From positions 1 to 64,000 of the forward strand of contig NZ_JASHHX010000011.1 of the NCBI RefSeq assembly GCF_030056575.1: a stretch of DNA of 64,000 bases. The letters run 5' to 3'. The DNA is from Rhodoblastus sp. 17X3 (GTDB taxonomy: Bacteria; Pseudomonadota; Alphaproteobacteria; Rhizobiales; Beijerinckiaceae). The notes under the pieces are model-generated. The model did no database searches. It saw only the letters and a program-made list of their open reading frames with translations, and was not told the origin of the DNA. The first letter of the stretch is position 1; each line of letters begins with the position of its first letter. The position numbers and the translations under genes were made by a program. Of the stretch, positions 1 to 64,000 are shown piece by piece.

Positions 1-292
1 GGCCCTCGTTCCGAATTTCAGGCGGTAGAATCCAACGAGGGCGCTGCATAGAAGGCTTTCAGCCCAACTTCAAGAGCCAAATCGCCTAAAACGAAGCCTA
101 TCTGGCGCGGGCGTCCGGCGGCGCGAAATCCTCGACCCTTCCCTATCCCGCTGTTTCAGCGCGCGTTTCGCTCTACTGAGCTGAACCGGCGCGCCCGCCT
201 TTACAACTTCCTTATGCGCCAAGGTCTCCTTCCGCATCGAAATTTGACGTGAGTTTCGTCAGATTCCGCGCCGCAACACGAAAGGAAACGCC
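1..292. other. Region upstream of the kdp operon
   Basis: I see no convincing gene here. There is a 9-bp inverted repeat at 2-10 and 34-42 (arms GCCCTCGTT / AACGAGGGC, 23-base spacer), which could be the remains of a terminator or RNA stem. A perfect 5-bp dyad, TGACG-N7-CGTCA, lies at 245-261, about 30 bases before the first small ORF of the kdp operon, and is a candidate operator. No experimental or family knowledge ties it to KdpE. Confidence 0.35.
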
Positions 293-376
293 ATGTCTGA
301 TCTTGGCTATCTGGGCCTTGGACTGGCCCTGCTCGCGGCTCTGGCGCTCTACGCCAAAGCCCTGGCCCGCGCCTGA
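293..376 (+). CDS. 27-residue hydrophobic small protein at the head of the kdp operon, unrecognised
   Basis: This short ATG ORF begins [17 protein letters not shown] and ends with a basic tail (YAKALARA), so it would form one membrane helix with its positive end probably in the cytoplasm. A good ribosome binding site (AAAGGAA) precedes it, and its stop is 11 bases before the start of kdpF. KdpF is itself a single-helix peptide that stabilises the Kdp complex, so a second peptide of the same type in the same transcript is a reasonable candidate for an extra Kdp subunit or assembly factor. I do not recognise it as a named family. The function is inference; that it is translated is likely from the ribosome binding site, position and composition. 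Confidence 0.55.
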
Positions 377-387
377 AGGAGGCCGCG

Positions 388-474
388 ATGTTCGAACCCA
401 TCCTCGGCCTGATCGTGGCCGTCCTGCTCGGGGTCTACCTCGTCTTCGCCCTGCTCAATCCCGAGCGCTTCTGA
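388..474 (+). CDS. kdpF: K+-transporting ATPase small subunit KdpF
   Basis: This is a 28-residue single-helix membrane peptide starting [15 protein letters not shown] and ending LNPERF, the typical KdpF C-terminus. The known role of KdpF is to stabilise the KdpFABC complex like a lipid-like subunit. A strong Shine-Dalgarno (AAGGAGG) overlaps the stop of the preceding 27-residue ORF. The kdpA start follows 17 bases after the stop, so the gene is clearly in the kdp operon. Confidence 0.9.
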
Positions 475-491
475 ATTTTCCGGAGTTCGCC

Positions 492-2201
492 ATGACCATT
501 TCCGGCTGGCTGCAAATCGGCCTGATCCTCGGCCTCGCCGCGCTCACGGCGCGGCCGCTCGGCCTTTATATGGCGCGCGTCTTTTCCGGCGAGCGCACCT
601 TCCTCACCCCCGCCCTTGGCCCGATCGAGCGTCTGTTCTACCGGCTCGCAGGGGTTTCCCCTGAACGCGAGCAGGGCTGGCTAGCCTATACGCTTGCCAT
701 GCTGGCGTTTTCGGCGGCGGGCTTCGCGTCGCTTTACGCTATCCTGCGGCTGCAGGCCTTCCTGCCGCTCAATCCGCAGGGCTTCGACAATGTCCCGCCC
801 GATCTCGCCTTCAACACCGCCATCAGCTTCCTGACCAACACCAATTGGCAGGCCTATGGCGGCGAGACGACCATGAGTCATTTCTCGCAAATGGCGGGTC
901 TGGCGGTGCATAACTTCCTGTCCGCCGCGACGGGCATCGCGCTGGCGCTGGCCGTGACCCGCGCCTTCAGTCGCGCCAGCGCCATATCCCTGGGCAATTT
1001 CTGGGTCGATATGACCCGCGCAACTCTCTATGTGCTGCTGCCGATCAGCCTGCTGCTGGCCCTCGCCTTGCTTGCGACCGGCGCGCCGCAGACGCTGGCC
1101 GGATCGGTCGAGGCGACGACGCTGGAAGGCGCCAAACAGACCATCGCGCTCGGCCCCATGGCCAGCCAGGAGGCGATCAAGCAGCTCGGCACAAATGGCG
1201 GCGGCTTCTTCAACGCCAATTCCGCGCATCCATTCGAGAACCCCGGCGCGCTCGCCAATCTGCTGCAGATCTGGTCGATGCTGGCGGTTTCCCTTGGCCT
1301 GCTGATCATGTTCGGGCGCATGGTTGGATCGGAAAGGCAGGGCTGGGCTTTCTTCAAGGTCGTGGGCGTACTGCTGGTCGCCGGCGTCGCTGTGGTCTAC
1401 TGGGCTGAAAGCGCGGGCAATCCGCTGCTGACCCAGTTCGGCCTCGATCCCGCCAATGGCAATATGGAGGGCAAGGAGCTGCGCTTCGGCGTCGCGCTGT
1501 CCTCGCTGTTCGCGGCGGTCACCACAGGCCTGTCCTGCGGCGCGGTCAACGCCATGCATGACTCGCTGACCCCGCTCGGCGGCCTTGTTCCGATGTTCCT
1601 GATCCAGCTTGGCGAGGTTCTGCCGGGCGGCGTCGGTTCGGGCCTTTACGGGCTGGTGGTCTTCGCCATTCTCTCGGTGTTTGTCGCCGGGCTGATGGTC
1701 GGCCGCACGCCGGAATTTCTCGGCAAGAAGATCGAATCCCGCGAGATCAAGCTCGCCATGCTGGCGGTGCTGATCCTGCCGCTCGCCATCCTCGGCTTCT
1801 CCGCCGTGGCGGCGGTGCTCCCCGCGGCCCTGTCGAGCCTCGCCAACAGCGGCCCGCACGGCCTGTCGGAAATCCTCTACGCCTATACCTCGTCAGCCGG
1901 CAATAACGGGTCCGCCTTCGCCGGTCTGAGCGCCAACACGCCGTGGTGGAACATCACCACCGCGCTCGCCATGGCGCTGGGGCGCTTCGGCTATGTCGTG
2001 CCGGTCATGGCCATCGCAGGCTCCATTGCCGCAAAGAAGAAGGCGGCGGTCTCGGCGGGAACCTTCCCGACCGATGGCGGCCTGTTCGTCGGCCTCGTTG
2101 TCGGCGTCATCCTGATCGTCGGCGGCCTGCAATTCTTCCCCGCCCTCGCCCTCGGTCCGATCGTGGAGCACGTCCTGATGCTCGCCGGCAAGACGTTTTG
2201 A
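492..2201 (+). CDS. kdpA: K+-transporting ATPase subunit KdpA
   Basis: This 569-residue integral membrane protein is the K+-selecting channel subunit of the KdpFABC P-type ATPase, which scavenges K+ at low external concentration. It is related to SKT-type channels and has the conserved selectivity loops: [11 protein letters not shown] near residues 234-244 and a GNNGSAFAG segment in the C-terminal half. The ATG at 492 was chosen because it directly follows kdpF and opens with the family's usual N-terminus ([10 protein letters not shown]). The longer open frame to 249 runs through kdpF and the small ORF in another frame and is not plausible. The length matches the family. An unusually long, structured gap separates it from kdpB. 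Confidence 0.97.
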
Positions 2202-2203
2202 CA

Positions 2204-2317
2204 CCGAGGCGTCAGCCTCGGCCAGGCCCGAACGGGCCGTAGGGCGTTTGCCAAACGCCCGTCTGACGACGGGCCGCCGAGCTGACGCGAGGGGCGCCGG
2301 CCGCGAAAGGCGACCGG
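2204..2317 (+). repeat. Structured kdpA-kdpB intercistronic segment with composite repeat copy A
   Basis: Three hairpins follow the kdpA stop directly: CCGAGGC/GCCTCGG at 2204-2221, GGCC(CGAACG)GGCC at 2225-2238 and GGGCGTTT/AAACGCCC at 2242-2260. They are followed by a core containing GCCGAGCTGACGCGAGGGGC (about 2274-2295) and a last dyad, CCGGCCGC-gaaag-GCGACCGG, at 2297-2317. The hairpin-core-dyad order recurs after purB and after the NTF2-like gene, so this is the first of three copies and the most diverged. It lies inside an operon, where it could stabilise or process the mRNA and tune the KdpA:KdpB ratio; that role is inference. Confidence 0.6.
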
Positions 2318-2334
2318 AAAATAAGGAAACAGCA

Positions 2335-4416
<2,082 letters not shown>

Positions 4417-4426
4417 GGAGACCGAC

Positions 4427-5026
4427 ATGCTCACGCATCTTCGTCCGGCATTGGTCATGCTGGTCCTGTTCACCGCCCTCACCGGCCTCGCCTATCCGCT
4501 CGCGCTGACCGGAATCGCCTCCGTCCTGTTCCCCTGGCAGGCGGGCGGCTCGCTGATCCTGCGCGACGGCAAGATCGTCGGCTCGGCTCTCGTCGGCCAG
4601 AACTTCACCTCGCCGACATATTTCCAGTCGCGGCCCTCCGCGACCAGCGCGCCGGACCCCAACGACGCCAGCAAGACCATCGACGCGCCCTATAACGCCG
4701 TCAATTCCGGCGGCTCCAACCTCGGCCCGACCAGCAAGGCGCTGATCAACCGCGTCAAAGCGGCGGCGGACGCCAAGCGCGAGGCGGGCTGGACCGGCCT
4801 GCTGCCCGCGGACGCGCTGACGACATCAGCCTCGGGCCTCGATCCGGACATCTCGCCCGAGAACGCGCTGCTGCAGGCGCCCGCCGTGGCCAGGGCGCGC
4901 GGCATTGACGCGGCCAAGGCGCGCGACCTCGTGCTGGCCCATGTCGAAAAGCCCTGGCTCGGCTTCTTCGGCGAGCCGCGCGTCAATGTGCTCTTGCTAA
5001 ACCTGGCGCTCGACGCGCAAAAATAA
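4427..5026 (+). CDS. kdpC: K+-transporting ATPase subunit KdpC
   Basis: This 199-residue protein has one N-terminal membrane helix (about residues 8-30) and a large periplasmic domain, as expected for KdpC, the subunit that assists ATP binding and assembly of KdpFABC. The conserved YFQSRPS, AYNAVNSGGSNLGPTS-like and DPDISPENA motifs are recognisable. The ATG at 4427 is preceded by TGAGGAG at the end of kdpB, so translation is probably coupled. The upstream in-frame extension is kdpB sequence and was excluded. kdpD starts 4 bases after the stop. Confidence 0.97.
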   Translation: MLTHLRPALVMLVLFTALTGLAYPLALTGIASVLFPWQAGGSLILRDGKIVGSALVGQNFTSPTYFQSRPSATSAPDPNDASKTIDAPYNAVNSGGSNLGPTSKALINRVKAAADAKREAGWTGLLPADALTTSASGLDPDISPENALLQAPAVARARGIDAAKARDLVLAHVEKPWLGFFGEPRVNVLLLNLALDAQK

Positions 5027-5029
5027 GGC

Positions 5030-7750
5030 ATGGCGACGGAGCGCGAACGCGACCGCCGCCCTGATCCCGAGGCGCTGCTGGCGCTGGCGGGAAAGGAAGG
5101 GCGCGGCAAATTGAAGGTCTTCCTCGGCGCCGCCCCCGGCGTCGGGAAGACCTATGCCATGCTGGCCGGCGCCCGGCGGCTCAAGGCCGAGGGCGCCGAC
5201 ATCGTCATCGGCCTCGTCGAGACCCATGGCCGCGCGGAAACCGCCGCGCTACTTGAGGGCCAGGAAGTCCTGCCGCGAAAAAAGATCCCCTATCGCGGAC
5301 GAGAACTGGAGGAATTCGACATCGATGCGGCGCTGAAGCGCCGGCCCGCGCTGATCGTGGTGGACGAGCTCGCCCATAGCAACGCGCCGGACAGCCGCCA
5401 CCCCAAACGCTGGCAGGATATCGAGGAATTGCTCGGCGCCGGGCTGGATGTCTGGACCGCCCTCAACATCCAGCATCTCGAAAGCCTTGCCGAAGTCGTC
5501 AGCCGCGTGACCGGCGTCGCCGTTCGCGAGACGGTGCCGGACGGGGTGCTGCAACGCGCCGACGACGTCGTGCTGGTGGACATCACCCCCGACGAACTGA
5601 TCCAGCGCCTTCAGGAAGGCAAGGTCTATCTGCCCGAAACAGCGCGGCGGGCGACGCAGAATTTCTTCTCGGCGCGCAATCTCACCGCCCTGCGCGAACT
5701 GGCCCTGCGCAGCACCGCCGACCGCGTCGACGACCAGATGGTCGATTACCTGCGCCAGAACGCCATCGAAGGGCCGTGGGACACGTCCGACCATCTGCTG
5801 GTCTGCATCGGCGCGGATTTTCAGGCCGAGATGGTCGTGCGCGCGGGCGGGCGGCTGGCGACGCGGCTCAACGCCTCATGGGTCGTCGCCCATGTCGCGC
5901 CGGAAGGCCATGAGGAGTCCGACCCGGCCAAGGTGCGCTTCGTGGACGAGGCCTTTCGTCTCGGCGAGCGGCTTGGCGCAGAAACGGTGCGACTCGCGGC
6001 CTCCGACATGGTGGCCGAAATCCTGCGCCATGCGCGGCGCGAGAACTTCACGCAGATCGTCGTCAGCCGTGCGCGCGGCCGTTTTTGGAAGCATTGGCTC
6101 GGCCGCGATTTCGCTTATGAAATGGTGCGGCAATCCAGGGACATTCCCGTCCTCGTCATCGCCGCGCCGGAGGCGCCCGCGCCCAAACCACGGCGGATCA
6201 GCCTGAAGCTCCGCGCAAGCGAGCGTCGCCGCCTCGGCGCCGGCCTTGCGGGAGCCATCCTCGCCGTGGCGCTGGCTGTCGGCGCGGGCGAGGCGCTGAA
6301 CGCCTGGCTGCGCCTGCCCAATCTGTCGATGGTCTTTCTGCTCGCGGTTCTGGTCTGCGCGGAGCGTTTCGGCCTCTGGTCGGCCATTGCGGCGTCGTTT
6401 CTGTCCTTTCTCGCCTATAATTTCTTCTTCATCGAGCCGCTCTACACGCTGACGATCGCCAAGCCGGAGGAACTGCTCTCGCTATTGGTCTTTCTGGTGG
6501 TCGCCGTGCTGACCGGCTCGCTCGCGGGCCGCGTCCACGACCAATCCGAATTCGTGCGGCGCCGCGCTGAAAACTCCGAACTGCTCTACGCCTTCTCGCG
6601 CAAGCTTTCCGCCGCGCCGACTCTCGACGACGCGCTCTGGGCGGCAGCCGCGCATCTGCAGCGCGTCCAGGGCGGCCATATCCTTTTCCTGCTGCCCGAG
6701 GGCGACGAGTTGCGGCTGGCCGCCGCCTGGCCCCCGATGGACGAACTTTCCCCCGGCGAGATGAGCGCGGCGCGCTGGGCTTTTTCGAAGCGCGTGGCTG
6801 CAGGCTGGCGCACCGACACCTTGCCCAATCTCGCCTTCCAGTTCCGGCCACTCGTCACGCCGCGCGGCGTCGCGGGCGTGTGCGGCTTTCAGCCCAAGGC
6901 GCCGGACGAGCCGGTTTCGCCCGAGGACGAGCGGGCGCTCACCGCAATGCTGGAGCAGACCGCCATCGCCATCGACCGCTCGCTGCTGGTCGGCGAGGCG
7001 GTGCGCAGCGCGGCGCTGGAAGAAAACGAGAAATTGCGCACCACCCTGCTCTCCTCACTGTCGCACGACCTCAAGACGCCGCTTTCCTCCATCACCGGCG
7101 CTGTGACGACCTTGCGCCAGCTTGGCGACAGGATGCCGGCCGAGGACCGCCGCGACCTGCTCGCCTCCATCGAGGAAGAGGCCGCGCGGCTCAATCGTTT
7201 CGTGGGCAATCTGCTCGACATGTCGCGGCTGGAATCCGGGGCGGTCAAGGTGCGCGCGGACTTTCTCGACCCCGCCGAAATCGTGCGCGGCGCCGTCGAG
7301 CGCTGCCGCAAGGCCTTTCCCGGCATGCGCATCGAAACCTCGCTGGCGCGCGACCTCCCCTTCATTCGCGGCGACGCCAGCCTGCTGGAGCAGGCGCTGT
7401 TCAACCTGCTCGACAACGCCCATAAATATGGCGGCGAGACCGGCGCGACTGTCCACGCCCGGCAGGAAGGGGCGGACGTCGTCATCTCGGTCACGGACGA
7501 AGGCCCGGGGGTCAAGCCCGCCGATCTCGAACGGATCTTCGAGAAATTCTATCGCGGCGGCAGGACGGACGGCCGCAAGGCCGGCACCGGCCTTGGCCTT
7601 TCGATCTGCAAGGGGCTGGTCGAGGCGATGGGCGGAAAGATCGAGGCGCAGAGCCCCGCCCTGCGCCGTCGCGGGACCAGGCTGCTGGTGCGCTTTCCCG
7701 CCGCCCAGCTGGACAGGGAAAAGGGCGCGGACAAGGAGAAAAAGGCATGA
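5030..7750 (+). CDS. kdpD: Osmosensitive K+ channel sensor histidine kinase KdpD
   Basis: This 906-residue sensor kinase controls kdp expression with KdpE. Order of domains: an N-terminal KdpD domain with a Walker A motif GAAPGVGKT at about 33-41; a universal-stress-like domain (about 245-370); four closely spaced membrane helices (DUF4118 region, about 400-500); a GAF-like region; a HisKA box with SHDLKTPLSS and phospho-accepting His at about 679; and a C-terminal HATPase (NLLDNAHKYGG, then GTGLGLSICKGL). The length is typical (E. coli about 894). It sits 4 bases after kdpC and overlaps kdpE by 4 bases, so structural and regulatory genes probably share one transcript. Confidence 0.97.
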   Translation: MATERERDRRPDPEALLALAGKEGRGKLKVFLGAAPGVGKTYAMLAGARRLKAEGADIVIGLVETHGRAETAALLEGQEVLPRKKIPYRGRELEEFDIDAALKRRPALIVVDELAHSNAPDSRHPKRWQDIEELLGAGLDVWTALNIQHLESLAEVVSRVTGVAVRETVPDGVLQRADDVVLVDITPDELIQRLQEGKVYLPETARRATQNFFSARNLTALRELALRSTADRVDDQMVDYLRQNAIEGPWDTSDHLLVCIGADFQAEMVVRAGGRLATRLNASWVVAHVAPEGHEESDPAKVRFVDEAFRLGERLGAETVRLAASDMVAEILRHARRENFTQIVVSRARGRFWKHWLGRDFAYEMVRQSRDIPVLVIAAPEAPAPKPRRISLKLRASERRRLGAGLAGAILAVALAVGAGEALNAWLRLPNLSMVFLLAVLVCAERFGLWSAIAASFLSFLAYNFFFIEPLYTLTIAKPEELLSLLVFLVVAVLTGSLAGRVHDQSEFVRRRAENSELLYAFSRKLSAAPTLDDALWAAAAHLQRVQGGHILFLLPEGDELRLAAAWPPMDELSPGEMSAARWAFSKRVAAGWRTDTLPNLAFQFRPLVTPRGVAGVCGFQPKAPDEPVSPEDERALTAMLEQTAIAIDRSLLVGEAVRSAALEENEKLRTTLLSSLSHDLKTPLSSITGAVTTLRQLGDRMPAEDRRDLLASIEEEAARLNRFVGNLLDMSRLESGAVKVRADFLDPAEIVRGAVERCRKAFPGMRIETSLARDLPFIRGDASLLEQALFNLLDNAHKYGGETGATVHARQEGADVVISVTDEGPGVKPADLERIFEKFYRGGRTDGRKAGTGLGLSICKGLVEAMGGKIEAQSPALRRRGTRLLVRFPAAQLDREKGADKEKKA

Positions 7751-8439
7751 AGACCCGCGTGCTGGTCGTCGACGACGAGGCGCCAATCCAGCGTTTTCTC
7801 CGCCCCGCTTTGCTGGCTTCGGGCTATGAGGCGCTGTCCGCGGAGACGGGCGCGCAGGCCTTGCGCCTTATCGCCACCGCCGCGCCGGACGTCATCGTGC
7901 TCGATCTCGGCCTGCCCGACATGGACGGCAAGGACGTGCTGGTCGAAGCGCGCAAATTCAGCAAAAGCCCAATCATCGTCCTTTCCGCGCGCGACCAGGA
8001 GACCGAGAAGATCGCTGCGCTCGATCTCGGCGCCGACGACTATGTGGAGAAGCCTTTCGCCATCGGCGAGTTTCTCGCCCGCCTGCGCGCCGCCTTGCGC
8101 CACGCCGCGCCCGACCACGCCCCCGCCCTGCGCTACGAGGCCGAGGGGGTCGTGGCCGATCTCGACAAGCGCCGCGTCACGCGTGACGGCCAAAGCCTGA
8201 AGCTCACGCCCAAGGAATTCGACCTGCTCACCGTGCTCGTTCGCCATGCCGGGCGGGTGGTGACCCACCGCCAGATCCTCGCCGCCGTCTGGGGCCCGGC
8301 CCATGCGGACGACACGCAATATCTGAGGGTCTTCGTCGGCCAATTGCGCGCCAAGATCGAACCCAATCCGGACGTCCCGCGCCTGATTCTGACCGAGCCG
8401 GGCATCGGCTACCGGCTGTGGACGCCGGAGGCCGCCTGA
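7747..8439 (+). CDS. kdpE: Two-component response regulator KdpE
   Basis: This 230-residue OmpR/PhoB-type regulator has a receiver domain with the acidic pocket VVDDE (residues 7-11), phosphoacceptor Asp at about 53 in VLDLGLPDMDG, and the conserved Lys in VEKPF. A C-terminal winged-helix DNA-binding domain follows (KLTPKEFDLLTVLVRHAGRVV). It is phosphorylated by KdpD and activates the kdp promoter under K+ limitation (family knowledge). The ATG overlaps the end of kdpD (ATGA), suggesting translational coupling. Confidence 0.97.
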   Translation: MKTRVLVVDDEAPIQRFLRPALLASGYEALSAETGAQALRLIATAAPDVIVLDLGLPDMDGKDVLVEARKFSKSPIIVLSARDQETEKIAALDLGADDYVEKPFAIGEFLARLRAALRHAAPDHAPALRYEAEGVVADLDKRRVTRDGQSLKLTPKEFDLLTVLVRHAGRVVTHRQILAAVWGPAHADDTQYLRVFVGQLRAKIEPNPDVPRLILTEPGIGYRLWTPEAA

Positions 8440-8453
8440 AAGGCGCATCAGGT

Positions 8454-8466
8454 TTTGTGACACAAA
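8454..8466. promoter_or_regulatory. Perfect palindrome upstream of hoxF
   Basis: TTTGTG-A-CACAAA is a perfect 13-base dyad located 127 bases before the hoxF start and 15 bases after the kdpE stop. It resembles half-sites of CRP/FNR-type or Rex-type redox regulators (TGTGA/TCACA), but spacing is too short for either consensus. It may be a hox operator; this is inference. Confidence 0.35.
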
Positions 8467-8546
8467 TACTTGATGACGCGAGACTTTTTTCGGGCTTGAT
8501 CGAGGTCATTCTCCAGCAGAGAGTTTGCGCCTACACATCAGGACGC

Positions 8547-8578
8547 AAGCTGAAGCGCCGCGAGAACGGGCGCAGCTT
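8547..8578 (+). promoter_or_regulatory. Stem-loop in the hoxF leader next to the ribosome binding site
   Basis: AAGCT (8547-8551) pairs with AGCTT (8574-8578), and GCGCC (8555-8559) pairs with GGCGC (8569-8573), around a loop of about nine bases. The stem ends 3 bases before the purine-rich ribosome binding site GGGAAGGGA (8581-8589) of hoxF. It could influence translation initiation; no riboswitch class is recognised. Confidence 0.35.
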
Positions 8579-8592
8579 GAGGGAAGGGACCT

Positions 8593-10380
8593 ATGGCCTC
8601 GATCGATTCCGCGCTGGAGCCAATTCTGGCCCGATATGGCCGCGAGCCTTCCGCCTTGCTGCAGATCCTGCGCGATGCGCAGGAGGCCTGCGACTGGATT
8701 TCGCCGACTGTGCGCGCCGAAGTGGCGCGGGCGCTGGATATTCCCGCGACGCAGATCGACTGCCTGACCCGCTTCTACGCGCATCTCTATGACGAGCCGC
8801 GCGGCAGATATCGCGTGCTGTTCTCCGACAACATCACCGACCGCATGGCCGACGCCCCGGCGCTGATGGCGCGCATGCTCGAGCAATTCGGGCTGGAGCC
8901 GGGCGAAGTTTCCCCCGATGGCCTCCTCAGCATCGCCACGACCTCCTGCACCGGGATGTGCGATCAAGGTCCGGCGCTGCTCGTCAACAATCGCGCCGTC
9001 ACCCGCATGACGCCCGAGCGCATTGACGCCATCAGCGCCCTGATCCGCGCACGCGCGCCGCTTGACGACTGGCCGTCGCATTTTTTCGAGGTGCATGACA
9101 ATATTCGCCGCGCCGACATCCTGCTCGGAGCGACCTGCGCCTCGGGCGAGGCCATTCGCGCGGCTTTGGCGCGCGGGCGCGACGGCATGTTCGCGGAGAT
9201 GAAGAAGTCCAACCTGCGCGGCCGCGGCGGCGCCGGCTTCACCACGGCGGTCAAATGGGAGGCCTGCCGCGACGCACCCGGCGAGGCGCGTTTCGTGATC
9301 TGCAACGCCGACGAGGGCGAACCCGGCACGTTCAAGGACCGCGTGCTGCTGCAATCCTATGCCGGCCGCGTGTTCGAGGGCATGGCCATCGCGGGCTATG
9401 TCACGGGCGCCAATAAGGGCTTTCTCTATCTGCGCGGCGAATATTCCTATCTGCGCGCGCCGCTGGAAGCGAAGCTCGCCGAAATGCGGCGTGAAAACCT
9501 GCTCGGCGACGCCATCTGCGGCGACGCCGGCTTTTCCTTCGACATAATGATCCATATGGGCGCGGGCGCCTATATCTGCGGCGAGGAGACCGCGCTGATC
9601 GAGTCGCTTGAGGGCAAGGCGGGCAAACCTCGCATCAGGCCGCCCTTCCCCGCGACCTACGGCTATCTCGGCCAGCCGACGGTCGTGAACAATGTCGAAA
9701 CGCTGTGCAAGGCGACCGAGATCGCGATCCAGGGCGGCGCCTTCTATGCCGGCCAAGGCACGCAACAATCGACCGGCACCAAGATCCTCTCCGTATCCGG
9801 CGATTGTGAGCGACCCGGCCTTTACGAATATCCGTTCGGGGTCAGCATCGCGCAGGTGCTGGAGGATTGCGGCGCGGAAGACGCCTTCGCGGTGCAGATC
9901 GGCGGCGCGGCTGGCAATTGTCTGGCGCCGCATGAGTTCGACCGCTGCATCGCCTTCGAGGACGTGCCCACCGCCGGCGCCTTCATGGTGTTTGGCCAGG
10001 GCCGCGACATGTTCGAGACGGCGCTGAATTTCGCAAACTTCTTCGAGCATGAAAGCTGCGGTTTCTGCACGCCCTGCCGGGTCGGCACCGCCATCGTGGC
10101 GCGGATGATGAACAAGATCGATGCGGGCCATGGCGCGCGCTACGAACTCAACGAATTGAACCGCCTCGACGTCCTGCTGCGCACGTCGAGCCATTGCGGG
10201 CTGGGGCAGTCGGCGACCATGGCGCTGCGCGACATGATGCAGAAATTCGCCCCCGCTTTCGAGCGCCGCCTGAGCCTGAAGGATTTCGAGCCCGGCTTCG
10301 ATCTCGACGCGGCCCTGGCCGAGGCCCGCGCGCTGACCGGCCGAGACGACGAAGCCGCCCATCTGGGAGCCGATTCATGA
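8593..10380 (+). CDS. hoxF: NAD-reducing hydrogenase diaphorase subunit HoxF
   Basis: This 595-residue flavoprotein is the NAD(H)-binding subunit of the soluble group 3d [NiFe] hydrogenase. It resembles complex I NuoE fused to NuoF. Residues 1-160 form a thioredoxin-like NuoE/HoxE-type domain with one Cys pair (C119, C123 in TSCTGMC). The FMN/NAD domain follows with GRGGAGFTTAVKW (about 211) and CNADEGEPGTFKDR. The C-terminal 4Fe-4S site has ESCGFCTPCRVGT (about 487) and a later HCGLG Cys. The usual first Cys pair of a NuoE-type 2Fe-2S site is not visible. The length fits known HoxF proteins (about 600). It overlaps hoxU by 4 bases and starts the hoxFUYHW operon. Confidence 0.95.
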   Translation: MASIDSALEPILARYGREPSALLQILRDAQEACDWISPTVRAEVARALDIPATQIDCLTRFYAHLYDEPRGRYRVLFSDNITDRMADAPALMARMLEQFGLEPGEVSPDGLLSIATTSCTGMCDQGPALLVNNRAVTRMTPERIDAISALIRARAPLDDWPSHFFEVHDNIRRADILLGATCASGEAIRAALARGRDGMFAEMKKSNLRGRGGAGFTTAVKWEACRDAPGEARFVICNADEGEPGTFKDRVLLQSYAGRVFEGMAIAGYVTGANKGFLYLRGEYSYLRAPLEAKLAEMRRENLLGDAICGDAGFSFDIMIHMGAGAYICGEETALIESLEGKAGKPRIRPPFPATYGYLGQPTVVNNVETLCKATEIAIQGGAFYAGQGTQQSTGTKILSVSGDCERPGLYEYPFGVSIAQVLEDCGAEDAFAVQIGGAAGNCLAPHEFDRCIAFEDVPTAGAFMVFGQGRDMFETALNFANFFEHESCGFCTPCRVGTAIVARMMNKIDAGHGARYELNELNRLDVLLRTSSHCGLGQSATMALRDMMQKFAPAFERRLSLKDFEPGFDLDAALAEARALTGRDDEAAHLGADS

Positions 10381-11114
10381 GCGAAATCCTCGCCCAATTC
10401 ATGCTCGACGGCCACAGGATCGCCTTCGAACCCGGCCAGACTATCCTGCAGGCGGCTCTGGCGGCGGGGATTTACATTCCGCATCTCTGCGCCCATCCCG
10501 AATTCACGCCGCATGGTTCGTGCAAGCTGTGCACGGTCATGGTCAATGGCCGCAACGGATCGGCCTGCACCATCAAGGCCATGCCGGGGCAGGACGTGCT
10601 GAGCGACAATCCGGATCTGAACTCACGCCGCCGCACCCTCCTGCAAATGCTGTTCGCCGAGGGCAATCATTTCTGTCCCGGCTGCGAGAAGAGCGGCAAT
10701 TGCCAGTTGCAGGCCCTCGCCTATGACCTCGAAATGTTCGACCCGCATTTCGCGCAATTCTTCCCCGCCCGCGAAGCAGACGGGACGCATCCGGAAGCCT
10801 TTCTGGACTTCAACCGCTGCATCATGTGCGAGCTTTGCGTGCGCGCCAGCCGCGACGTGGATGGCAAGAACGTCTTCGCCATCGCCGGACGCGGCCGCGA
10901 CACGCATATCATCGTGAATTCGCCCAGCGGCAAGCTCGGCGACTCCGCCTTCTCGATCCATGACAAGGCGGCGCAGGTGTGCCCGGTTGGCGCCATCCTG
11001 CCCAAGGAGGTCGGCTTTGTCCGCCCCATCGGCGAGAGGCTCTACGACCACGACACCATCGCCGAAGTCGCGTTGCGCGAAGAAGCTGGCGCGCGAAGCG
11101 GAGAAGTGACATGA
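10377..11114 (+). CDS. hoxU: NAD-reducing hydrogenase iron-sulfur subunit HoxU
   Basis: This 245-residue ferredoxin-like subunit is related to the N-terminal part of NuoG and wires electrons between the hydrogenase and diaphorase halves. An N-terminal plant-type 2Fe-2S domain uses C38, C49, C52 and C64. A His/Cys 4Fe-4S segment (HFCPGCEKSGNC, about 96-107) follows, then a further Cys-rich site including CIMCELC (about 145-151) and CPVGAI. The ATG at 10377 overlaps the hoxF stop as ATGA, which fixes the start over the longer open frame. It overlaps hoxY by 4 bases. Confidence 0.95.
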   Translation: MSEILAQFMLDGHRIAFEPGQTILQAALAAGIYIPHLCAHPEFTPHGSCKLCTVMVNGRNGSACTIKAMPGQDVLSDNPDLNSRRRTLLQMLFAEGNHFCPGCEKSGNCQLQALAYDLEMFDPHFAQFFPAREADGTHPEAFLDFNRCIMCELCVRASRDVDGKNVFAIAGRGRDTHIIVNSPSGKLGDSAFSIHDKAAQVCPVGAILPKEVGFVRPIGERLYDHDTIAEVALREEAGARSGEVT

Positions 11115-11671
11115 ACGCCCCCTTCCCGCCCCGCGCGAAAAAACGCCTCAAGATCGCCACTGCGACGCTTGGCGGCTGTTTCGGCTGCCACATGTCGCTG
11201 CTCGACATGGACGAGCGCTTTCTGGATCTGGCCAAGCTGGTCGATTTCGACCGCTCGCCGCTCACCGACCTCAAGCATTGCGGCCCCTGCGACATCGGCC
11301 TGATCGAAGGCGCGGTCTGCAATGCCGAGAACGTCCATGTGCTGCGCGAATTCCGCGCCCAGTGCCGCACGCTCATTGCGGTCGGCGCCTGCGCCATCAA
11401 TGGCGGACTGCCGGCGCAGCGCAATCCGCTCGATCTCAGCGACCTGATGCGCAAGGTCTATTGCGACCGTGTGGACGACACGGCGCAGATCCCGGACGAT
11501 CCCGAACTGCCGCTGATGCTCGACAAGGTCTATCCGATCCACGAAATCGTACGCATCGACTATCTGATCCCAGGATGTCCGCCCTCCGCCGACGCGCTGT
11601 GGAAATTCCTCACCGACCTGATCGAGGGCCGCACGCCGCGCCTCGATTACGCCCATTTCCGTTTCGATTGA
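11111..11671 (+). CDS. hoxY: NAD-reducing hydrogenase small subunit HoxY
   Basis: This 186-residue small subunit carries the proximal 4Fe-4S cluster next to the NiFe site. The likely ligands are C23 and C26 (GGCFGCHMS), C94 (VGACAINGG) and C156 (PGCPPSADALW). As in other cytoplasmic group 3 enzymes there is no twin-arginine signal. The start was chosen because the ATG overlaps the hoxU stop (ATGA) and the N-terminus then matches the family. hoxH begins 7 bases after the stop, consistent with a tightly coupled operon. Confidence 0.95.
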   Translation: MNAPFPPRAKKRLKIATATLGGCFGCHMSLLDMDERFLDLAKLVDFDRSPLTDLKHCGPCDIGLIEGAVCNAENVHVLREFRAQCRTLIAVGACAINGGLPAQRNPLDLSDLMRKVYCDRVDDTAQIPDDPELPLMLDKVYPIHEIVRIDYLIPGCPPSADALWKFLTDLIEGRTPRLDYAHFRFD

Positions 11672-11678
11672 GGCTCGC

Positions 11679-13160
11679 ATGTCCGCCCTGGAAACTGCCG
11701 ATACGAAACAGAACCTGCGCCGCGTCGCCATCGATCCGGTCACCCGCGTCGAGGGCCACGGCAAGGTCACGATCCTGCTTGACGACAATAATCGCGTGCA
11801 TCAGGTCCGCCTCCATATCGTGGAGTTTCGCGGCTTCGAGGCGTTCATCGAGGGCCGCCCGTTCTGGGAGGTTCCGGTCGTGGTGCAAAGGCTGTGCGGA
11901 ATCTGCCCGGTCAGCCATCACCTCGCCGCCGTCAAGGCGATGGACCATATCGCCGGCTATCACCGCCTGACGCCGACGGCGGAGAAATTGCGGCGGCTGA
12001 TGCATTACGGCCAGATCCTGCAATCGCACGCCGTGCATTTCTTCCATCTCGCCTCGCCCGACCTGCTGCTCGGCTTCGACAGCGAGCCGACTCGGCGCAA
12101 CATCGTCGGCGTCGCCGCGCAATTTCCCGAAATCGCCCGGCAGGGCGTGCTGCTGCGCAAATATGGCCAGGAAATCATCCGCCACACCTCGGGCAAGCGC
12201 ATCCACGGCACGGGCGCCATTCCCGGCGGCGTCAACAAGACGCTCACGACCGCCGAGCGCGAGGAATTGCGGCTCGACATCGACACGATGATCGGCTGGG
12301 CGCGCGACGCCGTCGGGCTCGTCGAGCAATTGCACGCGACGCGGCCCGACTTCTATGACGTGTTCGGGGAATTCCCCTCCAACATGATGGGCCTCGCCGC
12401 GCCGAACGGCGCGCTGGAGCTTTACGACGGCGCGTTGCGCGCCCGCGACGCTTCTGGCGCGATGATTTTCGATCAGGTCCCCTGCTCCGATTACGACAGC
12501 CTGCTTCAGGAAGAGGTCAAGCCCTGGACCTATATGAAATTCCCGCATATCCGGTCGCTCGGCGCGGAAGCGGGCTGGTACAAGGTCGGTCCCCTCGCCC
12601 GCATCCAAACCTGCGATTTCATCCCCACGCCGCTGGCGGAAGAGGAGCGCAAGAAATTCATGGCGCCGGGCGGCGGCAAGCCGCGCCACGGCACATTGCT
12701 GTTCCATTGGGCGCGGATGATCGAGGCGCTCCATGCGGCGGAAACGATCCGCGACCTGCTCGACGATCCCGATATCGTCGGGACCGATCTGATGGGCGAA
12801 AAGGGCGAGCGCCACTTGGAAGCGGTCGGCGTGATCGAGGCGCCGCGCGGAACCCTGTTCCATCATTATCGCGTCGGCGCGGACGACCTTGTCAGCTATT
12901 GCAACCTCATCGTCTCGACCACCAACAACAACCAGGCGATGAACGAGGCGATCCGCAGCGTGGCGAAGGACCATCTCAGCGGCCATGAAGTGACCGAAGG
13001 CCTGTTGAATCATATCGAGGTCGCCATTCGCGCCTATGACCCCTGCCTGTCCTGCGCCACCCACGCCATCGGCCAGATGCCCTTGCAAGTCGATCTGGTC
13101 GACGCATCCGGCGCGCTGGTCGGGCGGCGGCGCAAGAATTTTTCCGGCGACGCGGCGTGA
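11679..13160 (+). CDS. hoxH: NAD-reducing hydrogenase large (NiFe catalytic) subunit HoxH
   Basis: This 493-residue catalytic subunit holds the NiFe(CN)2CO site. The nickel ligands are in the N-terminal L1 motif RLCGICPVSH (C73, C76) and the C-terminal L2 motif DPCLSCATH (C456, C459, ending at H462). The 31 residues after H462 are the extension that a maturation endopeptidase removes once nickel is inserted; HoxW, encoded next, is the expected protease. All four cysteines are intact, so the enzyme should be functional if hyp genes exist elsewhere. It probably oxidises H2 with NAD+ reduction, or the reverse under reducing conditions. Confidence 0.97.
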   Translation: MSALETADTKQNLRRVAIDPVTRVEGHGKVTILLDDNNRVHQVRLHIVEFRGFEAFIEGRPFWEVPVVVQRLCGICPVSHHLAAVKAMDHIAGYHRLTPTAEKLRRLMHYGQILQSHAVHFFHLASPDLLLGFDSEPTRRNIVGVAAQFPEIARQGVLLRKYGQEIIRHTSGKRIHGTGAIPGGVNKTLTTAEREELRLDIDTMIGWARDAVGLVEQLHATRPDFYDVFGEFPSNMMGLAAPNGALELYDGALRARDASGAMIFDQVPCSDYDSLLQEEVKPWTYMKFPHIRSLGAEAGWYKVGPLARIQTCDFIPTPLAEEERKKFMAPGGGKPRHGTLLFHWARMIEALHAAETIRDLLDDPDIVGTDLMGEKGERHLEAVGVIEAPRGTLFHHYRVGADDLVSYCNLIVSTTNNNQAMNEAIRSVAKDHLSGHEVTEGLLNHIEVAIRAYDPCLSCATHAIGQMPLQVDLVDASGALVGRRRKNFSGDAA

Positions 13161-13624
13161 AGCTCGTCGTGTTCGGCTGGGGCAATGTCTCGCGCGGCGA
13201 CGACGGACTTGGCCCGCTTCTGCTGGCGCGGATCGCGGAGGCCCGCTGGGCGGACGCGAGTCTGATAGAGGATTTCCAGCTCCAGCTCGAACATGCGCTG
13301 GATCTTCAGGGCGCGGACCTGGCCCTCTTCCTCGACGCCGGCAAGAATACGCCCGCGCCCTTCGCCTTCACGGAAATTCACGCGCGCCACGGCATGACGC
13401 ATACCAGCCACGCCCTTGCGCCCGAGGCCGTGCTGGGCGTTTACGAAAAAACGATGGGCGGGAGGCCGCCGCCGAGCTTCCTGCTCTGCGTGCGCGGCGA
13501 AAGTTTCGACCTTGGCGAAGGCCTGAGCGCGGCGGGCGCGGCGCGTCTCGAACAATCCTGGGCCTTTCTCGAAGCCCTCGAACGCGCGCGCGGTCCTCTG
13601 GAATGGCGGGCGCGAACAGAATAA
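13157..13624 (+). CDS. hoxW: Hydrogenase maturation protease HoxW
   Basis: This 155-residue endopeptidase of the HybD/HoxW family should cleave the HoxH C-terminal extension. The N-terminus has the family motif GWGNVSRGDDGLGP (residues 7-20), including the acidic nickel-sensing residue, and a second acidic site in LFLDAG. The GTG start overlaps the hoxH stop as GTGA, supporting coupled translation. Length is normal. After the stop no further hox or hyp gene follows; the next gene is an MgtC-like membrane protein. Confidence 0.93.
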   Translation: MKLVVFGWGNVSRGDDGLGPLLLARIAEARWADASLIEDFQLQLEHALDLQGADLALFLDAGKNTPAPFAFTEIHARHGMTHTSHALAPEAVLGVYEKTMGGRPPPSFLLCVRGESFDLGEGLSAAGAARLEQSWAFLEALERARGPLEWRARTE

Positions 13625-13693
13625 ACGTAACGCGCCAATTCGCGCGAAAGAAAATAATCCGGGCGTTCCTCAATCGCCCGTCGGGGGGAAATC

Positions 13694-14380
13694 ATGAACG
13701 CCGCCCATTGGACCATTCTGCTGCATCTCTGCATCGCGCTTTGCGCGGGCGGCCTCATCGGCCTCGAGCGCAGCCGTCGCGGCCGGATGGCCGGCCTGCG
13801 CGAACATGCGCTGGTCAGCCTCGGCTCGGCGCAACTCATGATGATCGGCGTCTATTCCTGGCAGGGCGGGATCGTCGAACATCCATTCGACGGCACGTCG
13901 AACCATGTGATCCAGGGCGTGATGAGCGGCATCGGCTTCCTCGGCGCCGGCGGCATTCTCAAGGAAGGCTTTTCGGTGCGCGGCCTGACCACCGCCGCCT
14001 CGCTCTGGTGCACGGCGACAATCGGGCTGATGATCGGCCTCGGCTTCCTCTTTCCCGCAATGGCCGCGACGGCGCTGACGCTGCTGTCGCTGACGCTCCT
14101 GCGCTGGTGCGAGCGCCTGTTGCGCAATGAGCATGAAATGCAATTGCACCTGCGCCAGAACCGCGCCGACGCGATGCACGAACCGGCGATCGTCGCGCTG
14201 CTGGCGCGTCACGGCTGCAAGGTGTCCTCGCTCAGCGCGCAGGGCGCCGGCGAAGGCCGCTATCTCGATTACCGCGCGGTGCTCGCCTCGCCGGACAAGA
14301 ACGCCAGCCACGCCTTGATCGAAACCCTCGCCAACGAGCCGCGCTTCGTCGAATTCGGCCTGAGCCCGCTTGGAGACTAA
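13694..14380 (+). CDS. MgtC/SapB family membrane protein
   Basis: This 228-residue protein has an N-terminal membrane domain of about four or five helices with the MgtC signature (GGLIGLERSRRGRMAGLREHA in the first 40 residues, split here for length, and GIGFLGAGGILKEG near 80). A cytoplasmic C-terminal domain of about 90 residues follows. MgtC-type proteins affect growth under Mg2+ limitation, acid or phosphate imbalance and can inhibit the F-type ATPase in Salmonella (family knowledge). A strong GGGGGGAAAT ribosome binding site precedes the ATG. The gene stands alone between hoxW and a convergent gene; no Mg2+ riboswitch was seen. Confidence 0.88.
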   Translation: MNAAHWTILLHLCIALCAGGLIGLERSRRGRMAGLREHALVSLGSAQLMMIGVYSWQGGIVEHPFDGTSNHVIQGVMSGIGFLGAGGILKEGFSVRGLTTAASLWCTATIGLMIGLGFLFPAMAATALTLLSLTLLRWCERLLRNEHEMQLHLRQNRADAMHEPAIVALLARHGCKVSSLSAQGAGEGRYLDYRAVLASPDKNASHALIETLANEPRFVEFGLSPLGD

Positions 14381-14383
14381 CCT

Positions 14384-15318
14384 TCAGAACTCCACGCCGA
14401 ACACCATCCGCGCGCGCTGGCGGGAGAGATCGGCCTGGTTCCATGCTTCGACGCGATCCGCCGTCAGCGGCTGCGACGAGGAGAGCTGCGCCGACCACGC
14501 CAGCGAGAGGAAGGCCTTCGGCCCCATTTGCAGGTGAAGCGTCGGGCCGGCGTAAAACGCCGCGCCGACGCTGTTGCTGAAGCCGAGCGACTGATAGGCC
14601 CGATAATATTCGACCTCGCCGCCGACAAATGTGTCGGGCGTGATTCGATAGGACATCGCGCCGGTCACGCCGAACGGGGCGGAGCGGCTCGTTCCCCCAT
14701 CGGGTTCATTGTTGGCCTCGGGCAGATAGATGATGTTGGCCGCGACGAGCAGCGTCTTCGAGATGAGCTCGGCGTCGAAATAGACGCGGGTCTCCATCGA
14801 GAAATTCTTGCCGCGTCCGCCGCTGATATTGTCGATCCGTTCAAATTCCGGCTCCAGCGAGATCGCGAAGCCGAAGGGCGCGTCAATGCCCCGCCGCAGG
14901 AAGATATATTTCGGCATCAGGGAGAAGCCGGAGAAATTCACCTGGCCGTGGTTGTCGAGGCCGGGCGCGTTGGCGATGTTCATCCACGAGCCATAAAGCC
15001 GATCTCATAGCCGAACCGATCCGTGGCGGCCCCCTCGAAGGCGGCCTCCTGCTGGATCGCCTGATAGACCCCGCCGCCCTTCTTGCCGAACCCGCCCGTG
15101 GTGGTGAATTCGGCCTCCTTGCCGCCCGCCTCGCCGACGTCCGTACCCTCGGTGAAGCCGAAAAGATGCTTGTCCTCGAAGAAATCCGGCTCGCTTTTCG
15201 CGCCGGAACGCGCGTCGTCGTGGTCCTGCGCCAGGGCGTGGGGCGCATAGGAAAGTCCAAAGACGATCAGAAGCGCGAGTCGGACGATGGTCCTTCCGGC
15301 GCCAGGCGCGGCGAACAA
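14384..15318 (-). pseudogene. Frameshifted outer-membrane beta-barrel-like protein
   Basis: Two minus-strand frames join into one product. The upstream part has a signal-peptide-like segment (IVRLALLIVFGLSYAPHALA) followed by an acidic mature part; it ends at a stop just after GYEIGF. The downstream part continues in another frame as YGSWMNIANAPG and runs to a C-terminal Phe (MVFGVEF), typical of outer membrane barrels. A TTT run at 14995-14997 is where one missing T would restore GYEIGF-YGSW. It is either a real inactivating deletion or a sequencing error. The TTG at 15318 behind GGGAGAG is the best start; an ATG-type start further out at 15405 gives an odd N-terminus. The barrel resembles porin-like proteins of unknown substrate. 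Confidence 0.7.
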
Positions 15319-15480
15319 ACTTCTCTCCCGAGGGGAATCGCGCGAAGATTCACGCGCGAACAGGAAGGCTAACAGAAAACTTCCGTCCGCACGACGCCCA
15401 TGCAAATATGCGCGCCCCGGTTCACGACCGGTTCATTTGGCCGGCATAGACTATGCTCACTCTTATGAGGGAGGGTTGAA

Positions 15481-15834
15481 ATGAAATTTTTCGCGAAAGG
15501 CCTGATCGTCGCGGGCGCCCTGGTCGGCGCGAGCCTGATCGGCGCAGCAACAGCTGGCGCCATGCCCATCGCGCCGCCCCCCGGCGTTCAGGCTCCCGCC
15601 GCTCCGGTCGAGACGGTTGGCTGGCGCTGCGGCCCGGGCTGGCATGTGAACCCGTGGGGCCGCTGCGTGCCCAATGGTTACGGCTATGGTTATGGCTATG
15701 GCTATGGGCGTCCCGTTTATCGGCCTTACGGGTTCTATGGCGCTCGGCCTTACGGTTACGGTCGGCCCTACGGCTATCGTCGGCCTTATGGTCGTCCCTA
15801 TGGCGCATACGGCAATCCCTATCGCCACTGGTGA
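15481..15834 (+). CDS. GCG_CRPN-type secreted Gly/Tyr/Arg-rich protein
   Basis: This 117-residue protein has a clear signal peptide (about residues 1-27, ending near TAGA). It then has a two-cysteine motif [18 protein letters not shown] (C50, C62), followed by low-complexity GYGYGYG and RPYG repeats to the C-terminus. This layout matches proteins annotated with the GCG_CRPN prefix-to-repeats domain, common in Hyphomicrobiales and of unknown function. A GAGGGTTGAA ribosome binding site precedes the ATG. It stands alone, divergent from the frameshifted barrel gene and convergent with the DadA-like gene. Confidence 0.8.
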
Positions 15835-15876
15835 CAGCATCGCCTTCGCCGGAGCCGCACCGCGCGGCCCCGGCGC

Positions 15877-17115
15877 TCAAAACCTTTCGATCGAGAAGGG
15901 CTTCGGATCGGCGAAGGGCGCTTCGCCGGTCATGATTTCGGCAAGCAGCCGGCCCGAGATCGCCGAGAGCGTCAGTCCATGATGCTGATGGCCGAAATTG
16001 AACCACAATCCCTTGTGACGCGGAGCCGCGCCGATGATCGGCAGCATGTCCGGCAGGCAGGGGCGACGCCCCATCCACGGCTTGGCGTCCAGTCTTTCTC
16101 CCAATGGAAATAATTTGCGCGCGATGGGTTCGCTCGCATCGAGCTGCGTGTAATCGGGCGGCGCGTCGCGCCGTGCGAATTCCGCGCCCGTGGTCATGCG
16201 AATGCCGCGCGCCATCGGCGCCAGCAGGAAGCCGTTGTCGGCGTCGAGCGCGGGATGATCGAGCCGAGCGCCTTCGCCCGGCGCGTAATGCATGTGATAG
16301 CCGCGCTTCACGGCCATGGGAAATGCATAGCCCAAAGGCCCGGTGACGGCGTCCGCCCACGGACCGAGGCAGACGACGGCCTCTCGCGCCACAAGCGGCC
16401 CCTGCTCCGTCTCGACGCCATAGCCGGCGCTGGCCTGGCGGAAGGTCCGGGCGTCGCCGCGCACAAAGACGCCGCCGCGCCGCTCGAACAGAGCGAGATA
16501 TTTCTGCGTAAGCGCCAGCGGATCCGTGAGCGAGGCCGGGTCAAGATAATGCACGGCGCCATGGACGCCATAGAGAGACGGCTCGACCTTGCGCAAAGCC
16601 GCCGCATCATAGAGCGCGACCTTCAGGCCATAGGGCTCGATCTGTTTTGCCGACGCGCGCCCCTTGGCGAAACTCTCCTCACTGCGAAACAGCTTCAGCC
16701 AGCCGGTCTTGCGCAGCAGGTCCAGCGCGCCGGCCTCCACCATCAGCTTCTCATGTTCGCTCAGGGACTGCTCGATCAGCGGGCGGACCGCCATGGCGTT
16801 GCGGAAGGCCCGGTCCGGCGCGGATTCGCGCCAATAGCGCAGCAGCCAGGGCGCGAAATAAGGCATATCGCGCAAATGATAGCGCGCCTCATTGGCGCCA
16901 TTGACGGCATAGACGGCCAGCGCGCGCCAGTCGCGCGGGAAGAGATAGGGAAAGATCGAGGCGCGTTCGATCAGGCCGGCGTTGCCGAAGGAGGTCTCCT
17001 CGCCGGCGCCGCGGCGGTCCACGAGCGTCACCGCGCGCCCGCGCGCCTGGATTTGCAGGGCGGTCGCCACGCCCACGATCCCGGCGCCCAGCACAAGCAC
17101 ATCGGTCTGACGCAT
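15877..17115 (-). CDS. FAD-dependent D-amino-acid dehydrogenase-like oxidoreductase (DadA family)
   Basis: This 412-residue DAO-family flavoprotein has the N-terminal dinucleotide-binding motif VLGAGIVGVATAL (about residues 6-18) and a C-terminal FAD-contacting segment (GLWFNFGHQHHGLTLSAISG). It probably deaminates D-amino acids to keto acids, passing electrons to the respiratory chain, though other amine substrates are possible. The ATG at 17115 was chosen because it places the GxGxxG near the N-terminus; the longer open frame adds a Cys/Arg-rich stretch unlike the family. No alanine racemase or regulator gene is adjacent. Confidence 0.8.
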   Translation of the reverse strand: MRQTDVLVLGAGIVGVATALQIQARGRAVTLVDRRGAGEETSFGNAGLIERASIFPYLFPRDWRALAVYAVNGANEARYHLRDMPYFAPWLLRYWRESAPDRAFRNAMAVRPLIEQSLSEHEKLMVEAGALDLLRKTGWLKLFRSEESFAKGRASAKQIEPYGLKVALYDAAALRKVEPSLYGVHGAVHYLDPASLTDPLALTQKYLALFERRGGVFVRGDARTFRQASAGYGVETEQGPLVAREAVVCLGPWADAVTGPLGYAFPMAVKRGYHMHYAPGEGARLDHPALDADNGFLLAPMARGIRMTTGAEFARRDAPPDYTQLDASEPIARKLFPLGERLDAKPWMGRRPCLPDMLPIIGAAPRHKGLWFNFGHQHHGLTLSAISGRLLAEIMTGEAPFADPKPFSIERF

Positions 17116-17322
17116 GAAGCATTCCTCAGCCCCGGCGCATCGCCCCGCCGGTCGGCAAGCGCGAGCGTCGCACTTCATATTGGTCTAGCAACGGCGGCGC
17201 CAAGATGAAGGGCGACAAGAAAGAGGCGGCGGCGCGCGGCCTGTGGACGACGGGCCGCCGATCCTGTAGGAGCGGATCACGATCCAACCGGCAGGAAATC
17301 GCCAAAGCTCGGGGATAAAAAG

Positions 17323-18003
17323 ATGCGCCCGCTGAAAATCGCTCCTTCGATCCTCTCCGCCGATTTTTCCAAACTCGGCGAAGAAATCCGCGCCATTGTC
17401 GCTGCCGGAGCCGATATCGTCCATGTCGACGTCATGGACGGGCATTTCGTGCCCAATATCACCATCGGGCCGGATGTCGTGAAGGCCTTGCGCAGCTCGA
17501 CGGATCGGATCTTCGACGTCCATCTGATGATCTCGCCCTGCGACCCCTATCTGGAGGCTTTCGCGAAAGCCGGCGCGGACACCATCGTCGTCCATGCCGA
17601 GGCTGGGCCGCATCTGCACCGCTCGCTACAGGCGATCCGTGCGCTCGGCAAGAAGGCCGGCGTCTCGCTCAATCCCGGCACGCCCGAGAATGTGGTGGAA
17701 TATGTGCTGGACGAGCTCGATCTGATCCTCGTCATGTCGGTCAATCCGGGCTTTGGCGGCCAGCAATTCATTCCCGCCACGCTGGAGAAGCTGCGCCGCC
17801 TCCGGGCCATGATCGGCGACCGCCCGATCGATCTCGAAGTGGACGGCGGTGTGACGGCTGAAAACGCCATGGACATCGTCGGCGCCGGCGCCAATTGGCT
17901 CGTCGCCGGCTCCGCCGTCTTCAAGGGCGGCCCCGAGCATTACAAGAAGAACATCGACGCCATCCGCCTCGCCGCCCAGATGGCGCGGGGCGAGGCCATC
18001 TGA
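17323..18003 (+). CDS. rpe: Ribulose-phosphate 3-epimerase
   Basis: This 226-residue TIM-barrel enzyme interconverts ribulose 5-phosphate and xylulose 5-phosphate in the pentose phosphate (or Calvin) pathway. Family motifs are intact: [15 protein letters not shown] at the N-terminus, [16 protein letters not shown] (about 38-53), [14 protein letters not shown] and EVDGGV. The length is standard. A GGGGATAAAA leader precedes the ATG. purB follows 96 bases later in the same direction. Confidence 0.97.
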
Positions 18004-18099
18004 CCGCCGCCCCTCCTCCAGCGCTTCGCGCCACCTTTTCCCGCCAGGGGAGAAGGATTTCCGCCAAGCTTTCCAATTCGCCAGTATAGAGAGACGCCG

Positions 18100-19407
18100 A
18101 TGATCCCCCGCTATTCCCGCCCCGAAATGGTCTCGATCTGGGAGCCGCAGACGCGCTTCAAGATCTGGTTCGAGATCGAGGCCCACGCCTGTGACGCCCT
18201 TGCCGAGATCGGCGTGATCCCGAAGGAAAGCGCGAAGAACATCTGGGAAAAGGCCGGGAGCGTCACTTTCGACGTCGACCGCATCGACGAGATCGAGCGC
18301 GTCACCAAGCATGACGTCATCGCCTTCCTGACCCATCTGGCCGAATTCATCGGCCCGGATTCGCGCTTCGTCCATCAGGGCATGACCTCGTCCGACGTGC
18401 TCGACACCTGCCTCTCGGTGCAGCTCGCCCGCGCCGCCGACCTGCTCATCAAGGATGTGGACGGCCTGCTCGCCGCCATCGAGCGCCGCGCCTTCGAGCA
18501 CAAGATGACGCCCAGCATCGGCCGCTCGCATGGCATCCACGCCGAGCCTGTGACATTCGGACTCAAAATGGCCGAGGCTTACGCCGAGTTCACCCGCGCC
18601 CGCAAAAGGCTTGTCGCCGCGCGCGAGGAAATCGCCACCTGCGCCATTTCCGGCGCTGTCGGCACTTTCGCCAATATCGATCCGCGCGTGGAAGAGCATG
18701 TCGCGAAGATGATGGGCCTGACGCCCGAGCCGGTCTCGACCCAGGTCATCCCGCGCGACCGCCACGCCATGTTCTTCGCCACTTTGGGCGTCGTGGCCTC
18801 GTCCATCGAGCGCCTCGCCATCGAGATCCGCCATTTGCAGCGCACCGAAGTGCTGGAAGCCGAGGAATTCTTCTCGGAGGGCCAGAAGGGCTCCTCCGCC
18901 ATGCCGCACAAGCGCAATCCGGTGCTGACCGAAAATCTCACCGGCCTCGCCCGCCTCGTGCGCGGCATGGCCGTGCCGGCAATGGAGAATGTCGCGCTCT
19001 GGCATGAACGCGACATCTCGCACAGCTCCGTCGAACGCATGATCGGCCCCGACGCCACCGTGACGCTGGATTTCGCGCTGGTCCGCCTCACCGGCGTGAT
19101 CGACAAGCTGCTGGTCTATCCCGCCAACATGCAGAAGAACCTCGACCTGCTGGGCGGCCTGGTCCATTCGCAGCGCGTGCTGCTGGCCCTGACGCAGAAG
19201 GGCGCCTCGCGCGAGGACGCCTATAAATTCGTCCAGCGCAACGCCATGCCGGTCTGGCGCGGCGAGGGCGATTTCCTCGACCTGCTGAAAAAAGACCCGG
19301 ACGTCAAGGCCCTGTTGACCGACGCCGAGTTGGAAGAGAAGTTCGACCTCGGCTACCACCTCAAACACGTCGACACGATCTTCACGCGCGTGTTCGGACG
19401 CGCTTGA
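18100..19407 (+). CDS. purB: Adenylosuccinate lyase
   Basis: This 435-residue enzyme of the fumarase/aspartase superfamily catalyses two steps of purine synthesis: SAICAR to AICAR plus fumarate, and adenylosuccinate to AMP plus fumarate. The signature loop GSSAMPHKRNP is present at about 265-275, with HDVIAFL and TSSDVLDT motifs in the N-terminal half. Its N-terminus (MIPRYSRPEM) and length match the family. A perfect hairpin lies 2 bases after the stop, so transcription probably ends here. Confidence 0.97.
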   Translation: MIPRYSRPEMVSIWEPQTRFKIWFEIEAHACDALAEIGVIPKESAKNIWEKAGSVTFDVDRIDEIERVTKHDVIAFLTHLAEFIGPDSRFVHQGMTSSDVLDTCLSVQLARAADLLIKDVDGLLAAIERRAFEHKMTPSIGRSHGIHAEPVTFGLKMAEAYAEFTRARKRLVAAREEIATCAISGAVGTFANIDPRVEEHVAKMMGLTPEPVSTQVIPRDRHAMFFATLGVVASSIERLAIEIRHLQRTEVLEAEEFFSEGQKGSSAMPHKRNPVLTENLTGLARLVRGMAVPAMENVALWHERDISHSSVERMIGPDATVTLDFALVRLTGVIDKLLVYPANMQKNLDLLGGLVHSQRVLLALTQKGASREDAYKFVQRNAMPVWRGEGDFLDLLKKDPDVKALLTDAELEEKFDLGYHLKHVDTIFTRVFGRA

Positions 19408-19409
19408 GA

Positions 19410-19439
19410 CCAAATCCCGCATGTTTGTGCGGGATTTGG
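19410..19439 (+). terminator. Strong hairpin after purB
   Basis: A perfect 12-bp stem, CCAAATCCCGCA / TGCGGGATTTGG, with a 6-base loop begins 2 bases after the purB stop. It lacks a long T-tract outside the stem, but TTT closes the stem. It is also the leading hairpin of composite repeat copy B. Confidence 0.7.
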
Positions 19440-19505
19440 CTGGGCGCGACTACGCTGCTGAGCTAACGCGAGGGACTCCCTTATCGCGACCGGTCGCGGC
19501 AAGGG
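19410..19505. repeat. Composite intergenic repeat, copy B
   Basis: After the purB hairpin comes the core GCGCGACTACGCTGCTGAGC followed by TAACGCGAGGG (about 19444-19474). A dyad then follows, CCCTT-at-CGCGACC/GGTCGCG-gc-AAGGG (19478-19505). The same order and much the same sequence occur at 23838-23935. The element ends 17 bases before the TSUP permease start. Confidence 0.65.
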
Positions 19506-19521
19506 AAAGGGGAAGAGACCT

Positions 19522-20274
19522 GTGAACGACGTTTACCTCCTCGCGGGAGCCGGCCTCCTGGCCGGCGCGATGAACGCTATCGCCGGCGGCGGCTCCTTCG
19601 TGACCCTGCCGGCGCTGATCACGGCGGGCGTCCCCGCGCTCAACGCCAACGCCTCGTCCACAGTGGCTCTGGTTCCGAGCGCGCTCGCCAGCGCCTATGC
19701 CTATCGCAAGGACTTCCAGGATTTCGAGGGCGTGCGTTTCCGCGACATGGCGCTGCTCAGCGTCGCGGGCGGCGCCTCGGGCGCGCTGCTGCTTGAGGCG
19801 ACGCCGCAGAGCGTGTTCACAATCCTCGTTCCGTTTCTCCTCCTGTTCGGCACTTTGGCTTTCGCCTTCGGCCGTCAAGCAGGCGCATTCCTCCGCGAGC
19901 GCATCAAAATCACGCCGCGCATGATGCTGGTCAGCCAGTTCATTCTGGGTATTTACGGCGGCTATTTCGGCGGCGCCGTCGGCATCATGATGTTGGCCGC
20001 CTGGAGCCTTCTGACCTCTGCCTCCATCGCGGCGATGCAGCCCGCACGCAACCTGCTCAACGCCGCGATGAACGCCACGGCGACGCTGCTGTTCATCGCG
20101 GGCGGGCTGGTGTTCTGGCGGCAGACCTTCATCCTGTTCGGCGGGGCGATCGTGGGCGGCTATTTCGGCGCCTATTACGCGCGCCGGATCGACCCGTGGC
20201 TGGCCCGGATCGTCATTTCCTGCCTCAACGCCGGAATGACCGCCTTCATGTTCTGGCGGACCTTCGGCCATTGA
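19522..20274 (+). CDS. TSUP family permease (TauE/SafE, sulfite exporter-like)
   Basis: This 250-residue membrane protein has about eight helices in two homologous halves. It has the TSUP signature near the N-terminus (GAMNAIAGGGSFVTLPAL, residues 16-33) and a repeat of it in the second half (GIYGGYFGGAVGIMML). The family exports sulfite, sulfoacetate or related organic anions; the substrate here cannot be assigned. The start is GTG at 19522 behind AGGGGAAGAG. It stands alone after repeat copy B, with a small secreted-protein gene 20 bases downstream. Confidence 0.85.
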   Translation: MNDVYLLAGAGLLAGAMNAIAGGGSFVTLPALITAGVPALNANASSTVALVPSALASAYAYRKDFQDFEGVRFRDMALLSVAGGASGALLLEATPQSVFTILVPFLLLFGTLAFAFGRQAGAFLRERIKITPRMMLVSQFILGIYGGYFGGAVGIMMLAAWSLLTSASIAAMQPARNLLNAAMNATATLLFIAGGLVFWRQTFILFGGAIVGGYFGAYYARRIDPWLARIVISCLNAGMTAFMFWRTFGH

Positions 20275-20294
20275 GATTGTTTCTGGAGGCTCCC

Positions 20295-20486
20295 ATGCTG
20301 AAATCGCTGCTCGCTCTTATCGTTCTCGCCGGCGCCCTGGCGCTTCCAGCCGAAGCCGCCTCGCGCCGGACCAGCGCTCCCCAGACCAAGGCGCAGCGCC
20401 AAAGCCATTTCATGCAGAGCCAGCACGAAAGTCACCGCGCCAGCCACCATCATCCGCACAAGACACATCGCCGCCCCTGGCATTGA
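20295..20486 (+). CDS. Small secreted His/Arg-rich protein
   Basis: This 63-residue product has a signal peptide (MLKSLLALIVLAGALALPAE, cleavage near AEA-A) and a mature part of about 40 residues rich in His, Gln, Ser and Arg (HHHPHKTHRRPWH at the end). Twelve or so histidines in such a short chain suggest metal or polyanion binding, which is inference. TGGAGG is a good ribosome binding site 6 bases before the ATG. It is the first of three small secreted-protein genes in a row. Confidence 0.65.
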   Translation: MLKSLLALIVLAGALALPAEAASRRTSAPQTKAQRQSHFMQSQHESHRASHHHPHKTHRRPWH

Positions 20487-20575
20487 TCCAGGCCTCGCCG
20501 AAACGGTTCAGGCGGCATTCAGGCGCGTCGCGCGAAACTGCCTTTGGATCGAAAGATCAATCGGGGAGATAGTCG

Positions 20576-20890
20576 ATGTTTCGCGCGCTTGTCACCGCCA
20601 CCCTGCTCGCTGCGGGCCTTGCCCTGAGCGCAGCGCCCGCTTCCGCACAGTACTGGGGCGACCAATCTGCTTCGAATCGCGACCAAAGCGAACGCCAAGG
20701 CTGGGATCAGGACCAGGGCGAGCATCGCGGTTGGGAGCACGACCGCAACGACAGCTTCGGTTGGGGGCGAGCCCGCGGCGAAGAAGACGGCTGGGATCAG
20801 GATCGCGGCCCTCATCACGGCTGGCGGCATCACTGGCGCGATCGTGAAGATTGGGTCGGCGACGGGCATGACGACGACGGCTCCTTTTGA
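20576..20890 (+). CDS. Small secreted Trp/Asp/His-rich repeat protein
   Basis: This 104-residue protein has a signal peptide ending near ASA-Q (about residue 24) and a highly polar mature part. It contains repeated GW-D/E-Q/H-D-Q/R units (QGWDQDQGEHRGWEHDRN, then DGWDQDRGPHHGWRHHW). The strict spacing of tryptophans with acidic and His residues suggests a repetitive fold or metal/surface binding. A GGGGAGATAG ribosome binding site precedes the ATG. I do not recognise a named family. Confidence 0.65.
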   Translation: MFRALVTATLLAAGLALSAAPASAQYWGDQSASNRDQSERQGWDQDQGEHRGWEHDRNDSFGWGRARGEEDGWDQDRGPHHGWRHHWRDREDWVGDGHDDDGSF

Positions 20891-21004
20891 CCAGTCCGCA
20901 ATCGCCAATCCGCCTCGCCTGCCGCAATCAGACGGGGGATCAGGCACCCGCTGCGAACCTGCGCCAACGCCAGATCCGCCGACCGGAACTCACGGGAGAA
21001 ACAC

Positions 21005-21166
21005 ATGCGGAAATCACTTGTTGTCGCCCTTGCGCTTGTCTGCGCGATCCCCCTTGCCGCCGCGCCTGCCGAGGCGCATGGCTGGGGTCATCATCACGGA
21101 TGGGGCCACCATCACGGCTGGGGGCGCGGCCATCATTATGGCTGGCGCCATCGTCATCGCTGGTGA
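21005..21166 (+). CDS. Small secreted Gly/His/Trp-repeat peptide
   Basis: This 53-residue ORF has a signal peptide (MRKSLVVALALVCAIPLAAA, cleavage near AEA-H) and a mature tail of repeated HGWGHH units, about 29 residues made almost only of His, Gly, Trp and Arg. GGGAGAAACAC precedes the ATG. It sits 114 bases after the Trp/Asp-rich gene in the same direction and is too short for many gene callers. Function unknown; metal binding is a plausible inference. Confidence 0.65.
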   Translation: MRKSLVVALALVCAIPLAAAPAEAHGWGHHHGWGHHHGWGRGHHYGWRHRHRW

Positions 21167-21195
21167 GAAAACTGCGGCGGCCCGAGCCGCCGCGT

Positions 21196-22050
21196 TCAGA
21201 ACCCCTTGCTGAGCCGGTCGAAGGCGATCAGCCTTTCGAGCAAAGCCGGCATCTCGCTGAGCGGAACCATGTTCGGCCCGTCGGAAAAGGCCTCGTCGGG
21301 CCGGTCATGCGTTTCGATGAACAGGCCCGCGACGCCGACCGCCACCGCCGCGCGCGCCAGAACGGGCACAAATTCGCGCTGGCCGCCTGAGGACGTTCCC
21401 TGCCCGCCCGGCTGCTGCACGCTGTGGGTGGCGTCGAAAATCACCGGCGCGCCGATCTGTTGCGCCATGATCGGCAGGCCGCGAAAATCCGTCACCAGCG
21501 TATTGTAGCCGAACGAGGCGCCGCGCTCCGTCACCAGCACGTCGGGATTGCCCGCGTCATAGATCTTCGCCGCGACATTTTTCATGTCCCAGGGCGCGAG
21601 AAACTGCCCCTTCTTGACATTGACAGGCTTGCCGGTCGCCGCCGCCGCCAGCAGCAGATCGGTCTGGCGGCAGAGGAAGGCCGGGATCTGCAACAGGTCC
21701 GCGACCTCGGCCACCGTCGCACATTGCTCCTTCTCATGCACGTCAGTGACGACGGGCAGGCCAAACTCGCGCTTGATCTCCTCGAAGATCTTCAGCGCCG
21801 CATCAAGCCCGATGCCGCGTTTCCCCGAGGCCGAGGTTCGGTTGGCCTTGTCGAAGGAGGATTTGAACACAAAGCCCATGCCGAGCTTTTCCGTCAGCGC
21901 GGAGAGCTTTTCCGCCATGAACAGGGCGTGGTCGCGGCTTTCCAGCGCGCAGGGGCCGGCGATCAGGGCGAGCGGCAGATCATTGCCGAAATGCGCCACG
22001 CGCGCGCCCGCGCCGATCGTGACATTCGCGTGTTTCGGGGCTTCCGACAT
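21196..22050 (-). CDS. kdsA: 3-deoxy-8-phosphooctulonate synthase
   Basis: This 284-residue enzyme condenses phosphoenolpyruvate and arabinose 5-phosphate to KDO-8-phosphate, the first committed step to the KDO of lipopolysaccharide. Family motifs are [43 protein letters not shown] and [10 protein letters not shown]. The ATG at 22050 is preceded by GGAG five bases upstream and gives the family's length. An alternative ATG at 22065 overlaps the upstream stop but has a poor ribosome binding site. In related genomes kdsA follows pyrG; here three extra genes intervene. Confidence 0.95.
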
Positions 22051-22061
22051 CCTGTCTCCAA

Positions 22062-22700
22062 TCATGCCTGCTCGAAGGCGACGGCGACGCCGTCGATGGT
22101 TTCGGCCAGCAACCGGCCCGCCTGATGGCGCGGCGCAAGGCCGTTCGCACGCAAGACCGCTTCCGTTTCCGCCGTGTCCTTGACCGCGAACACGAGGCCC
22201 GCGACGCGAAAACCTTCCGTCTGCGGCGCGGCGCCAAAGCGGTAGGCGAAAGCCGGCGCGCTCAAGACGTCAAGGCTGGTCCCGCCGTCGAGGTGGATTT
22301 CCAGCCCTGCCGAAGTCGCCACCATTTCGCGCTGACCGATCAGCGCCGACAAATATTCCGCATGATCCGACGGCCCATCGGCGAGAGCGACGATGGCGCG
22401 CAGGCCGAGGGCGCCATTGGGATGGCGCGGCGCGACAGACAGGCGCGCCGCCGCCAGTTGAAAGGAGGACGCGGCCGGGTCAGCCGGCGCTGCCGACGCC
22501 ACCAATTCGTCGGCGCTCAAACCAACCAGAGCCCGGCGCGACGCCGGATCTTTCGACCCGATGAAGTCCAGCGCCACGCCGTCGGCCAGCGCGACGCCAA
22601 CGCCGCTTGCGTCAAGCGCAAAGCCCAGCCGCGCCCATTTCTTGGCAAGGTCCTGCGGGCGGGGCGCGGCGAGCGCAACGTGAACGAGTTCTCTCGGCAT
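22062..22700 (-). CDS. VOC/glyoxalase-like domain protein
   Basis: This 212-residue protein has an N-terminal vicinal-oxygen-chelate-like half ([22 protein letters not shown]) and a second related half near residues 115-205 ([19 protein letters not shown]), as in the glyoxalase-like_3 group. Substrate is unknown. The ATG at 22700 gives the natural start of the first beta strand. Its stop overlaps the alternative kdsA start, so the two are probably co-transcribed. The HxlR regulator gene lies immediately upstream in the same direction. Confidence 0.7.
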
Positions 22701-22773
22701 AATCCATTCGGCTTTGTTAGCGCCGGACCTTATCGGCCAATCGACCCATGCAGGCAAGGGCTCAATCGGGCTA

Positions 22774-23292
22774 TCAATCGCCGATTGCGCCGGCGCGCCG
22801 CGCGCTCAAAATCCCGGCGACGAGTTTGGTTCCCGGCAAGGGCGCGCCGCCCGGCCCCGGCATCGCGGCGACATCGTCGGCGCCAAAACCTTTCCCGCAG
22901 GCCGAGCAGACCAGGCGCGGCTGGAACTGGCAGCCGCAGCTTTTATGGTGAAACAGGATCGGCGCGCCCTGCTCGGGCTGCGCCCAGCGGTCGCCCCAGG
23001 CGGTGAGCGCCATGAGGATCGGAACGAGATCCCGCCCGGCTTCCGTCAGGACATATTCAAAGCGGGGCGGACGCTCCTGATAGGCGCGCCGCTGGATGAC
23101 GCCATTTTCCTCAAGCGCCTTGAGCCGCCGCGTCAGCAGATTGCGCGACACGCCGAGGTCCTCCGCCAGAGCGTCGAAACGGCTCACGCCCAGAAAGAGA
23201 TCGCGCAGGACGAGCGGCGTCCACCAGTCGCCGATCAGTTCCAGAGCGCGCGCCAGCGAACAGCGCATTTCCGCGAAACTCGTTCTTTCCAT
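22774..23292 (-). CDS. HxlR family transcriptional regulator with C-terminal Cys-rich tail
   Basis: This 172-residue winged-helix regulator has the HxlR signature: LELIGDWWTPLVLRDLFLG in the first 35 residues, LTRRLKALEENGVIQRR in the recognition region and YVLTEAGRDLVPIL. Unlike minimal HxlR proteins (about 110-120 residues) it carries an extra C-terminal part with HHKSCGCQ and CSACGKGF, which looks like a zinc ribbon or thiol sensor. It is divergent from the NTF2-like gene, and two dyad-like sequences lie in the gap between them, so it probably controls that gene and itself. Confidence 0.85.
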   Translation of the reverse strand: MERTSFAEMRCSLARALELIGDWWTPLVLRDLFLGVSRFDALAEDLGVSRNLLTRRLKALEENGVIQRRAYQERPPRFEYVLTEAGRDLVPILMALTAWGDRWAQPEQGAPILFHHKSCGCQFQPRLVCSACGKGFGADDVAAMPGPGGAPLPGTKLVAGILSARRAGAIGD

Positions 23293-23305
23293 GCTCCCAA
23301 TTTAG

Positions 23306-23357
23306 TGAGTTGCATGATTGAACGCAATCGGCCATTTTTAGGTTCATTAATTGAACC
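23306..23357. promoter_or_regulatory. Candidate HxlR operator pair
   Basis: A perfect dyad GGTTCA-TTAAT-TGAACC lies at 23341-23357. A related sequence (TTGCATGATTGAACGCAA) lies about 30 bases away, towards the HxlR start. Both share ATTGAAC. They sit in the 90-base gap between the divergent hxlR-type and NTF2-like genes, the usual place for such operators. The dyads are visible; binding is inference. Confidence 0.5.
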
Positions 23358-23382
23358 TTTACCATAAAAGCAGGAAAAGCCG

Positions 23383-23835
23383 ATGTTTCACGCCATCGCC
23401 CACCGCCGGATCACCGCCCTTTTCGAGGCCGTCGGGCGCGGCGACGCGGCGTCTGTGCTGGACTCCTTCGCGGGCCGGTTCACGCATAGCTTTCTGGGAC
23501 GTTCGGCCTTGGGCGGCGCGCGCCATTCCCTCGCGGCGACGCGGCTCTGGTACGAGCGGCTCTATCGTCTTCTGCCGGGAATAAGATTCGATATAGCGGC
23601 GATCACGCTCGCCGGCCCGCCGTGGAACACTTTGGCAGTGGTCGAATGGCGCGAGAGCAATGACGGCGCGGACGGCGTGAAGACCGAAAATTTCGGCTGT
23701 CACATCGCGCGAATTTCATGGGGGAAGATGGTTTCGCTGGCGATCTGCCCGGACACCGCGGGGCTGCAGGCGACGCTCGACCGGCTCGCCGCGGCGGGCT
23801 TCGCTGAGGCCCACGCCCCGCCAATCGAGGATTAG
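23383..23835 (+). CDS. NTF2/SnoaL-like fold protein
   Basis: This 150-residue protein resembles SnoaL-like polyketide cyclase/NTF2-like proteins: an N-terminal helix followed by GRGDAASVLDSFAGRFTHSF and a strand-rich C-terminal half. Such proteins bind small hydrophobic ligands or act as isomerases; no specific activity can be given. It is divergent from the HxlR gene, whose partners in other bacteria are often small detoxification enzymes. A hairpin follows 2 bases after the stop. Confidence 0.7.
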   Translation: MFHAIAHRRITALFEAVGRGDAASVLDSFAGRFTHSFLGRSALGGARHSLAATRLWYERLYRLLPGIRFDIAAITLAGPPWNTLAVVEWRESNDGADGVKTENFGCHIARISWGKMVSLAICPDTAGLQATLDRLAAAGFAEAHAPPIED

Positions 23836-23837
23836 CA

Positions 23838-23935
23838 CAAAGGCTCACAGGCGAATCCTGCGAGCCTTTGCCAGGCGCGACTGCGCCGCCGAGTTATGCG
23901 AGGGGCTTCCTTGACCGTGACCCGTCGCGGTCAAG
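23838..23935. repeat. Composite intergenic repeat, copy C, with terminator-like hairpin
   Basis: The leading hairpin is CAAAGGCTC-a-CAGG / CCTG-c-GAGCCTTTG (23838-23870), 2 bases after the NTF2-like stop and facing the convergent pyrG end, so it probably acts as a bidirectional terminator. The core GCGCGACTGCGCCGCCGAGT with TATGCGAGGGGC follows, then the dyad CTTGACCG/CGGTCAAG (23910-23935). Core and dyad align closely with copy B after purB, while the hairpin stems differ in sequence. Confidence 0.65.
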
Positions 23936-23948
23936 AACAAATGGCCGC

Positions 23949-25586
<1,638 letters not shown>

Positions 25587-25658
25587 TCAGCTTTGAGCGG
25601 GACGCGGCGCGGGGGCGCCGGTCGACCGTGGGGTTTCCAATGGTTTCATTTAACCGAA

Positions 25659-25676
25659 GGGCCGGAAAACCGGCCC
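25659..25676 (-). terminator. Hairpin between secG and pyrG
   Basis: GGGCCGG-AAAA-CCGGCCC is a perfect 7-bp stem 16 bases after the secG stop (minus strand). On that strand it is followed by TTCGGTTAAA, a weak T-rich tail. It may attenuate or end secG transcription before pyrG. Confidence 0.5.
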
Positions 25677-25692
25677 CTCGAAAAACGCGAAC

Positions 25693-26103
25693 TTACTGCG
25701 AGCGCGGCGGGGCCGGAACGGGTTCCGGCGCGGGCGGGGCCGTCTTCTCCATCTGCTTCAGCTGATCGAGCAGATTTCCTTTTTCCTGACCTTGGCCTTT
25801 CGGCTGATCGGCGCCCTTGGACTGGTCGCTCGTCGAAGCCGGCCCGGCGGCCGGCGATTCGAAGATGGATTTGCTGGCGTGAGTGTAGGAGGCCAGGATG
25901 GTCAGCGCCAGACTGGTGACGAAGAACAGGGTCGCGAGGATCGCCGTCGCACGGGTCAGCGCATTGGCCTGGCCGCGCCCGGTGAAAAACCCGCCGGAGC
26001 CGCCGCCCATGCCCAGCGCGCCGCCTTCCGAGCGTTGCAGCAGAACCACGGCGATCAGCGCCACGACAATGAGAAGGTGAACGACGATCAGAACCGTCTG
26101 CAT
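25693..26103 (-). CDS. secG: Preprotein translocase subunit SecG
   Basis: This 136-residue protein has the two-helix SecG core in its first 75 residues: MQTVLIVVHLLIVVALIAVV, then LLQRSEGGALGMGGGSGGFFTGRG and a second helix (ILATLFFVTSLALTI). A long Pro/Gln/Lys-rich C-terminal tail, common in alphaproteobacteria, follows. It assists SecYE in protein export. It lies between tpiA and pyrG, all on the minus strand, an order conserved in Hyphomicrobiales. Confidence 0.93.
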   Translation of the reverse strand: MQTVLIVVHLLIVVALIAVVLLQRSEGGALGMGGGSGGFFTGRGQANALTRATAILATLFFVTSLALTILASYTHASKSIFESPAAGPASTSDQSKGADQPKGQGQEKGNLLDQLKQMEKTAPPAPEPVPAPPRSQ

Positions 26104-26180
26104 ATTACCGTCCTTGGCGCCGATCCGCCGGAAAAGCCCGTTTTCCGACAGAAGGCTGTTGAGAAAGCTTGATAAACCGC

Positions 26181-26203
26181 AAAAGCCGCCGCAAACCGGC
26201 GGC
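26181..26203 (-). terminator. Rho-independent terminator after tpiA
   Basis: Read on the minus strand, GCCGCCG-GTTTG-CGGCGGC forms a perfect 7-bp stem followed by TTTTG. It lies 60 bases after the tpiA stop and before secG. Confidence 0.65.
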
Positions 26204-26262
26204 GGCGCAAGATTGGGCGGGTCTTAACGCAAAACTCCGCCCTTGGGAACCCCGCACAGGGC

Positions 26263-27009
26263 TTAGCGATAAACCGAAACGATGCCGACAAAGTCCCTGG
26301 CGGTGAGGCTCGCCCCGCCGACCAGCGCGCCATTGACGTTTTCAACCGCCATCAGTTCAGCCGCGTTGGAGGCCTTGACGGAGCCGCCGTAAAGGATTCT
26401 CACCGCCGCGCCGTGGTCCGGCAGCAGGTCGATCAGCTCGCGGCGGATGAAGCCGTGGACTTCGGCGACATCCTGCGGGGTCGGGGTGAGGCCCGTGCCG
26501 ATGGCCCAGACCGGCTCATAGGCGACCACCAGATTCGCCGCCGTCGCGCCATGGGGCAGCGAACCGGCCAGCTGGCCGCCGACGATGGCGAGCGTCTGGC
26601 CAGCCTCGCGCTGAAGATGGGTTTCGCCAACGCAGACGATGGCCACAAGCCCGGCGCGCAGGGCGCCTTCCGCCTTGGCGCGCACGATGGCGTCGCTCTC
26701 GCCATGGTCGGCGCGGCGCTCGGAATGGCCGACGATGGCGAAAGTCGCCCCGGCGTCCTTGAGTTGCTCGGCGGAAATATCGCCGGTATGGGCGCCGGAC
26801 GCCTTGGCGTGGCAATCCTGGCCGCCGATGGCGAGCTTGCCGCCCGCCGTCTCGACCGCCGCCGAAATCAGGGTCGCGGGCGGGCAGATCAGCACATCCG
26901 CGCCGGGCGTCGCGGCCGCGGCTTCCGCGATAGCGGAAATTTCGGCCAGGGACGCCTTCAAACCATTCATTTTCCAATTGCCGGCGGCGAGCGGACGGAT
27001 CGTGGTCAT
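26263..27009 (-). CDS. tpiA: Triosephosphate isomerase
   Basis: This 248-residue TIM-barrel enzyme interconverts dihydroxyacetone phosphate and glyceraldehyde 3-phosphate. Catalytic elements are the N-terminal GNWKMNG with Lys, IVGHSERR with the catalytic His (about 97), [11 protein letters not shown] with the catalytic Glu (about 168), and YGGSVKASN phosphate loop. The ATG at 27009 gives the standard N-terminus; the longer open frame was not used. It is divergent from ppiD. Confidence 0.97.
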
Positions 27010-27223
27010 GTCAATTCCCCCAAAAAGTTTCGCTCCGATAGCAGAGGACAAAACCTTTGCACAGGGGACGAATTGCAGCAGGCCTTGCCGGAACTGGATT
27101 GCGCACGGCGATTTGGCGTCTCGCGCGCGGCGCTTTATTGGATTGCCTGCGGCGTTTGGCGTTTCTATAGTCCCGCGCTCTCAGCCGCCCGTTCGAATCC
27201 GGCGCCAAAACAGGAAACGCTCC

Positions 27224-29134
27224 ATGCTCGATGGTCTCCGGATCATGTCGAAGAATATTTTCGGCCGGACCCTTCTTGCGGCCTTCGCCGCGTTGATCGT
27301 GATCGGCTTCGGCTTTTTCGGCATTCGCGACGTGTTCACCAATTTCCGGGCCAATCAGCTGGCGACCGTCGGCGACGCCGAGATCAGCGTCGCGCAATTC
27401 CGCAATGATTACCAGTCCGCGCTTCAGCGCGCGCAGCGTCAGGCCAAACGCGCCATCACCAATGACGAGGCGCGCCAGATGGGCCTCGACCGTCAGGTTC
27501 TGTCGCAATTGCTCACCGGCGCCGCGCTGGACCAGGACGCCAAAAAGCTCGGCCTCGCCCTGTCCTCCGCCGAAATCGCCCGGCTCATCAAGGCGGAAAA
27601 GATGTTCGCCGGCCCGACCGGCGCCTTCGATCAGGCCCGGATGAACGAAATCCTGCGCGACAACGGCTATAGCGAGGCCAGCTATATCCGCGAACAGCGC
27701 GAGTTCGCCCTGCGCCAGCAGATCGCCGACGCCGTCTCCGGCGCGCTGAAAACGCCGGAAGTCCTGCTCGCCGCCGTCAATTCCTTCACCAGCGAAACGC
27801 GCAAGGCCGAGTTCTTTGTCCTGCCCGCGCCGGATCTCGCCAAGGCCGCCACCCCCTCCGACGAGGCCGTGAAAGCTTTTTACGACCTGCGCAAGGACGG
27901 CTATCGCTCGCCGGAGTTTCGCAAGGCGAATGTGCTGATACTGTCGCCAGCGGATGTCGCGAAGACCTTGCAGATTTCCGACGAGGCCGCGAAGAAGGTC
28001 TATGACCAGACCGCCGCGCAACGCTTCGTCGCCCCCGAAAAGCGCACGATCGCCCAGCTGACCTTCTCCAGCGAAGCCGACGCCGCCAAGGCGCGGGCGC
28101 GAATTGACGCTGGCGAAAGCTTCGATGTTGTCGCCGCCGACAAGACGACTGGCGGCGTGCTCGCCGACATCGGCGCGACGACCAGGGCCGCCATGTTCGA
28201 CAAGGGCGTCGCGGACGCCGCCTTCGCCTTGCCGCAGCCGGGCGTGACCAAGCCGATTCCCGGCAAGTTCGGCGTGGTGCTGGCGCGGGTTTCCCAGATC
28301 GAGCCGGGGGCTACCAAGCCGTTCGACGACGTCAAGGAGCAGATCAAGGGCGAACTCGCGCAAGCGCAGGCCAAGGGCGAAACCCAGACCTTGCACGACA
28401 AGATCGAGGACCTGCGCGCCTCCGGCAAGACGCTGGTCCAGGCGGCCGAGGCGCTTGGCTTACAGACCCAGACCTATGTCACGGACGCCTCGGGCGCCGG
28501 CAAGGGCGAGGCCGGGCAGCCCGGCGCGCCGATTGCCGCGCTCGCCGCCGCGCCTGAGCTGGTCAAGGCGATTTTCGCCTCGGACGTCGGTGTGGATAAT
28601 GAAGCCGTCACCCGCAAGGACGGCGGCTTCTCCTGGTTCGAGATCAACGCCGTCGAGACGTCCCGCCAATTGTCGCTGGACGACGTCCGGCCCCTGCTCG
28701 TCAAGGCGATTCAGGAGAGCGACGCGCAGAAGGCGCTCGCCGCGCAGGCCAATGAATTGGCGCGCAAGATCGATTCCGGCGAAAGTCTCGCCGCTCTGGC
28801 CGCCGCCAACCATGCGACCGTCGAGCAGGCCGCCGCCGTCAAGCGCTCCGACGCGCCGGGCTTGGCGCCCGCCGCCGTGCAGCAGATTTTCGGCACGCCG
28901 GTCGGCGGCGCCGGGGTCGCGCTGGCCGATCGCGGCGGACGCATCGTGTTCAAGGTGCTCGACGCCACGACGCCCCCGATCGACCTGAAAAGCCCGGTGC
29001 TGGCCGGGCTTGTCCCGCAGCTGGATACGAGCCTGGCGGACGATCTGTTCAGCCAATATGTCTCCGGCCTGCAAACGCAACTGGGCGCGCGCGTGAACCA
29101 GACCGCGCTGCGCGCGGCCGGCGGGCAGGAATAA
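27224..29134 (+). CDS. PpiD/SurA-type periplasmic folding protein (peptidyl-prolyl isomerase)
   Basis: This 636-residue protein is anchored by one N-terminal membrane helix (GRTLLAAFAALIVIGFGFFG, about 15-34), followed by a SurA_N-like chaperone domain and a rotamase-like region about residues 240-370 (DAAKARARIDAGESFDVVAAD and PIPGKFGVVLARVSQIEPG). The parvulin core looks weakly conserved, as in many PpiD proteins with little isomerase activity. It helps fold proteins leaving the Sec translocon. The ATG at 27224 is preceded by CAGGAAAC. trpE begins 13 bases after the stop, so the two may share a transcript. Confidence 0.9.
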   Translation: MLDGLRIMSKNIFGRTLLAAFAALIVIGFGFFGIRDVFTNFRANQLATVGDAEISVAQFRNDYQSALQRAQRQAKRAITNDEARQMGLDRQVLSQLLTGAALDQDAKKLGLALSSAEIARLIKAEKMFAGPTGAFDQARMNEILRDNGYSEASYIREQREFALRQQIADAVSGALKTPEVLLAAVNSFTSETRKAEFFVLPAPDLAKAATPSDEAVKAFYDLRKDGYRSPEFRKANVLILSPADVAKTLQISDEAAKKVYDQTAAQRFVAPEKRTIAQLTFSSEADAAKARARIDAGESFDVVAADKTTGGVLADIGATTRAAMFDKGVADAAFALPQPGVTKPIPGKFGVVLARVSQIEPGATKPFDDVKEQIKGELAQAQAKGETQTLHDKIEDLRASGKTLVQAAEALGLQTQTYVTDASGAGKGEAGQPGAPIAALAAAPELVKAIFASDVGVDNEAVTRKDGGFSWFEINAVETSRQLSLDDVRPLLVKAIQESDAQKALAAQANELARKIDSGESLAALAAANHATVEQAAAVKRSDAPGLAPAAVQQIFGTPVGGAGVALADRGGRIVFKVLDATTPPIDLKSPVLAGLVPQLDTSLADDLFSQYVSGLQTQLGARVNQTALRAAGGQE

Positions 29135-29147
29135 GGGGATCTGACGG

Positions 29148-30668
29148 ATGTTTCTGCCCGAATACGGCGCTTTCGCCGGGCGTTACGAGGCAGGCGAGCC
29201 GTCGCTCGTCAGTCTGCGGCTGGTCGCTGATCTGGAAACCCCTGTTTCCGCCTTTCTGAAGCTGTCGCACGGACGCGCGGGCGACATCTTCCTGCTGGAA
29301 TCGGTCGAAGGCGGCGCCGCACGGGGGCGCTACTCCATGATCGGGCTGGACCCCGACCTGATCTTCCGGGTGCAGGGCGGCAAGGCCGAGATCAACCGCG
29401 ACGCGCGACGCGACCGCGAGGCCTTCACCGCCTGCAAGGGCAAGCCGCTCGACGCCCTGCGCGCATTGCTTGACGAATCGGCCATTCCCGCTTTTCCAGG
29501 CCTTCCGCCCATGGCCGCCGGCGTGTTCGGCTATCTCGGCTATGACATGGTGCGCGAGATGGAGCGGCTGGCCCCGGCCAAGCCCGATCCGATCGGCACG
29601 CCGGACGCGCTGCTGGTGCGCCCGACCCTGATGGCCGTGTTCGATTCCGTGCGCGACGAAATTTGGCTCGTGACGCCCGTCCGCCCGCAGGATGGCGCCA
29701 GTGCAAAGGCGGCCTATGAAAGCGCCGTCGCCCGGCTTGAAGAGGCTGTCGCGACGCTGGAAGGCCCGATGCGCCACGAGGGCCAGGCCGCAGACGCCCT
29801 GCTGCTGCAGAGCCATCAGCCGGTCTCCAACACGAGCGAAGCCCAGTTTCTCGACATGGTCGAGCAGGCTAAGTCCTATATCCGCGCCGGCGATATTTTC
29901 CAGGTGGTGCTGTCGCAGCGCTTCACCTCGCCCTTCCAGCTTCCGGCCTTCGCGCTCTACCGGGCGCTCCGTCGCGTCAATCCCGCGCCCTTCCTCTGCT
30001 ATCTGGATTTCGCGGATTTCCAGATCGTCTGCTCCAGCCCCGAGATTCTGGTGCGGGCGCGCGAGGGCAAGGTCACCATCCGTCCCATCGCCGGCACGCG
30101 CTGGCGCGGCGAAACGCGCGAGCAGGACGAGGCTCTGGAGCGCGAATTGCTCGCCGACGAGAAGGAACGCGCCGAGCATCTCATGCTGCTCGACCTCGGC
30201 CGCAACGATGTCGGCCGCGTGGCGGAAATCGGCAGCGTGAAGGTGACGGAGCAGTTCGTCGTCGAGCGCTACAGCCATGTCATGCATATCGTGTCCAATG
30301 TCGAAGGCAGGCTCGACCCGAGCCGCGACGTGATCGACGCGCTCAGCGCGGGCTTTCCCGCCGGTACGGTTTCCGGCGCGCCGAAAGTGCGCGCCATGGA
30401 GATCATCGACGAGCTGGAAATCGACAAGCGCGGCATCTATGGCGGCTGCATCGGCTATTTCGGCGCCTCGGGCGAAATGGACACGTGCATCGTTCTGCGC
30501 ACTTCCGTGGTAAAGGACGGCGAGATGCATGTTCAGGCCGGGGCCGGAATCGTCTATGATTCCGATCCGGCGAGCGAACAGCGCGAATGCGTGAACAAGG
30601 CGCGCGCCTTGTTCCGCGCGGCGGAGGAAGCCCTGCGCTTCGCCTCAACGGCGAGGCGGGGGCAGTGA
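29148..30668 (+). CDS. trpE: Anthranilate synthase component I
   Basis: This 506-residue chorismate-binding enzyme makes anthranilate, the first step of tryptophan synthesis. Recognisable parts are the N-terminal Trp-binding segment (LLESVEGGAARGRYSMIG), IFQVVLSQRF, RPIAGTRWRGET, LLDLGRNDVGRV, SGFPAGTVSGAPKVRAMEI-like (here SAGFPAGTVSGAPKVRA) and AGAGIVYDSDP. It is not fused to the glutaminase TrpG, unlike the TrpEG fusions of Rhizobium, and no trpG or trpD is adjacent here. No leader peptide fits the 13-base gap after ppiD. Confidence 0.96.
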   Translation: MFLPEYGAFAGRYEAGEPSLVSLRLVADLETPVSAFLKLSHGRAGDIFLLESVEGGAARGRYSMIGLDPDLIFRVQGGKAEINRDARRDREAFTACKGKPLDALRALLDESAIPAFPGLPPMAAGVFGYLGYDMVREMERLAPAKPDPIGTPDALLVRPTLMAVFDSVRDEIWLVTPVRPQDGASAKAAYESAVARLEEAVATLEGPMRHEGQAADALLLQSHQPVSNTSEAQFLDMVEQAKSYIRAGDIFQVVLSQRFTSPFQLPAFALYRALRRVNPAPFLCYLDFADFQIVCSSPEILVRAREGKVTIRPIAGTRWRGETREQDEALERELLADEKERAEHLMLLDLGRNDVGRVAEIGSVKVTEQFVVERYSHVMHIVSNVEGRLDPSRDVIDALSAGFPAGTVSGAPKVRAMEIIDELEIDKRGIYGGCIGYFGASGEMDTCIVLRTSVVKDGEMHVQAGAGIVYDSDPASEQRECVNKARALFRAAEEALRFASTARRGQ

Positions 30669-30704
30669 AGCTTTCGCCAAAACCTCGAATAGATCGGCAG
30701 AAAA

Positions 30705-32384
30705 TTGACTTTTGAAAACGCCAGTCCCGCGCTGGCCCGGGCGCTCGCGGCGCATGATTATCTGAAGCCCACTCCGGTCCAGGCCGCCGTCATGAAGCCC
30801 GAGGCCGAGGGCCGTGACATCCTCGTCTCGGCCCAGACAGGCTCCGGCAAGACCGTGGCTTTCGGCCTCGCCATGGCCTCCGACCTCATCGGCGCCGGCG
30901 AAACCGTCCCCGACGTTGGCGCGCCGCTCGGCCTCGTTATCGCCCCGACCCGCGAACTGGCCCTGCAAGTAGCGCAGGAGCTGCGCTGGCTCTATTCGCA
31001 GTCCGGCGCGCGCATCGTCGCCTGCGTCGGCGGCATGGACCCCCGCGCCGAACGGCGCGCGCTTGAAGGCGGCGCGACGATCGTGGTCGGCACGCCGGGC
31101 CGCTTGCGCGACCATCTGGAGCGCCGCGCGCTCGACCTCTCGCGCCTCGCCGTCGCCGCCCTCGACGAAGCTGACGAAATGCTCGACATGGGCTTCCGTG
31201 ACGATCTGGAGTTCATCCTCGACGCCACGCCGGAAGGGCGCCGCACCCTGCTGTTTTCCGCGACCATGCCGAAAAGCATCGTCGCTCTGGCGCGGAAGTA
31301 CCAGCGCAACGCCTTGCGCATCGAGGCCGTGGGCGATGTGGGCGGCCACGCCGACATTGATTACCGCGCCGTCCGCATCGACTCGCGCGAGACGGAAAAG
31401 GCGGTCATCAACCTGTTGCGCTATTACGATTCGCAAACCGCCATCGTGTTCTGCAACACCCGCGATTCCGTGCGCCATCTGCAGGCGAGCCTGCAGGAGC
31501 GCGGCTTTTCCGCCGCCCTGCTCTCCGGCGAGCTCGGCCAGCACGAGCGCAACCTGTCCATCCAGGCCCTGCGCGATGGACGCGCGCGGGTCTGCGTCGC
31601 CACCGACGTTGCGGCGCGCGGCCTCGACCTGCCGACGGTTGGCCTCGTTATCCACGCCGACCTGCCCCATGACGCGGAAGCCCTGCAGCATCGTTCAGGC
31701 CGCACCGGACGCGCCGGGCGCAAGGGCGTCAGCGTGTTGCTGGTGCCGCCCAAGGCGCGCCGCCGCGCAGAAAGCCTATTGGCCCAGGCCAATGTCGCGG
31801 CGGAATGGGCTTCGCCCCCGACCGCCGACGACATCAAGCGGCTCGATCGCGAGCGCATGGCCCGCGACGCGGCCTTTCAGGACGAGCTGTCCGAGGAAGA
31901 AAACGAAATCGCGGCTTTGCTGCTGGCCGAGCATGGGCCCGAAAAATGCGCCGCGGCGCTGGCGCGCATGTTGCTCGCCCGCCTGCCGCAGGCCGAGGAA
32001 GTTGCCGACCCGGGCGTCGGGCCAGACTTTTCGGCTCCCGCCAAAGGACCGCGCGCGGGCAAGGCCCCGCTGCCGGGCGCAGTCTGGTTCCGTCTCGACA
32101 TTGGCCGCGCCAAGAACGCCGATCCGAAATGGATGTTGCCCATGCTGTGTCGCAACGGTGGGATCACCCGTGCCGACATCGGCGCGATCCGCATCTTCCC
32201 GCAGGACAGCAAGGTCGAAATCGCTGGCGAGGTCGCGGAGACCTTCCTGAAGAACATGCGGCGACCCGGCGGCGAAAACATCCGCATCGAGCGGATCAGC
32301 CCCGCCGGCGACAGCCCGACGCCGCCCGACTTTGGAAAGCCAAAAGGCAAGAAGCCCTACAAAGGCTCCAAGCCACATCAATAA
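30705..32384 (+). CDS. DEAD-box RNA helicase with DbpA-type RNA-binding domain
   Basis: This 559-residue helicase has the Q motif region, motif I AQTGSGKT (about 43-50), PTRELA, motif II as DEAD (LDEADEMLDMG), SAT, and motif VI HRSGRTGRAGRKG. A C-terminal DbpA-like RNA-binding fold follows (AVWFRLDIGRAKNADP to RIERI, about 460-535). This layout is like DeaD/CsdA or DbpA proteins acting in ribosome assembly or cold adaptation. The only start that fits is TTG at 30705. The tail is Lys/Gly/Pro-rich. It lies 36 bases after trpE in the same direction. Confidence 0.9.
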   Translation: MTFENASPALARALAAHDYLKPTPVQAAVMKPEAEGRDILVSAQTGSGKTVAFGLAMASDLIGAGETVPDVGAPLGLVIAPTRELALQVAQELRWLYSQSGARIVACVGGMDPRAERRALEGGATIVVGTPGRLRDHLERRALDLSRLAVAALDEADEMLDMGFRDDLEFILDATPEGRRTLLFSATMPKSIVALARKYQRNALRIEAVGDVGGHADIDYRAVRIDSRETEKAVINLLRYYDSQTAIVFCNTRDSVRHLQASLQERGFSAALLSGELGQHERNLSIQALRDGRARVCVATDVAARGLDLPTVGLVIHADLPHDAEALQHRSGRTGRAGRKGVSVLLVPPKARRRAESLLAQANVAAEWASPPTADDIKRLDRERMARDAAFQDELSEEENEIAALLLAEHGPEKCAAALARMLLARLPQAEEVADPGVGPDFSAPAKGPRAGKAPLPGAVWFRLDIGRAKNADPKWMLPMLCRNGGITRADIGAIRIFPQDSKVEIAGEVAETFLKNMRRPGGENIRIERISPAGDSPTPPDFGKPKGKKPYKGSKPHQ

Positions 32385-32631
32385 CTTGGCATAATATACT
32401 GTTTTAGCCAGACTTTAATTCTCACATGGCTTCGGAAAGCCGGGACGTCTCCGCCAGAGGCTGGAGGAATTGCGCCCCGGCTTTGCCGTTGCGAGCCCCG
32501 GCGATCTGCTTGCCCGAAGCTTTACCCGGCCGCGCGGGCTGCGTTAAATCGGCGAGCCTCAAAGCGCCACCCCGCGCGTCCTCCCCACCGCGTCACAACG
32601 GAAGCGCGCGAGGCCAAAAAGGAAGCCAAGC

Positions 32632-33552
32632 ATGACCGTCGCAGCACTCAACGCCCTGGCGCCGGTCGTCCTGCTCATTGGCCTCGGCCATTTCCTGAAG
32701 CGTTGCCGCGCGCTGGACGAGGCTTTCTGGCCGCAGGCCGAGCGCATCTGCTATTTCGTGCTCCTGCCCGCCCTGTTTTTCCATGGGACGGCGACAGCGG
32801 AGATCGGCGAACTGCCCGCCGGGCGCCTCTCTGTCGCGCTCATCGCTTCGACGCTGGTTCTTTCCGCTCTGATCGTCGCGGCTCGCCCGCTGATCCGAAC
32901 CGACGGCGCCGGTTTCACCTCCGTGTTTCAGGGCGGAATCCGGTTCAACAATTATATCGGGCTGATGCTGGTCTCCGGCATGCTGGGCGTGAGGGGCGTT
33001 GCTTACGCCGCCATTTGCAACGCAGCCCTCGTGCCAACCGTCAATGTCCTTTCCGTGCTGGTTTTCGCACGCTATGGCGAGGTCAGGCTGTCCCCGCTTC
33101 AGGTTTTGTGGCAGAGCGTGACCAATCCGCTCGTGCTGGCCTGCCTTGGCGGTCTCGCCTTCCATATGCTGGGCTTCGCGCTTCCCTTCGGCGTCGAGCC
33201 GGCGATGAAGGCGCTCGGCGGGGCGGCCCTGCCGCTTGGCCTGCTCTGCGTGGGGGCGGCGCTGCGTTTCTCGGGCGTCCGCGGCTGGGCGTCGCCCATT
33301 TTCGCGTCATCGCTGTTCAAGCTGGCCGCCGCGCCCGCCCTCACCTTTCTGGCCGCGCGGCTGTTCGGCCTGCCGTCGACGCCCGCCACCGTCGCCCTGC
33401 TCTATCAATCGCTGCCGACGGCCTCCTCCGCCTATATCCAGGCGCGGCAACTGGGCGGCGACGCGCCGCTTATGGCCGGCATCACCGCCGCCCAGACCAT
33501 CATGGCCGCCGCGACTCTCCCGCTCGCGCTGGGCCTGTTGGCCCCAGGCTGA
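32632..33552 (+). CDS. AEC family transporter
   Basis: This 306-residue membrane protein has about ten helices in two five-helix halves, typical of the auxin efflux carrier/AEC family (malonate or other organic acid permeases in bacteria). Motifs include FRGQ-like FQGGIRFNNYIGLMLV and ALGGAALPLGLLCVGAAL. The substrate is not predictable. The 247-base gap before it contains a short GGCTT/AAGCC hairpin and no convincing gene. Confidence 0.85.
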   Translation: MTVAALNALAPVVLLIGLGHFLKRCRALDEAFWPQAERICYFVLLPALFFHGTATAEIGELPAGRLSVALIASTLVLSALIVAARPLIRTDGAGFTSVFQGGIRFNNYIGLMLVSGMLGVRGVAYAAICNAALVPTVNVLSVLVFARYGEVRLSPLQVLWQSVTNPLVLACLGGLAFHMLGFALPFGVEPAMKALGGAALPLGLLCVGAALRFSGVRGWASPIFASSLFKLAAAPALTFLAARLFGLPSTPATVALLYQSLPTASSAYIQARQLGGDAPLMAGITAAQTIMAAATLPLALGLLAPG

Positions 33553-33561
33553 TCGACGGCG

Positions 33562-34281
33562 TCACTCCTCGGGCAGGTCGGAGGCGAAGGCCTCGTTCAG
33601 CGGCTCTTCGCCCAAAGGCTCCTCGTCTTCCAGCAGGCCGGCGTCGTCGCGCGGCTGGGGCACGCCAAAGCCCTTTGGCAGGCGGCCGTCGAACAGGCCT
33701 GCCGCCTTGAGCTCGTCGAGGCCCGGCAGATCGGAAATCTGCTCCAGGCCGAAATGCAGCAGGAAATTCTCCGTCGTGCCATAGGTCACGGGGCGACCTG
33801 GCGCGCGGCGGCGGCCACGCAAGCGCACCCAGCCGGTCTCCAGCAGCACGTCCATCGTGCCTTTTGAGAGGGCCACGCCACGAATATCCTCAATCTCGGC
33901 GCGAGTCGCGGGCTGGTGATAGGCGATGATCGCCAGTGTCTCCATCGCGGCGCGGGAAAGCTTGCGCGGCTCCTGCTGCTCGCGCTGGAGCGCCCAGGCG
34001 AGGTCCGGCGCAGTGCGGAACATCCATTTTTTGCCCACCCGCACCAGATTCACGCCGCGCGAGACATATTCCGCCTTGAGATAGGCGAGCGCCGGGGCGA
34101 GCGCCGCGCCCTGCGGCAGGCGCTTGAGCATTTCGTCCTCGCTCAAGGGCTCGGTTGCGGCGAAAATCAGGGCCTCGCACAGCCGCATGACCTCGCGCTG
34201 CGCCTCGTCCGGCGTCTCGCGGGCAAGAAAGGCGGCGGCGTCGGCCGCCTTGAGGTCAAACAGGGAGTCTTGATCCGCCAA
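33562..34281 (-). CDS. scpB: Segregation and condensation protein B
   Basis: This 239-residue ScpB contains two winged-helix domains (EALIFAATEPLSEDEMLKRL and the MAMETLAIIAYHQPATRAEIE-like segment, here RAAMETLAIIAYHQPATRAE). With ScpA and SMC it forms the bacterial condensin that organises the chromosome. It lies 6 bases after scpA on the minus strand and has an acidic C-terminal tail. Confidence 0.95.
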   Translation of the reverse strand: MADQDSLFDLKAADAAAFLARETPDEAQREVMRLCEALIFAATEPLSEDEMLKRLPQGAALAPALAYLKAEYVSRGVNLVRVGKKWMFRTAPDLAWALQREQQEPRKLSRAAMETLAIIAYHQPATRAEIEDIRGVALSKGTMDVLLETGWVRLRGRRRAPGRPVTYGTTENFLLHFGLEQISDLPGLDELKAAGLFDGRLPKGFGVPQPRDDAGLLEDEEPLGEEPLNEAFASDLPEE

Positions 34282-34287
34282 ACCCGC

Positions 34288-35130
34288 TCACTCCGCCGCG
34301 AGCGCCTGCCGGCGCCGAAGCCAGAGCGGCGCGAAGGCGCGGTCTTGCCGCAGGTCGATCAGCCCTTCCTTGACCATTTCCAGCGAGGCCGAAAAGGTCG
34401 AGGCGCGCACCGTGCGCGCCTGGGCGGGCGTGGCGACCCAGGCGATCAGATAATCATCGAGGGTCGTCCATTCCACCGCCATGCCGACGATGCGCTCCAG
34501 CGCCTCGCGGGCCTCGGCCAGCGACCAGACCTGCCGCGTCTTGAGCGACACATGCGACAAGGCCTGTTTCTGCCGCTGGATGGCGTAGGCGGAAAGCAGA
34601 TCGAACAGGCTCGCCCGGTAGAGCGGCGCGTTGATAATGTCGAGCCCTTCCGGCGCGCCGCGCAGGAACAGGTCGCGGCCAAGGCGCGGGCGCTCGGACA
34701 GACGTTCCGCCGCCGCGCGGATCGCCTGCAGACGCTTCAGGCGCCGGGCGAGGCTGGCCGCCAGCTCCCTCGGGTCCGGCTCTTCCGCCTTTGGCGGCGC
34801 CGGCAGCAGCAGGCGCGATTTGAGATAGGCCAGCCAGGCCGCCATGACGAGATAATCGGCAGCCAATTCGAGCCGGACGCGGCGCGCGGCCTCGATGAAT
34901 TCAAGATATTGCTCGGCCAAAGCGAGGACGGAAATACGGCTCAGGTCAACCTTCTGGCGACGCGCAAGCTCAAGCAGCAGATCGAGAGGCCCTTCATAGC
35001 CGTCTACATCGACCCGGAAATCCGCTTCGCCTTCCGCGCGTTCGCCGCCCGCCGCCTCAAATTCCGCCTCAGCCCTGTCAAGGCCTCCGGAGGCGACGCG
35101 GCCGGGCGCGTTGTCGTTCACCCGCTCCAT
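34288..35130 (-). CDS. scpA: Segregation and condensation protein A
   Basis: This 280-residue kleisin of the SMC-ScpAB complex has the conserved N-terminal YEGPLDLLLELARRQKVDLS (about 47-66, ISVLALAEQYLEF next) that contacts the SMC neck. The C-terminal winged helix contacts the SMC head. The N-terminal 40 residues are acidic and variable. nagZ lies 58 bases upstream in the same direction, an arrangement common in Hyphomicrobiales. Confidence 0.95.
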   Translation of the reverse strand: MERVNDNAPGRVASGGLDRAEAEFEAAGGERAEGEADFRVDVDGYEGPLDLLLELARRQKVDLSRISVLALAEQYLEFIEAARRVRLELAADYLVMAAWLAYLKSRLLLPAPPKAEEPDPRELAASLARRLKRLQAIRAAAERLSERPRLGRDLFLRGAPEGLDIINAPLYRASLFDLLSAYAIQRQKQALSHVSLKTRQVWSLAEAREALERIVGMAVEWTTLDDYLIAWVATPAQARTVRASTFSASLEMVKEGLIDLRQDRAFAPLWLRRRQALAAE

Positions 35131-35188
35131 ATCTTGCTGCCTGCTCCTCTCCGCCTATGATGCGAATCAGGCTTTCAGCGTGGGCGAA

Positions 35189-36199
35189 TCAGGCAACAGC
35201 CGCAAGCGCCGAAAGCAGTTCCGCCCGCGCTTCCACAGGATCGAACCCCTCGGCGGCGGCAAAAGCGGCGGAAACCTGCGCCCGAGCCCGCTCCACGCGC
35301 TCCAGCGCCTTGCCCGCGAGCACGGGCGAAGCCTGGGCCACCGCGCCCGCTTCGGTCAGGTCGCCATTGCAATGCAAGGCCAGATCGACGCCAGCGGCGA
35401 AGGACCGCGCCGCGCGCTCGAAAAAGCGCCCGTCGAGGGCCTGCATGGAGAGATCGTCGGTCATCAGCAGACCGTTGAAGCCGATCTCGCCACGCACGAT
35501 TTCTTCGATCACCACGCGCGAATGCGTCGCCGGATGCGCCGGATCGATCGCGTCATAGATCACATGGGCGGTCATGGCCGCAGGAAGATCGGCGTTGGCG
35601 CGGAACGGCGCGAAATCCGTCTCCAGTTCGGCGCGGGGGACATGCACGCGCGGCAGTTCGAGATGACTGTCCGCCGTCGCCCGGCCGTGGCCGGGAATAT
35701 GTTTCATCACCGGCATGACGCCGCCGGCCATCAATCCCTGCGCGGCCGCGCGTCCAAGCCGCGCGACGTCGGCGGGATTGTCCGCATAGGCGCGATCGCC
35801 GATCACCCGATGCGACCCCGGCGCAGGGGTGTCGAGCACCGGCAGGCAATCGATATCGATGCCCAAAGCGCGAAGGTCGTCCGCGATCAGCCGCGCGCCG
35901 AGCGCGGCAAGGCGGGCGTCGTCGCACGCAAACTGTCCGAAGGCGGCGGCGGCGGGATAGACGGGCCAATGCGGCGCGGTCAGGCGCTGTACGCGCCCGC
36001 CTTCCTGATCGACCAGCACCGCGGCGTCGGCTCCGAGAAGGTCGCGGAAGGAGTCCGTCAGGGCCCGAACCTGTGCGGGGCTATCGATATTGCGCCGAAA
36101 CAGGATCAGCCCCCACGGCCGCGCCTCCTTGAAGAAAGCGCATTCGTTGGGGCTGAGCTCAAGGCCGGCGCAGCCGGCGATAAAGGCGTGAAAGGTCAT
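35189..36199 (-). CDS. nagZ: Beta-N-acetylhexosaminidase NagZ
   Basis: This 336-residue glycoside hydrolase family 3 enzyme removes N-acetylglucosamine from muropeptides during cell wall recycling. The signature KHIPGHGRATADSH (about 172-185) carries the His that assists catalysis, and the nucleophile Asp lies in LLMTDDLSMQAL (about 246-250). It is a cytoplasmic single-domain NagZ of typical length. It sits 6 bases after the SPOR-domain gene and before scpA. Confidence 0.95.
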   Translation of the reverse strand: MTFHAFIAGCAGLELSPNECAFFKEARPWGLILFRRNIDSPAQVRALTDSFRDLLGADAAVLVDQEGGRVQRLTAPHWPVYPAAAAFGQFACDDARLAALGARLIADDLRALGIDIDCLPVLDTPAPGSHRVIGDRAYADNPADVARLGRAAAQGLMAGGVMPVMKHIPGHGRATADSHLELPRVHVPRAELETDFAPFRANADLPAAMTAHVIYDAIDPAHPATHSRVVIEEIVRGEIGFNGLLMTDDLSMQALDGRFFERAARSFAAGVDLALHCNGDLTEAGAVAQASPVLAGKALERVERARAQVSAAFAAAEGFDPVEARAELLSALAAVA

Positions 36200-36205
36200 G
36201 AAGCG

Positions 36206-37642
36206 TCAGTTTTTCGCCACGAAGCAATTTCCGCCCTGGGCCTTGATGGCCGTGCACATGGACTTGGCGCTTTCCTCGGTCAGACGGCCGACGCGAACGC
36301 GATAGACGGTCTTGTCGCCGATCCTGGCCTGCACGAAGCTCGGGCGATGGCCCTGCAGCGCGCTGGAATATTTGGCCGAAAGCGAAGTCACCGCGGCGCG
36401 GGCCTCCGCTTCGCTCGGCGTCCCCGCGAGCTGAACGGCGAAGCCGCCGCCTTCGCCCGGCGCCTCTTTCGCCGCGACCTTCGCGGGCTGCGGCTTGGAG
36501 GAATCCGCCTTGGCGGCGTCAGGCTTTCCCGATTCTTTGGCCGCCTGCGGATGCGCCGGCGCCTTCAGGGCCGCCTCGGTGGTCGAGCTGGCGCGCTCGG
36601 TCGTTTTCGCCGTGGGAGTCCGGGTCGAGGGCGCCGCGGCGGAAGCGCTCGAAGGCGGGGCGCCCGCGGCAAGCGTCGGCAGCGTGCGGGCGACCGGGGC
36701 CGGGGCGGCGCTGTTGTCAATGACCGTGCCATCGGCGCGCACCGAAACCGTCTTGACCTTCTTGGCCACCGGGAAAATCGGTTCGCCCTGCTGCGGCTGG
36801 GCCGCAGCGCCGGCGGGCGATGGCGGCGCAGGCGTATCCACGCCGGCCGCGCCGCCGACGACGCGGGCGTTCTTCACCGTGACGCCGAGATCGGCGGGCT
36901 GCTCGGACCCGCCGGCGACCTTGGAGACATTGCCGTTGCTCTTGCGGTCGAACAGGGCCTGCCCGGCGGGCGCGGCGGCGTTGTCGGCCGCGGCGGGCTT
37001 GACCTTGGCGGGATCGCTGTCGGCCTGGATCGTGACCACGTCCTGATTGGCGGACTTGTTGCGCAGCGCCAGCGTCCCGCCGATAGCGAGCACGCCGAGG
37101 CCGAGCACGGCACCCATGCCAAGCATCACCTTGCGACGGAAATCGGGCGCGGGCGGCGCGGCGGCCTGTTCCTCGAAAGCGGCGGGCCAGCTATGCTGCT
37201 CGGAGGGCGCCGCCTGCGACTCGGGCGCCCAGACAGGTTCGGATTCCTGATAGGGCAGCGGTTCGGCCGCATAGGCCTCGGCCGGATGGCCATAGGCTTG
37301 CTGGGGCTGCGGCGCCTGCTGCGGATGATCCTCGAAATAAGGTTCGCGCAGGGAATAATGCCCAAAATCGCCCTGTTCCGTCGCGGGAGCCGGCGCGTGT
37401 TCGCGCTGCGGCTCATCGTGGCGGGCGTTCTGGATTTCGGCTATCGCCGATTGAGCGCGGAAAAGCGCCTCGAAGGGGTCTTCCTTCTTGGCCATGCTCT
37501 CGCCGCTGACAAGGCGCGCAAGCTCCGCCAAAGGATCGCCGCCCTCCGGACGCGATTGAGACGCGGGCGCGGCGGCGCGCAGGCGACGTTCGAACTCGTC
37601 CAGATCGACCTCCGGACGAAACTTGGCGGCAAACTCACCCAT
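36206..37642 (-). CDS. SPOR domain-containing membrane protein
   Basis: This 478-residue protein has a cytoplasmic N-terminal part of about 170 residues, a single membrane helix (MLGMGAVLGLGVLAIGGTLAL, about 173-193), a long Ala/Pro/Lys-rich low-complexity linker and a C-terminal SPOR domain (GFAVQLAGTPSEAEARAAV to the end). SPOR domains bind denuded septal peptidoglycan, so a role in division or septal remodelling is likely. The ATG at 37642 has a GAGGG ribosome binding site; a TTG at 37666 is less likely. It lies between argS and nagZ, a conserved order. Confidence 0.88.
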   Translation of the reverse strand: MGEFAAKFRPEVDLDEFERRLRAAAPASQSRPEGGDPLAELARLVSGESMAKKEDPFEALFRAQSAIAEIQNARHDEPQREHAPAPATEQGDFGHYSLREPYFEDHPQQAPQPQQAYGHPAEAYAAEPLPYQESEPVWAPESQAAPSEQHSWPAAFEEQAAAPPAPDFRRKVMLGMGAVLGLGVLAIGGTLALRNKSANQDVVTIQADSDPAKVKPAAADNAAAPAGQALFDRKSNGNVSKVAGGSEQPADLGVTVKNARVVGGAAGVDTPAPPSPAGAAAQPQQGEPIFPVAKKVKTVSVRADGTVIDNSAAPAPVARTLPTLAAGAPPSSASAAAPSTRTPTAKTTERASSTTEAALKAPAHPQAAKESGKPDAAKADSSKPQPAKVAAKEAPGEGGGFAVQLAGTPSEAEARAAVTSLSAKYSSALQGHRPSFVQARIGDKTVYRVRVGRLTEESAKSMCTAIKAQGGNCFVAKN

Positions 37643-37713
37643 GGCCAACCCTCGCGATAAACTCAAAGCGACGCGGAGGGAGCGCCCATCTCCAGAGGGG
37701 CTTTACGCGCAAA

Positions 37714-39492
37714 CTAGCGCATCTCGTCCGGCGCTTTAACACCAAGAACAGACAATCCTGACGCCAGTATATTGATTAACCCTGTCACGAGACCGAGCCT
37801 GGCGCAGGTCAAATCTCTACGATCTTGATTAACAAAGCGTAATTGTGGCTGATCTTTGCCGCGATTCCAGTGCGAATGGAAAAAGCTGGCGACATCATGC
37901 AGGTAAAAAGCCACCCTGTGCGGCTCGTGAGCGCTCGCCGCGCCCTCTATAAGGCGCGGATATTGCGCCAATAATTTGATCAGGGCCAGTTCGTTCTCAT
38001 CGTCCAGCAAGGCGAGGTCCGCCGCCGCGAGGCGCTGCGGCGTGAGGTCGAGATCCGGGAAGGCGGCCAGCGCCTGTCGCAGAACGGAACAGGCGCGCGC
38101 ATGGGCGTATTGGACATAGAAGACCGGATTGTCCTTGGATTGCTCGATCACCTTGGCGAGGTCGAACTCCAGCGGCGCGTCGTTCTTGCGATAGAGCATC
38201 ATGAAACGGACCGCGTCAACGCCGACCTCGTCCACTACCTCGCGCAGGGTGACGAAATCGCCCGAGCGCTTGGACATTTTCACCGGCTCGCCGTCGCGCA
38301 TCAGCTTGACCATCTGGCACAGCTTGACGTCGAGCGAGACCCGGCCCTCGGAAAGCGCCTGAACCGCCGCGCTCATGCGCTTGACATAACCGCCGTGGTC
38401 GGCGCCCCAGACGTCCACCAGAACGTCATAGCCCGCCTCGATCTTCTTGCGGTGATAGGCGATGTCCGAGGCGAAATAGGTGAAGGCGCCGTCGGACTTC
38501 TTCAAGGGCCGATCGACGTCGTCCCCGAAGGAGGTGGAGCGGAACAGGGTCTGCTCGCGATCTTCCCAATCGTCCGGAAGCTGCCCCTTGGGCGGAGGCA
38601 AACGTCCTTCATATATCAAGTCTTTGGCGCCAAGATCCTCAAGCGCTGCTTCAATATCGGACGGACCGTTGGAGCTGTCATGCAGGCTGCGCTCCGAGAA
38701 GAACACCTCATGCGTGATGTTAAGCGCGGCGAGATCGTCGCGGATCATCTCCATCATCGCGGCGATGGCCGCCTCGCGCACCGGCTCCAGCCATTCGCCC
38801 TCCGGCTTGTCGCGCAGGGAGCCGCCGAACTTCTGCGCCAGCGCCGCGCCGACCGGCTTGAGATAATCGCCCGGATAAAGCCCGTCGGGAATGGCCACGT
38901 CCTCGCCGAGCGCCTCGCGGTAGCGCATGAAGGCCGAGCGCGCGAGCACATCGACCTGGGCGCCGGCGTCATTGATGTAATATTCGCGCGTGACCTCCGA
39001 ACCGGAGAACTCGATCAGGCTGGCGAGCGCATCGCCGAACACCGCGCCTCGGCCATGGCCGACATGCATCGGCCCGGTCGGATTGGCGGAGACATATTCC
39101 ACATTGACCTTTTTCCCGGCGACCCTGCCTGAAGCGCCGCGCCCGAAATCGCGACCGTCGACGATGATCTCGCGCAGGATGTCCGCAAAGACCCGCGTCT
39201 TGAGGCGGATATTGAGAAAGCCCGGCCCCGCCACTTCGGCCTGGTCGACATCCGGCTCCTGGGTCAATTCATAGGCCAGCTCAGCCGCGAGCTGGCGCGG
39301 GTTCGGATAGAATGCCTTGGCCTCCTTGGCGAAAACCATGGCCGCATTGCAGGCCAGGTCGCCCATGCTGGCGTCGCGCGGCGGCTCGACGACGAAACGC
39401 GCCGGATCGAGGCCTTCCGGCAGACGGCCCTCCTTGCCGAACCGCCCGAGAATGGCGGCGATACGGGCGTGGAACTCGGCGTAAACGTTCAT
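37714..39492 (-). CDS. argS: Arginyl-tRNA synthetase
   Basis: This 592-residue class I synthetase charges tRNA-Arg. It has the HIGH-like motif [12 protein letters not shown] (about 142-153), the family variant [12 protein letters not shown] (about 412), and a C-terminal anticodon-binding domain ending near [16 protein letters not shown]. The N-terminal Arg-S additional domain is present. In many relatives a dGTPase gene precedes argS; here there is a 278-base intergenic region instead, in which I see no gene. Confidence 0.97.
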
Positions 39493-39770
39493 CTGGCGGC
39501 CTCGGAAACGACATTCGAGGCGGGGCTAACGCAATTCGCGGCGCGCGTCAAAGAATCCCGCTCATTTCATGCGGAACCTTTGCCGTCCGCTGACATTTTA
39601 TTAAAAAGACCCCATATCAGGGAAAACGGCGCATTAAGCTTTCCGAAACGTGTCGGGCGCAGCCTCGTCGTTTACCGTAGGGCCATAAAAGAAGAACCAT
39701 CGCGGCCCGGCGGCGCGTTTTTTGCGAGTGAGCGCCAATCCAGGCGGATGTTTCAATTGAGGACCGGCCC

Positions 39771-40793
39771 ATGTTCGGTTTTAATTGGAAGACGTTCGAA
39801 AAATCGGGCGAAAGCTTCTCGGCCGCGAGCGGCGGCGGACCTGCAACGCCCCGACGACGCCCGCGCATCGGTTTGGCGCTCGGCTCCGGCGCGGCGCGCG
39901 GCTGGTCCCATATCGGCGTTTTGCAGGAGCTTGAGGCGCGGGGCGTGCCCATCGACGTCATCGCCGGGGCTTCGATCGGCGCGGTTGTCGGAGGATGCTA
40001 TTCGGCCGGGCGCCTTGGGGCGTTGGAAGCTTTCGCCCGCTCGCTGACCAAGCGCCGGGTGTTCTCCTTGATGGACTTGTCCTTTTCCGGCGCGGGCATG
40101 ATTTCCGGCGGCAAGCTTCGCGACGAACTCTCGCGCGAGCTGGAAGGTCGGCGGATCGAGAACTTGCCGATCGTCTTCGGCGCCGTCGCCACGGAAATCG
40201 GCGCCGGTCACGAGGTCTGGCTGCGCCGGGGCGACCTTGTCTCTGCCATCCGCGCGTCCTACGCCATGCCGGGCGTGTTCGAGCCGCTCTGCATCGACAA
40301 TCGCTGGCTGTTCGACGGCGCGCTGGTCAATCCGGTGCCGGTGACTTTGTGCCGGGCGCTTGGCGCCGAACTGGTGATCGCCGTCAATCTGGTCGGCGAT
40401 TCCGCCTATCGCGGCTCGCTGATCGCGGACGCCGCCGGCATGGCCACCGAACACAAGGAAAACGCCGATCCTGCGCCGCCTCCCAAACATGTGTCGGAAG
40501 CGCGGCAATTGCACCGCCAGTTCGGGCGCGGGGCCAATGGCGCGCCCGGCATAGCCGCGGCCATGCTCGACGCTTTCAACATCACGCAGGACAGGATCGC
40601 GCGGTCGCGCCTCGCCGGTGACCCGCCGGACGTTCTGATCAGCGCCCGGCTGTCGAAGATCGGCTTCTTCGATTTTCACCGCGCCGACGAACTGATCACG
40701 CTCGGACGCGAGGCGGCGCGGCGCGCTCTCAACGACATAGCAGACGTCGCGGCGCTGGAAAGCCAGAGCCGCGACCCGGTCAAAACGGCGTAA
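39771..40793 (+). CDS. Patatin-like phospholipase family protein
   Basis: This 340-residue protein has the patatin catalytic dyad: oxyanion segment LGSGAARGWSHIG (about 38-50), nucleophile elbow GASIGA with Ser at about 67, and the DGA-like aspartate motif in LFDGALVNPVP (about 182-192). It is related to the bacterial RssA/NTE group of patatins that hydrolyse phospholipids or lysophospholipids. No signal peptide is seen, so it is probably cytoplasmic or membrane-associated. It stands alone, convergent with the CBS-domain gene. Confidence 0.88.
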   Translation: MFGFNWKTFEKSGESFSAASGGGPATPRRRPRIGLALGSGAARGWSHIGVLQELEARGVPIDVIAGASIGAVVGGCYSAGRLGALEAFARSLTKRRVFSLMDLSFSGAGMISGGKLRDELSRELEGRRIENLPIVFGAVATEIGAGHEVWLRRGDLVSAIRASYAMPGVFEPLCIDNRWLFDGALVNPVPVTLCRALGAELVIAVNLVGDSAYRGSLIADAAGMATEHKENADPAPPPKHVSEARQLHRQFGRGANGAPGIAAAMLDAFNITQDRIARSRLAGDPPDVLISARLSKIGFFDFHRADELITLGREAARRALNDIADVAALESQSRDPVKTA

Positions 40794-40824
40794 GCATCTC
40801 CCGCCCCGACGGGGCGCGGAAAAA

Positions 40825-41256
40825 TCAGGCGCTCGCGATATATTCGCGCATGGCGCGATGTTCGGATTCGATCGCGTCCAGCCGATGCTTGACGACGTCG
40901 CCGATCGAGACGACCCCGGCGAGGCGGCCGTTGTGAATCACCGGCAAATGGCGGAAGCGGCCAGCGGTCATCTGCTCCATGATGGTGTCGATCGCCTCGT
41001 CCATCCGGGCGGTGACCACCTTGCTGGTCATGAATTTGGACACGGATTCCTGCAAGACGGCGACGCCATGGCGCCCGACGGCGCGGACAATGTCGCGTTC
41101 CGACAGAATGCCCAGCACTTCGCCGTCTCCGCCGGTGACGATCACCGCGCCAATGCCCTTTTCGGCAAGCGTGGCGGCGGCTTCCTGCATCGTCCGATGC
41201 GGCTGGATGGTGGTCACGTCGTGACCCTTGCTGGCGAGAATGAGTGCGACGCTCAT
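40825..41256 (-). CDS. CBS domain pair protein
   Basis: This 143-residue protein consists of two CBS motifs (TTIQPHRTMQEAAATLAEKG and ARMDEAIDTIMEQMTAGRFR with HLPVIHNGRLAGVVSIGDVV). Stand-alone CBS pairs bind adenosine nucleotides or NAD derivatives and regulate partner enzymes; no partner is evident from neighbours. Length and layout are typical. Confidence 0.9.
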   Translation of the reverse strand: MSVALILASKGHDVTTIQPHRTMQEAAATLAEKGIGAVIVTGGDGEVLGILSERDIVRAVGRHGVAVLQESVSKFMTSKVVTARMDEAIDTIMEQMTAGRFRHLPVIHNGRLAGVVSIGDVVKHRLDAIESEHRAMREYIASA

Positions 41257-41345
41257 GAAGATCCTCCGGTATGGTGCGGGATTATCCCCGTCTTTGCCGC
41301 AAGGATGCTCCGGTTCGCCGCCAAGCGCAAGCGAAGGCTGGGCGC

Positions 41346-42128
41346 TCAGCCCTTTCGCCTTTGGTCGAACAGGGGCGCAAGCAGGACGCCGGCGAGGAAG
41401 CCGCCAATATGGGCTTCCCAGGCGATGGGCGCCTGCGAGACACCGAAGCTCTGCGCCCCGAGGCCAACCAGAAGGTTGGAAACGAACCAGAACACCACGA
41501 AAGCCAGCGCTTGCCGGTTCGCCAGCATGGCGCGGAACGAGGCGAGCGGCGGCGGTTCCGGCGCGGCGTCAGAGTCCGGGCGGGCGAAGCCGCCCGGCTG
41601 AAACACGAAGCGCGCCGCCGCCCCCATATAGGCCGAGATCGCCGCGGAGGCCCCAACCATGGGCGTCGCTTCGGTCATATGCAGGGCGAGATAGACGGCC
41701 GCCCCGGCGACGGCTCCGACCACGCCGAGCAGCAGGAAATTGGCCGCGCCGAAGCGCCGGGCCACCGGCGAGCCGAAAGCGGCCAGCCAGACGCAATTGA
41801 AAATGAGATGGGTCTTGTCGCCATGCAGGAAGGCGTAGGACAGAGGCGTCATCCAGACCTGGTCCGCCGGAGCGTAGGTCAGGAAGAACTGTCCGATCTG
41901 GGCGTCGAGCTCGGACTCGCGGGCGAGCTGGGTGAGGTGATCCAGCACGGCGCGCTGATCGATGAGAAAGCCGAACCGCGCCGGCACGAAACCGTAGGTC
42001 GCCACGATTCCGACATCGGCCTCCGGCGACAGCAGCGCGCGCGCGACATGAATCAGGATCAGGACAGCCAGAAGGACGACGACGACGAAGGGAATGTTGA
42101 AGATCGGCTCGCGGGCGCGTTCGCGCAT
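41346..42128 (-). CDS. Rhomboid family intramembrane serine protease
   Basis: This 260-residue membrane protein has six or seven helices. The catalytic Ser lies in MVGASAAISAYMG (about 157) and the catalytic His in AHIGGFLAGVLLAPLF (about 240), with the HLIFNCVWLAAFG segment of the family. It cleaves membrane-anchored substrates, unknown here. The ATG at 42128 is preferred; a TTG at 42155 would add nine residues. A terminator hairpin ends about 30 bases upstream, separating it from a small upstream gene. Confidence 0.87.
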   Translation of the reverse strand: MRERAREPIFNIPFVVVVLLAVLILIHVARALLSPEADVGIVATYGFVPARFGFLIDQRAVLDHLTQLARESELDAQIGQFFLTYAPADQVWMTPLSYAFLHGDKTHLIFNCVWLAAFGSPVARRFGAANFLLLGVVGAVAGAAVYLALHMTEATPMVGASAAISAYMGAAARFVFQPGGFARPDSDAAPEPPPLASFRAMLANRQALAFVVFWFVSNLLVGLGAQSFGVSQAPIAWEAHIGGFLAGVLLAPLFDQRRKG

Positions 42129-42156
42129 CACGGAATGGTTCCCTTCTCGCGGCAAA

Positions 42157-42191
42157 AAGATAAGGGGAGAGCTGGAGCGAGCTCTCCCCTT
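42157..42191 (-). terminator. Rho-independent terminator upstream of the rhomboid gene
   Basis: A perfect 12-bp stem, AAGGGGAGAGCT / AGCTCTCCCCTT, with a 6-base loop is followed on the minus strand by ATCTTTTTG. It lies 18 bases after the stop of the small ORF at 42210-42380 and is the best intrinsic terminator in the window. Confidence 0.85.
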
Positions 42192-42209
42192 CTGTAACGG
42201 TATTAACCG

Positions 42210-42380
42210 TCAGGCTTGTGCGGCGTGCTTGCGGTCTCGTCCGCGATTCCGGCGCTTCAACTTTCCGCCTGTCCCGAGCAAGAGCGCGGCGGTGTCGAAA
42301 TTGTCCAGAAACCAAGCATAGGCGTTTAACTCGAACGTCGCGTCACCCGGGTCGCTTATCCGCCGCCGCGTCGTTCGCAT
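42210..42380 (-). CDS. 56-residue small protein, unrecognised
   Basis: This ORF begins MRTTRRRISDPGDATFELNA, continues with YAWFLDNFDTAALLLGTGGK and ends in a strongly basic tail (KRRNRGRDRKHAAQA). It has an aromatic amphipathic centre and basic ends, no signal peptide or membrane helix, and codon use like the neighbours. Support comes mainly from position: a near-ideal terminator lies 18 bases after its stop on the same strand, and no other gene would use it. No clear ribosome binding site precedes the ATG; the frame stays open for about 15 codons upstream, to a TGA. The function is unknown; the basic tail suggests nucleic acid or membrane surface contact. Confidence 0.5.
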   Translation of the reverse strand: MRTTRRRISDPGDATFELNAYAWFLDNFDTAALLLGTGGKLKRRNRGRDRKHAAQA

Positions 42381-42561
42381 GGGAAGATATTGCCAAAGTC
42401 CTAACGACTTTGCAACATGAGCAATTCATTAAGCTTAACGGCCGCTGGCGAAAACGCGGCCGCGGCCCGAACTTCGCACTGTCCCGAGGGAAAGCGATCG
42501 TAGCCGGGATTCCGGCCCGCAATCGATCACAATCGACCCAGAAAAGAACACGGGCGACAAA

Positions 42562-43182
42562 ATGAGACAGGCAGCGACGCAAGAGCTCTACAGCTACTGG
42601 AACCATTTGCGCGGGGCGCGGCTTTCGCCGGAACGCGAGGAGATCGACCCCTCGGCCATCCGGCATATCCTCGCCGACACCATGATCCTCGAGGTGGACG
42701 ACGCGCGACTGTTCCCCGTCCGCATCTCCGGCACGCGGCTCAATGCGCTGTTTCTCGATGAGCAGAAGGGCCGCTCCTTTGTCGATCTGTTCGCGCCGGA
42801 CGACAAGGCGGCGGCGCAGCAGATGATTTCCGCGGTCATCGACGGCGTGCGTCCTGTCGTCGCAGGCCTGACCGCCGAGCCGGACGACGCGCGCGCCATC
42901 CATCTCGAACTGCTGCTGCTGCCGCTTCGCCACCACGGCAAGACGCACGCCCGGGTGCTGGGCATGCTGACGCCAACCGCCCTCCCCGCCTGGTTCGGCC
43001 TGCGCCGCGTCAATTGCCTCGGCCTCGCGGCCATGCGCTTCGTCGGAGACGAGCAGGCGGCCATGCTGCCCATGTTCGCGCGGCGCGAGGGCGGCGAGGA
43101 GCTGCGGCCCGGCGATCTGGCCCGCCGTCCCAAGGCCCGGCGCCATTCCTTCTTCCTCATCCCGGGCGGACGCGAGGATTGA
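42562..43182 (+). CDS. PAS_5 (DUF1150-like) PAS domain protein
   Basis: This 206-residue protein has a PAS_5-type fold common in alphaproteobacteria: LYSYWNHLRGARLSPEREE near the N-terminus, ILADTMILEVDD, and FPVRISGTRLNALF, followed by a long helix and a second strand set. These single-domain PAS proteins are often next to PilZ genes and may sense or scaffold; the ligand is unknown. The PilZ gene follows 118 bases downstream in the same direction. Confidence 0.8.
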   Translation: MRQAATQELYSYWNHLRGARLSPEREEIDPSAIRHILADTMILEVDDARLFPVRISGTRLNALFLDEQKGRSFVDLFAPDDKAAAQQMISAVIDGVRPVVAGLTAEPDDARAIHLELLLLPLRHHGKTHARVLGMLTPTALPAWFGLRRVNCLGLAAMRFVGDEQAAMLPMFARREGGEELRPGDLARRPKARRHSFFLIPGGRED

Positions 43183-43300
43183 CGCGCCCGAAGGTTTTCA
43201 GGAGAGCCGCGGATGAATACCGAAACCTCGGCTGTAACAATGAATTAACAGGCTCGATCCTATAGTTGCCGGCAACATTAGCGACAGTCCGGCGAGCCCT

Positions 43301-43906
43301 ATGCAGTTACAGCGGAAATTGAGCGCCAAGCCCCAGGAGCGCCGCCGACATGCGCGCGTGAAACTGGCGCTGCTCGGCCGCTACATGCTGGAGGACCGGC
43401 GCGAGTTTCCCTGCCAGACCATTGATATTTCCGTTGGCGGCCTATCCCTGACCGCGCCCGTCGCCGGCGCCGTGGGCGAACGCGTCGTGGCTTATTTCGA
43501 CGCCCTCGGACGAATCGAAGGCGTGATTGTCCGCCATTTCGAACATGGCTTCGCCATGACGGCGCTGCTGCCGTCCGCAAAGCGCGAGAAGCTGGTCAAC
43601 CAGCTGACCTGGCTCATCAACCGCAAGACGCTCGGCCTGCCCGAGGACCGCCGCCACGAGCGCATCGTGCCCAAGGAAGTCAATACGGTCATCCGCCTCG
43701 GCGACAAGACTTCCATCCCCGCGAAGATCGTCGATATTTCCGTTTCGGGCGCGGCCGTCACCTGCGCCAAGCAGGGACGCATGGGCGCCATGATCCAGAT
43801 CGGCCGCCGGCGCGCCCGGATCGTGCGCGTGTTTGACCAGGGCATGGCGCTGGAATTCGCGCTGCCGCTGTCTTTCGACCAGTTCGACGAGAACGTCATT
43901 CTCTGA
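43301..43906 (+). CDS. Tandem PilZ domain protein
   Basis: This 201-residue protein has two PilZ domains. The first has RRRHAR (about 14-19) and DISVGG (about 42-47). The second has DRRHER (about 117-122) and DISVSG (about 144-149). Both therefore keep the Arg-x3-Arg and Asp-x-Ser-x2-Gly cyclic di-GMP-binding motifs. It is probably a c-di-GMP receptor for motility or surface polysaccharide control; the polysaccharide locus near 55-64 kb is a possible target by inference only. Confidence 0.85.
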   Translation: MQLQRKLSAKPQERRRHARVKLALLGRYMLEDRREFPCQTIDISVGGLSLTAPVAGAVGERVVAYFDALGRIEGVIVRHFEHGFAMTALLPSAKREKLVNQLTWLINRKTLGLPEDRRHERIVPKEVNTVIRLGDKTSIPAKIVDISVSGAAVTCAKQGRMGAMIQIGRRRARIVRVFDQGMALEFALPLSFDQFDENVIL

Positions 43907-43986
43907 CAGGAATGGCGCGGGACTTGGTCCGCGCCTTTGCTGTGAGAAATGGCTTGGGTCCCTGCCCGCGCCTTCGCCCCTTAACC

Positions 43987-44517
43987 TTAGTCGACCTTCA
44001 CCAGCCCGGCGGCATAGCGACGGCCGTTTTCGACATAGTGCCGCGCGCTCTTCAAGAGCCCTTCCGTCGCGGACGGGTCGATCTGCTTCACCACGCGGGC
44101 CGGCGCGCCGACGATAAGCGAATAATCGGGAAACTCCTTGCCTTCGGGAACCAGCGCGTTGGCTCCGACGATGCAGAACTTGCCGATTTTGGCGTTGTTC
44201 ATGATGGTCGCGCCCATACCGATCAGGCTGCCCTCCCCGATCGCGCAGCCATGCAGGATGACCGCATGGCCGATGGTGACGTCCGGGCCGATCGTCAGCG
44301 GGCAGCCCATGTCGGTGTGCAGCACCGATAGATCCTGGATATTGCTCCGCGCGCCGACGTCGATCCATTCATTATCGCCGCGCAGGGTCGCGCCGAACCA
44401 GACATTGGCGTCCTCGCGCAGCCGCACGCGGCCGATCAGATTGGCGTCGGGCGCGACAAAATAGCGGCCTTCCGGCGGCAGTTCCGGCGAAACGCCGTCG
44501 AGCGAATAAAGACTCAT
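43987..44517 (-). CDS. Gamma-carbonic anhydrase family protein
   Basis: This 176-residue left-handed beta-helix protein has repeated hexapeptides with the family's metal ligands: RGDNEWIDVG, LSVLHTDMGCP (His), and VTIGHAVILHGCAIG (two His). Homologues (YrdA/PaaY, CaiE type) are carbonic anhydrases or acyl-transfer-associated proteins. The ATG at 44517 follows GGGAG; a TTG one codon upstream is also possible. Confidence 0.9.
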   Translation of the reverse strand: MSLYSLDGVSPELPPEGRYFVAPDANLIGRVRLREDANVWFGATLRGDNEWIDVGARSNIQDLSVLHTDMGCPLTIGPDVTIGHAVILHGCAIGEGSLIGMGATIMNNAKIGKFCIVGANALVPEGKEFPDYSLIVGAPARVVKQIDPSATEGLLKSARHYVENGRRYAAGLVKVD

Positions 44518-44630
44518 CAATCAAGACTCCCTTGCCAAGCGCAAGATTATCGGCTCCAAGATAAATGGCTAAGGCAAAAAAGCCCGCGCTTTTTCTTCCG
44601 CCTTTGGGCTGCCCCTAACGCACGATCCGC

Positions 44631-45302
44631 TTGCGCAAAACTCTTCTCATTCTCGGCCTCGCGCCCAGCGTCCTGATGATCGTCGGCCTTGTGGTCTGGC
44701 GCTTCTGGCCTGCGCCGCCGCCCTCCGAGACGCTAACCTTCGACATTGGCGGACAGCGCCTGCGCTTCGCCTCATCCTATGTCCGATTGCCGGAAACCAT
44801 CGAGCCGGACCGCGTCGATCTCGTGGTGCGGGCGCCGGATTTCGCGCCCGCCGCCGCGACGCCCGCCCGCCTGCCCGCCGCCGGCGAAGTCGACGACAAG
44901 GGCCGCACCCAGATTTTCCTCACCCTGACGGCCGCCCCGACACTCGACCGGAACGCCCCGCCCGCCGAACGCTATGCGCCTTTTCTCGCTCCCGAGGCGC
45001 AGGTGACGGAAGGCGGCCTGCTGCGCCGCCGCTACGAGGACAACTCGCCCTATGCCGGCGAGGACCTCTATCTGGCGCCGCCCGATGGCGAGGACTTTTT
45101 CGCCCGCTGCCAGCGTCCGCGCATTCCCTCCGATGGCCTGCCCGACGCCTGCCTCAGCGAGTTTCGCACCGACGGACTCATGATCCAGATGCGCTTCGAC
45201 CCGGTCTGGCTGGCCGACTGGCAGCATCTGCGCGCCAACCTCCTGCAGCTCGCGCACTCCGCCAAAACGCAGGGCGAGGCGCACTCGGCCAAAGCGCCTT
45301 AA
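44631..45302 (+). CDS. Membrane-anchored periplasmic protein of unknown function
   Basis: This 223-residue protein has one N-terminal helix (TLLILGLAPSVLMIVGLVVW, residues 4-23) and a soluble part with a Pro-rich linker, an IGGQRLRFASSYVRLPE segment and a C-terminal alpha-helical stretch containing two Cys (ARCQRP, DACLSEF) that could form a disulfide. I do not recognise the family. The start is probably TTG at 44631, since no ATG lies before the membrane helix. It is divergent from the carbonic anhydrase gene and convergent with the next gene. Confidence 0.65.
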   Translation: MRKTLLILGLAPSVLMIVGLVVWRFWPAPPPSETLTFDIGGQRLRFASSYVRLPETIEPDRVDLVVRAPDFAPAAATPARLPAAGEVDDKGRTQIFLTLTAAPTLDRNAPPAERYAPFLAPEAQVTEGGLLRRRYEDNSPYAGEDLYLAPPDGEDFFARCQRPRIPSDGLPDACLSEFRTDGLMIQMRFDPVWLADWQHLRANLLQLAHSAKTQGEAHSAKAP

Positions 45303-45303
45303 G

Positions 45304-45747
45304 TCATTTCGCCAATGTGGCGCCCGCCTTGCGCGCAAAGTCCCGCGCGGCGCGCGCCTGGCACAGCGCCGCGAAAGATTGATACATCGAGCCGGTATTG
45401 CCTTCCGCGATCCTGTCGCAGCGCTTGAGCGCGGCGCCATAGGCCTTCTTGACCGGCGGCCGGGCTTTCGGCAGGAACAGAGCCTCGCATTTGCCGCGCG
45501 CGGCGTCGCCCAGAGCGTTGTCCGCCGAAGAGCCGAGCTGGCAGAGCTGGAGGCGGCGATAGGCCGTCAGGCAGTCCGGCGCGCCGGCGATAGCCTTCTC
45601 GACCGCCGCCGCATAGCCGCCCGCCCTGGCGGCCTCATCGTCGCTGACGGGGCACGCCGCTTCGGCCAAGGCTGGCCCGGTGGTGGCTGGCCCCATGGAG
45701 GCGAGCGCCGCGGCCAGAATGAACAGCCGGAACGTCGCCGCTCTCAC
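45304..45747 (-). CDS. Secreted Cys-containing protein of unknown function
   Basis: This 147-residue protein has a signal peptide (FRLFILAAALASMGPATTGP, cleavage near ALA-E) and a small helical mature domain with six cysteines (ACPVSD, DCLTAY, LCQLGS, KCEALF, RCDRIA, LCQARA), consistent with three disulfides. No named family is recognised. It sits 7 bases after the DUF3126 gene on the same strand, so it may be co-expressed with it. Confidence 0.7.
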   Translation of the reverse strand: MRAATFRLFILAAALASMGPATTGPALAEAACPVSDDEAARAGGYAAAVEKAIAGAPDCLTAYRRLQLCQLGSSADNALGDAARGKCEALFLPKARPPVKKAYGAALKRCDRIAEGNTGSMYQSFAALCQARAARDFARKAGATLAK

Positions 45748-45754
45748 GACGATC

Positions 45755-46150
45755 TCACAAATCTTCGAGATCGAAATCGAGGATCGCCATCTGCAAGGTA
45801 TAGGACTTGCCCTTGGGATCGTCGGCGGAGATCACGCCGAGGAAATCGTCGCCCCGGTTGAGTTCGACCGAATCGGTCTTCTTCACGCGCGCGACGACCT
45901 TGAGTTCTTCATTGTCGAACAGCCGGCGCAGATATTCCTGCAGCACGGGACGCTCGACCGGGATTTTCATCGAGAACGAGAAGGAACGGTCGCCGTCCTC
46001 GTCATCCACGATGATCTTGCCGATCTGGCGTTCGCCGAACGTGACGACGGCCTGTTCGGTGTCCTTCGGATCCAGCCCGACCTTGATTCCCGTCGCGCCG
46101 AAGGCGTTCCGCAGGAATTCCTGCAATTTGCGCAATTCGCTCTTGTCCAA
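45755..46150 (-). CDS. Tandem-duplicated DUF3126 protein
   Basis: This 131-residue protein holds two copies of the small DUF3126 fold that is usually single (about 70 residues). The first copy runs from LQEFLRNAFG to SFSMKIPV; the second from LQEYLRRLFD to TLQMAILDFDLEDL, matching strand for strand (QIGKIIVDDEDGDRSFSF vs FLGVISADDPKGKSYTL). The function of the domain is unknown. It lies directly downstream of cysE, a conserved neighbour in Hyphomicrobiales, which suggests a link to cysteine or sulfur metabolism. Confidence 0.85.
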   Translation of the reverse strand: MDKSELRKLQEFLRNAFGATGIKVGLDPKDTEQAVVTFGERQIGKIIVDDEDGDRSFSFSMKIPVERPVLQEYLRRLFDNEELKVVARVKKTDSVELNRGDDFLGVISADDPKGKSYTLQMAILDFDLEDL

Positions 46151-46243
46151 GACCCGTCTCCGTCCGCGGTTTCGACGCGAGGCTTGCCAAAAAGCCGCGC
46201 GCCGCGCAAGGGGCGAGAAGATATTACCGGGATAAGCGCGGAT

Positions 46244-47074
46244 TCATTCCTCTTCAGATTTGGCGGCGAGAATCTGGTCCATCTCTCGCGCGGGCTCGGC
46301 GCAGCCCGAGGCGCCGACGATGCGGGCCGGCACGCCCGCGACCGTGACATTCGGGGGCACCGGCTTCAGCACCACCGACCCCGCCGCGATGCGCGAGCAA
46401 TGGCCGATCTCGATATTGCCGATGATCTTGGCGCCGGCGCCGATCAGCACGCCGTGCCGAATCTTGGGATGGCGGTCGCCGCGTTCATGGCCGGTGCCGC
46501 CCAGCGTCACGCTGTGCAGGATCGACACGTCGTCCTCGATCAAGGCCGTCGCGCCAACCACGAGGCCCGTGGCGTGATCGAGGAAAACGCCCTTGCCGAT
46601 GCGCGCCGCCGGATTGATGTCCGTCTGGAAGGCCGACGACGAACGGCTTTGCAGATAAAGAGCGAAATCCTTGCGCCCCGTGTTCCACAGCCAATGAGCG
46701 AGCCGATGGCACTGGAGGGCATGGAAGCCCTTGAAATAGAGCACCGGCTCGATCACCCGCTGGCAGGCCGGATCGCGGTCGGCCACGGCCAGGATGTCGG
46801 CGCGGATGGCGACGCCCAGCGAGGGATCGCGCGCGGCGAGGTCGAGGAAATTCTGGCGGATCAGATCGCCGGGGAAATCGGGATGGGACAGGCGCGAGGC
46901 GAGGCGATGGCCGACCGCCTGCTCCAGCGTCGTATGGTTGAGGATCGACGCCGCCAGGAAGGAGCCGAGCTCCGGCTCCCGCCGCAGAGCCTCCTCCGCC
47001 TCGCGCCGGATCTGCGCAAAGACCGGATCGGATTCGGTCTTGTGCAGCGTCCGCACATTGCCGGTCGTCGTCAT
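46244..47074 (-). CDS. cysE: Serine O-acetyltransferase
   Basis: This 276-residue enzyme acetylates serine with acetyl-CoA, the first step of cysteine synthesis. An N-terminal helical region (HTTLEQAVGHRLASRLSH) is followed by a left-handed beta helix with FQTDINPAARIGKGVFLDHA, TLGGTGHERGDRHPKI and VVLKPVPPNVTVAGVPAR. The catalytic His and Asp are in the DHA and RHPKI segments. The ATG at 47074 was chosen over a longer frame because it gives the family N-terminus. It is followed by the DUF3126 gene. Confidence 0.95.
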   Translation of the reverse strand: MTTTGNVRTLHKTESDPVFAQIRREAEEALRREPELGSFLAASILNHTTLEQAVGHRLASRLSHPDFPGDLIRQNFLDLAARDPSLGVAIRADILAVADRDPACQRVIEPVLYFKGFHALQCHRLAHWLWNTGRKDFALYLQSRSSSAFQTDINPAARIGKGVFLDHATGLVVGATALIEDDVSILHSVTLGGTGHERGDRHPKIRHGVLIGAGAKIIGNIEIGHCSRIAAGSVVLKPVPPNVTVAGVPARIVGASGCAEPAREMDQILAAKSEEE

Positions 47075-47161
47075 GACATTCTCCCTTCCGCACGCGCGGA
47101 ATATTCCCAAAGCCCAATTTACCACGCCAGGAAGCCGCTGTCGCCGCCCCCTCAACCCTTC

Positions 47162-47950
47162 TCAGGCCTTCCCGGGCCCGTGGGCCGAAAGCCCGTCCAG
47201 AAAGGCGAGCACGCCCTCCTTATAGACCTTGTCGCCCACCGCGCGGTTATGGTCCCGCCCCGGAATGACCAGGGCGCGCGCGTTCTGCATCATCTGCGCC
47301 AGCGGCTCAGGATCGCCGGCGACATCGTCCTCGGAACCGACGCAGATCAGCGCCGGCGTCGCGATCGTCCCGACCACGTCCGCGCTCAAGGCGTGGCGCG
47401 AGCCTCGCATGCAGGCGGCCAGAGCGCGCAGGTCGCTCTTGGTCGCTTCGGCGAAGACGCGGAACATGCGCTGCATCGGGTCGGTCAGGCCCTCCGCCGA
47501 CGGCGCCTCCATGGCGTCGGCGATGCCCGCCGGAAGCCCTTCTCCATCCACCAGATGGATCCCAAGCCCCGCCAGCACAAGCCCCCGCACCCTTTCCGGC
47601 GAAGCGGCGGCCATGTGGGCGGCGATGCGCGCGCCCATTGAATAGCCCATCACATCGGCGCGGGCGATGCCCAGATGATCGAGCAGATTGACGGCGTCGG
47701 CGGCCATGATCCAGGGCGAATAGGCTGCGGGATCATACAGCTTCTCGCTGCGCCCGTGGCCGCGATTGTCGAACACGATCACGCGCCGTCCGGCGTGGGT
47801 CAGGGTCTTGACCCATTGCGGGAAAAGCCAGTTCACGCCGTGGTTCGAAGCGAAGCCGTGGATGAGGAGGATCGGCTCGCCCTTGTCCGCCGTCGTCGGG
47901 GCGAAGTCGAGAAAGGCGAGGCGCACCCCGTCGGAGGAAAATTCCTGCAT
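47162..47950 (-). CDS. Alpha/beta hydrolase
   Basis: This 262-residue alpha/beta hydrolase has the oxyanion motif LLIHGFASNH (about 27-37), nucleophile Ser in MGYSMGARIA (about 102), an acid in SEDD and catalytic His in GRDHNRAVG (about 242). It resembles esterases/hydrolases of the BioH/haloalkane-like group; substrate unknown. It is encoded between cysE and the nrsF-sigF pair, transcribed on the minus strand. Confidence 0.85.
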   Translation of the reverse strand: MQEFSSDGVRLAFLDFAPTTADKGEPILLIHGFASNHGVNWLFPQWVKTLTHAGRRVIVFDNRGHGRSEKLYDPAAYSPWIMAADAVNLLDHLGIARADVMGYSMGARIAAHMAAASPERVRGLVLAGLGIHLVDGEGLPAGIADAMEAPSAEGLTDPMQRMFRVFAEATKSDLRALAACMRGSRHALSADVVGTIATPALICVGSEDDVAGDPEPLAQMMQNARALVIPGRDHNRAVGDKVYKEGVLAFLDGLSAHGPGKA

Positions 47951-47974
47951 GCACGAATCCTGTCCGCGCCGCGC

Positions 47975-48613
47975 CTACCAGCGCAGCAGACGTCCGCCCG
48001 CGAACCAGCCGAGGGCGACGACGACCGATGTCGCGATCATATACCAGACAGCGACGAAGAAGGGCGAGTCGTCCGGGCAGTTCATGGCGTAAAGCGTCGC
48101 TGCGAGCCCCGAGGCCGCGAAGGCCGCCGCCGCCCCGGCGCGCTGCGGATCGCTCGGGGCGCCATGCTTGAGCGCCAGGAACAGGCCGGCCAGCGGCGCC
48201 AGCGCCATCAGGGGAATGAGCGTCACGCAATGGACGGCGTTATGGCCGATCAGGCGCGCGCCCCATTGGTCCGCCGGGACGCTGGCCATCTCGGCCAGGC
48301 AAGCAGCCAGGACCAGAGCAGGCGCAAGCAGGACCGCGCGCCGCGCCAACCCGGATGCGACGCCCGGACGCGACAGCCGCCAGGTCAGGACCAGCCCCGT
48401 GAAGGCCATGGTCAGGGTGAAAACGAATTTGAACAGGAAACGCGGCTGGTCGAGCGAGGCGAAGAAGGTGTCGCGCAGGCCGAGAAAGAGAAAAAAGCCT
48501 ATCGCGGAGACGAGAAAGCCCAAAGCGAGGTCGAGCGCGAAGGCGCGCGACATCGGCGCGGCTTTCGTGTCGTTGTCCGCCGCCAGCGCGGCGATGAGGT
48601 CCTCGGTCTTCAT
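47975..48613 (-). CDS. nrsF: NrsF-type (DUF1109) membrane anti-sigma factor
   Basis: This 212-residue protein has six membrane helices after a short cytoplasmic N-terminus ([13 protein letters not shown]), the DUF1109/NrsF layout. In Caulobacter, NrsF holds the ECF factor SigF and releases it in response to heavy metals, depending on two periplasmic cysteines about 50 residues apart. Here C129 and C179 are present at the same spacing, supporting the same sensing role. It starts 6 bases after the sigF stop on the minus strand. The gene pair is divergent from the bufferin operon. Confidence 0.88.
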
Positions 48614-48618
48614 CTTCG

Positions 48619-49191
48619 TCAATCACTCAGCTTTTGATAGAGCTCCGCCAGCGCCTTGAGCCCGCGATGAACGGACACGCGCAGGGCCCCTTCGGTGACC
48701 CCCAGATTTTTCGCCGCGTCGCGCAGGCTTTCGCCGCGGATCGACACGGCTTGAATCGCCTCGCGTTGCTTCCCACTCAATTGATCGAGCAGTCGCAGGG
48801 CGTCCTGCCGCTCCAGTTCTCGCTCGACATGTTCCGCCTCCGGCGGCGCGGCGAGGACATTCTCGAAATCGGCAATATCCGTCTCGGCGCGGCGGCCGCG
48901 GCGGCGCATCATGTCGATGACCTTGTTGCGCGCGATGGCCGAAAGCCAGGGCGTCAGCGGCTGGCTGGAATCCCAGGTGTGGCGCTTGAGATGAATGGCC
49001 AGAAGGGTTTCCTGCACCGCGTCCTCCGCCTCGCTCGCCGAAAGTCCGGCGCGCGCGCAGGCCTTTCGGCACAGATTGCGCAGATAAGGCGCGAGGGCGG
49101 CGAGCAGGCGCTGGTAAGCGGCGCCGTCGCCCGCCAAGGCGGCGCGCATGGCGGCGCTCCATTCCTGATCCTGCGCCAGCAAATCCGGCAT
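48619..49191 (-). CDS. sigF: ECF sigma factor, SigF type
   Basis: This 190-residue ECF sigma factor has region 2 ([18 protein letters not shown], about 53-70, with [18 protein letters not shown]) and region 4 ([19 protein letters not shown], then [17 protein letters not shown]). It is the partner of the NrsF gene that follows. By homology to Caulobacter SigF it should direct transcription of bufferin (DUF2282/DUF692) genes under copper or heavy-metal stress. The ATG at 49191 gives a good N-terminus but is only about 6 bases from the predicted transcription start, so the message may be nearly leaderless, or Met15 (49149) may be used. Confidence 0.9.
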
Positions 49192-49203
49192 CCAATACTC
49201 ATC

Positions 49204-49229
49204 TTCGCGCGAGGGCGGCGGATTGTTAC
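49204..49229 (-). promoter_or_regulatory. Putative SigF-type promoter for sigF-nrsF
   Basis: On the minus strand a -35-like GTAACA (49224-49229 on the plus strand as TGTTAC) and a -10-like CGAA (TTCG at 49204-49207) are separated by 16 bases. This agrees with the GTAACC-N16-CGAA consensus known for Caulobacter SigF, so the pair is probably autoregulated. Confidence 0.65.
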
Positions 49230-49297
49230 AACGGAAACGTCGCAATTGCACGCCGGCGCGATTTTTTCTCGCGGAGCGACTTTTTTTGCGATCCGGC

Positions 49298-49324
49298 GTA
49301 ACGGCATGGCGCGGCCCGCGTATG
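49298..49324 (+). promoter_or_regulatory. Putative SigF-type promoter for the bufferin operon
   Basis: GTAACG at 49298-49303, a 15-base spacer, then CGTATG at 49319-49324, facing the DUF2282 gene 45 bases on. The -35 element matches the one in front of sigF exactly in five of six positions; the -10 starts with the CG typical of this sigma class but differs after that. Confidence 0.6.
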
Positions 49325-49368
49325 GTTGGACAGGCGAACAAGCCTGCCCCAGCAAAGGAGATTTCTTG

Positions 49369-49674
49369 ATGAGCAAATCCAGCATGACCCGCGATCTCGT
49401 CGTTTCGGCATCGCTCGCCGCCTCGCTGATGACGGCCCTCGCCGCCGTTCCGGCCAAGGCCGAAAGCAAGCAGGAAAAATGTTTCGGCGTGGCCCTCAAG
49501 GGCGCCAATGATTGCGCGGCGGGCGCCGGCACGACCTGCGCCGGAACCTCCGCGATCGATTATCAGGGCAATAGCTGGAAATTCGTGCCCAAGGGAACCT
49601 GCGAAGCCATGAAGCTTCCGGGCGGCCGCACCGGCTCGCTGACCGCGCTCGACCGTGATCGTTCGAAGTCGTGA
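49369..49674 (+). CDS. bufA1: Bufferin-type metallophore precursor, BufA1 (DUF2282) family
   Basis: This 101-residue protein has a Sec signal peptide (about residues 1-31, ending near PAKA) and a mature part with four cysteines: C38 (EKCFGVA), C49 (NDCAAG), C57 (TTCAGT) and C78 (KGTCEA), plus [16 protein letters not shown], the family's signature end. In bufferins, an MNIO enzyme oxidises cysteines into copper-binding heterocycles before export, which protects against copper. AAAGGAG is an ideal ribosome binding site. A serine/asparagine-free Gly/Thr linker separates the Cys pairs. It is the first gene of the operon with the fused bufB-bufC and a DoxX gene. Confidence 0.92.
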
Positions 49675-49708
49675 TTTTCGAAGTTGTGATTTGAGGAGGC
49701 GCGTCGCC

Positions 49709-51376
49709 ATGAATGCTTTCGCCGAAATTCGCCGGTCAAAGCCTGCTCTCGCGGAAAACTGCGTGGGCGCGGGGCTGAAGCCGGCGCATTATGCGGAGAT
49801 TCTGGCGGCGCGGCCCGATATCGGCTTCTTCGAGATCCACGCCGAGAATTACGTGAACGCGGGCGGGCCGAATCATCGCTGGCTTGCCGCGATCCGAGAA
49901 CGTCACGAGATTTCAGTCCATGGCGTCGGCCTATCGCTCGGCTCCACGGAAAAGCTCGACCGCGACCATCTGGCGCGGCTGAAAAAGGTCGTGGCGCGCA
50001 CCGAGCCCGCGCTTGTTTCCGAACATCTCGCCTGGTGCGACTTTTCCGGCCGCGCCTTTCCCGACCTGCTGCCCCTGCCCTATGACGAAGCCGCGCTGCG
50101 CCGCGTCGCGGGCAAGATCGACTCCGTGCAGCAGGCGCTGGGTCGCGAAATCCTGATCGAAAATCCCGCGACCTATCTACGCTTCCGGGGCGACGCCCTG
50201 TCCGAGCCGCAATTTCTCCGCGAACTCTGCGAGATCGCCGGCTGCGGCCTGCTGCTCGACGTCAATAATGTCCATGTCAGCGCGATCAACCACGGCTTCG
50301 ACGCCGAAGACTATCTCGACGCATTTCCGCTGGAGCGGGTCGGAGAAATCCATCTCGCCGGCCATGCCGAGTCCCGCGACGCCCACGGCGCCTTCCTGAT
50401 CGACGATCACGGCGGCCCGGTCGCCGACGAGGTCTGGGCGCTCTATCGCCATGTGATCGCGCGCGCCGGCCCACGCCCCACCCTGATCGAATGGGACAAT
50501 AATATTCCGGACTGGCCTGTCCTGCTCGGCGAGACATTGAAAGCGCGCAGGACGCTTGACGCCCGCAGCCCGCTCCCCCGTCACGAGGGGCGGATCGAGC
50601 CGAAAAGCGAGGCCGCGCCGGCCAGCGATGTTTGGCAAGCCGCTTTCGCGACGGCCCTGCGGGACCCCGAGGCGCCCGTCCCGGCGCTGTTCGCGCCCTG
50701 CGACGCGGAGGCGCGTTTCGCGGTCTATCGCAATAATTCCGCCGTGGCGGAGATCGGCGCGCTCAAGGAGCAATTTCCGACCGTGCTGCAACTGGTGGGC
50801 GAAGACGCCTTTTCCGGGCTCGCCCGCGCCTTCGCTCGCAAAAATCCGCCACACTCGCCCATTCTGGGTGATTACGGCGAGGATTTTCCCGATTTCGTCG
50901 CGGATTTCCTGTCGGAACACGGCGCCAAGGAAACGCCTTACCTGCCGGATGTCGCGCGCCTCGATTGGGCCTGCCTGCGCGCGCTGCGCGCGGAAGACGC
51001 CGAGCCTTGCGATGTGGCGCGGCTCGCGACGCTCGATCCGGCGCGGATCGGCGCGACTCGCGCCAGAATGCATCCCGCCGTGGCGGTGGTGGCGTCGAAC
51101 TGGCCGCTGCTGGTCCTGCGCGACCCGGAGGCGCGGGCAATCGACGACTGGCGCGCCGAAACGATTCTCGTCCTACGGCCTCAGGCCGAAGCCCGGCTGA
51201 TCGCGATTTCGCCCGGCGCCGCCGCCTTCCTCGACGCCTGCGCCAAAGGCGCGACGCTGGCCAAGGCCTCGGAGGCTGGCGCGCGAGTGGAAGTCCATTT
51301 CGATTTCGGCGCGACCCTCGTCGCTTTGACCCAGGCCGGCGCCTTCGTCGATTTCATCTCTGACACTCAAATCTAA
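49709..51376 (+). CDS. bufB: Fused MNIO enzyme (DUF692, BufB) and DUF2063 partner (BufC)
   Basis: This 555-residue protein joins two normally separate genes. Residues about 12-285 form the MNIO TIM barrel: GVGLKPAHY-like [69 protein letters not shown] and [11 protein letters not shown], with all iron-binding His/Asp/Glu motifs. Residues about 310-555 are a DUF2063-type partner ([54 protein letters not shown]), which normally recruits the precursor peptide. There is no stop between them. ATG 49709 follows GAGGAGG. By homology it converts BufA1 cysteines to thiooxazole-type ligands using iron and O2. Confidence 0.9.
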
Positions 51377-51388
51377 GGGGAGATCTCC

Positions 51389-51886
51389 ATGAGCGCGCTG
51401 ACCGCAAATTATCCGCTTGAACTGCCCTATTGGCGGGCTGTGAAGCCCACTTTCGTCAATTTCGCGCAACTTGCGCTGCGCGTGGCGCTGGCCGTGCCGT
51501 TCTATCGTTCGGGCCTGACCAAATGGGACGGCTTCCTGAACCTGAGCGACAGCGCCGACGCGCTGTTTTCAGACGAATTCAAGCTGCACCTGTTCGGCGG
51601 CGAATATGCCTTCCCTGCCCCACATGCGATGGCTTTCGCCTCGGGCTGCATGGAAATTCTGTTGCCGATCCTGCTGGTTCTCGGGTTTGGAACGCGTCTG
51701 GCCGCGCTGGGCCTGCTGGGCATGACCGCGATCATCCAGCTTACCGCGCCCGAGGGCTGGGCCAATTTCCATCTGATCTGGGCCGCGACCGCCCTCGCCA
51801 TCCTTGTCCACGGGCCGGGCGCGTTCTCGCTCGACGCGCTGATCGGACGGGCCTTTGGAAGCTCCTTGGCCAAACGGGGAAGCTGA
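51389..51886 (+). CDS. DoxX family membrane protein (BufD-like)
   Basis: This 165-residue protein has four membrane helices of the DoxX type (LALRVALAVPFYRSGLTKWD near the N-terminus, EILLPILLVLGFGTRLAALG, then a short C-terminal helix). In bufferin and other MNIO operons a DoxX protein is a frequent last gene, of unknown but probably redox or export-related function. It begins 12 bases after the fused enzyme gene behind GGGGAGA, so it belongs to the operon. Confidence 0.88.
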   Translation: MSALTANYPLELPYWRAVKPTFVNFAQLALRVALAVPFYRSGLTKWDGFLNLSDSADALFSDEFKLHLFGGEYAFPAPHAMAFASGCMEILLPILLVLGFGTRLAALGLLGMTAIIQLTAPEGWANFHLIWAATALAILVHGPGAFSLDALIGRAFGSSLAKRGS

Positions 51887-51977
51887 CCGGGCCGCGAGCC
51901 CCCTACACAAAGCCGGCGGCATTGATTATGGTGCGGCGCATTGAGCGCCAGCGCCGCCTCCCATCGGATCGAGACCC

Positions 51978-52220
51978 ATGTCGGACCACGCCATTCCGCA
52001 TTTCCACAACCAGCCCGGACTTTCGAAAATTCGCGTCGGCGCCAGGGAATTCATGTGCATCGGCGCACTGCCGCCCTTCGACCATCCCCATGTCTATATC
52101 GACATCGGCTCGGATTCCGAGGCGATCTGCCCCTATTGCTCGACGCTTTACGTCTATGACGCCTCCCTGCACGGCCATGCCGATCCTGCGGAATGCGAAG
52201 CCCCGGCCCAAGCGGCCTGA
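51978..52220 (+). CDS. zf-CHCC zinc finger protein
   Basis: This 80-residue protein matches the zf-CHCC family, related to the complex I accessory subunit NDUFS6. The ligand pattern is Cys in EFMCIGA, His in FDHPHVYID, and the pair CPYCSTLYVYD. It probably binds one zinc ion. In alphaproteobacteria the gene commonly precedes a FAD-dependent monooxygenase, as here, 63 bases upstream. Confidence 0.9.
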   Translation: MSDHAIPHFHNQPGLSKIRVGAREFMCIGALPPFDHPHVYIDIGSDSEAICPYCSTLYVYDASLHGHADPAECEAPAQAA

Positions 52221-52283
52221 AGAGCAGCCTAAAGAGCGGCCTGAGGCGGTGCGCGGGAATTTCCGCGCCGCGGGAGTGCGCAA

Positions 52284-53486
52284 GTGACTTCGCAACAAGT
52301 TTTCGTGATCGCGGGCGGCGGCGTCGGCGGTCTTACCACTGCTCTGGCGCTGGCCAAGGCCGGCCAGCCTTCGCTGCTGCTTGAGCGCGCCTCGGCTTTC
52401 CGCGAAGTCGGCGCCGGCCTCCAGCTTTCCCCCAACGCCAGCCGCATCTTGCGGGCGCTCGGCGTGCTCGACGCCGTGATGACGCGCGCGGTCGTGCCCG
52501 ATCACGTCCGGCTCCGCCGGGGCTCCGACGGCGCCGATCTGACCAAGATCCCGCTCGGAGACGCTGAGAAACGCTGGGGAGCGCCTTATATCGCCGTCCA
52601 CCGTGCCGATCTTCTCGCCGCATTGGTCGAGCAGGCCCGGCGGGAGCCGCTGATCGAGATCAGCAATGATTCGACCCTGACCGGCTATATTCAGGACGAG
52701 AAGGGCGTGGCCGCCACCTATCGCTTCGACGGCGAATTCCGTCGCGCGTCGGGCGCCGCGCTGATCGGCGCTGATGGGGTGCGCTCCATGGTGCGCGGGC
52801 GGCTCATCGGCGGCGACGCCGACAAGCCCGCCTATACGGGCCACACCGCCTGGCGCGCCGTGCTGCCCGCGGCCAGCCTGCCCGAACCCTTCCGGCGCAG
52901 CGCCTCCAATCTCTGGTTCGGCGAGAGGGCGCATCTCGTCCATTATCCGCTGCGCGGCGGCGCCTTCGTCAATGTGGTGGCGCTGGTCGAGGACGCCTGG
53001 CGCGGCGAAAGCGAAGGCGCCGATCCCGATTTCTGGGACAATGTCGGCGATCGCAAATTCCTCATCAACCGCTTCAAGACCTGGTGCAAGGAAGCCCAGA
53101 ACCTGATCGCCGCCGGCGACGCCTGGATGCGCTGGCCGCTGTTCGACCGGCCGCCGATCGATTCGTGGTCGCGCGGCAGGGTCGCCCTGCTCGGCGACGC
53201 CGCCCATCCCATGCTACCCTATCTGGCGCAGGGCGCTGCCCAGGCGATCGAAGATTCCGCCGCGCTCGCGGCCTCGGTCGCGGCCAGTCCGGACGACCCG
53301 ACCGCCGCCTTGCAGGCCTATTCGGCCTCGCGCGCCGCCCGCGCCCGCCGCATCCAGGAAGCCTCGCGCGCCCAGGGCGAAATCTATCATCTATCTGGCG
53401 CCAAGGCCTTTGCGCGCGATGTGGTGCTGCGCCTCGCCGGCCCCGGCCGGCTGCGCGCCCGCCAGAACTGGATTTACGCAGCCTGA
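52284..53486 (+). CDS. FAD-dependent monooxygenase (UbiH/salicylate hydroxylase-like)
   Basis: This 400-residue group A flavoprotein monooxygenase has an N-terminal FAD motif IAGGGVGGLTTALALAKAG (about 9-27), a GADGVRSMVR segment (DG motif, about 162) and the second FAD motif RVALLGDAAHPMLPYLAQG (about 297-315). It hydroxylates aromatic substrates; UbiH/UbiF-type or salicylate-like activity is possible, but the substrate cannot be fixed. The start is GTG at 52284. It follows the zf-CHCC gene. Confidence 0.85.
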   Translation: MTSQQVFVIAGGGVGGLTTALALAKAGQPSLLLERASAFREVGAGLQLSPNASRILRALGVLDAVMTRAVVPDHVRLRRGSDGADLTKIPLGDAEKRWGAPYIAVHRADLLAALVEQARREPLIEISNDSTLTGYIQDEKGVAATYRFDGEFRRASGAALIGADGVRSMVRGRLIGGDADKPAYTGHTAWRAVLPAASLPEPFRRSASNLWFGERAHLVHYPLRGGAFVNVVALVEDAWRGESEGADPDFWDNVGDRKFLINRFKTWCKEAQNLIAAGDAWMRWPLFDRPPIDSWSRGRVALLGDAAHPMLPYLAQGAAQAIEDSAALAASVAASPDDPTAALQAYSASRAARARRIQEASRAQGEIYHLSGAKAFARDVVLRLAGPGRLRARQNWIYAA

Positions 53487-53552
53487 CGGCGCCAAGCCTT
53501 GCGGGCGCAGCGCGATCAGTCTAAGGACCTGCGCCTGACGCGAGAGAGCCAC

Positions 53553-54476
53553 ATGACCCATGACTCTGCCGAAGCGCCGGAGCTGCGCGCCGCCCATGTG
53601 ATCGTCGTCGCCAATGAAAAGGGCGGCTCCGGCAAGTCCACCATGTCGATCCATCTCACGGTGGCGCTGCTCAAGGCCGGCTATCGCGTCGCGACCATCG
53701 ATCTCGACACCCGCCAGCAGACCCTGACGCGCTTTTTCCAGAACCGCGCCTCCTGGGCCCGCACCGCGCCCTGGAAGGTCGAGCTGCCGAAGCATTTCGC
53801 GCCGGAGCGCGGCGAGTCGTCAAACACCCAGGAAAATGAAACTGCCGAATTCGCCACTTTCGCCGAAGCCATCGGCGAGGTTGAGCATGATTACGAATTC
53901 GTCGTGATCGACACGCCGGCAAGCGATTCCTACCTGATGCGGCTCGCCCATTCGCTGGCCGACACCCTGATCTCGCCGATGAACGACAGTTTCATCGACA
54001 TGGACGTGCTCACGCGCGTCCATCACGACCGCGGGCAGCGCGGCCTCGTCGCGCAATATGCTGAAATCGTCCTCGAGGCCCGGCGCAAGCGCCGCCTGGT
54101 GGATAATGGCCTGATCGACTGGGTTCTGGTGCGCAACCGCATCGCGACCCTGCAGACCAACAACGCCCGCCAGGTCGACAACGCCTTGCGCAAGCTTGCG
54201 GTGGAATTGCAGTTCCGCGTCGCCGAAGGCCTCCATGACCGCGTCATTTTCCGCGAATTGTTCCCGCTCGGCCTCACGGCGATGGACGCCATCGAGGAGG
54301 CCAGCCACAACCTCACGCCGTCGCAGCAATCGGCGCGGCGCGAGATTGCGACGCTGGTCAATGACCTCCGCCTGCCCTCGCGCGCCGAGGGCGCCGATTA
54401 TCTCGAATCGCGCCACGTCTGGTTCGAGGCCATCTCGAACTATTACCGCGAACTGACGGCCAAGAAGGACGACTAA
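53553..54476 (+). CDS. mipZ: Division-plane positioning ATPase MipZ
   Basis: This 307-residue ParA/MinD-type ATPase has the deviant Walker A ANEKGGSGKSTMSIHL (about 20-35) and Walker B in YEFVVIDTPASDSY (about 125). In alphaproteobacteria MipZ forms a gradient from the ParB-bound poles and inhibits FtsZ, placing the division site. ATG 53553 was chosen over an upstream frame because it gives the family's short N-terminus. Its stop overlaps the stop of the convergent peroxidase gene. Confidence 0.93.
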   Translation: MTHDSAEAPELRAAHVIVVANEKGGSGKSTMSIHLTVALLKAGYRVATIDLDTRQQTLTRFFQNRASWARTAPWKVELPKHFAPERGESSNTQENETAEFATFAEAIGEVEHDYEFVVIDTPASDSYLMRLAHSLADTLISPMNDSFIDMDVLTRVHHDRGQRGLVAQYAEIVLEARRKRRLVDNGLIDWVLVRNRIATLQTNNARQVDNALRKLAVELQFRVAEGLHDRVIFRELFPLGLTAMDAIEEASHNLTPSQQSARREIATLVNDLRLPSRAEGADYLESRHVWFEAISNYYRELTAKKDD

Positions 54477-54955
54477 AGCGCCTTCTCGATATCGCCCGCG
54501 ATGTCCTCGGGCTTGTCATTGGGCGCATAGCGTTTCAGCACCTTGCCGTCCCGCCCGACCAGGAATTTGGTGAAATTCCACTTGATCGCCTCGGTGCCAA
54601 GCAGGCCCGGCGCCGCCTTCTTGAGATGGCGATAGAGCGGATGGGCGTTGGCGCCGTTCACCTCGATCTTGGCGAACAGCGGAAAACTGACGTCATAATT
54701 CAACTCGCAGAAATTCTTGATTTCCACCTCGTCGCCCGGTTCCTGATGGCCGAACTGGTCGCAGGGAAAGCCCAGAACATCGAAGCCGCGCGTGAAAAAA
54801 CGCTGCTGCAGCGCCTCCAGCCCGGCATATTGCGGGGTGAAGCCGCATTTGCTGGCGACATTGACGATCAGCAGAACCCTGCCGTCGTAATCCGCCATTT
54901 TCTTGTTTTCGCCGTCGATGGTGCGGACTTCGATATCGGCGAATTCGGTCATCAT
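54473..54955 (-). CDS. Glutathione peroxidase
   Basis: This 160-residue thioredoxin-fold peroxidase has the active Cys (not selenocysteine) in NVASKCGFTPQYAGLE, the Gln motif FPCDQFGHQEPG and the Trp motif IKWNFTKFLVGRDG. It reduces hydroperoxides using thioredoxin or glutathione. ATG 54955 follows GGAG; an adjacent ATG at 54952 is equivalent. The polysaccharide co-polymerase gene ends 36 bases upstream on the same strand. Confidence 0.92.
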   Translation of the reverse strand: MMTEFADIEVRTIDGENKKMADYDGRVLLIVNVASKCGFTPQYAGLEALQQRFFTRGFDVLGFPCDQFGHQEPGDEVEIKNFCELNYDVSFPLFAKIEVNGANAHPLYRHLKKAAPGLLGTEAIKWNFTKFLVGRDGKVLKRYAPNDKPEDIAGDIEKAL

Positions 54956-54990
54956 GCGTTCTCCCGGCAGGCAATATGTCCTGCCGCGGA

Positions 54991-57522
54991 TCATGCCGCC
55001 ATTTCGACGATTTCACCAAGGGAATCGACGCCGGCGAGCAGAATCGCCCGGGCGCCCGCCGCAGCGAAATCGTCGTGCAGGAAATCGCGCGCGGTGCCGT
55101 CCTCCGCGAAAATCACGGTCAGGTCGGCATCGGCGGAAATCCGCGCCGCCTCCGAGTTCCAGCCCGACGCGACCAGCACAAAATCATAGGTCGATTGCAG
55201 CGCGTCGAGGATCAGGTCGAGATCGCCGGATTCGTCGCCGACCGCGCCACCCGACTGGATGATGTGCAGGCGCGAGGCGCCGTCGCGATAGATCGCTTCG
55301 GCGAAGGAGGCTTCGCCATGCAGCAATTGCGCAAGGCCGGGCTGGGCCTCATCGAATTCGTCGCGGCCGTCGGCGGACGCGAGGGCGTCGGCAAGGGATG
55401 CGTCGGCATGGTCGATCTGGACCAGAATGGCGCGGCCCTCTCGCGCCATGGCGCGGGCGAGCGCGAGGCTGGCGCAGGCGGAGGCCGATTCGGCGGCGCT
55501 GGCGACCAGAACCTTGGCCCCGCCGCCGGCGCGGGCGGCCGAGATCCGCTCGACAAGGGCGCGCGAGGCCGCATTGCGCGGACGCGGCGCCAGTTTGACC
55601 ATGACGTCGGGCGCCGCCTTAGGCTCGGGCTCGACCGCCGCCTCGGGCGCAACCTGCGCGACCGCTTGAGGCGCTGCCGGGACCGTGGCCTTAGCGACAA
55701 TTTGCGGCTCGGCTTGAGGCGCGATCCGGGCCGGCGCAGACGTTTCCCGGAGCGTGGGCGCAGGCCGCGATTCGCTTGACGCGGCTGGAGCGAGCGTTTT
55801 GGCCGGCGCCGCATATTCGGACACGGCCTGCTTGACCCGGATCAGCAAGCTGTCCGCCTTGGTCTTTTCGATAGGGGGGCGCTCCATACCGAAGCCGAAA
55901 ACAGCCTTTTTCAGCCCCGCGATCGTGGAATCGCCGACGGGCTCCGGCGCGGAGGCCGCGCCCGAAGGAGCGCCGAAGCCTTCGCCGGGCGACGCCTTCG
56001 CCGGAGCGGCGATCTCGCGCTCGGGGGCAAGCGCCGGCTTGATCGCGGCCCGGACAGTCCTCTTTTCGCTTTCCGGCTCGATCCGGGCGCGCTCGCGCTT
56101 CGGTTCGGTTCGCGCCCGTTCGCCGGACAGCTCCCGCGCCACGACATAGGCCGAGGAGAAGAACAGGCCCGCGATCGCTCCGAAAATCGTGATCGGCAGC
56201 TTCTTCGGGAAGACCGGCTGGCTCGGCGCCAGAGCGCGGGAAATGATGCGCGCGTCCGGCGGCGCCGAATCGGCGACGTCCCGCGACAGGGCGGCCTGAT
56301 ATTTTGCGGCGACGCTCGCGAGTTGGTCCTTCAGGATCTTGGCGTCGCGCTGCAGCTCCCGCAATTGTGCGGCGTCGGCGTTCGAGGCGCCAACCGCGCC
56401 CTTTTGCTCTTCGAGCAGGGCGGTGAGATTGGCGACCCGGGTCGCGGCGACGCGGGCGTCATTGTCCTGGCCGCGCGCGGCCTTTTCAACCGCCGCGCGA
56501 AGCTGCGTCTCAATATCCGACAATTGCGCCTCAAGGCCCTTGATGAGCGGATGGGCGGGCAGCAGCGTCCGCGATTCCAGCGCGAGCTGAGAACGCACCG
56601 CGACGCGCTGCTCCGCGATTCGCCGCACCAGATCATTGCTGGAAATTTCGCCGGCGTCGCCAAGGCGGCCCTGTTTCAGCAGATCACGCAGGCCGCGCGC
56701 CTTGGCTTCGGCCTCCGATTGCGCCGCGCGGGCCTCGGCGAGCTTGGTCGCGATCTCGCCCAGCTGCTGGGTCGGCACGGAGGTGTTTTCGCTGCTCTCA
56801 TAGAGGCCGGTGCGGGCGCGGAACGCCTCCATCCTGGCGTCGGCTTCGGCGACGCGCGTCTCGAGCGAGCCCATCAGCGGCCGCAGCGCTTGCGCGGCCT
56901 GGTGGGCGCCCTCGCGCTTCGCCTGCGATTTCAGGTCGATATAAAGTTCGGCGACGACATTGGCGCCGCGCGCGGCGAGGTCCGGATCGCGCGAGGTGAA
57001 CTCGATCTGAAGCACGCGCGTCTTGGACGGCGACATCACCGTGAGATGGTCGATGAAATTGGTCAGCAGGCGGTCGTCGGGCTGCTGGTCGAGCGACCTC
57101 CCGCCCAGCCCGAACAAGGCCAGCGGACGCATCAGGGAGGACAGGAAGGAAGCGTCGGGATCGAATTCCGGATTGCCCTTGAGGCCGAGCTTCTGAACGG
57201 CCTTGCGGGCCAGATCGCGCGACGTGAGAAGCTGGATCTGGCTGTTGATCGCCTCGGCGTCGAAATCCTGCGGCGCATTGGCGTCGCGCGATCCTTCGGG
57301 CGCCGCGCTGGTGAAATAGCTTTCCTGATTTTCGACGAGGATGCGCGCTTCCGCCATATAGCGCGGGCTGACCACGAGGCAGAACAGGAGCGCCGCCGCG
57401 GCGGCGCCGAGCGTCGCCTGCGCAATGAGCCGCTTGTTGCGGCCGAGCGCCGCCGTGACGCCGTTGAGGTCGATTTCCCCACGTCCGCCGACTGCCTCAG
57501 AATCGAATTCCCGCGCGCCCAT
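54991..57522 (-). CDS. Wzz/GumC-type polysaccharide co-polymerase with degenerate tyrosine-autokinase-like domain
   Basis: This 843-residue protein has a Wzz domain after a first membrane helix (LGAAAAALLFCLVVSPRY, about 40-57), a large periplasmic coiled-coil region (LGEIATKLAEARAAQSEAEA and others, about 230-430) and a second helix near 445-465. It ends in a long Ala/Pro-rich linker and a C-terminal ATPase-like fold (about 655-843). The ATPase fold lacks the P-loop Lys (VASAAESASACASLALARAM) and the Walker B Asp (YDFVLVASG), and no C-terminal Tyr cluster is seen, so it is probably a non-kinase relic. It should set polysaccharide chain length. ATG 57522 follows GGAG. It is divergent from the Wza-like gene. 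Confidence 0.88.
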   Translation of the reverse strand: MGAREFDSEAVGGRGEIDLNGVTAALGRNKRLIAQATLGAAAAALLFCLVVSPRYMAEARILVENQESYFTSAAPEGSRDANAPQDFDAEAINSQIQLLTSRDLARKAVQKLGLKGNPEFDPDASFLSSLMRPLALFGLGGRSLDQQPDDRLLTNFIDHLTVMSPSKTRVLQIEFTSRDPDLAARGANVVAELYIDLKSQAKREGAHQAAQALRPLMGSLETRVAEADARMEAFRARTGLYESSENTSVPTQQLGEIATKLAEARAAQSEAEAKARGLRDLLKQGRLGDAGEISSNDLVRRIAEQRVAVRSQLALESRTLLPAHPLIKGLEAQLSDIETQLRAAVEKAARGQDNDARVAATRVANLTALLEEQKGAVGASNADAAQLRELQRDAKILKDQLASVAAKYQAALSRDVADSAPPDARIISRALAPSQPVFPKKLPITIFGAIAGLFFSSAYVVARELSGERARTEPKRERARIEPESEKRTVRAAIKPALAPEREIAAPAKASPGEGFGAPSGAASAPEPVGDSTIAGLKKAVFGFGMERPPIEKTKADSLLIRVKQAVSEYAAPAKTLAPAASSESRPAPTLRETSAPARIAPQAEPQIVAKATVPAAPQAVAQVAPEAAVEPEPKAAPDVMVKLAPRPRNAASRALVERISAARAGGGAKVLVASAAESASACASLALARAMAREGRAILVQIDHADASLADALASADGRDEFDEAQPGLAQLLHGEASFAEAIYRDGASRLHIIQSGGAVGDESGDLDLILDALQSTYDFVLVASGWNSEAARISADADLTVIFAEDGTARDFLHDDFAAAGARAILLAGVDSLGEIVEMAA

Positions 57523-57572
57523 CGCACACTCCATTAACCATGCGAAAATCTAGGGGCGCATGGTTGAGGTCA

Positions 57573-57737
57573 GGTTAACCAAAAGGTTCGGATTGCGCAT
57601 ACCGGCGAGTTTTTGCGCCGCACACAAACCAACAGGCCGAATTTTCCATTTCCTTTCCGATTGTTAGCAAACAGCCCGCCGGAATTGGAAAGCTGTTCAA
57701 AACGTTAAAGGCAAAGCTTTGTTAACCATGAAAGGTT
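57573..57737. promoter_or_regulatory. Repeated GTTAACCA...AAGGTT motif between the divergent polysaccharide genes
   Basis: GGTTAACCAAAAGGTT lies at 57573-57588 and GTTAACCATGAAAGGTT at 57721-57737, with an ATTAACCATG sequence closer to the co-polymerase start. The spacing suggests two binding sites for one regulator in the 264-base divergent region; no known factor is identified. Confidence 0.4.
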
Positions 57738-57786
57738 AGGTTCTCGACGTGGCCGCGGCGATGCGGCGCCGATTCAGGTCGAAAAA

Positions 57787-58347
57787 ATGCGCCGATCCCT
57801 GCTCATTGTCTGTCTCGCCTTGTCGGCCCTGCTCCAGGGTTGCGCCGATGCGCGCCGGAATCCGGCGGGCTTCCAAGCCTATGCGGACACGCCTTATACG
57901 CTCGGCCCCGGCGACCGGCTGCGCGTGATCGTGTTTGGCCAGGATTCGCTCAGCAATTCCTTCGCGGTGGACAGCTCTGGCCAGATCGCCATGCCGCTGA
58001 TCGGCGTCGTGCCCGCGACGGGCCGCACCCCCGCCCAACTCGCCCGCGAGATCGAGACGCGCCTGCGCAACGGCTATGTGCGCGAGCCGCGCGTTTCCGT
58101 CGAGGTCGAAGCCTACCGCCCCTTCTTCATCCTCGGCGAAGTGACCACCTCCGGCCAATATCCCTTCGTCAACGGCATGAGCGTCGAAACCGCCGTGGCG
58201 ATTGCTGGCGGCTATACCCCGCGCGCCCGCAAGGACATGGCCCAGATCACCCGCACCCGGGACGGCCGCACCGTCACAGCAGACGCTCCGATGAACATGC
58301 CCATCCGCCCCGGCGACACGATCTACATTCAGGAGCGGTTTTTCTGA
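57787..58347 (+). CDS. Polysaccharide export lipoprotein (Wza/GumB family)
   Basis: This 186-residue outer-membrane polysaccharide export protein has a lipoprotein signal (LALSALLQGC, lipobox Cys at about 19), a Poly_export domain starting YTLGPGDRLRVIVFGQ (about 37-52) and a SLBB domain (FFILGEVTTSGQYPFVNGM, about 117-135). It should form the outer-membrane channel together with the divergent co-polymerase. Short of the C-terminal helix of E. coli Wza, as common in alphaproteobacteria. Confidence 0.93.
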   Translation: MRRSLLIVCLALSALLQGCADARRNPAGFQAYADTPYTLGPGDRLRVIVFGQDSLSNSFAVDSSGQIAMPLIGVVPATGRTPAQLAREIETRLRNGYVREPRVSVEVEAYRPFFILGEVTTSGQYPFVNGMSVETAVAIAGGYTPRARKDMAQITRTRDGRTVTADAPMNMPIRPGDTIYIQERFF

Positions 58348-58498
58348 TAGACATTTTTTTATGAATATCAGTAAGTTACAGATATATTATCATCATTGAC
58401 GTGAGCTTTGTGGAAACGCCCTTTCCGCCTCCGAGACGCCGGGCCTCTTTTTTAAGATTCGTCGGCTACAAGAGGCGGGATTGTGGAATCCGGGCCTC

Positions 58499-59665
58499 AT
58501 GAATCCTCGCGAGCGGAGCTTACGCATCCTGCATGTGTTGCGGGCGCCTGTCGGCGGCCTGTTTCGGCATGTTCTGGACCTCGCGTCGGAGCAGGCGCGA
58601 CGCGGCCATGAAGTCGGCCTGATCATGGACTCGACCACCGGCGGCGAACAGGCCAGGAGCCAGCTCGCGCGGCTCGCTCCCGCGCTCCGGCTCGGCGCGA
58701 CGCGCATTCCCATGCGGCGGGAGCCGCATCCCGGCGACGTCGCCGCGATCCTGCGCGTCTGGCGCGAAATCGGGCGGCTGAGGCCCGACGTCGTTCACGG
58801 CCACGGCTCGAAGGGCGGCCTCTATACCCGGGCGACCCGCTTCCTGCCCTGCCCCGGGCGCCCGCTGCGGGTCTATACGCCGCATGGCGGCAGCTTTCAT
58901 CCCCGGCGCGGCCACGATCTCTATCTCGCGGTCGAACGGCTGGCGGCGCGCCGGACCGACCTGCTGCTGTTCGAGAGCGATTACATCGCCGGGCGCTATG
59001 CCGCGAGCGTCGGCCCTACACGGGCGCTGCAATGCGTCGCCAAGAACGGATTGCGGCCGGAGGAATTCGCACCCGCCCCGGCGGGACTGGACGGCGCGGA
59101 ATTCGTCTATGTCGGCGAGCTTTCGAGCTTCAAGGGCGTCGACGTGCTGATCCAGGCTCTCGCCGCGATCCATGCGGGCGGCCAGGCGACGCCGCGGCTG
59201 GTCGTCGTCGGCTCGGGCTGCGAATCCCAAAAGCTCGCGGCCCTCGTCGAACAATTGGGCCTGAACGCCCATGTCGGATTTTACGGCGTGCTGCCGGCGC
59301 GCGACGCCTTCACGCTCGGCCGGATCGTGGTGGCGCCGAGTCGCGCCGAATCCCTGCCCTATATCGTGATGGAGGCGATCGCCGCCGACAAGACCGTCAT
59401 CGCCACCGATGTTGGCGGCGTCGGCGAGATTTTCGGACCCTTGCGCGACAAGCTGGTCCCGCGCGACCAGCCGGAGACGCTGGCCCGCGCGATGCTCGCC
59501 GCGTTGGGCCAGGACGAGGCCAAGGCGGCGGCCGAGCGCGCCGTTCTGTCGCGCCATGTGGCGAGCCATTTCAGCGTCAAGGTCATGGCGGATTGCATTC
59601 TCGCCGCCTATGAACTGGCGCTGGCGCGCCGGGACGGCCCCTCTCTCGCCGAGGCGAAGCCATGA
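58499..59665 (+). CDS. Glycosyltransferase family 4 protein
   Basis: This 388-residue GT-B enzyme has an N-terminal acceptor domain (RILHVLRAPVGGLFRHVLDL) and a C-terminal nucleotide-sugar domain with VYVGELSSFKGVDVLIQAL and the PSRAESLPYIVMEAIAAD motif (E-x7-E). It adds a sugar in the polysaccharide pathway; the sugar is unknown. ATG 58499 is chosen; a TTG at 58481 would add six residues. It overlaps the next gene by 4 bases. The 151 bases before it are AT-rich (58348-58410), unlike the rest of the window. Confidence 0.88.
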   Translation: MNPRERSLRILHVLRAPVGGLFRHVLDLASEQARRGHEVGLIMDSTTGGEQARSQLARLAPALRLGATRIPMRREPHPGDVAAILRVWREIGRLRPDVVHGHGSKGGLYTRATRFLPCPGRPLRVYTPHGGSFHPRRGHDLYLAVERLAARRTDLLLFESDYIAGRYAASVGPTRALQCVAKNGLRPEEFAPAPAGLDGAEFVYVGELSSFKGVDVLIQALAAIHAGGQATPRLVVVGSGCESQKLAALVEQLGLNAHVGFYGVLPARDAFTLGRIVVAPSRAESLPYIVMEAIAADKTVIATDVGGVGEIFGPLRDKLVPRDQPETLARAMLAALGQDEAKAAAERAVLSRHVASHFSVKVMADCILAAYELALARRDGPSLAEAKP

Positions 59666-60960
59666 CCGGCGCCGACTTCACCGGGGCCGATTTGGCTGCG
59701 CCCCGAGCAGCCCTGCGTTGGAGCCTCGATTACCGCAAGCTTCTCAACGTCTTCTTCTGGCTGACCATGTTCAGCGGCTCGGTGGTCTTCATCGAACCCT
59801 CGCCTTACGACATCCTGATCCTGATCACCATCGCGCTCTGGGCGGCCGGCGGCTTCACCGTGCATCGCGCGATCCTGCCCATGGCGCTGTTCCTGTCGCT
59901 CTGGACGCTTGGCGGCTACATCGCGCTGATCCCCTATTGGCATGAGGAAGACCCCGTCAGCTTCATGCATCACACCTTGTTCATCACCACGACTGGCCTG
60001 TTTTTCGCTCTTTTCCTGTCGCAGGAGACCTCGCGGCGCGCCGAACTGCTGCTGAACGGCTATGCGGCCTCCTGCGTCCTCGCGGCGGTGATTGCGGTCG
60101 CCGGCTGGTCCGGCGCCTTGGGCGACGACAGCGACTGGACGCTGAGCGGACGCGCCATGGCGCCGTTCAAAGACCCCAATGTGCTGGGCTCCTATCTCGT
60201 CACCGGCGTGCTTTATCTGGTGCAGCTCCTGCTGCTGGGCCGAACCCGCCGCTCGTGGCTGGTCGTTCCGAGCCTCGCCCTCATCGTCACCGCGCTCTTT
60301 CTGACCTTTTCGCGCGGCTCCTGGGGGGCGACCATCGTGTCCCTCGTCATGGTCGTCGCCTTCCTGTTCAAGACCACCGACAGCCGCGCCCTGCGCCTGC
60401 GCATCATGGCCGGCGCGTCAGCGGTTTTTGTCATCGGCGCGATCGGCTTGATGGGCGCGCTCAGCATTGAAAGCGTGCGCGACTTCTTCTTCGAGCGCGC
60501 GGCCCTGACGCAGGATTACGACGGCGGCCCGAACGGGCGTTTCGGCAACCAGCTCCGTTCGATCCCGATGCTATTCGACCTGCCCAACGGCTTCGGGCCG
60601 CTGCGCTTCCGCCTGACCTTCGGGCTGGAGCCGCATAATTCCTATATCAACGCCTTCGCCTCGAACGGCTGGCTCGGCGGCTTCGCCTTCATCGCATTGG
60701 CGTTCTCGACCTTTTTCGTCGGCTTCCGCCAATGCCTGACGCGCCACCCCTTCATGCGCCCGGCGCAGGTGCTCTTTGCCGCGACCTTCGTGTTTTTCAT
60801 GCAGGGCCTCCAGATCGATATCGACCATTGGCGCATGTTCTACGTCTCGCTCGGCGCCGTGTGGGGCATCGAGGCCGCCCGGCAACGCTGGTTGCGCGAA
60901 GGCCTCGCGCAAGCTGGCGAGCGCCCGGAGCTGCCGGGCGCCGAACAGATCCCGCATTAG
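59662..60960 (+). CDS. O-antigen ligase/polymerase-like membrane protein
   Basis: This 432-residue protein has about eleven or twelve membrane helices and a Wzy_C-like periplasmic loop with the conserved GFGPLRFRLTFGLEPHNSYIN pattern (split: GFGPLRF, then EPHNSYINAFASNGWLGG), including the His-Asn-x-Tyr motif of O-antigen ligase family proteins. It probably polymerises or ligates the polysaccharide made by the neighbouring glycosyltransferases. ATGA overlap with the upstream gene indicates coupling. Confidence 0.82.
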   Translation: MTGADFTGADLAAPRAALRWSLDYRKLLNVFFWLTMFSGSVVFIEPSPYDILILITIALWAAGGFTVHRAILPMALFLSLWTLGGYIALIPYWHEEDPVSFMHHTLFITTTGLFFALFLSQETSRRAELLLNGYAASCVLAAVIAVAGWSGALGDDSDWTLSGRAMAPFKDPNVLGSYLVTGVLYLVQLLLLGRTRRSWLVVPSLALIVTALFLTFSRGSWGATIVSLVMVVAFLFKTTDSRALRLRIMAGASAVFVIGAIGLMGALSIESVRDFFFERAALTQDYDGGPNGRFGNQLRSIPMLFDLPNGFGPLRFRLTFGLEPHNSYINAFASNGWLGGFAFIALAFSTFFVGFRQCLTRHPFMRPAQVLFAATFVFFMQGLQIDIDHWRMFYVSLGAVWGIEAARQRWLREGLAQAGERPELPGAEQIPH

Positions 60961-60985
60961 CAGCAAGATCGGGTTCAGGTGCGCC

Positions 60986-62179
60986 ATGCCGTTGAAACTG
61001 AGATGGTTGAATGAAGATCTCATCGCCAACAAAGGCATTGGTCCGGGATTTCACTTCCTCCGGCATGCCCTTTCGCTGATCATCGTCGCGCATCATTGCC
61101 GCATCGCCGTTTTCGGCGTGCAAGGCGCGACGCCCGGTTATGTGAAAGGCGCTCCCATCGGCGAGCAGCTATCCTCTCATCTTTCGCCCGGGCTGCTGCT
61201 GGTGGAATTGAGCCGGCCCGCCCTTTTTTCACTGGTCGGGCTCTTTTTCGCGCTCAGCGGATTTCTGGTCTTCGCAAGCGCGGCGCGCGCCCCGGACATC
61301 AAGACGTTTTTCGGCAATCGCGCGCTGCGCCTGCTGCCGGCGCTTTCCGTCGAGGTCGCCTTGTCGGCGCTGATCCTCGGGCCGCTCGTGACGGAATTGC
61401 CGCTCAGGGCCTATTTCAGCGATCCCCAGTTTTTTCGCTATTTCGGCAATATCGTCGGAGAAGTGACTTTCACGCTGCCCGGAGTCTTCCTCCACAATCC
61501 CTGGCCCGATCTCGTCAACGCCAACCTTTGGACGCTGCCGCCCGAACTTGGCTGCTATTTGCTCATGCTGGCGATGCTGGCCAGCGGACTGACCAGCAAA
61601 AGGCGGCTGCTGGGCGCGCTCACGCTCGCGGCCCTGATCGCGTTCCAGCTTCTGGAAATAGCGGCGCCCGACCTCCTCCCGGTCAGGGCGGATTCGACCC
61701 ATTTCACGCCTTGGTTCATCGTCTTTCTGTTCGTCGTGGGGGCGGCTTTTTTCGCAAACGCCGACCTGATCCCGCTCCATCCGCTTTTTTTCCTCGGGGC
61801 GGCGGGGGTTTATTGGGCGTTGATGCTGCTGGGAGTCCTGCAATGCGTGGCGGGCGTCTTCCTCGCCTATTGCATGGTCTATATCGGCATGGCGGGCTTT
61901 GGCTGGTTCGACCGGCTGCTGAAAATGGATCTGTCCTACGGAACCTATCTCTATGGATTTCCGCTGACGCAGGCCTCGGTCTATTTCCTTCTGCCCGCCC
62001 TGCGCGATTTCAGCCATCTGACCCAATATGCGATCATCCTGCCGCTGGTGATCGGCGCGACGGCGTTATTCGCCATGTCCTCATGGATCTTCATCGAAAA
62101 GCCGGCCTTGAGCCTCCGGCGGCATCTGGTCAGGGAACCCGCGCCGAATCTGAGCGAGGCAGGGGCGCGCGTGAGCTGA
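60986..62179 (+). CDS. Acyltransferase family 3 membrane protein
   Basis: This 397-residue multi-helix protein belongs to the acyltransferase 3 (OafA/ExoZ-like) family: N-terminal FHFLRHALSLIIVAHHCRIA with the catalytic His region, FFALSGFLVF, and FFGNRALRLLPAL, the typical R-x10-H-like and SGFL motifs. It likely acetylates or succinylates the polysaccharide in the membrane. ATG 60986 was chosen; the longer open frame runs through the ligase gene. It begins 26 bases after the ligase gene. Confidence 0.88.
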   Translation: MPLKLRWLNEDLIANKGIGPGFHFLRHALSLIIVAHHCRIAVFGVQGATPGYVKGAPIGEQLSSHLSPGLLLVELSRPALFSLVGLFFALSGFLVFASAARAPDIKTFFGNRALRLLPALSVEVALSALILGPLVTELPLRAYFSDPQFFRYFGNIVGEVTFTLPGVFLHNPWPDLVNANLWTLPPELGCYLLMLAMLASGLTSKRRLLGALTLAALIAFQLLEIAAPDLLPVRADSTHFTPWFIVFLFVVGAAFFANADLIPLHPLFFLGAAGVYWALMLLGVLQCVAGVFLAYCMVYIGMAGFGWFDRLLKMDLSYGTYLYGFPLTQASVYFLLPALRDFSHLTQYAIILPLVIGATALFAMSSWIFIEKPALSLRRHLVREPAPNLSEAGARVS

Positions 62180-62192
62180 AAGCGGCGCTGGA

Positions 62193-63446
62193 TCACGCCG
62201 CCGTCGCGCGGCGCCGCCCGAGTATCTCGTGATAGATCGCGCCGACGCGCCTCACATGACGCTCCAGCGTCGGCGGGTCGACCCAGAACCGGTCATAGCT
62301 GGCGTCCGACATCGACGCCACGAGAGCATCGTCCTTGGCCTTGACCAGAGCCCGCGCCAGCGACTCCACATTGGCGCTCTCGAACCACAGCCCCGTCTCG
62401 CCATCATCAACTTCCTCGCGGCCCGCGCAGCCGTCGGAGACGATGACGGGCGTGGCCATGGCCTTGGCCTCCAGCACGGTCAGCGGCTGGCCCTCGTACC
62501 ACAGGGACGGAAAGACCAGCGCGCGCGCGCGGCGCATCAGCAATTTGATCTCGCCGGCCGATTTCCAGCCCAGCAGCCGCGCCTCCGGATATCTCTCGCG
62601 CAATTGCGCGGCGGCGGGACCGTCGCCGGCGAAAACCGGCGTGACGCCCGCCTTTCGCGCGGCCTCCGCGAAGAGGAACAGGCCTTTTTCGGTCGAGAGC
62701 CGCCCGACGAACAGAAAATTTCCAGTTGCTGGCGTGGTCTTGCGGCCCAGATCGAGGCAATCGATCGGATTGGAGACGGAATGGACGCGCGCGCCCTCCG
62801 GCAGTCGCCGCGACACCACCCCCGCCTGGAAGCGCGAGATCAGGATGAAATCCTCGAAGGTCCGGGGCAGCCCGGCGACGCGCTCCATCACGACCTGCCG
62901 GAGGTTGCGCCAGAGCTTCTGCGTATAGGCGCGGGAGTCGCAGTGGGTCGCCCAGCAGGCTGCTGAGAGCGGCTCCAGCTTGCAGACATGATTGTCGGGG
63001 AAATTGTAGAAGCCGCCATTGGGACAGAACATGAAATATTCGTGCATCGTATAAAGGGCTGGCAGGCCCGAGCGCCTGATCGGCTGCGCGATGGCGGCCG
63101 AAAGGGCCTTGGCCCAGCCATGCACGTGGACGATGGTGTTTTCGCGCGGCAGGCGGTCAAGCAGCCTCCCCATTTCGGCGGCGGCATGGAAATTCCACAC
63201 GCCCTGCACGGCGGCGGCGCCTTTGGACGAACTGCCGAGCAGATCGGGCTGGTGGAGGCAGACCACCTCCACGCCTTCCTCGGCGAGGCGCGGATCGACC
63301 GGCGCGGCGGCCGCGAAGACGATCGGGTTGTAGCCCGCACGCTTCAGCCCGAGCGCGCTTTCGAGCGCGACCTTGGCCTGCCCGCCCGTGATCGAGGCGT
63401 GATCGATCGCGATGACGATATTGATGCAGGAACCCGTTTCGCTCAT
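62193..63446 (-). CDS. Glycosyltransferase family 4 protein
   Basis: This 417-residue GT-B enzyme has an N-terminal ITGGQAKVALESALGLKRAG segment, a central EYFMFCPNGGFYNFPDNHVC region with cysteines, and the C-terminal FVGRLSTEKGLFLFAEAAR and VFPSLWYEGQPLTVLEAKAM motifs (E-x7-E nucleotide-sugar site). It is convergent with the acyltransferase gene (13 bases between stops) and belongs to the same polysaccharide cluster by position. Confidence 0.87.
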   Translation of the reverse strand: MSETGSCINIVIAIDHASITGGQAKVALESALGLKRAGYNPIVFAAAAPVDPRLAEEGVEVVCLHQPDLLGSSSKGAAAVQGVWNFHAAAEMGRLLDRLPRENTIVHVHGWAKALSAAIAQPIRRSGLPALYTMHEYFMFCPNGGFYNFPDNHVCKLEPLSAACWATHCDSRAYTQKLWRNLRQVVMERVAGLPRTFEDFILISRFQAGVVSRRLPEGARVHSVSNPIDCLDLGRKTTPATGNFLFVGRLSTEKGLFLFAEAARKAGVTPVFAGDGPAAAQLRERYPEARLLGWKSAGEIKLLMRRARALVFPSLWYEGQPLTVLEAKAMATPVIVSDGCAGREEVDDGETGLWFESANVESLARALVKAKDDALVASMSDASYDRFWVDPPTLERHVRRVGAIYHEILGRRRATAA

Positions 63447-63516
63447 GAATGCTCCCGCCGCGCGGCGTTGGTGCGCGGATTATCGCTGACAAGAATTTTC
63501 GGAAGGCTAATTGGAC

Positions 63517-63897
63517 ATGAATAAAGCCCTCGGCGTTCTTAATGCTTGCGCAGGCCTGTTCGGAGCTTGCGGCGTCGCGGCGGCGGCCGCCGCGGCGCAT
63601 CTGCCGGGCGGCGAGCATCTGAACGCCGTCGCCCTGATCCTGCTGGCCCATGCGGCGGCGCTGCTCGCTTTGACGCCCCGCGCGCGGCCAGGCGAACCGG
63701 TCGCCCGGCTCTGGCTTGCCTCGGCCGTCGCCCTCGCCGTGGGAGCCGCGCTGTTTTCGTCCGACGTCGCCTTGCTGACGCTGCGCGGCGCGCGCCTCTT
63801 TCCGATGGCCGCGCCGACCGGCGGAACGATCCTGATCCTAGGCTGGCTCGTCGCGTTTCTCGCTGGAATGACAGGGCTTTCGCGGCGCTACCGTTAA
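63517..63897 (+). CDS. DUF423 membrane protein
   Basis: This 126-residue protein has four membrane helices of the DUF423 family, with an FSSDVALLTL and MAAPTGGTILILGWLVAFLA pattern matching the family end. The function is unknown. The ATG at 63517 is chosen; a TTG at 63511 is also possible. It is divergent from the glycosyltransferase gene. Confidence 0.85.
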   Translation: MNKALGVLNACAGLFGACGVAAAAAAAHLPGGEHLNAVALILLAHAAALLALTPRARPGEPVARLWLASAVALAVGAALFSSDVALLTLRGARLFPMAAPTGGTILILGWLVAFLAGMTGLSRRYR

Positions 63898-63945
63898 TTA
63901 ACGGCGAGGCGTTATCGTCCCAGCCGCTCCACCCACGGGTCCGGG

Positions 63946-64000
63946 ATGAAAGTCGCGATTGTTCATGAATGGCTGGTGACGCGCGCGGGCTCCGAAAAGG
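63946..64000 (+). CDS. Glycosyltransferase, N-terminal fragment cut by window end
   Basis: The frame opens MKVAIVHEWLVTRAGSEK and is still open at the window edge. This opening is typical of family 4 glycosyltransferases. GGGATG-like spacing offers only a modest ribosome binding site (CCGGG). Only 18 residues are visible, so the assignment rests on this motif and on the polysaccharide-cluster context. Confidence 0.65.
   Translation, partial: MKVAIVHEWLVTRAGSEK

Follow-up and report, generated by a model that had tools for sequence, protein, structure and literature searches.

The window, by which is meant the whole stretch of 64,000 nucleotides of Rhodoblastus sp. 17X3 DNA that was analysed, harbors what is very probably a bufferin-1 operon with a one-polypeptide maturase, in which the MNIO oxidase (BufB) and its partner protein (BufC) are joined in a single chain; the chemistry and the copper binding of the system are those that we infer from its family. 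Judged by its genes, the locus is a bufferin-type operon and the one-chain maturase is a variant, since separate genes for the two proteins are not a defining feature in the MNIO landscape paper, in the parts of it drawn on here (PMC12452194). The same architecture is carried by further Rhodoblastus genomes and by several other bacterial groups, and the changes between split and fused forms along the trees are best read as separate fusions that took place several times.

Genes of the locus and domains of the fused protein

The operon starts with the gene of the BufA1 precursor (49369..49674, plus strand; 101 aa), whose product matches PF10048 (DUF2282; 83.8 bits, cut-off 22.4), carries four cysteines, at positions 38, 49, 57 and 78, and falls below the BufA2 model NF050166 (23.5 vs 60 bits). 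Its N-terminus, read by eye, is signal-peptide-like, with a basic start, a hydrophobic stretch and an AKA end. The precursor gene is followed by bufBC (49709..51376, plus strand; 555 aa), which has a GGAGG nine bases upstream of its ATG at 49709 and reads through to the TAA at 51376 without an internal stop, so that one open frame stands where the usual bufferin-1 layout has separate bufB and bufC genes. The third gene is doxX (51389..51886, plus strand; 165 aa; PF07681, 60.9 bits, cut-off 23.6). An earlier note on this DNA had described these elements, namely a DUF2282 precursor of BufA1 type with four cysteines, a single 555-residue chain joining DUF692 (PF05114) to DUF2063 (PF09836), and a DoxX gene after the fused gene, and the domain models and the open frame bear out all three.

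Absent from that description was a gene pair that adjoins the bufferin genes and, by gene calls and Pfam models, is divergent from bufA1-bufBC-doxX. It comprises a sigF-like ECF sigma factor gene (48619..49191, minus strand; 190 aa by the listed start; PF04542 and PF08281 over their cut-offs) and nrsF, an anti-sigma gene of the NrsF type (47975..48622, minus strand; 215 aa from the listed TTG start; PF06532, 175 bits, cut-off 26.8), which overlap by 4 bases. A sigma factor and NrsF beside the operon are a trait of Buf1 clusters and not of Buf2 clusters, and both are present here according to the Pfam models. The equivalog scores of the partner part (HvfC, NF050145; 48.8 bits, cut-off 142), of DoxX (HvfX; 52.2 vs 80 bits) and of NrsF (NCBIfam; 88.5 vs 300 bits) lie below their cut-offs, which indicates that these three parts are divergent; the partner part is thus related to HvfC without being its equivalog.

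In the control region, a pattern scan revealed two sigma-F-type promoter-like sites back to back, GTAAC-N17-CGAA on the sigF-nrsF side (49204..49229, minus strand) and GTAAC-N16-CGTA on the bufA1 side (49298..49322, plus strand). Among the seven Rhodoblastus loci with the fusion, the bufA-side site (GTAAC-N16/17-CGTA) occurs at a like place in all seven and the sigF-side site in six, the scan having found none in the seventh. In Caulobacter, CC3254-CC3257 are described as being under sigma-F control in cells stressed by chromium and cadmium (PMC3511200), and the RpoE7 promoters reported for the same gene set in S. meliloti look alike (PMC6180224). The bufA site ends in CGTA and the sigF site in CGAA, a difference that, together with the one locus in which the scan found no sigF-side site, counts against the main reading.

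Within the fused chain, the MNIO domain (residues 19-282; 49763..50554, plus strand) scores 351.5 bits with PF05114 (cut-off 25), and this half also passes the NCBIfam model of MNIO_BufB (NF050167; 378.6 bits, cut-off 310). The iron ligands, whose positions were mapped by alignment from the TglH list of the TglHI paper (PMC10880893), are kept in nine out of nine cases (H71, H106, E151, D184, N187, H215, D232, H234 and E261), and the identical nine letters are found in every one of the 13 fused proteins compared, a set that leaves out the 23 fetched afterwards. A linker of about residues 283-308 (50555..50632, plus strand), which is variable in sequence and length and has low pLDDT, leads to the partner part (50633..51373, plus strand). 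The latter consists of DUF2063 (residues 309-397; PF09836, 85.1 bits, cut-off 27.2) and an RRE-like C-terminal domain that reaches residue 555 and is assigned by the fold match of its model; this is the layout of PME1 partners, DUF2063 followed by an RRE-type domain within 250-260 residues.

The AlphaFold2 model of the fused protein, for which the window sequence and those of related loci served as input, has a mean pLDDT of 93.5 and a pTM of 0.91, and the two halves are placed together confidently in it. Stretches of low pLDDT are predicted at the N-terminus, in the linker (65 for residues 291-300 and 73 for 301-310) and, mildly, at the last residues. In fold comparison the MNIO part resembles TglH (8hi7_B; Z 28.2, rmsd 2.8 over 273 residues) and also 3bww (Z 26.9), the VIA-align match list of the whole model covering the MNIO part only. 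The partner part, modelled alone (residues 306-555, 250 residues; pLDDT 93.8, pTM 0.89), gave only three matches at E 0.001 or better, which are 8hci_A, 8hi7_A (the non-MNIO chain of TglHI) and 3dee (NGO1945); searched by sequence profile, the same part matched nothing in the PDB up to E 1.

Conservation in Rhodoblastus and competing readings

The fused gene is present in seven of 11 Rhodoblastus genomes, and all seven that have an MNIO carry it in the fused form; the other four gave matches neither to PF05114 nor to PF09836. The six other fused proteins are 61-85% identical to that of the window, the closest named-genome match among the matches listed being Rhodoblastus sp. BP08 (85%). The genes sigF, nrsF and bufA lie beside the fusion at 7/7 loci (nrsF by its N-terminal part; the fetched loci end inside this gene), and the sigF product is 81-95% identical across the six other loci. 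The dN/dS ratios from four Rhodoblastus pairs amount to 0.16-0.29 for the MNIO part, 0.21-0.25 for the DUF2063 part, 0.24-0.47 for the RRE part and 0.47-3.3 for the linker, the last range coming from just 16-34 codons. By these ratios, both halves of the fused protein are under purifying selection.

It could be argued that the fused protein has lost its maturase function or has another substrate, and that BufA1 stays unmodified or is served by the split bufB2-bufC2 pair on contig 14. The host genome (an assembly of 4.18 Mb in 68 contigs) does hold a second, split bufferin-2 locus on that contig, with a precursor that scores 96.7 bits against the BufA2 model (cut-off 60). Nevertheless, this explanation is unlikely in view of the retention of all nine ligands, the purifying selection acting on each half, and the side-by-side position of bufA1 and the fusion at all seven Rhodoblastus loci. 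In addition, BufA1 is the sole DUF2282 match in the host genome, and the second of its two DUF2063 matches sits in the split bufA2 locus, so BufA1 has no closer stand-alone partner. Two of the Rhodoblastus genomes with the fusion, G005 and G009, additionally hold a split bufferin-1 operon (L014 and L011, respectively).

A second explanation, to which we give a slightly lower probability still, is that two proteins continue to be made, with an internal start near the linker yielding free partner besides the fusion. Since bufC commonly lies in another frame than bufB (171 of 210 classed loci), separate initiation is probably ancestral, and the Rhodoblastus loci L010, L013 and L015 have an in-frame ATG near the end of the MNIO domain or in the linker, where other members have GTG or TTG. 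However, no candidate internal start codon is common to all seven loci, and the linker codons drift by their dN/dS. In the window, a sequence scan found no in-frame ATG, GTG or TTG in the linker itself, and over the wider stretch from the EWD motif (residue 261) to residue 336 there is a single such codon, a TTG at 277 with no clear ribosome site. A sequencing or assembly error, for which one lost stop or frameshift would suffice in one genome and to which the MAG nature of the named Rhodoblastus genomes examined (five records) lends some ground, is ruled out for practical purposes by one fused frame of identical layout across seven genomes, six of them 15-39% divergent from the window in protein, together with the nine kept ligands and the purifying selection.

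Fusions in other bacteria and their origins

A survey of DUF692-DUF2063 fusions across genomes, which the earlier note had proposed, was run and recovered the architecture from several other bacterial groups, with 24 confirmed loci in the family of Undibacterium alone. The search with the fused profile in overlapping draws gave genomes with a match in 99 of 248 cases for the family, 215 of 397 for the order, 146 of 385 for the class and 145 of 398 for the phylum. Among the matches listed, those that are fusions according to two domain models and stop-free frames belong to the seven Rhodoblastus genomes, to four small-genome Alphaproteobacteria from four families (G929, G723, G634 and G982) and to G1238; only candidates among these matches were classed, so divergent fusions may have been missed and the counts are to be taken as at least these. 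In the order of G634, the four genomes searched gave a match in G634 alone. The best 80 of 108 loci from the collection of named genomes include six fusions, five of the genus and one in a MAG labelled Asaia bogorensis (L133). Both domains pass Pfam in all six of the non-Rhodoblastus fusions first found. The possibility that the fusion is unique to the window locus is ruled out by those in other Alphaproteobacteria, in L133 and in the family of G1238.

A long frame or a full-length match was the ground for fetching 36 loci, of which 5 are fused and 31 are not. Full-length matches with an internal stop proved to be split pairs, by reading in L023-L032 (with two stops in L026) and by domain models in L046-L052. 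On plasmid records, annotation lies under the match in 16 of the 30 rows listed from a first search, which matched 355 records, and in all 40 rows listed from a second, which matched 353; each of these annotated rows consists of two genes.

Fusions are common in the family of G1238, which includes Undibacterium griseum and an Oxalobacteraceae MAG. A match was found in 86 of its 145 genomes, and in 41 of them it is stop-free across both domains, reaching profile position 533 or beyond in 39 and positions 440 and 445 in the other two; two further rows whose listing includes a stop turned out to be fused when read, which brings the number by listing to 43/145. Three rows that span the whole profile but count a stop were fetched in this family; L246 and L247 are fused and L227 is split. 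Fetching 24 stop-free two-domain loci or candidates gave 23 fused and 1 split, and the confirmed fused loci of the family number 24, with L208 included. Upstream of each of these 24, tblastn detected a relative of the L208 precursor, which in turn resembles BufA1 of the window (54.5% over 44 residues, by sequence comparison only). Each of the 36 fused rows read (13 + 23) has the MNIO ahead of DUF2063, and the natural linkers span 19 to 89 residues between the domain matches.

The 210 classed loci are best matches plus picked candidates and not a random sample; they divide into 192 split, 13 fused and 5 without BufC within 700 bases, the split ones having bufC in another frame than bufB (171/210) or in frame with it but behind a stop (21/210). 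The earlier statement that bufB and bufC are separate genes in known bufferin operons thus agrees with the 192 split loci but fails for the 13 fused ones, for the one other family in which fusion is common, and for a record from 2009 (PMC2954202).

Four split/fused state changes are required by the tree of the MNIO domain and four by that of the partner domain (52 rows each); across 200 bootstrap trees the 5% and the 95% limits of this number are likewise 4, and well-supported branches force at least three. A quick tree with 30 further rows from the family of G1238 has five. These counts do not tell gain from loss, and it is the prevalence of the split state that leads us to read the changes as fusions. 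A single clade for all 13 fused rows was rejected by the AU test (p 2.6e-9). Joint clades were likewise rejected for the four group pairs tried of six possible, with p from 0.016 to 8.6e-6 for groups that were named after the tree was seen; the values for Rhodoblastus with L208 (p 0.016) and with L133 (p 0.0036) make these two separations less firm. By the quick method, the other 23 fused rows of the G1238 family form a clade to which L237 does not belong; L237 shares an unresolved fork with the split L210. Fusion may accordingly have arisen once or twice in this family. The four small-genome fused proteins may belong to a bufferin-2 lineage: immediately upstream there lies, in L110 (41.3 bits) and L111 (23.3 bits), a Cys-rich gene similar to BufA2 that scores below the cut-off of 60 bits, while its counterpart in L108 gave no match to the BufA2 model and L109 has no Cys-rich upstream gene among ORFs of at least 70 codons.

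The most likely route to the fusion would be the loss of a stop between neighbouring genes in the usual order bufB-bufC, as a same-frame split pair would become a fusion once one stop is lost; L133 adjoins the same-frame split pairs L048 and L051 in the tree. A dispersed palindrome, whose 40-base arms are 98% complementary and which gives 86 alignments in the genome of L133, makes up most of the L133 linker, and that of L015 is mostly a repeat (47-base arms, 83% complementary) with 53 alignments in G009, both strands and the own place being counted in either case. Since the sisters of L015 are without the repeat, it may have entered an existing linker there. A repeat scan of the window linker found no inverted repeat. 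It can be proposed, though with considerable doubt, that selection has favoured the joining of MNIO and partner repeatedly, on at least four occasions, in the bufferin-1 and probably the bufferin-2 lineages, always with the MNIO first and with a dispersed palindromic repeat as most of the linker in at least two loci, and that the reason may be a race with Sec. If this were true, a tethered partner could seize the precursor by its signal peptide, so that the two central cysteines reach the iron centre ahead of export.

Proposed maturation pathway and related systems

The proposed model, which follows Caulobacter and the conserved promoter-like sites in its first steps, holds that metal stress would free the sigma factor from NrsF and that the freed sigma factor would transcribe bufA1-bufBC-doxX. 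The RRE-like C-terminal part would then hold the signal peptide of newly made BufA1, as expected from its family; HvfA without its signal sequence is reported to be barely modified (PMC13419390). C49 and C57 would next be oxidised to 5-thiooxazoles, with a change of about -4 Da each, by the tethered MNIO, whose centre would contain two or three iron ions; a peptide with two repeats is described as 8 Da lighter (PMC12668002). These two cysteines are the expected targets because the modification in Buf1 sits on the two central cysteines, the outer two forming a disulphide (PMC12452194, Fig. 3 legend). Of the mass changes that the earlier note proposed to look for on C38, C49, C57 and C78, those on C49 and C57 therefore remain expected, whereas by the Buf1 precedent those on the outer C38 and C78 do not. 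The modified BufA1 would leave via Sec, form the C38-C78 disulphide and hold copper in the periplasm; both its modification by the fused protein and its copper binding are put forward on the strength of the family, and the cluster probably protects against copper. The fusion itself would set enzyme and partner at 1:1 and raise the local concentration of the partner.

Among the closest described systems is the Caulobacter vibrioides bufferin-1 operon, CC3254-CC3257, accompanied by sigF-nrsF (CC3253-CC3252), which shares the DUF2282 precursor, DUF692, DUF2063, DoxX, the sigma factor and DUF1109/NrsF (PMC3511200); there, CC3255 (280 aa) and CC3256 (254 aa) are separate, whereas Rhodoblastus has one 555-aa chain. 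The earlier note saw in the covalent fusion a one-protein modification system; a one-chain version has already been made artificially. In the engineered HvfBC of H. influenzae (PMC13419390, a preprint of July 2026), the MNIO C-terminus is joined to the partner N-terminus as in Rhodoblastus, but HvfBC is man-made, has no linker and acts on an EGKCG-type precursor, while the Rhodoblastus protein is natural, has a linker of about 26 residues and is accompanied by a DUF2282 precursor. According to the same preprint, HvfB and HvfC form a complex only in part, and the engineered fusion gives markedly more product than the co-expressed pair. A gain from fusion is shown solely for this engineered protein.

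A natural protein of this kind is also on record. The 2009 paper on the structure of NGO1945 lists a DUF692-DUF2063 protein with the same domain order, 1 of the 216 DUF2063 proteins then in Pfam, and the relevant part of the paper gives no species, operon or function for it (PMC2954202). In the sections of the literature consulted, no other natural MNIO-partner fusion of this kind was found. The landscape paper describes precursor fusions and one MNIO-nitroreductase fusion, and at its ten places with 'fusion' or 'fused' no MNIO-DUF2063 fusion appears (PMC12452194). The architecture is therefore already in print; its spread and repeated origin were not found there, as far as these sections go. 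In the single-chain MNIOs MovX and ChrH, an added domain may do the work of the partner (PMC13419390; for MovX also PMC12452194), but the addition is an RRE or winged helix in MovX and a domain of unknown function in ChrH, neither being a full DUF2063-RRE partner as in Rhodoblastus. A partner is required by the majority of MNIO enzymes, and in at least one case (HvfB/HvfC, PMC13419390) research has been held back by weak binding between the two. Natural fusions offer ready-made 1:1 maturases for structural and mechanistic work and reveal which linker lengths occur, and genome surveys that assume two genes may miscount partner proteins.

Fused maturases in other families

The fusion of the MNIO with its DUF2063 partner in a single chain is widespread in the family that holds Undibacterium, where a fused maturase occurs in 43 of 145 genomes, as counted from the match listing, spanning 13 genus codes. 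Twenty-four of these fused loci were confirmed (L225, L226, L228–L234, L236–L247, L254, L255 and L208), and all of them carry a precursor-like gene upstream of the fused maturase. At L208, the end of this gene directly abuts the start of the fusion. The two domains are also fused in four small-genome Alphaproteobacteria (loci L108–L111), one in each of four families. In L110 and L111 a Cys-rich, BufA2-like gene, which scores below the cut-off of the BufA2 model, lies upstream of the fusion, and tblastn located separate BufA1-like genes near the fusion in L108, L110 and L111.

Palindromic repeats in the interdomain linker

In two fused genes, most of the interdomain linker is encoded by a dispersed palindromic repeat that is read in frame. 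These repeats lie at positions 1859–2000 of L133, from a MAG labelled Asaia bogorensis, and at 1354–1504 of L015, from the congeneric genome G009. Palindromic elements elsewhere likewise sit in frame within genes, contributing coding sequence. A partial copy of the L015 linker repeat, matching it at 85% over 48 bases, is found in the window at 18010–18057.

Bufferin loci in Rhodoblastus

Neither MNIO nor DUF2063 matches were found in 4 of the 11 congeneric genomes (G001, G002, G003 and G010), and therefore the bufferin system seems to be accessory in the genus. Rhodoblastus sp. 17X3 itself harbors a second locus, a split bufferin-2 locus (L001; contig 14, 49339–53121), in which the end of bufB2 and the start of bufC2 overlap (ATGA). 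In the window, a gene encoding a small zf-CHCC zinc-finger protein (PF10276; 51978–52220) lies a short distance downstream of doxX.
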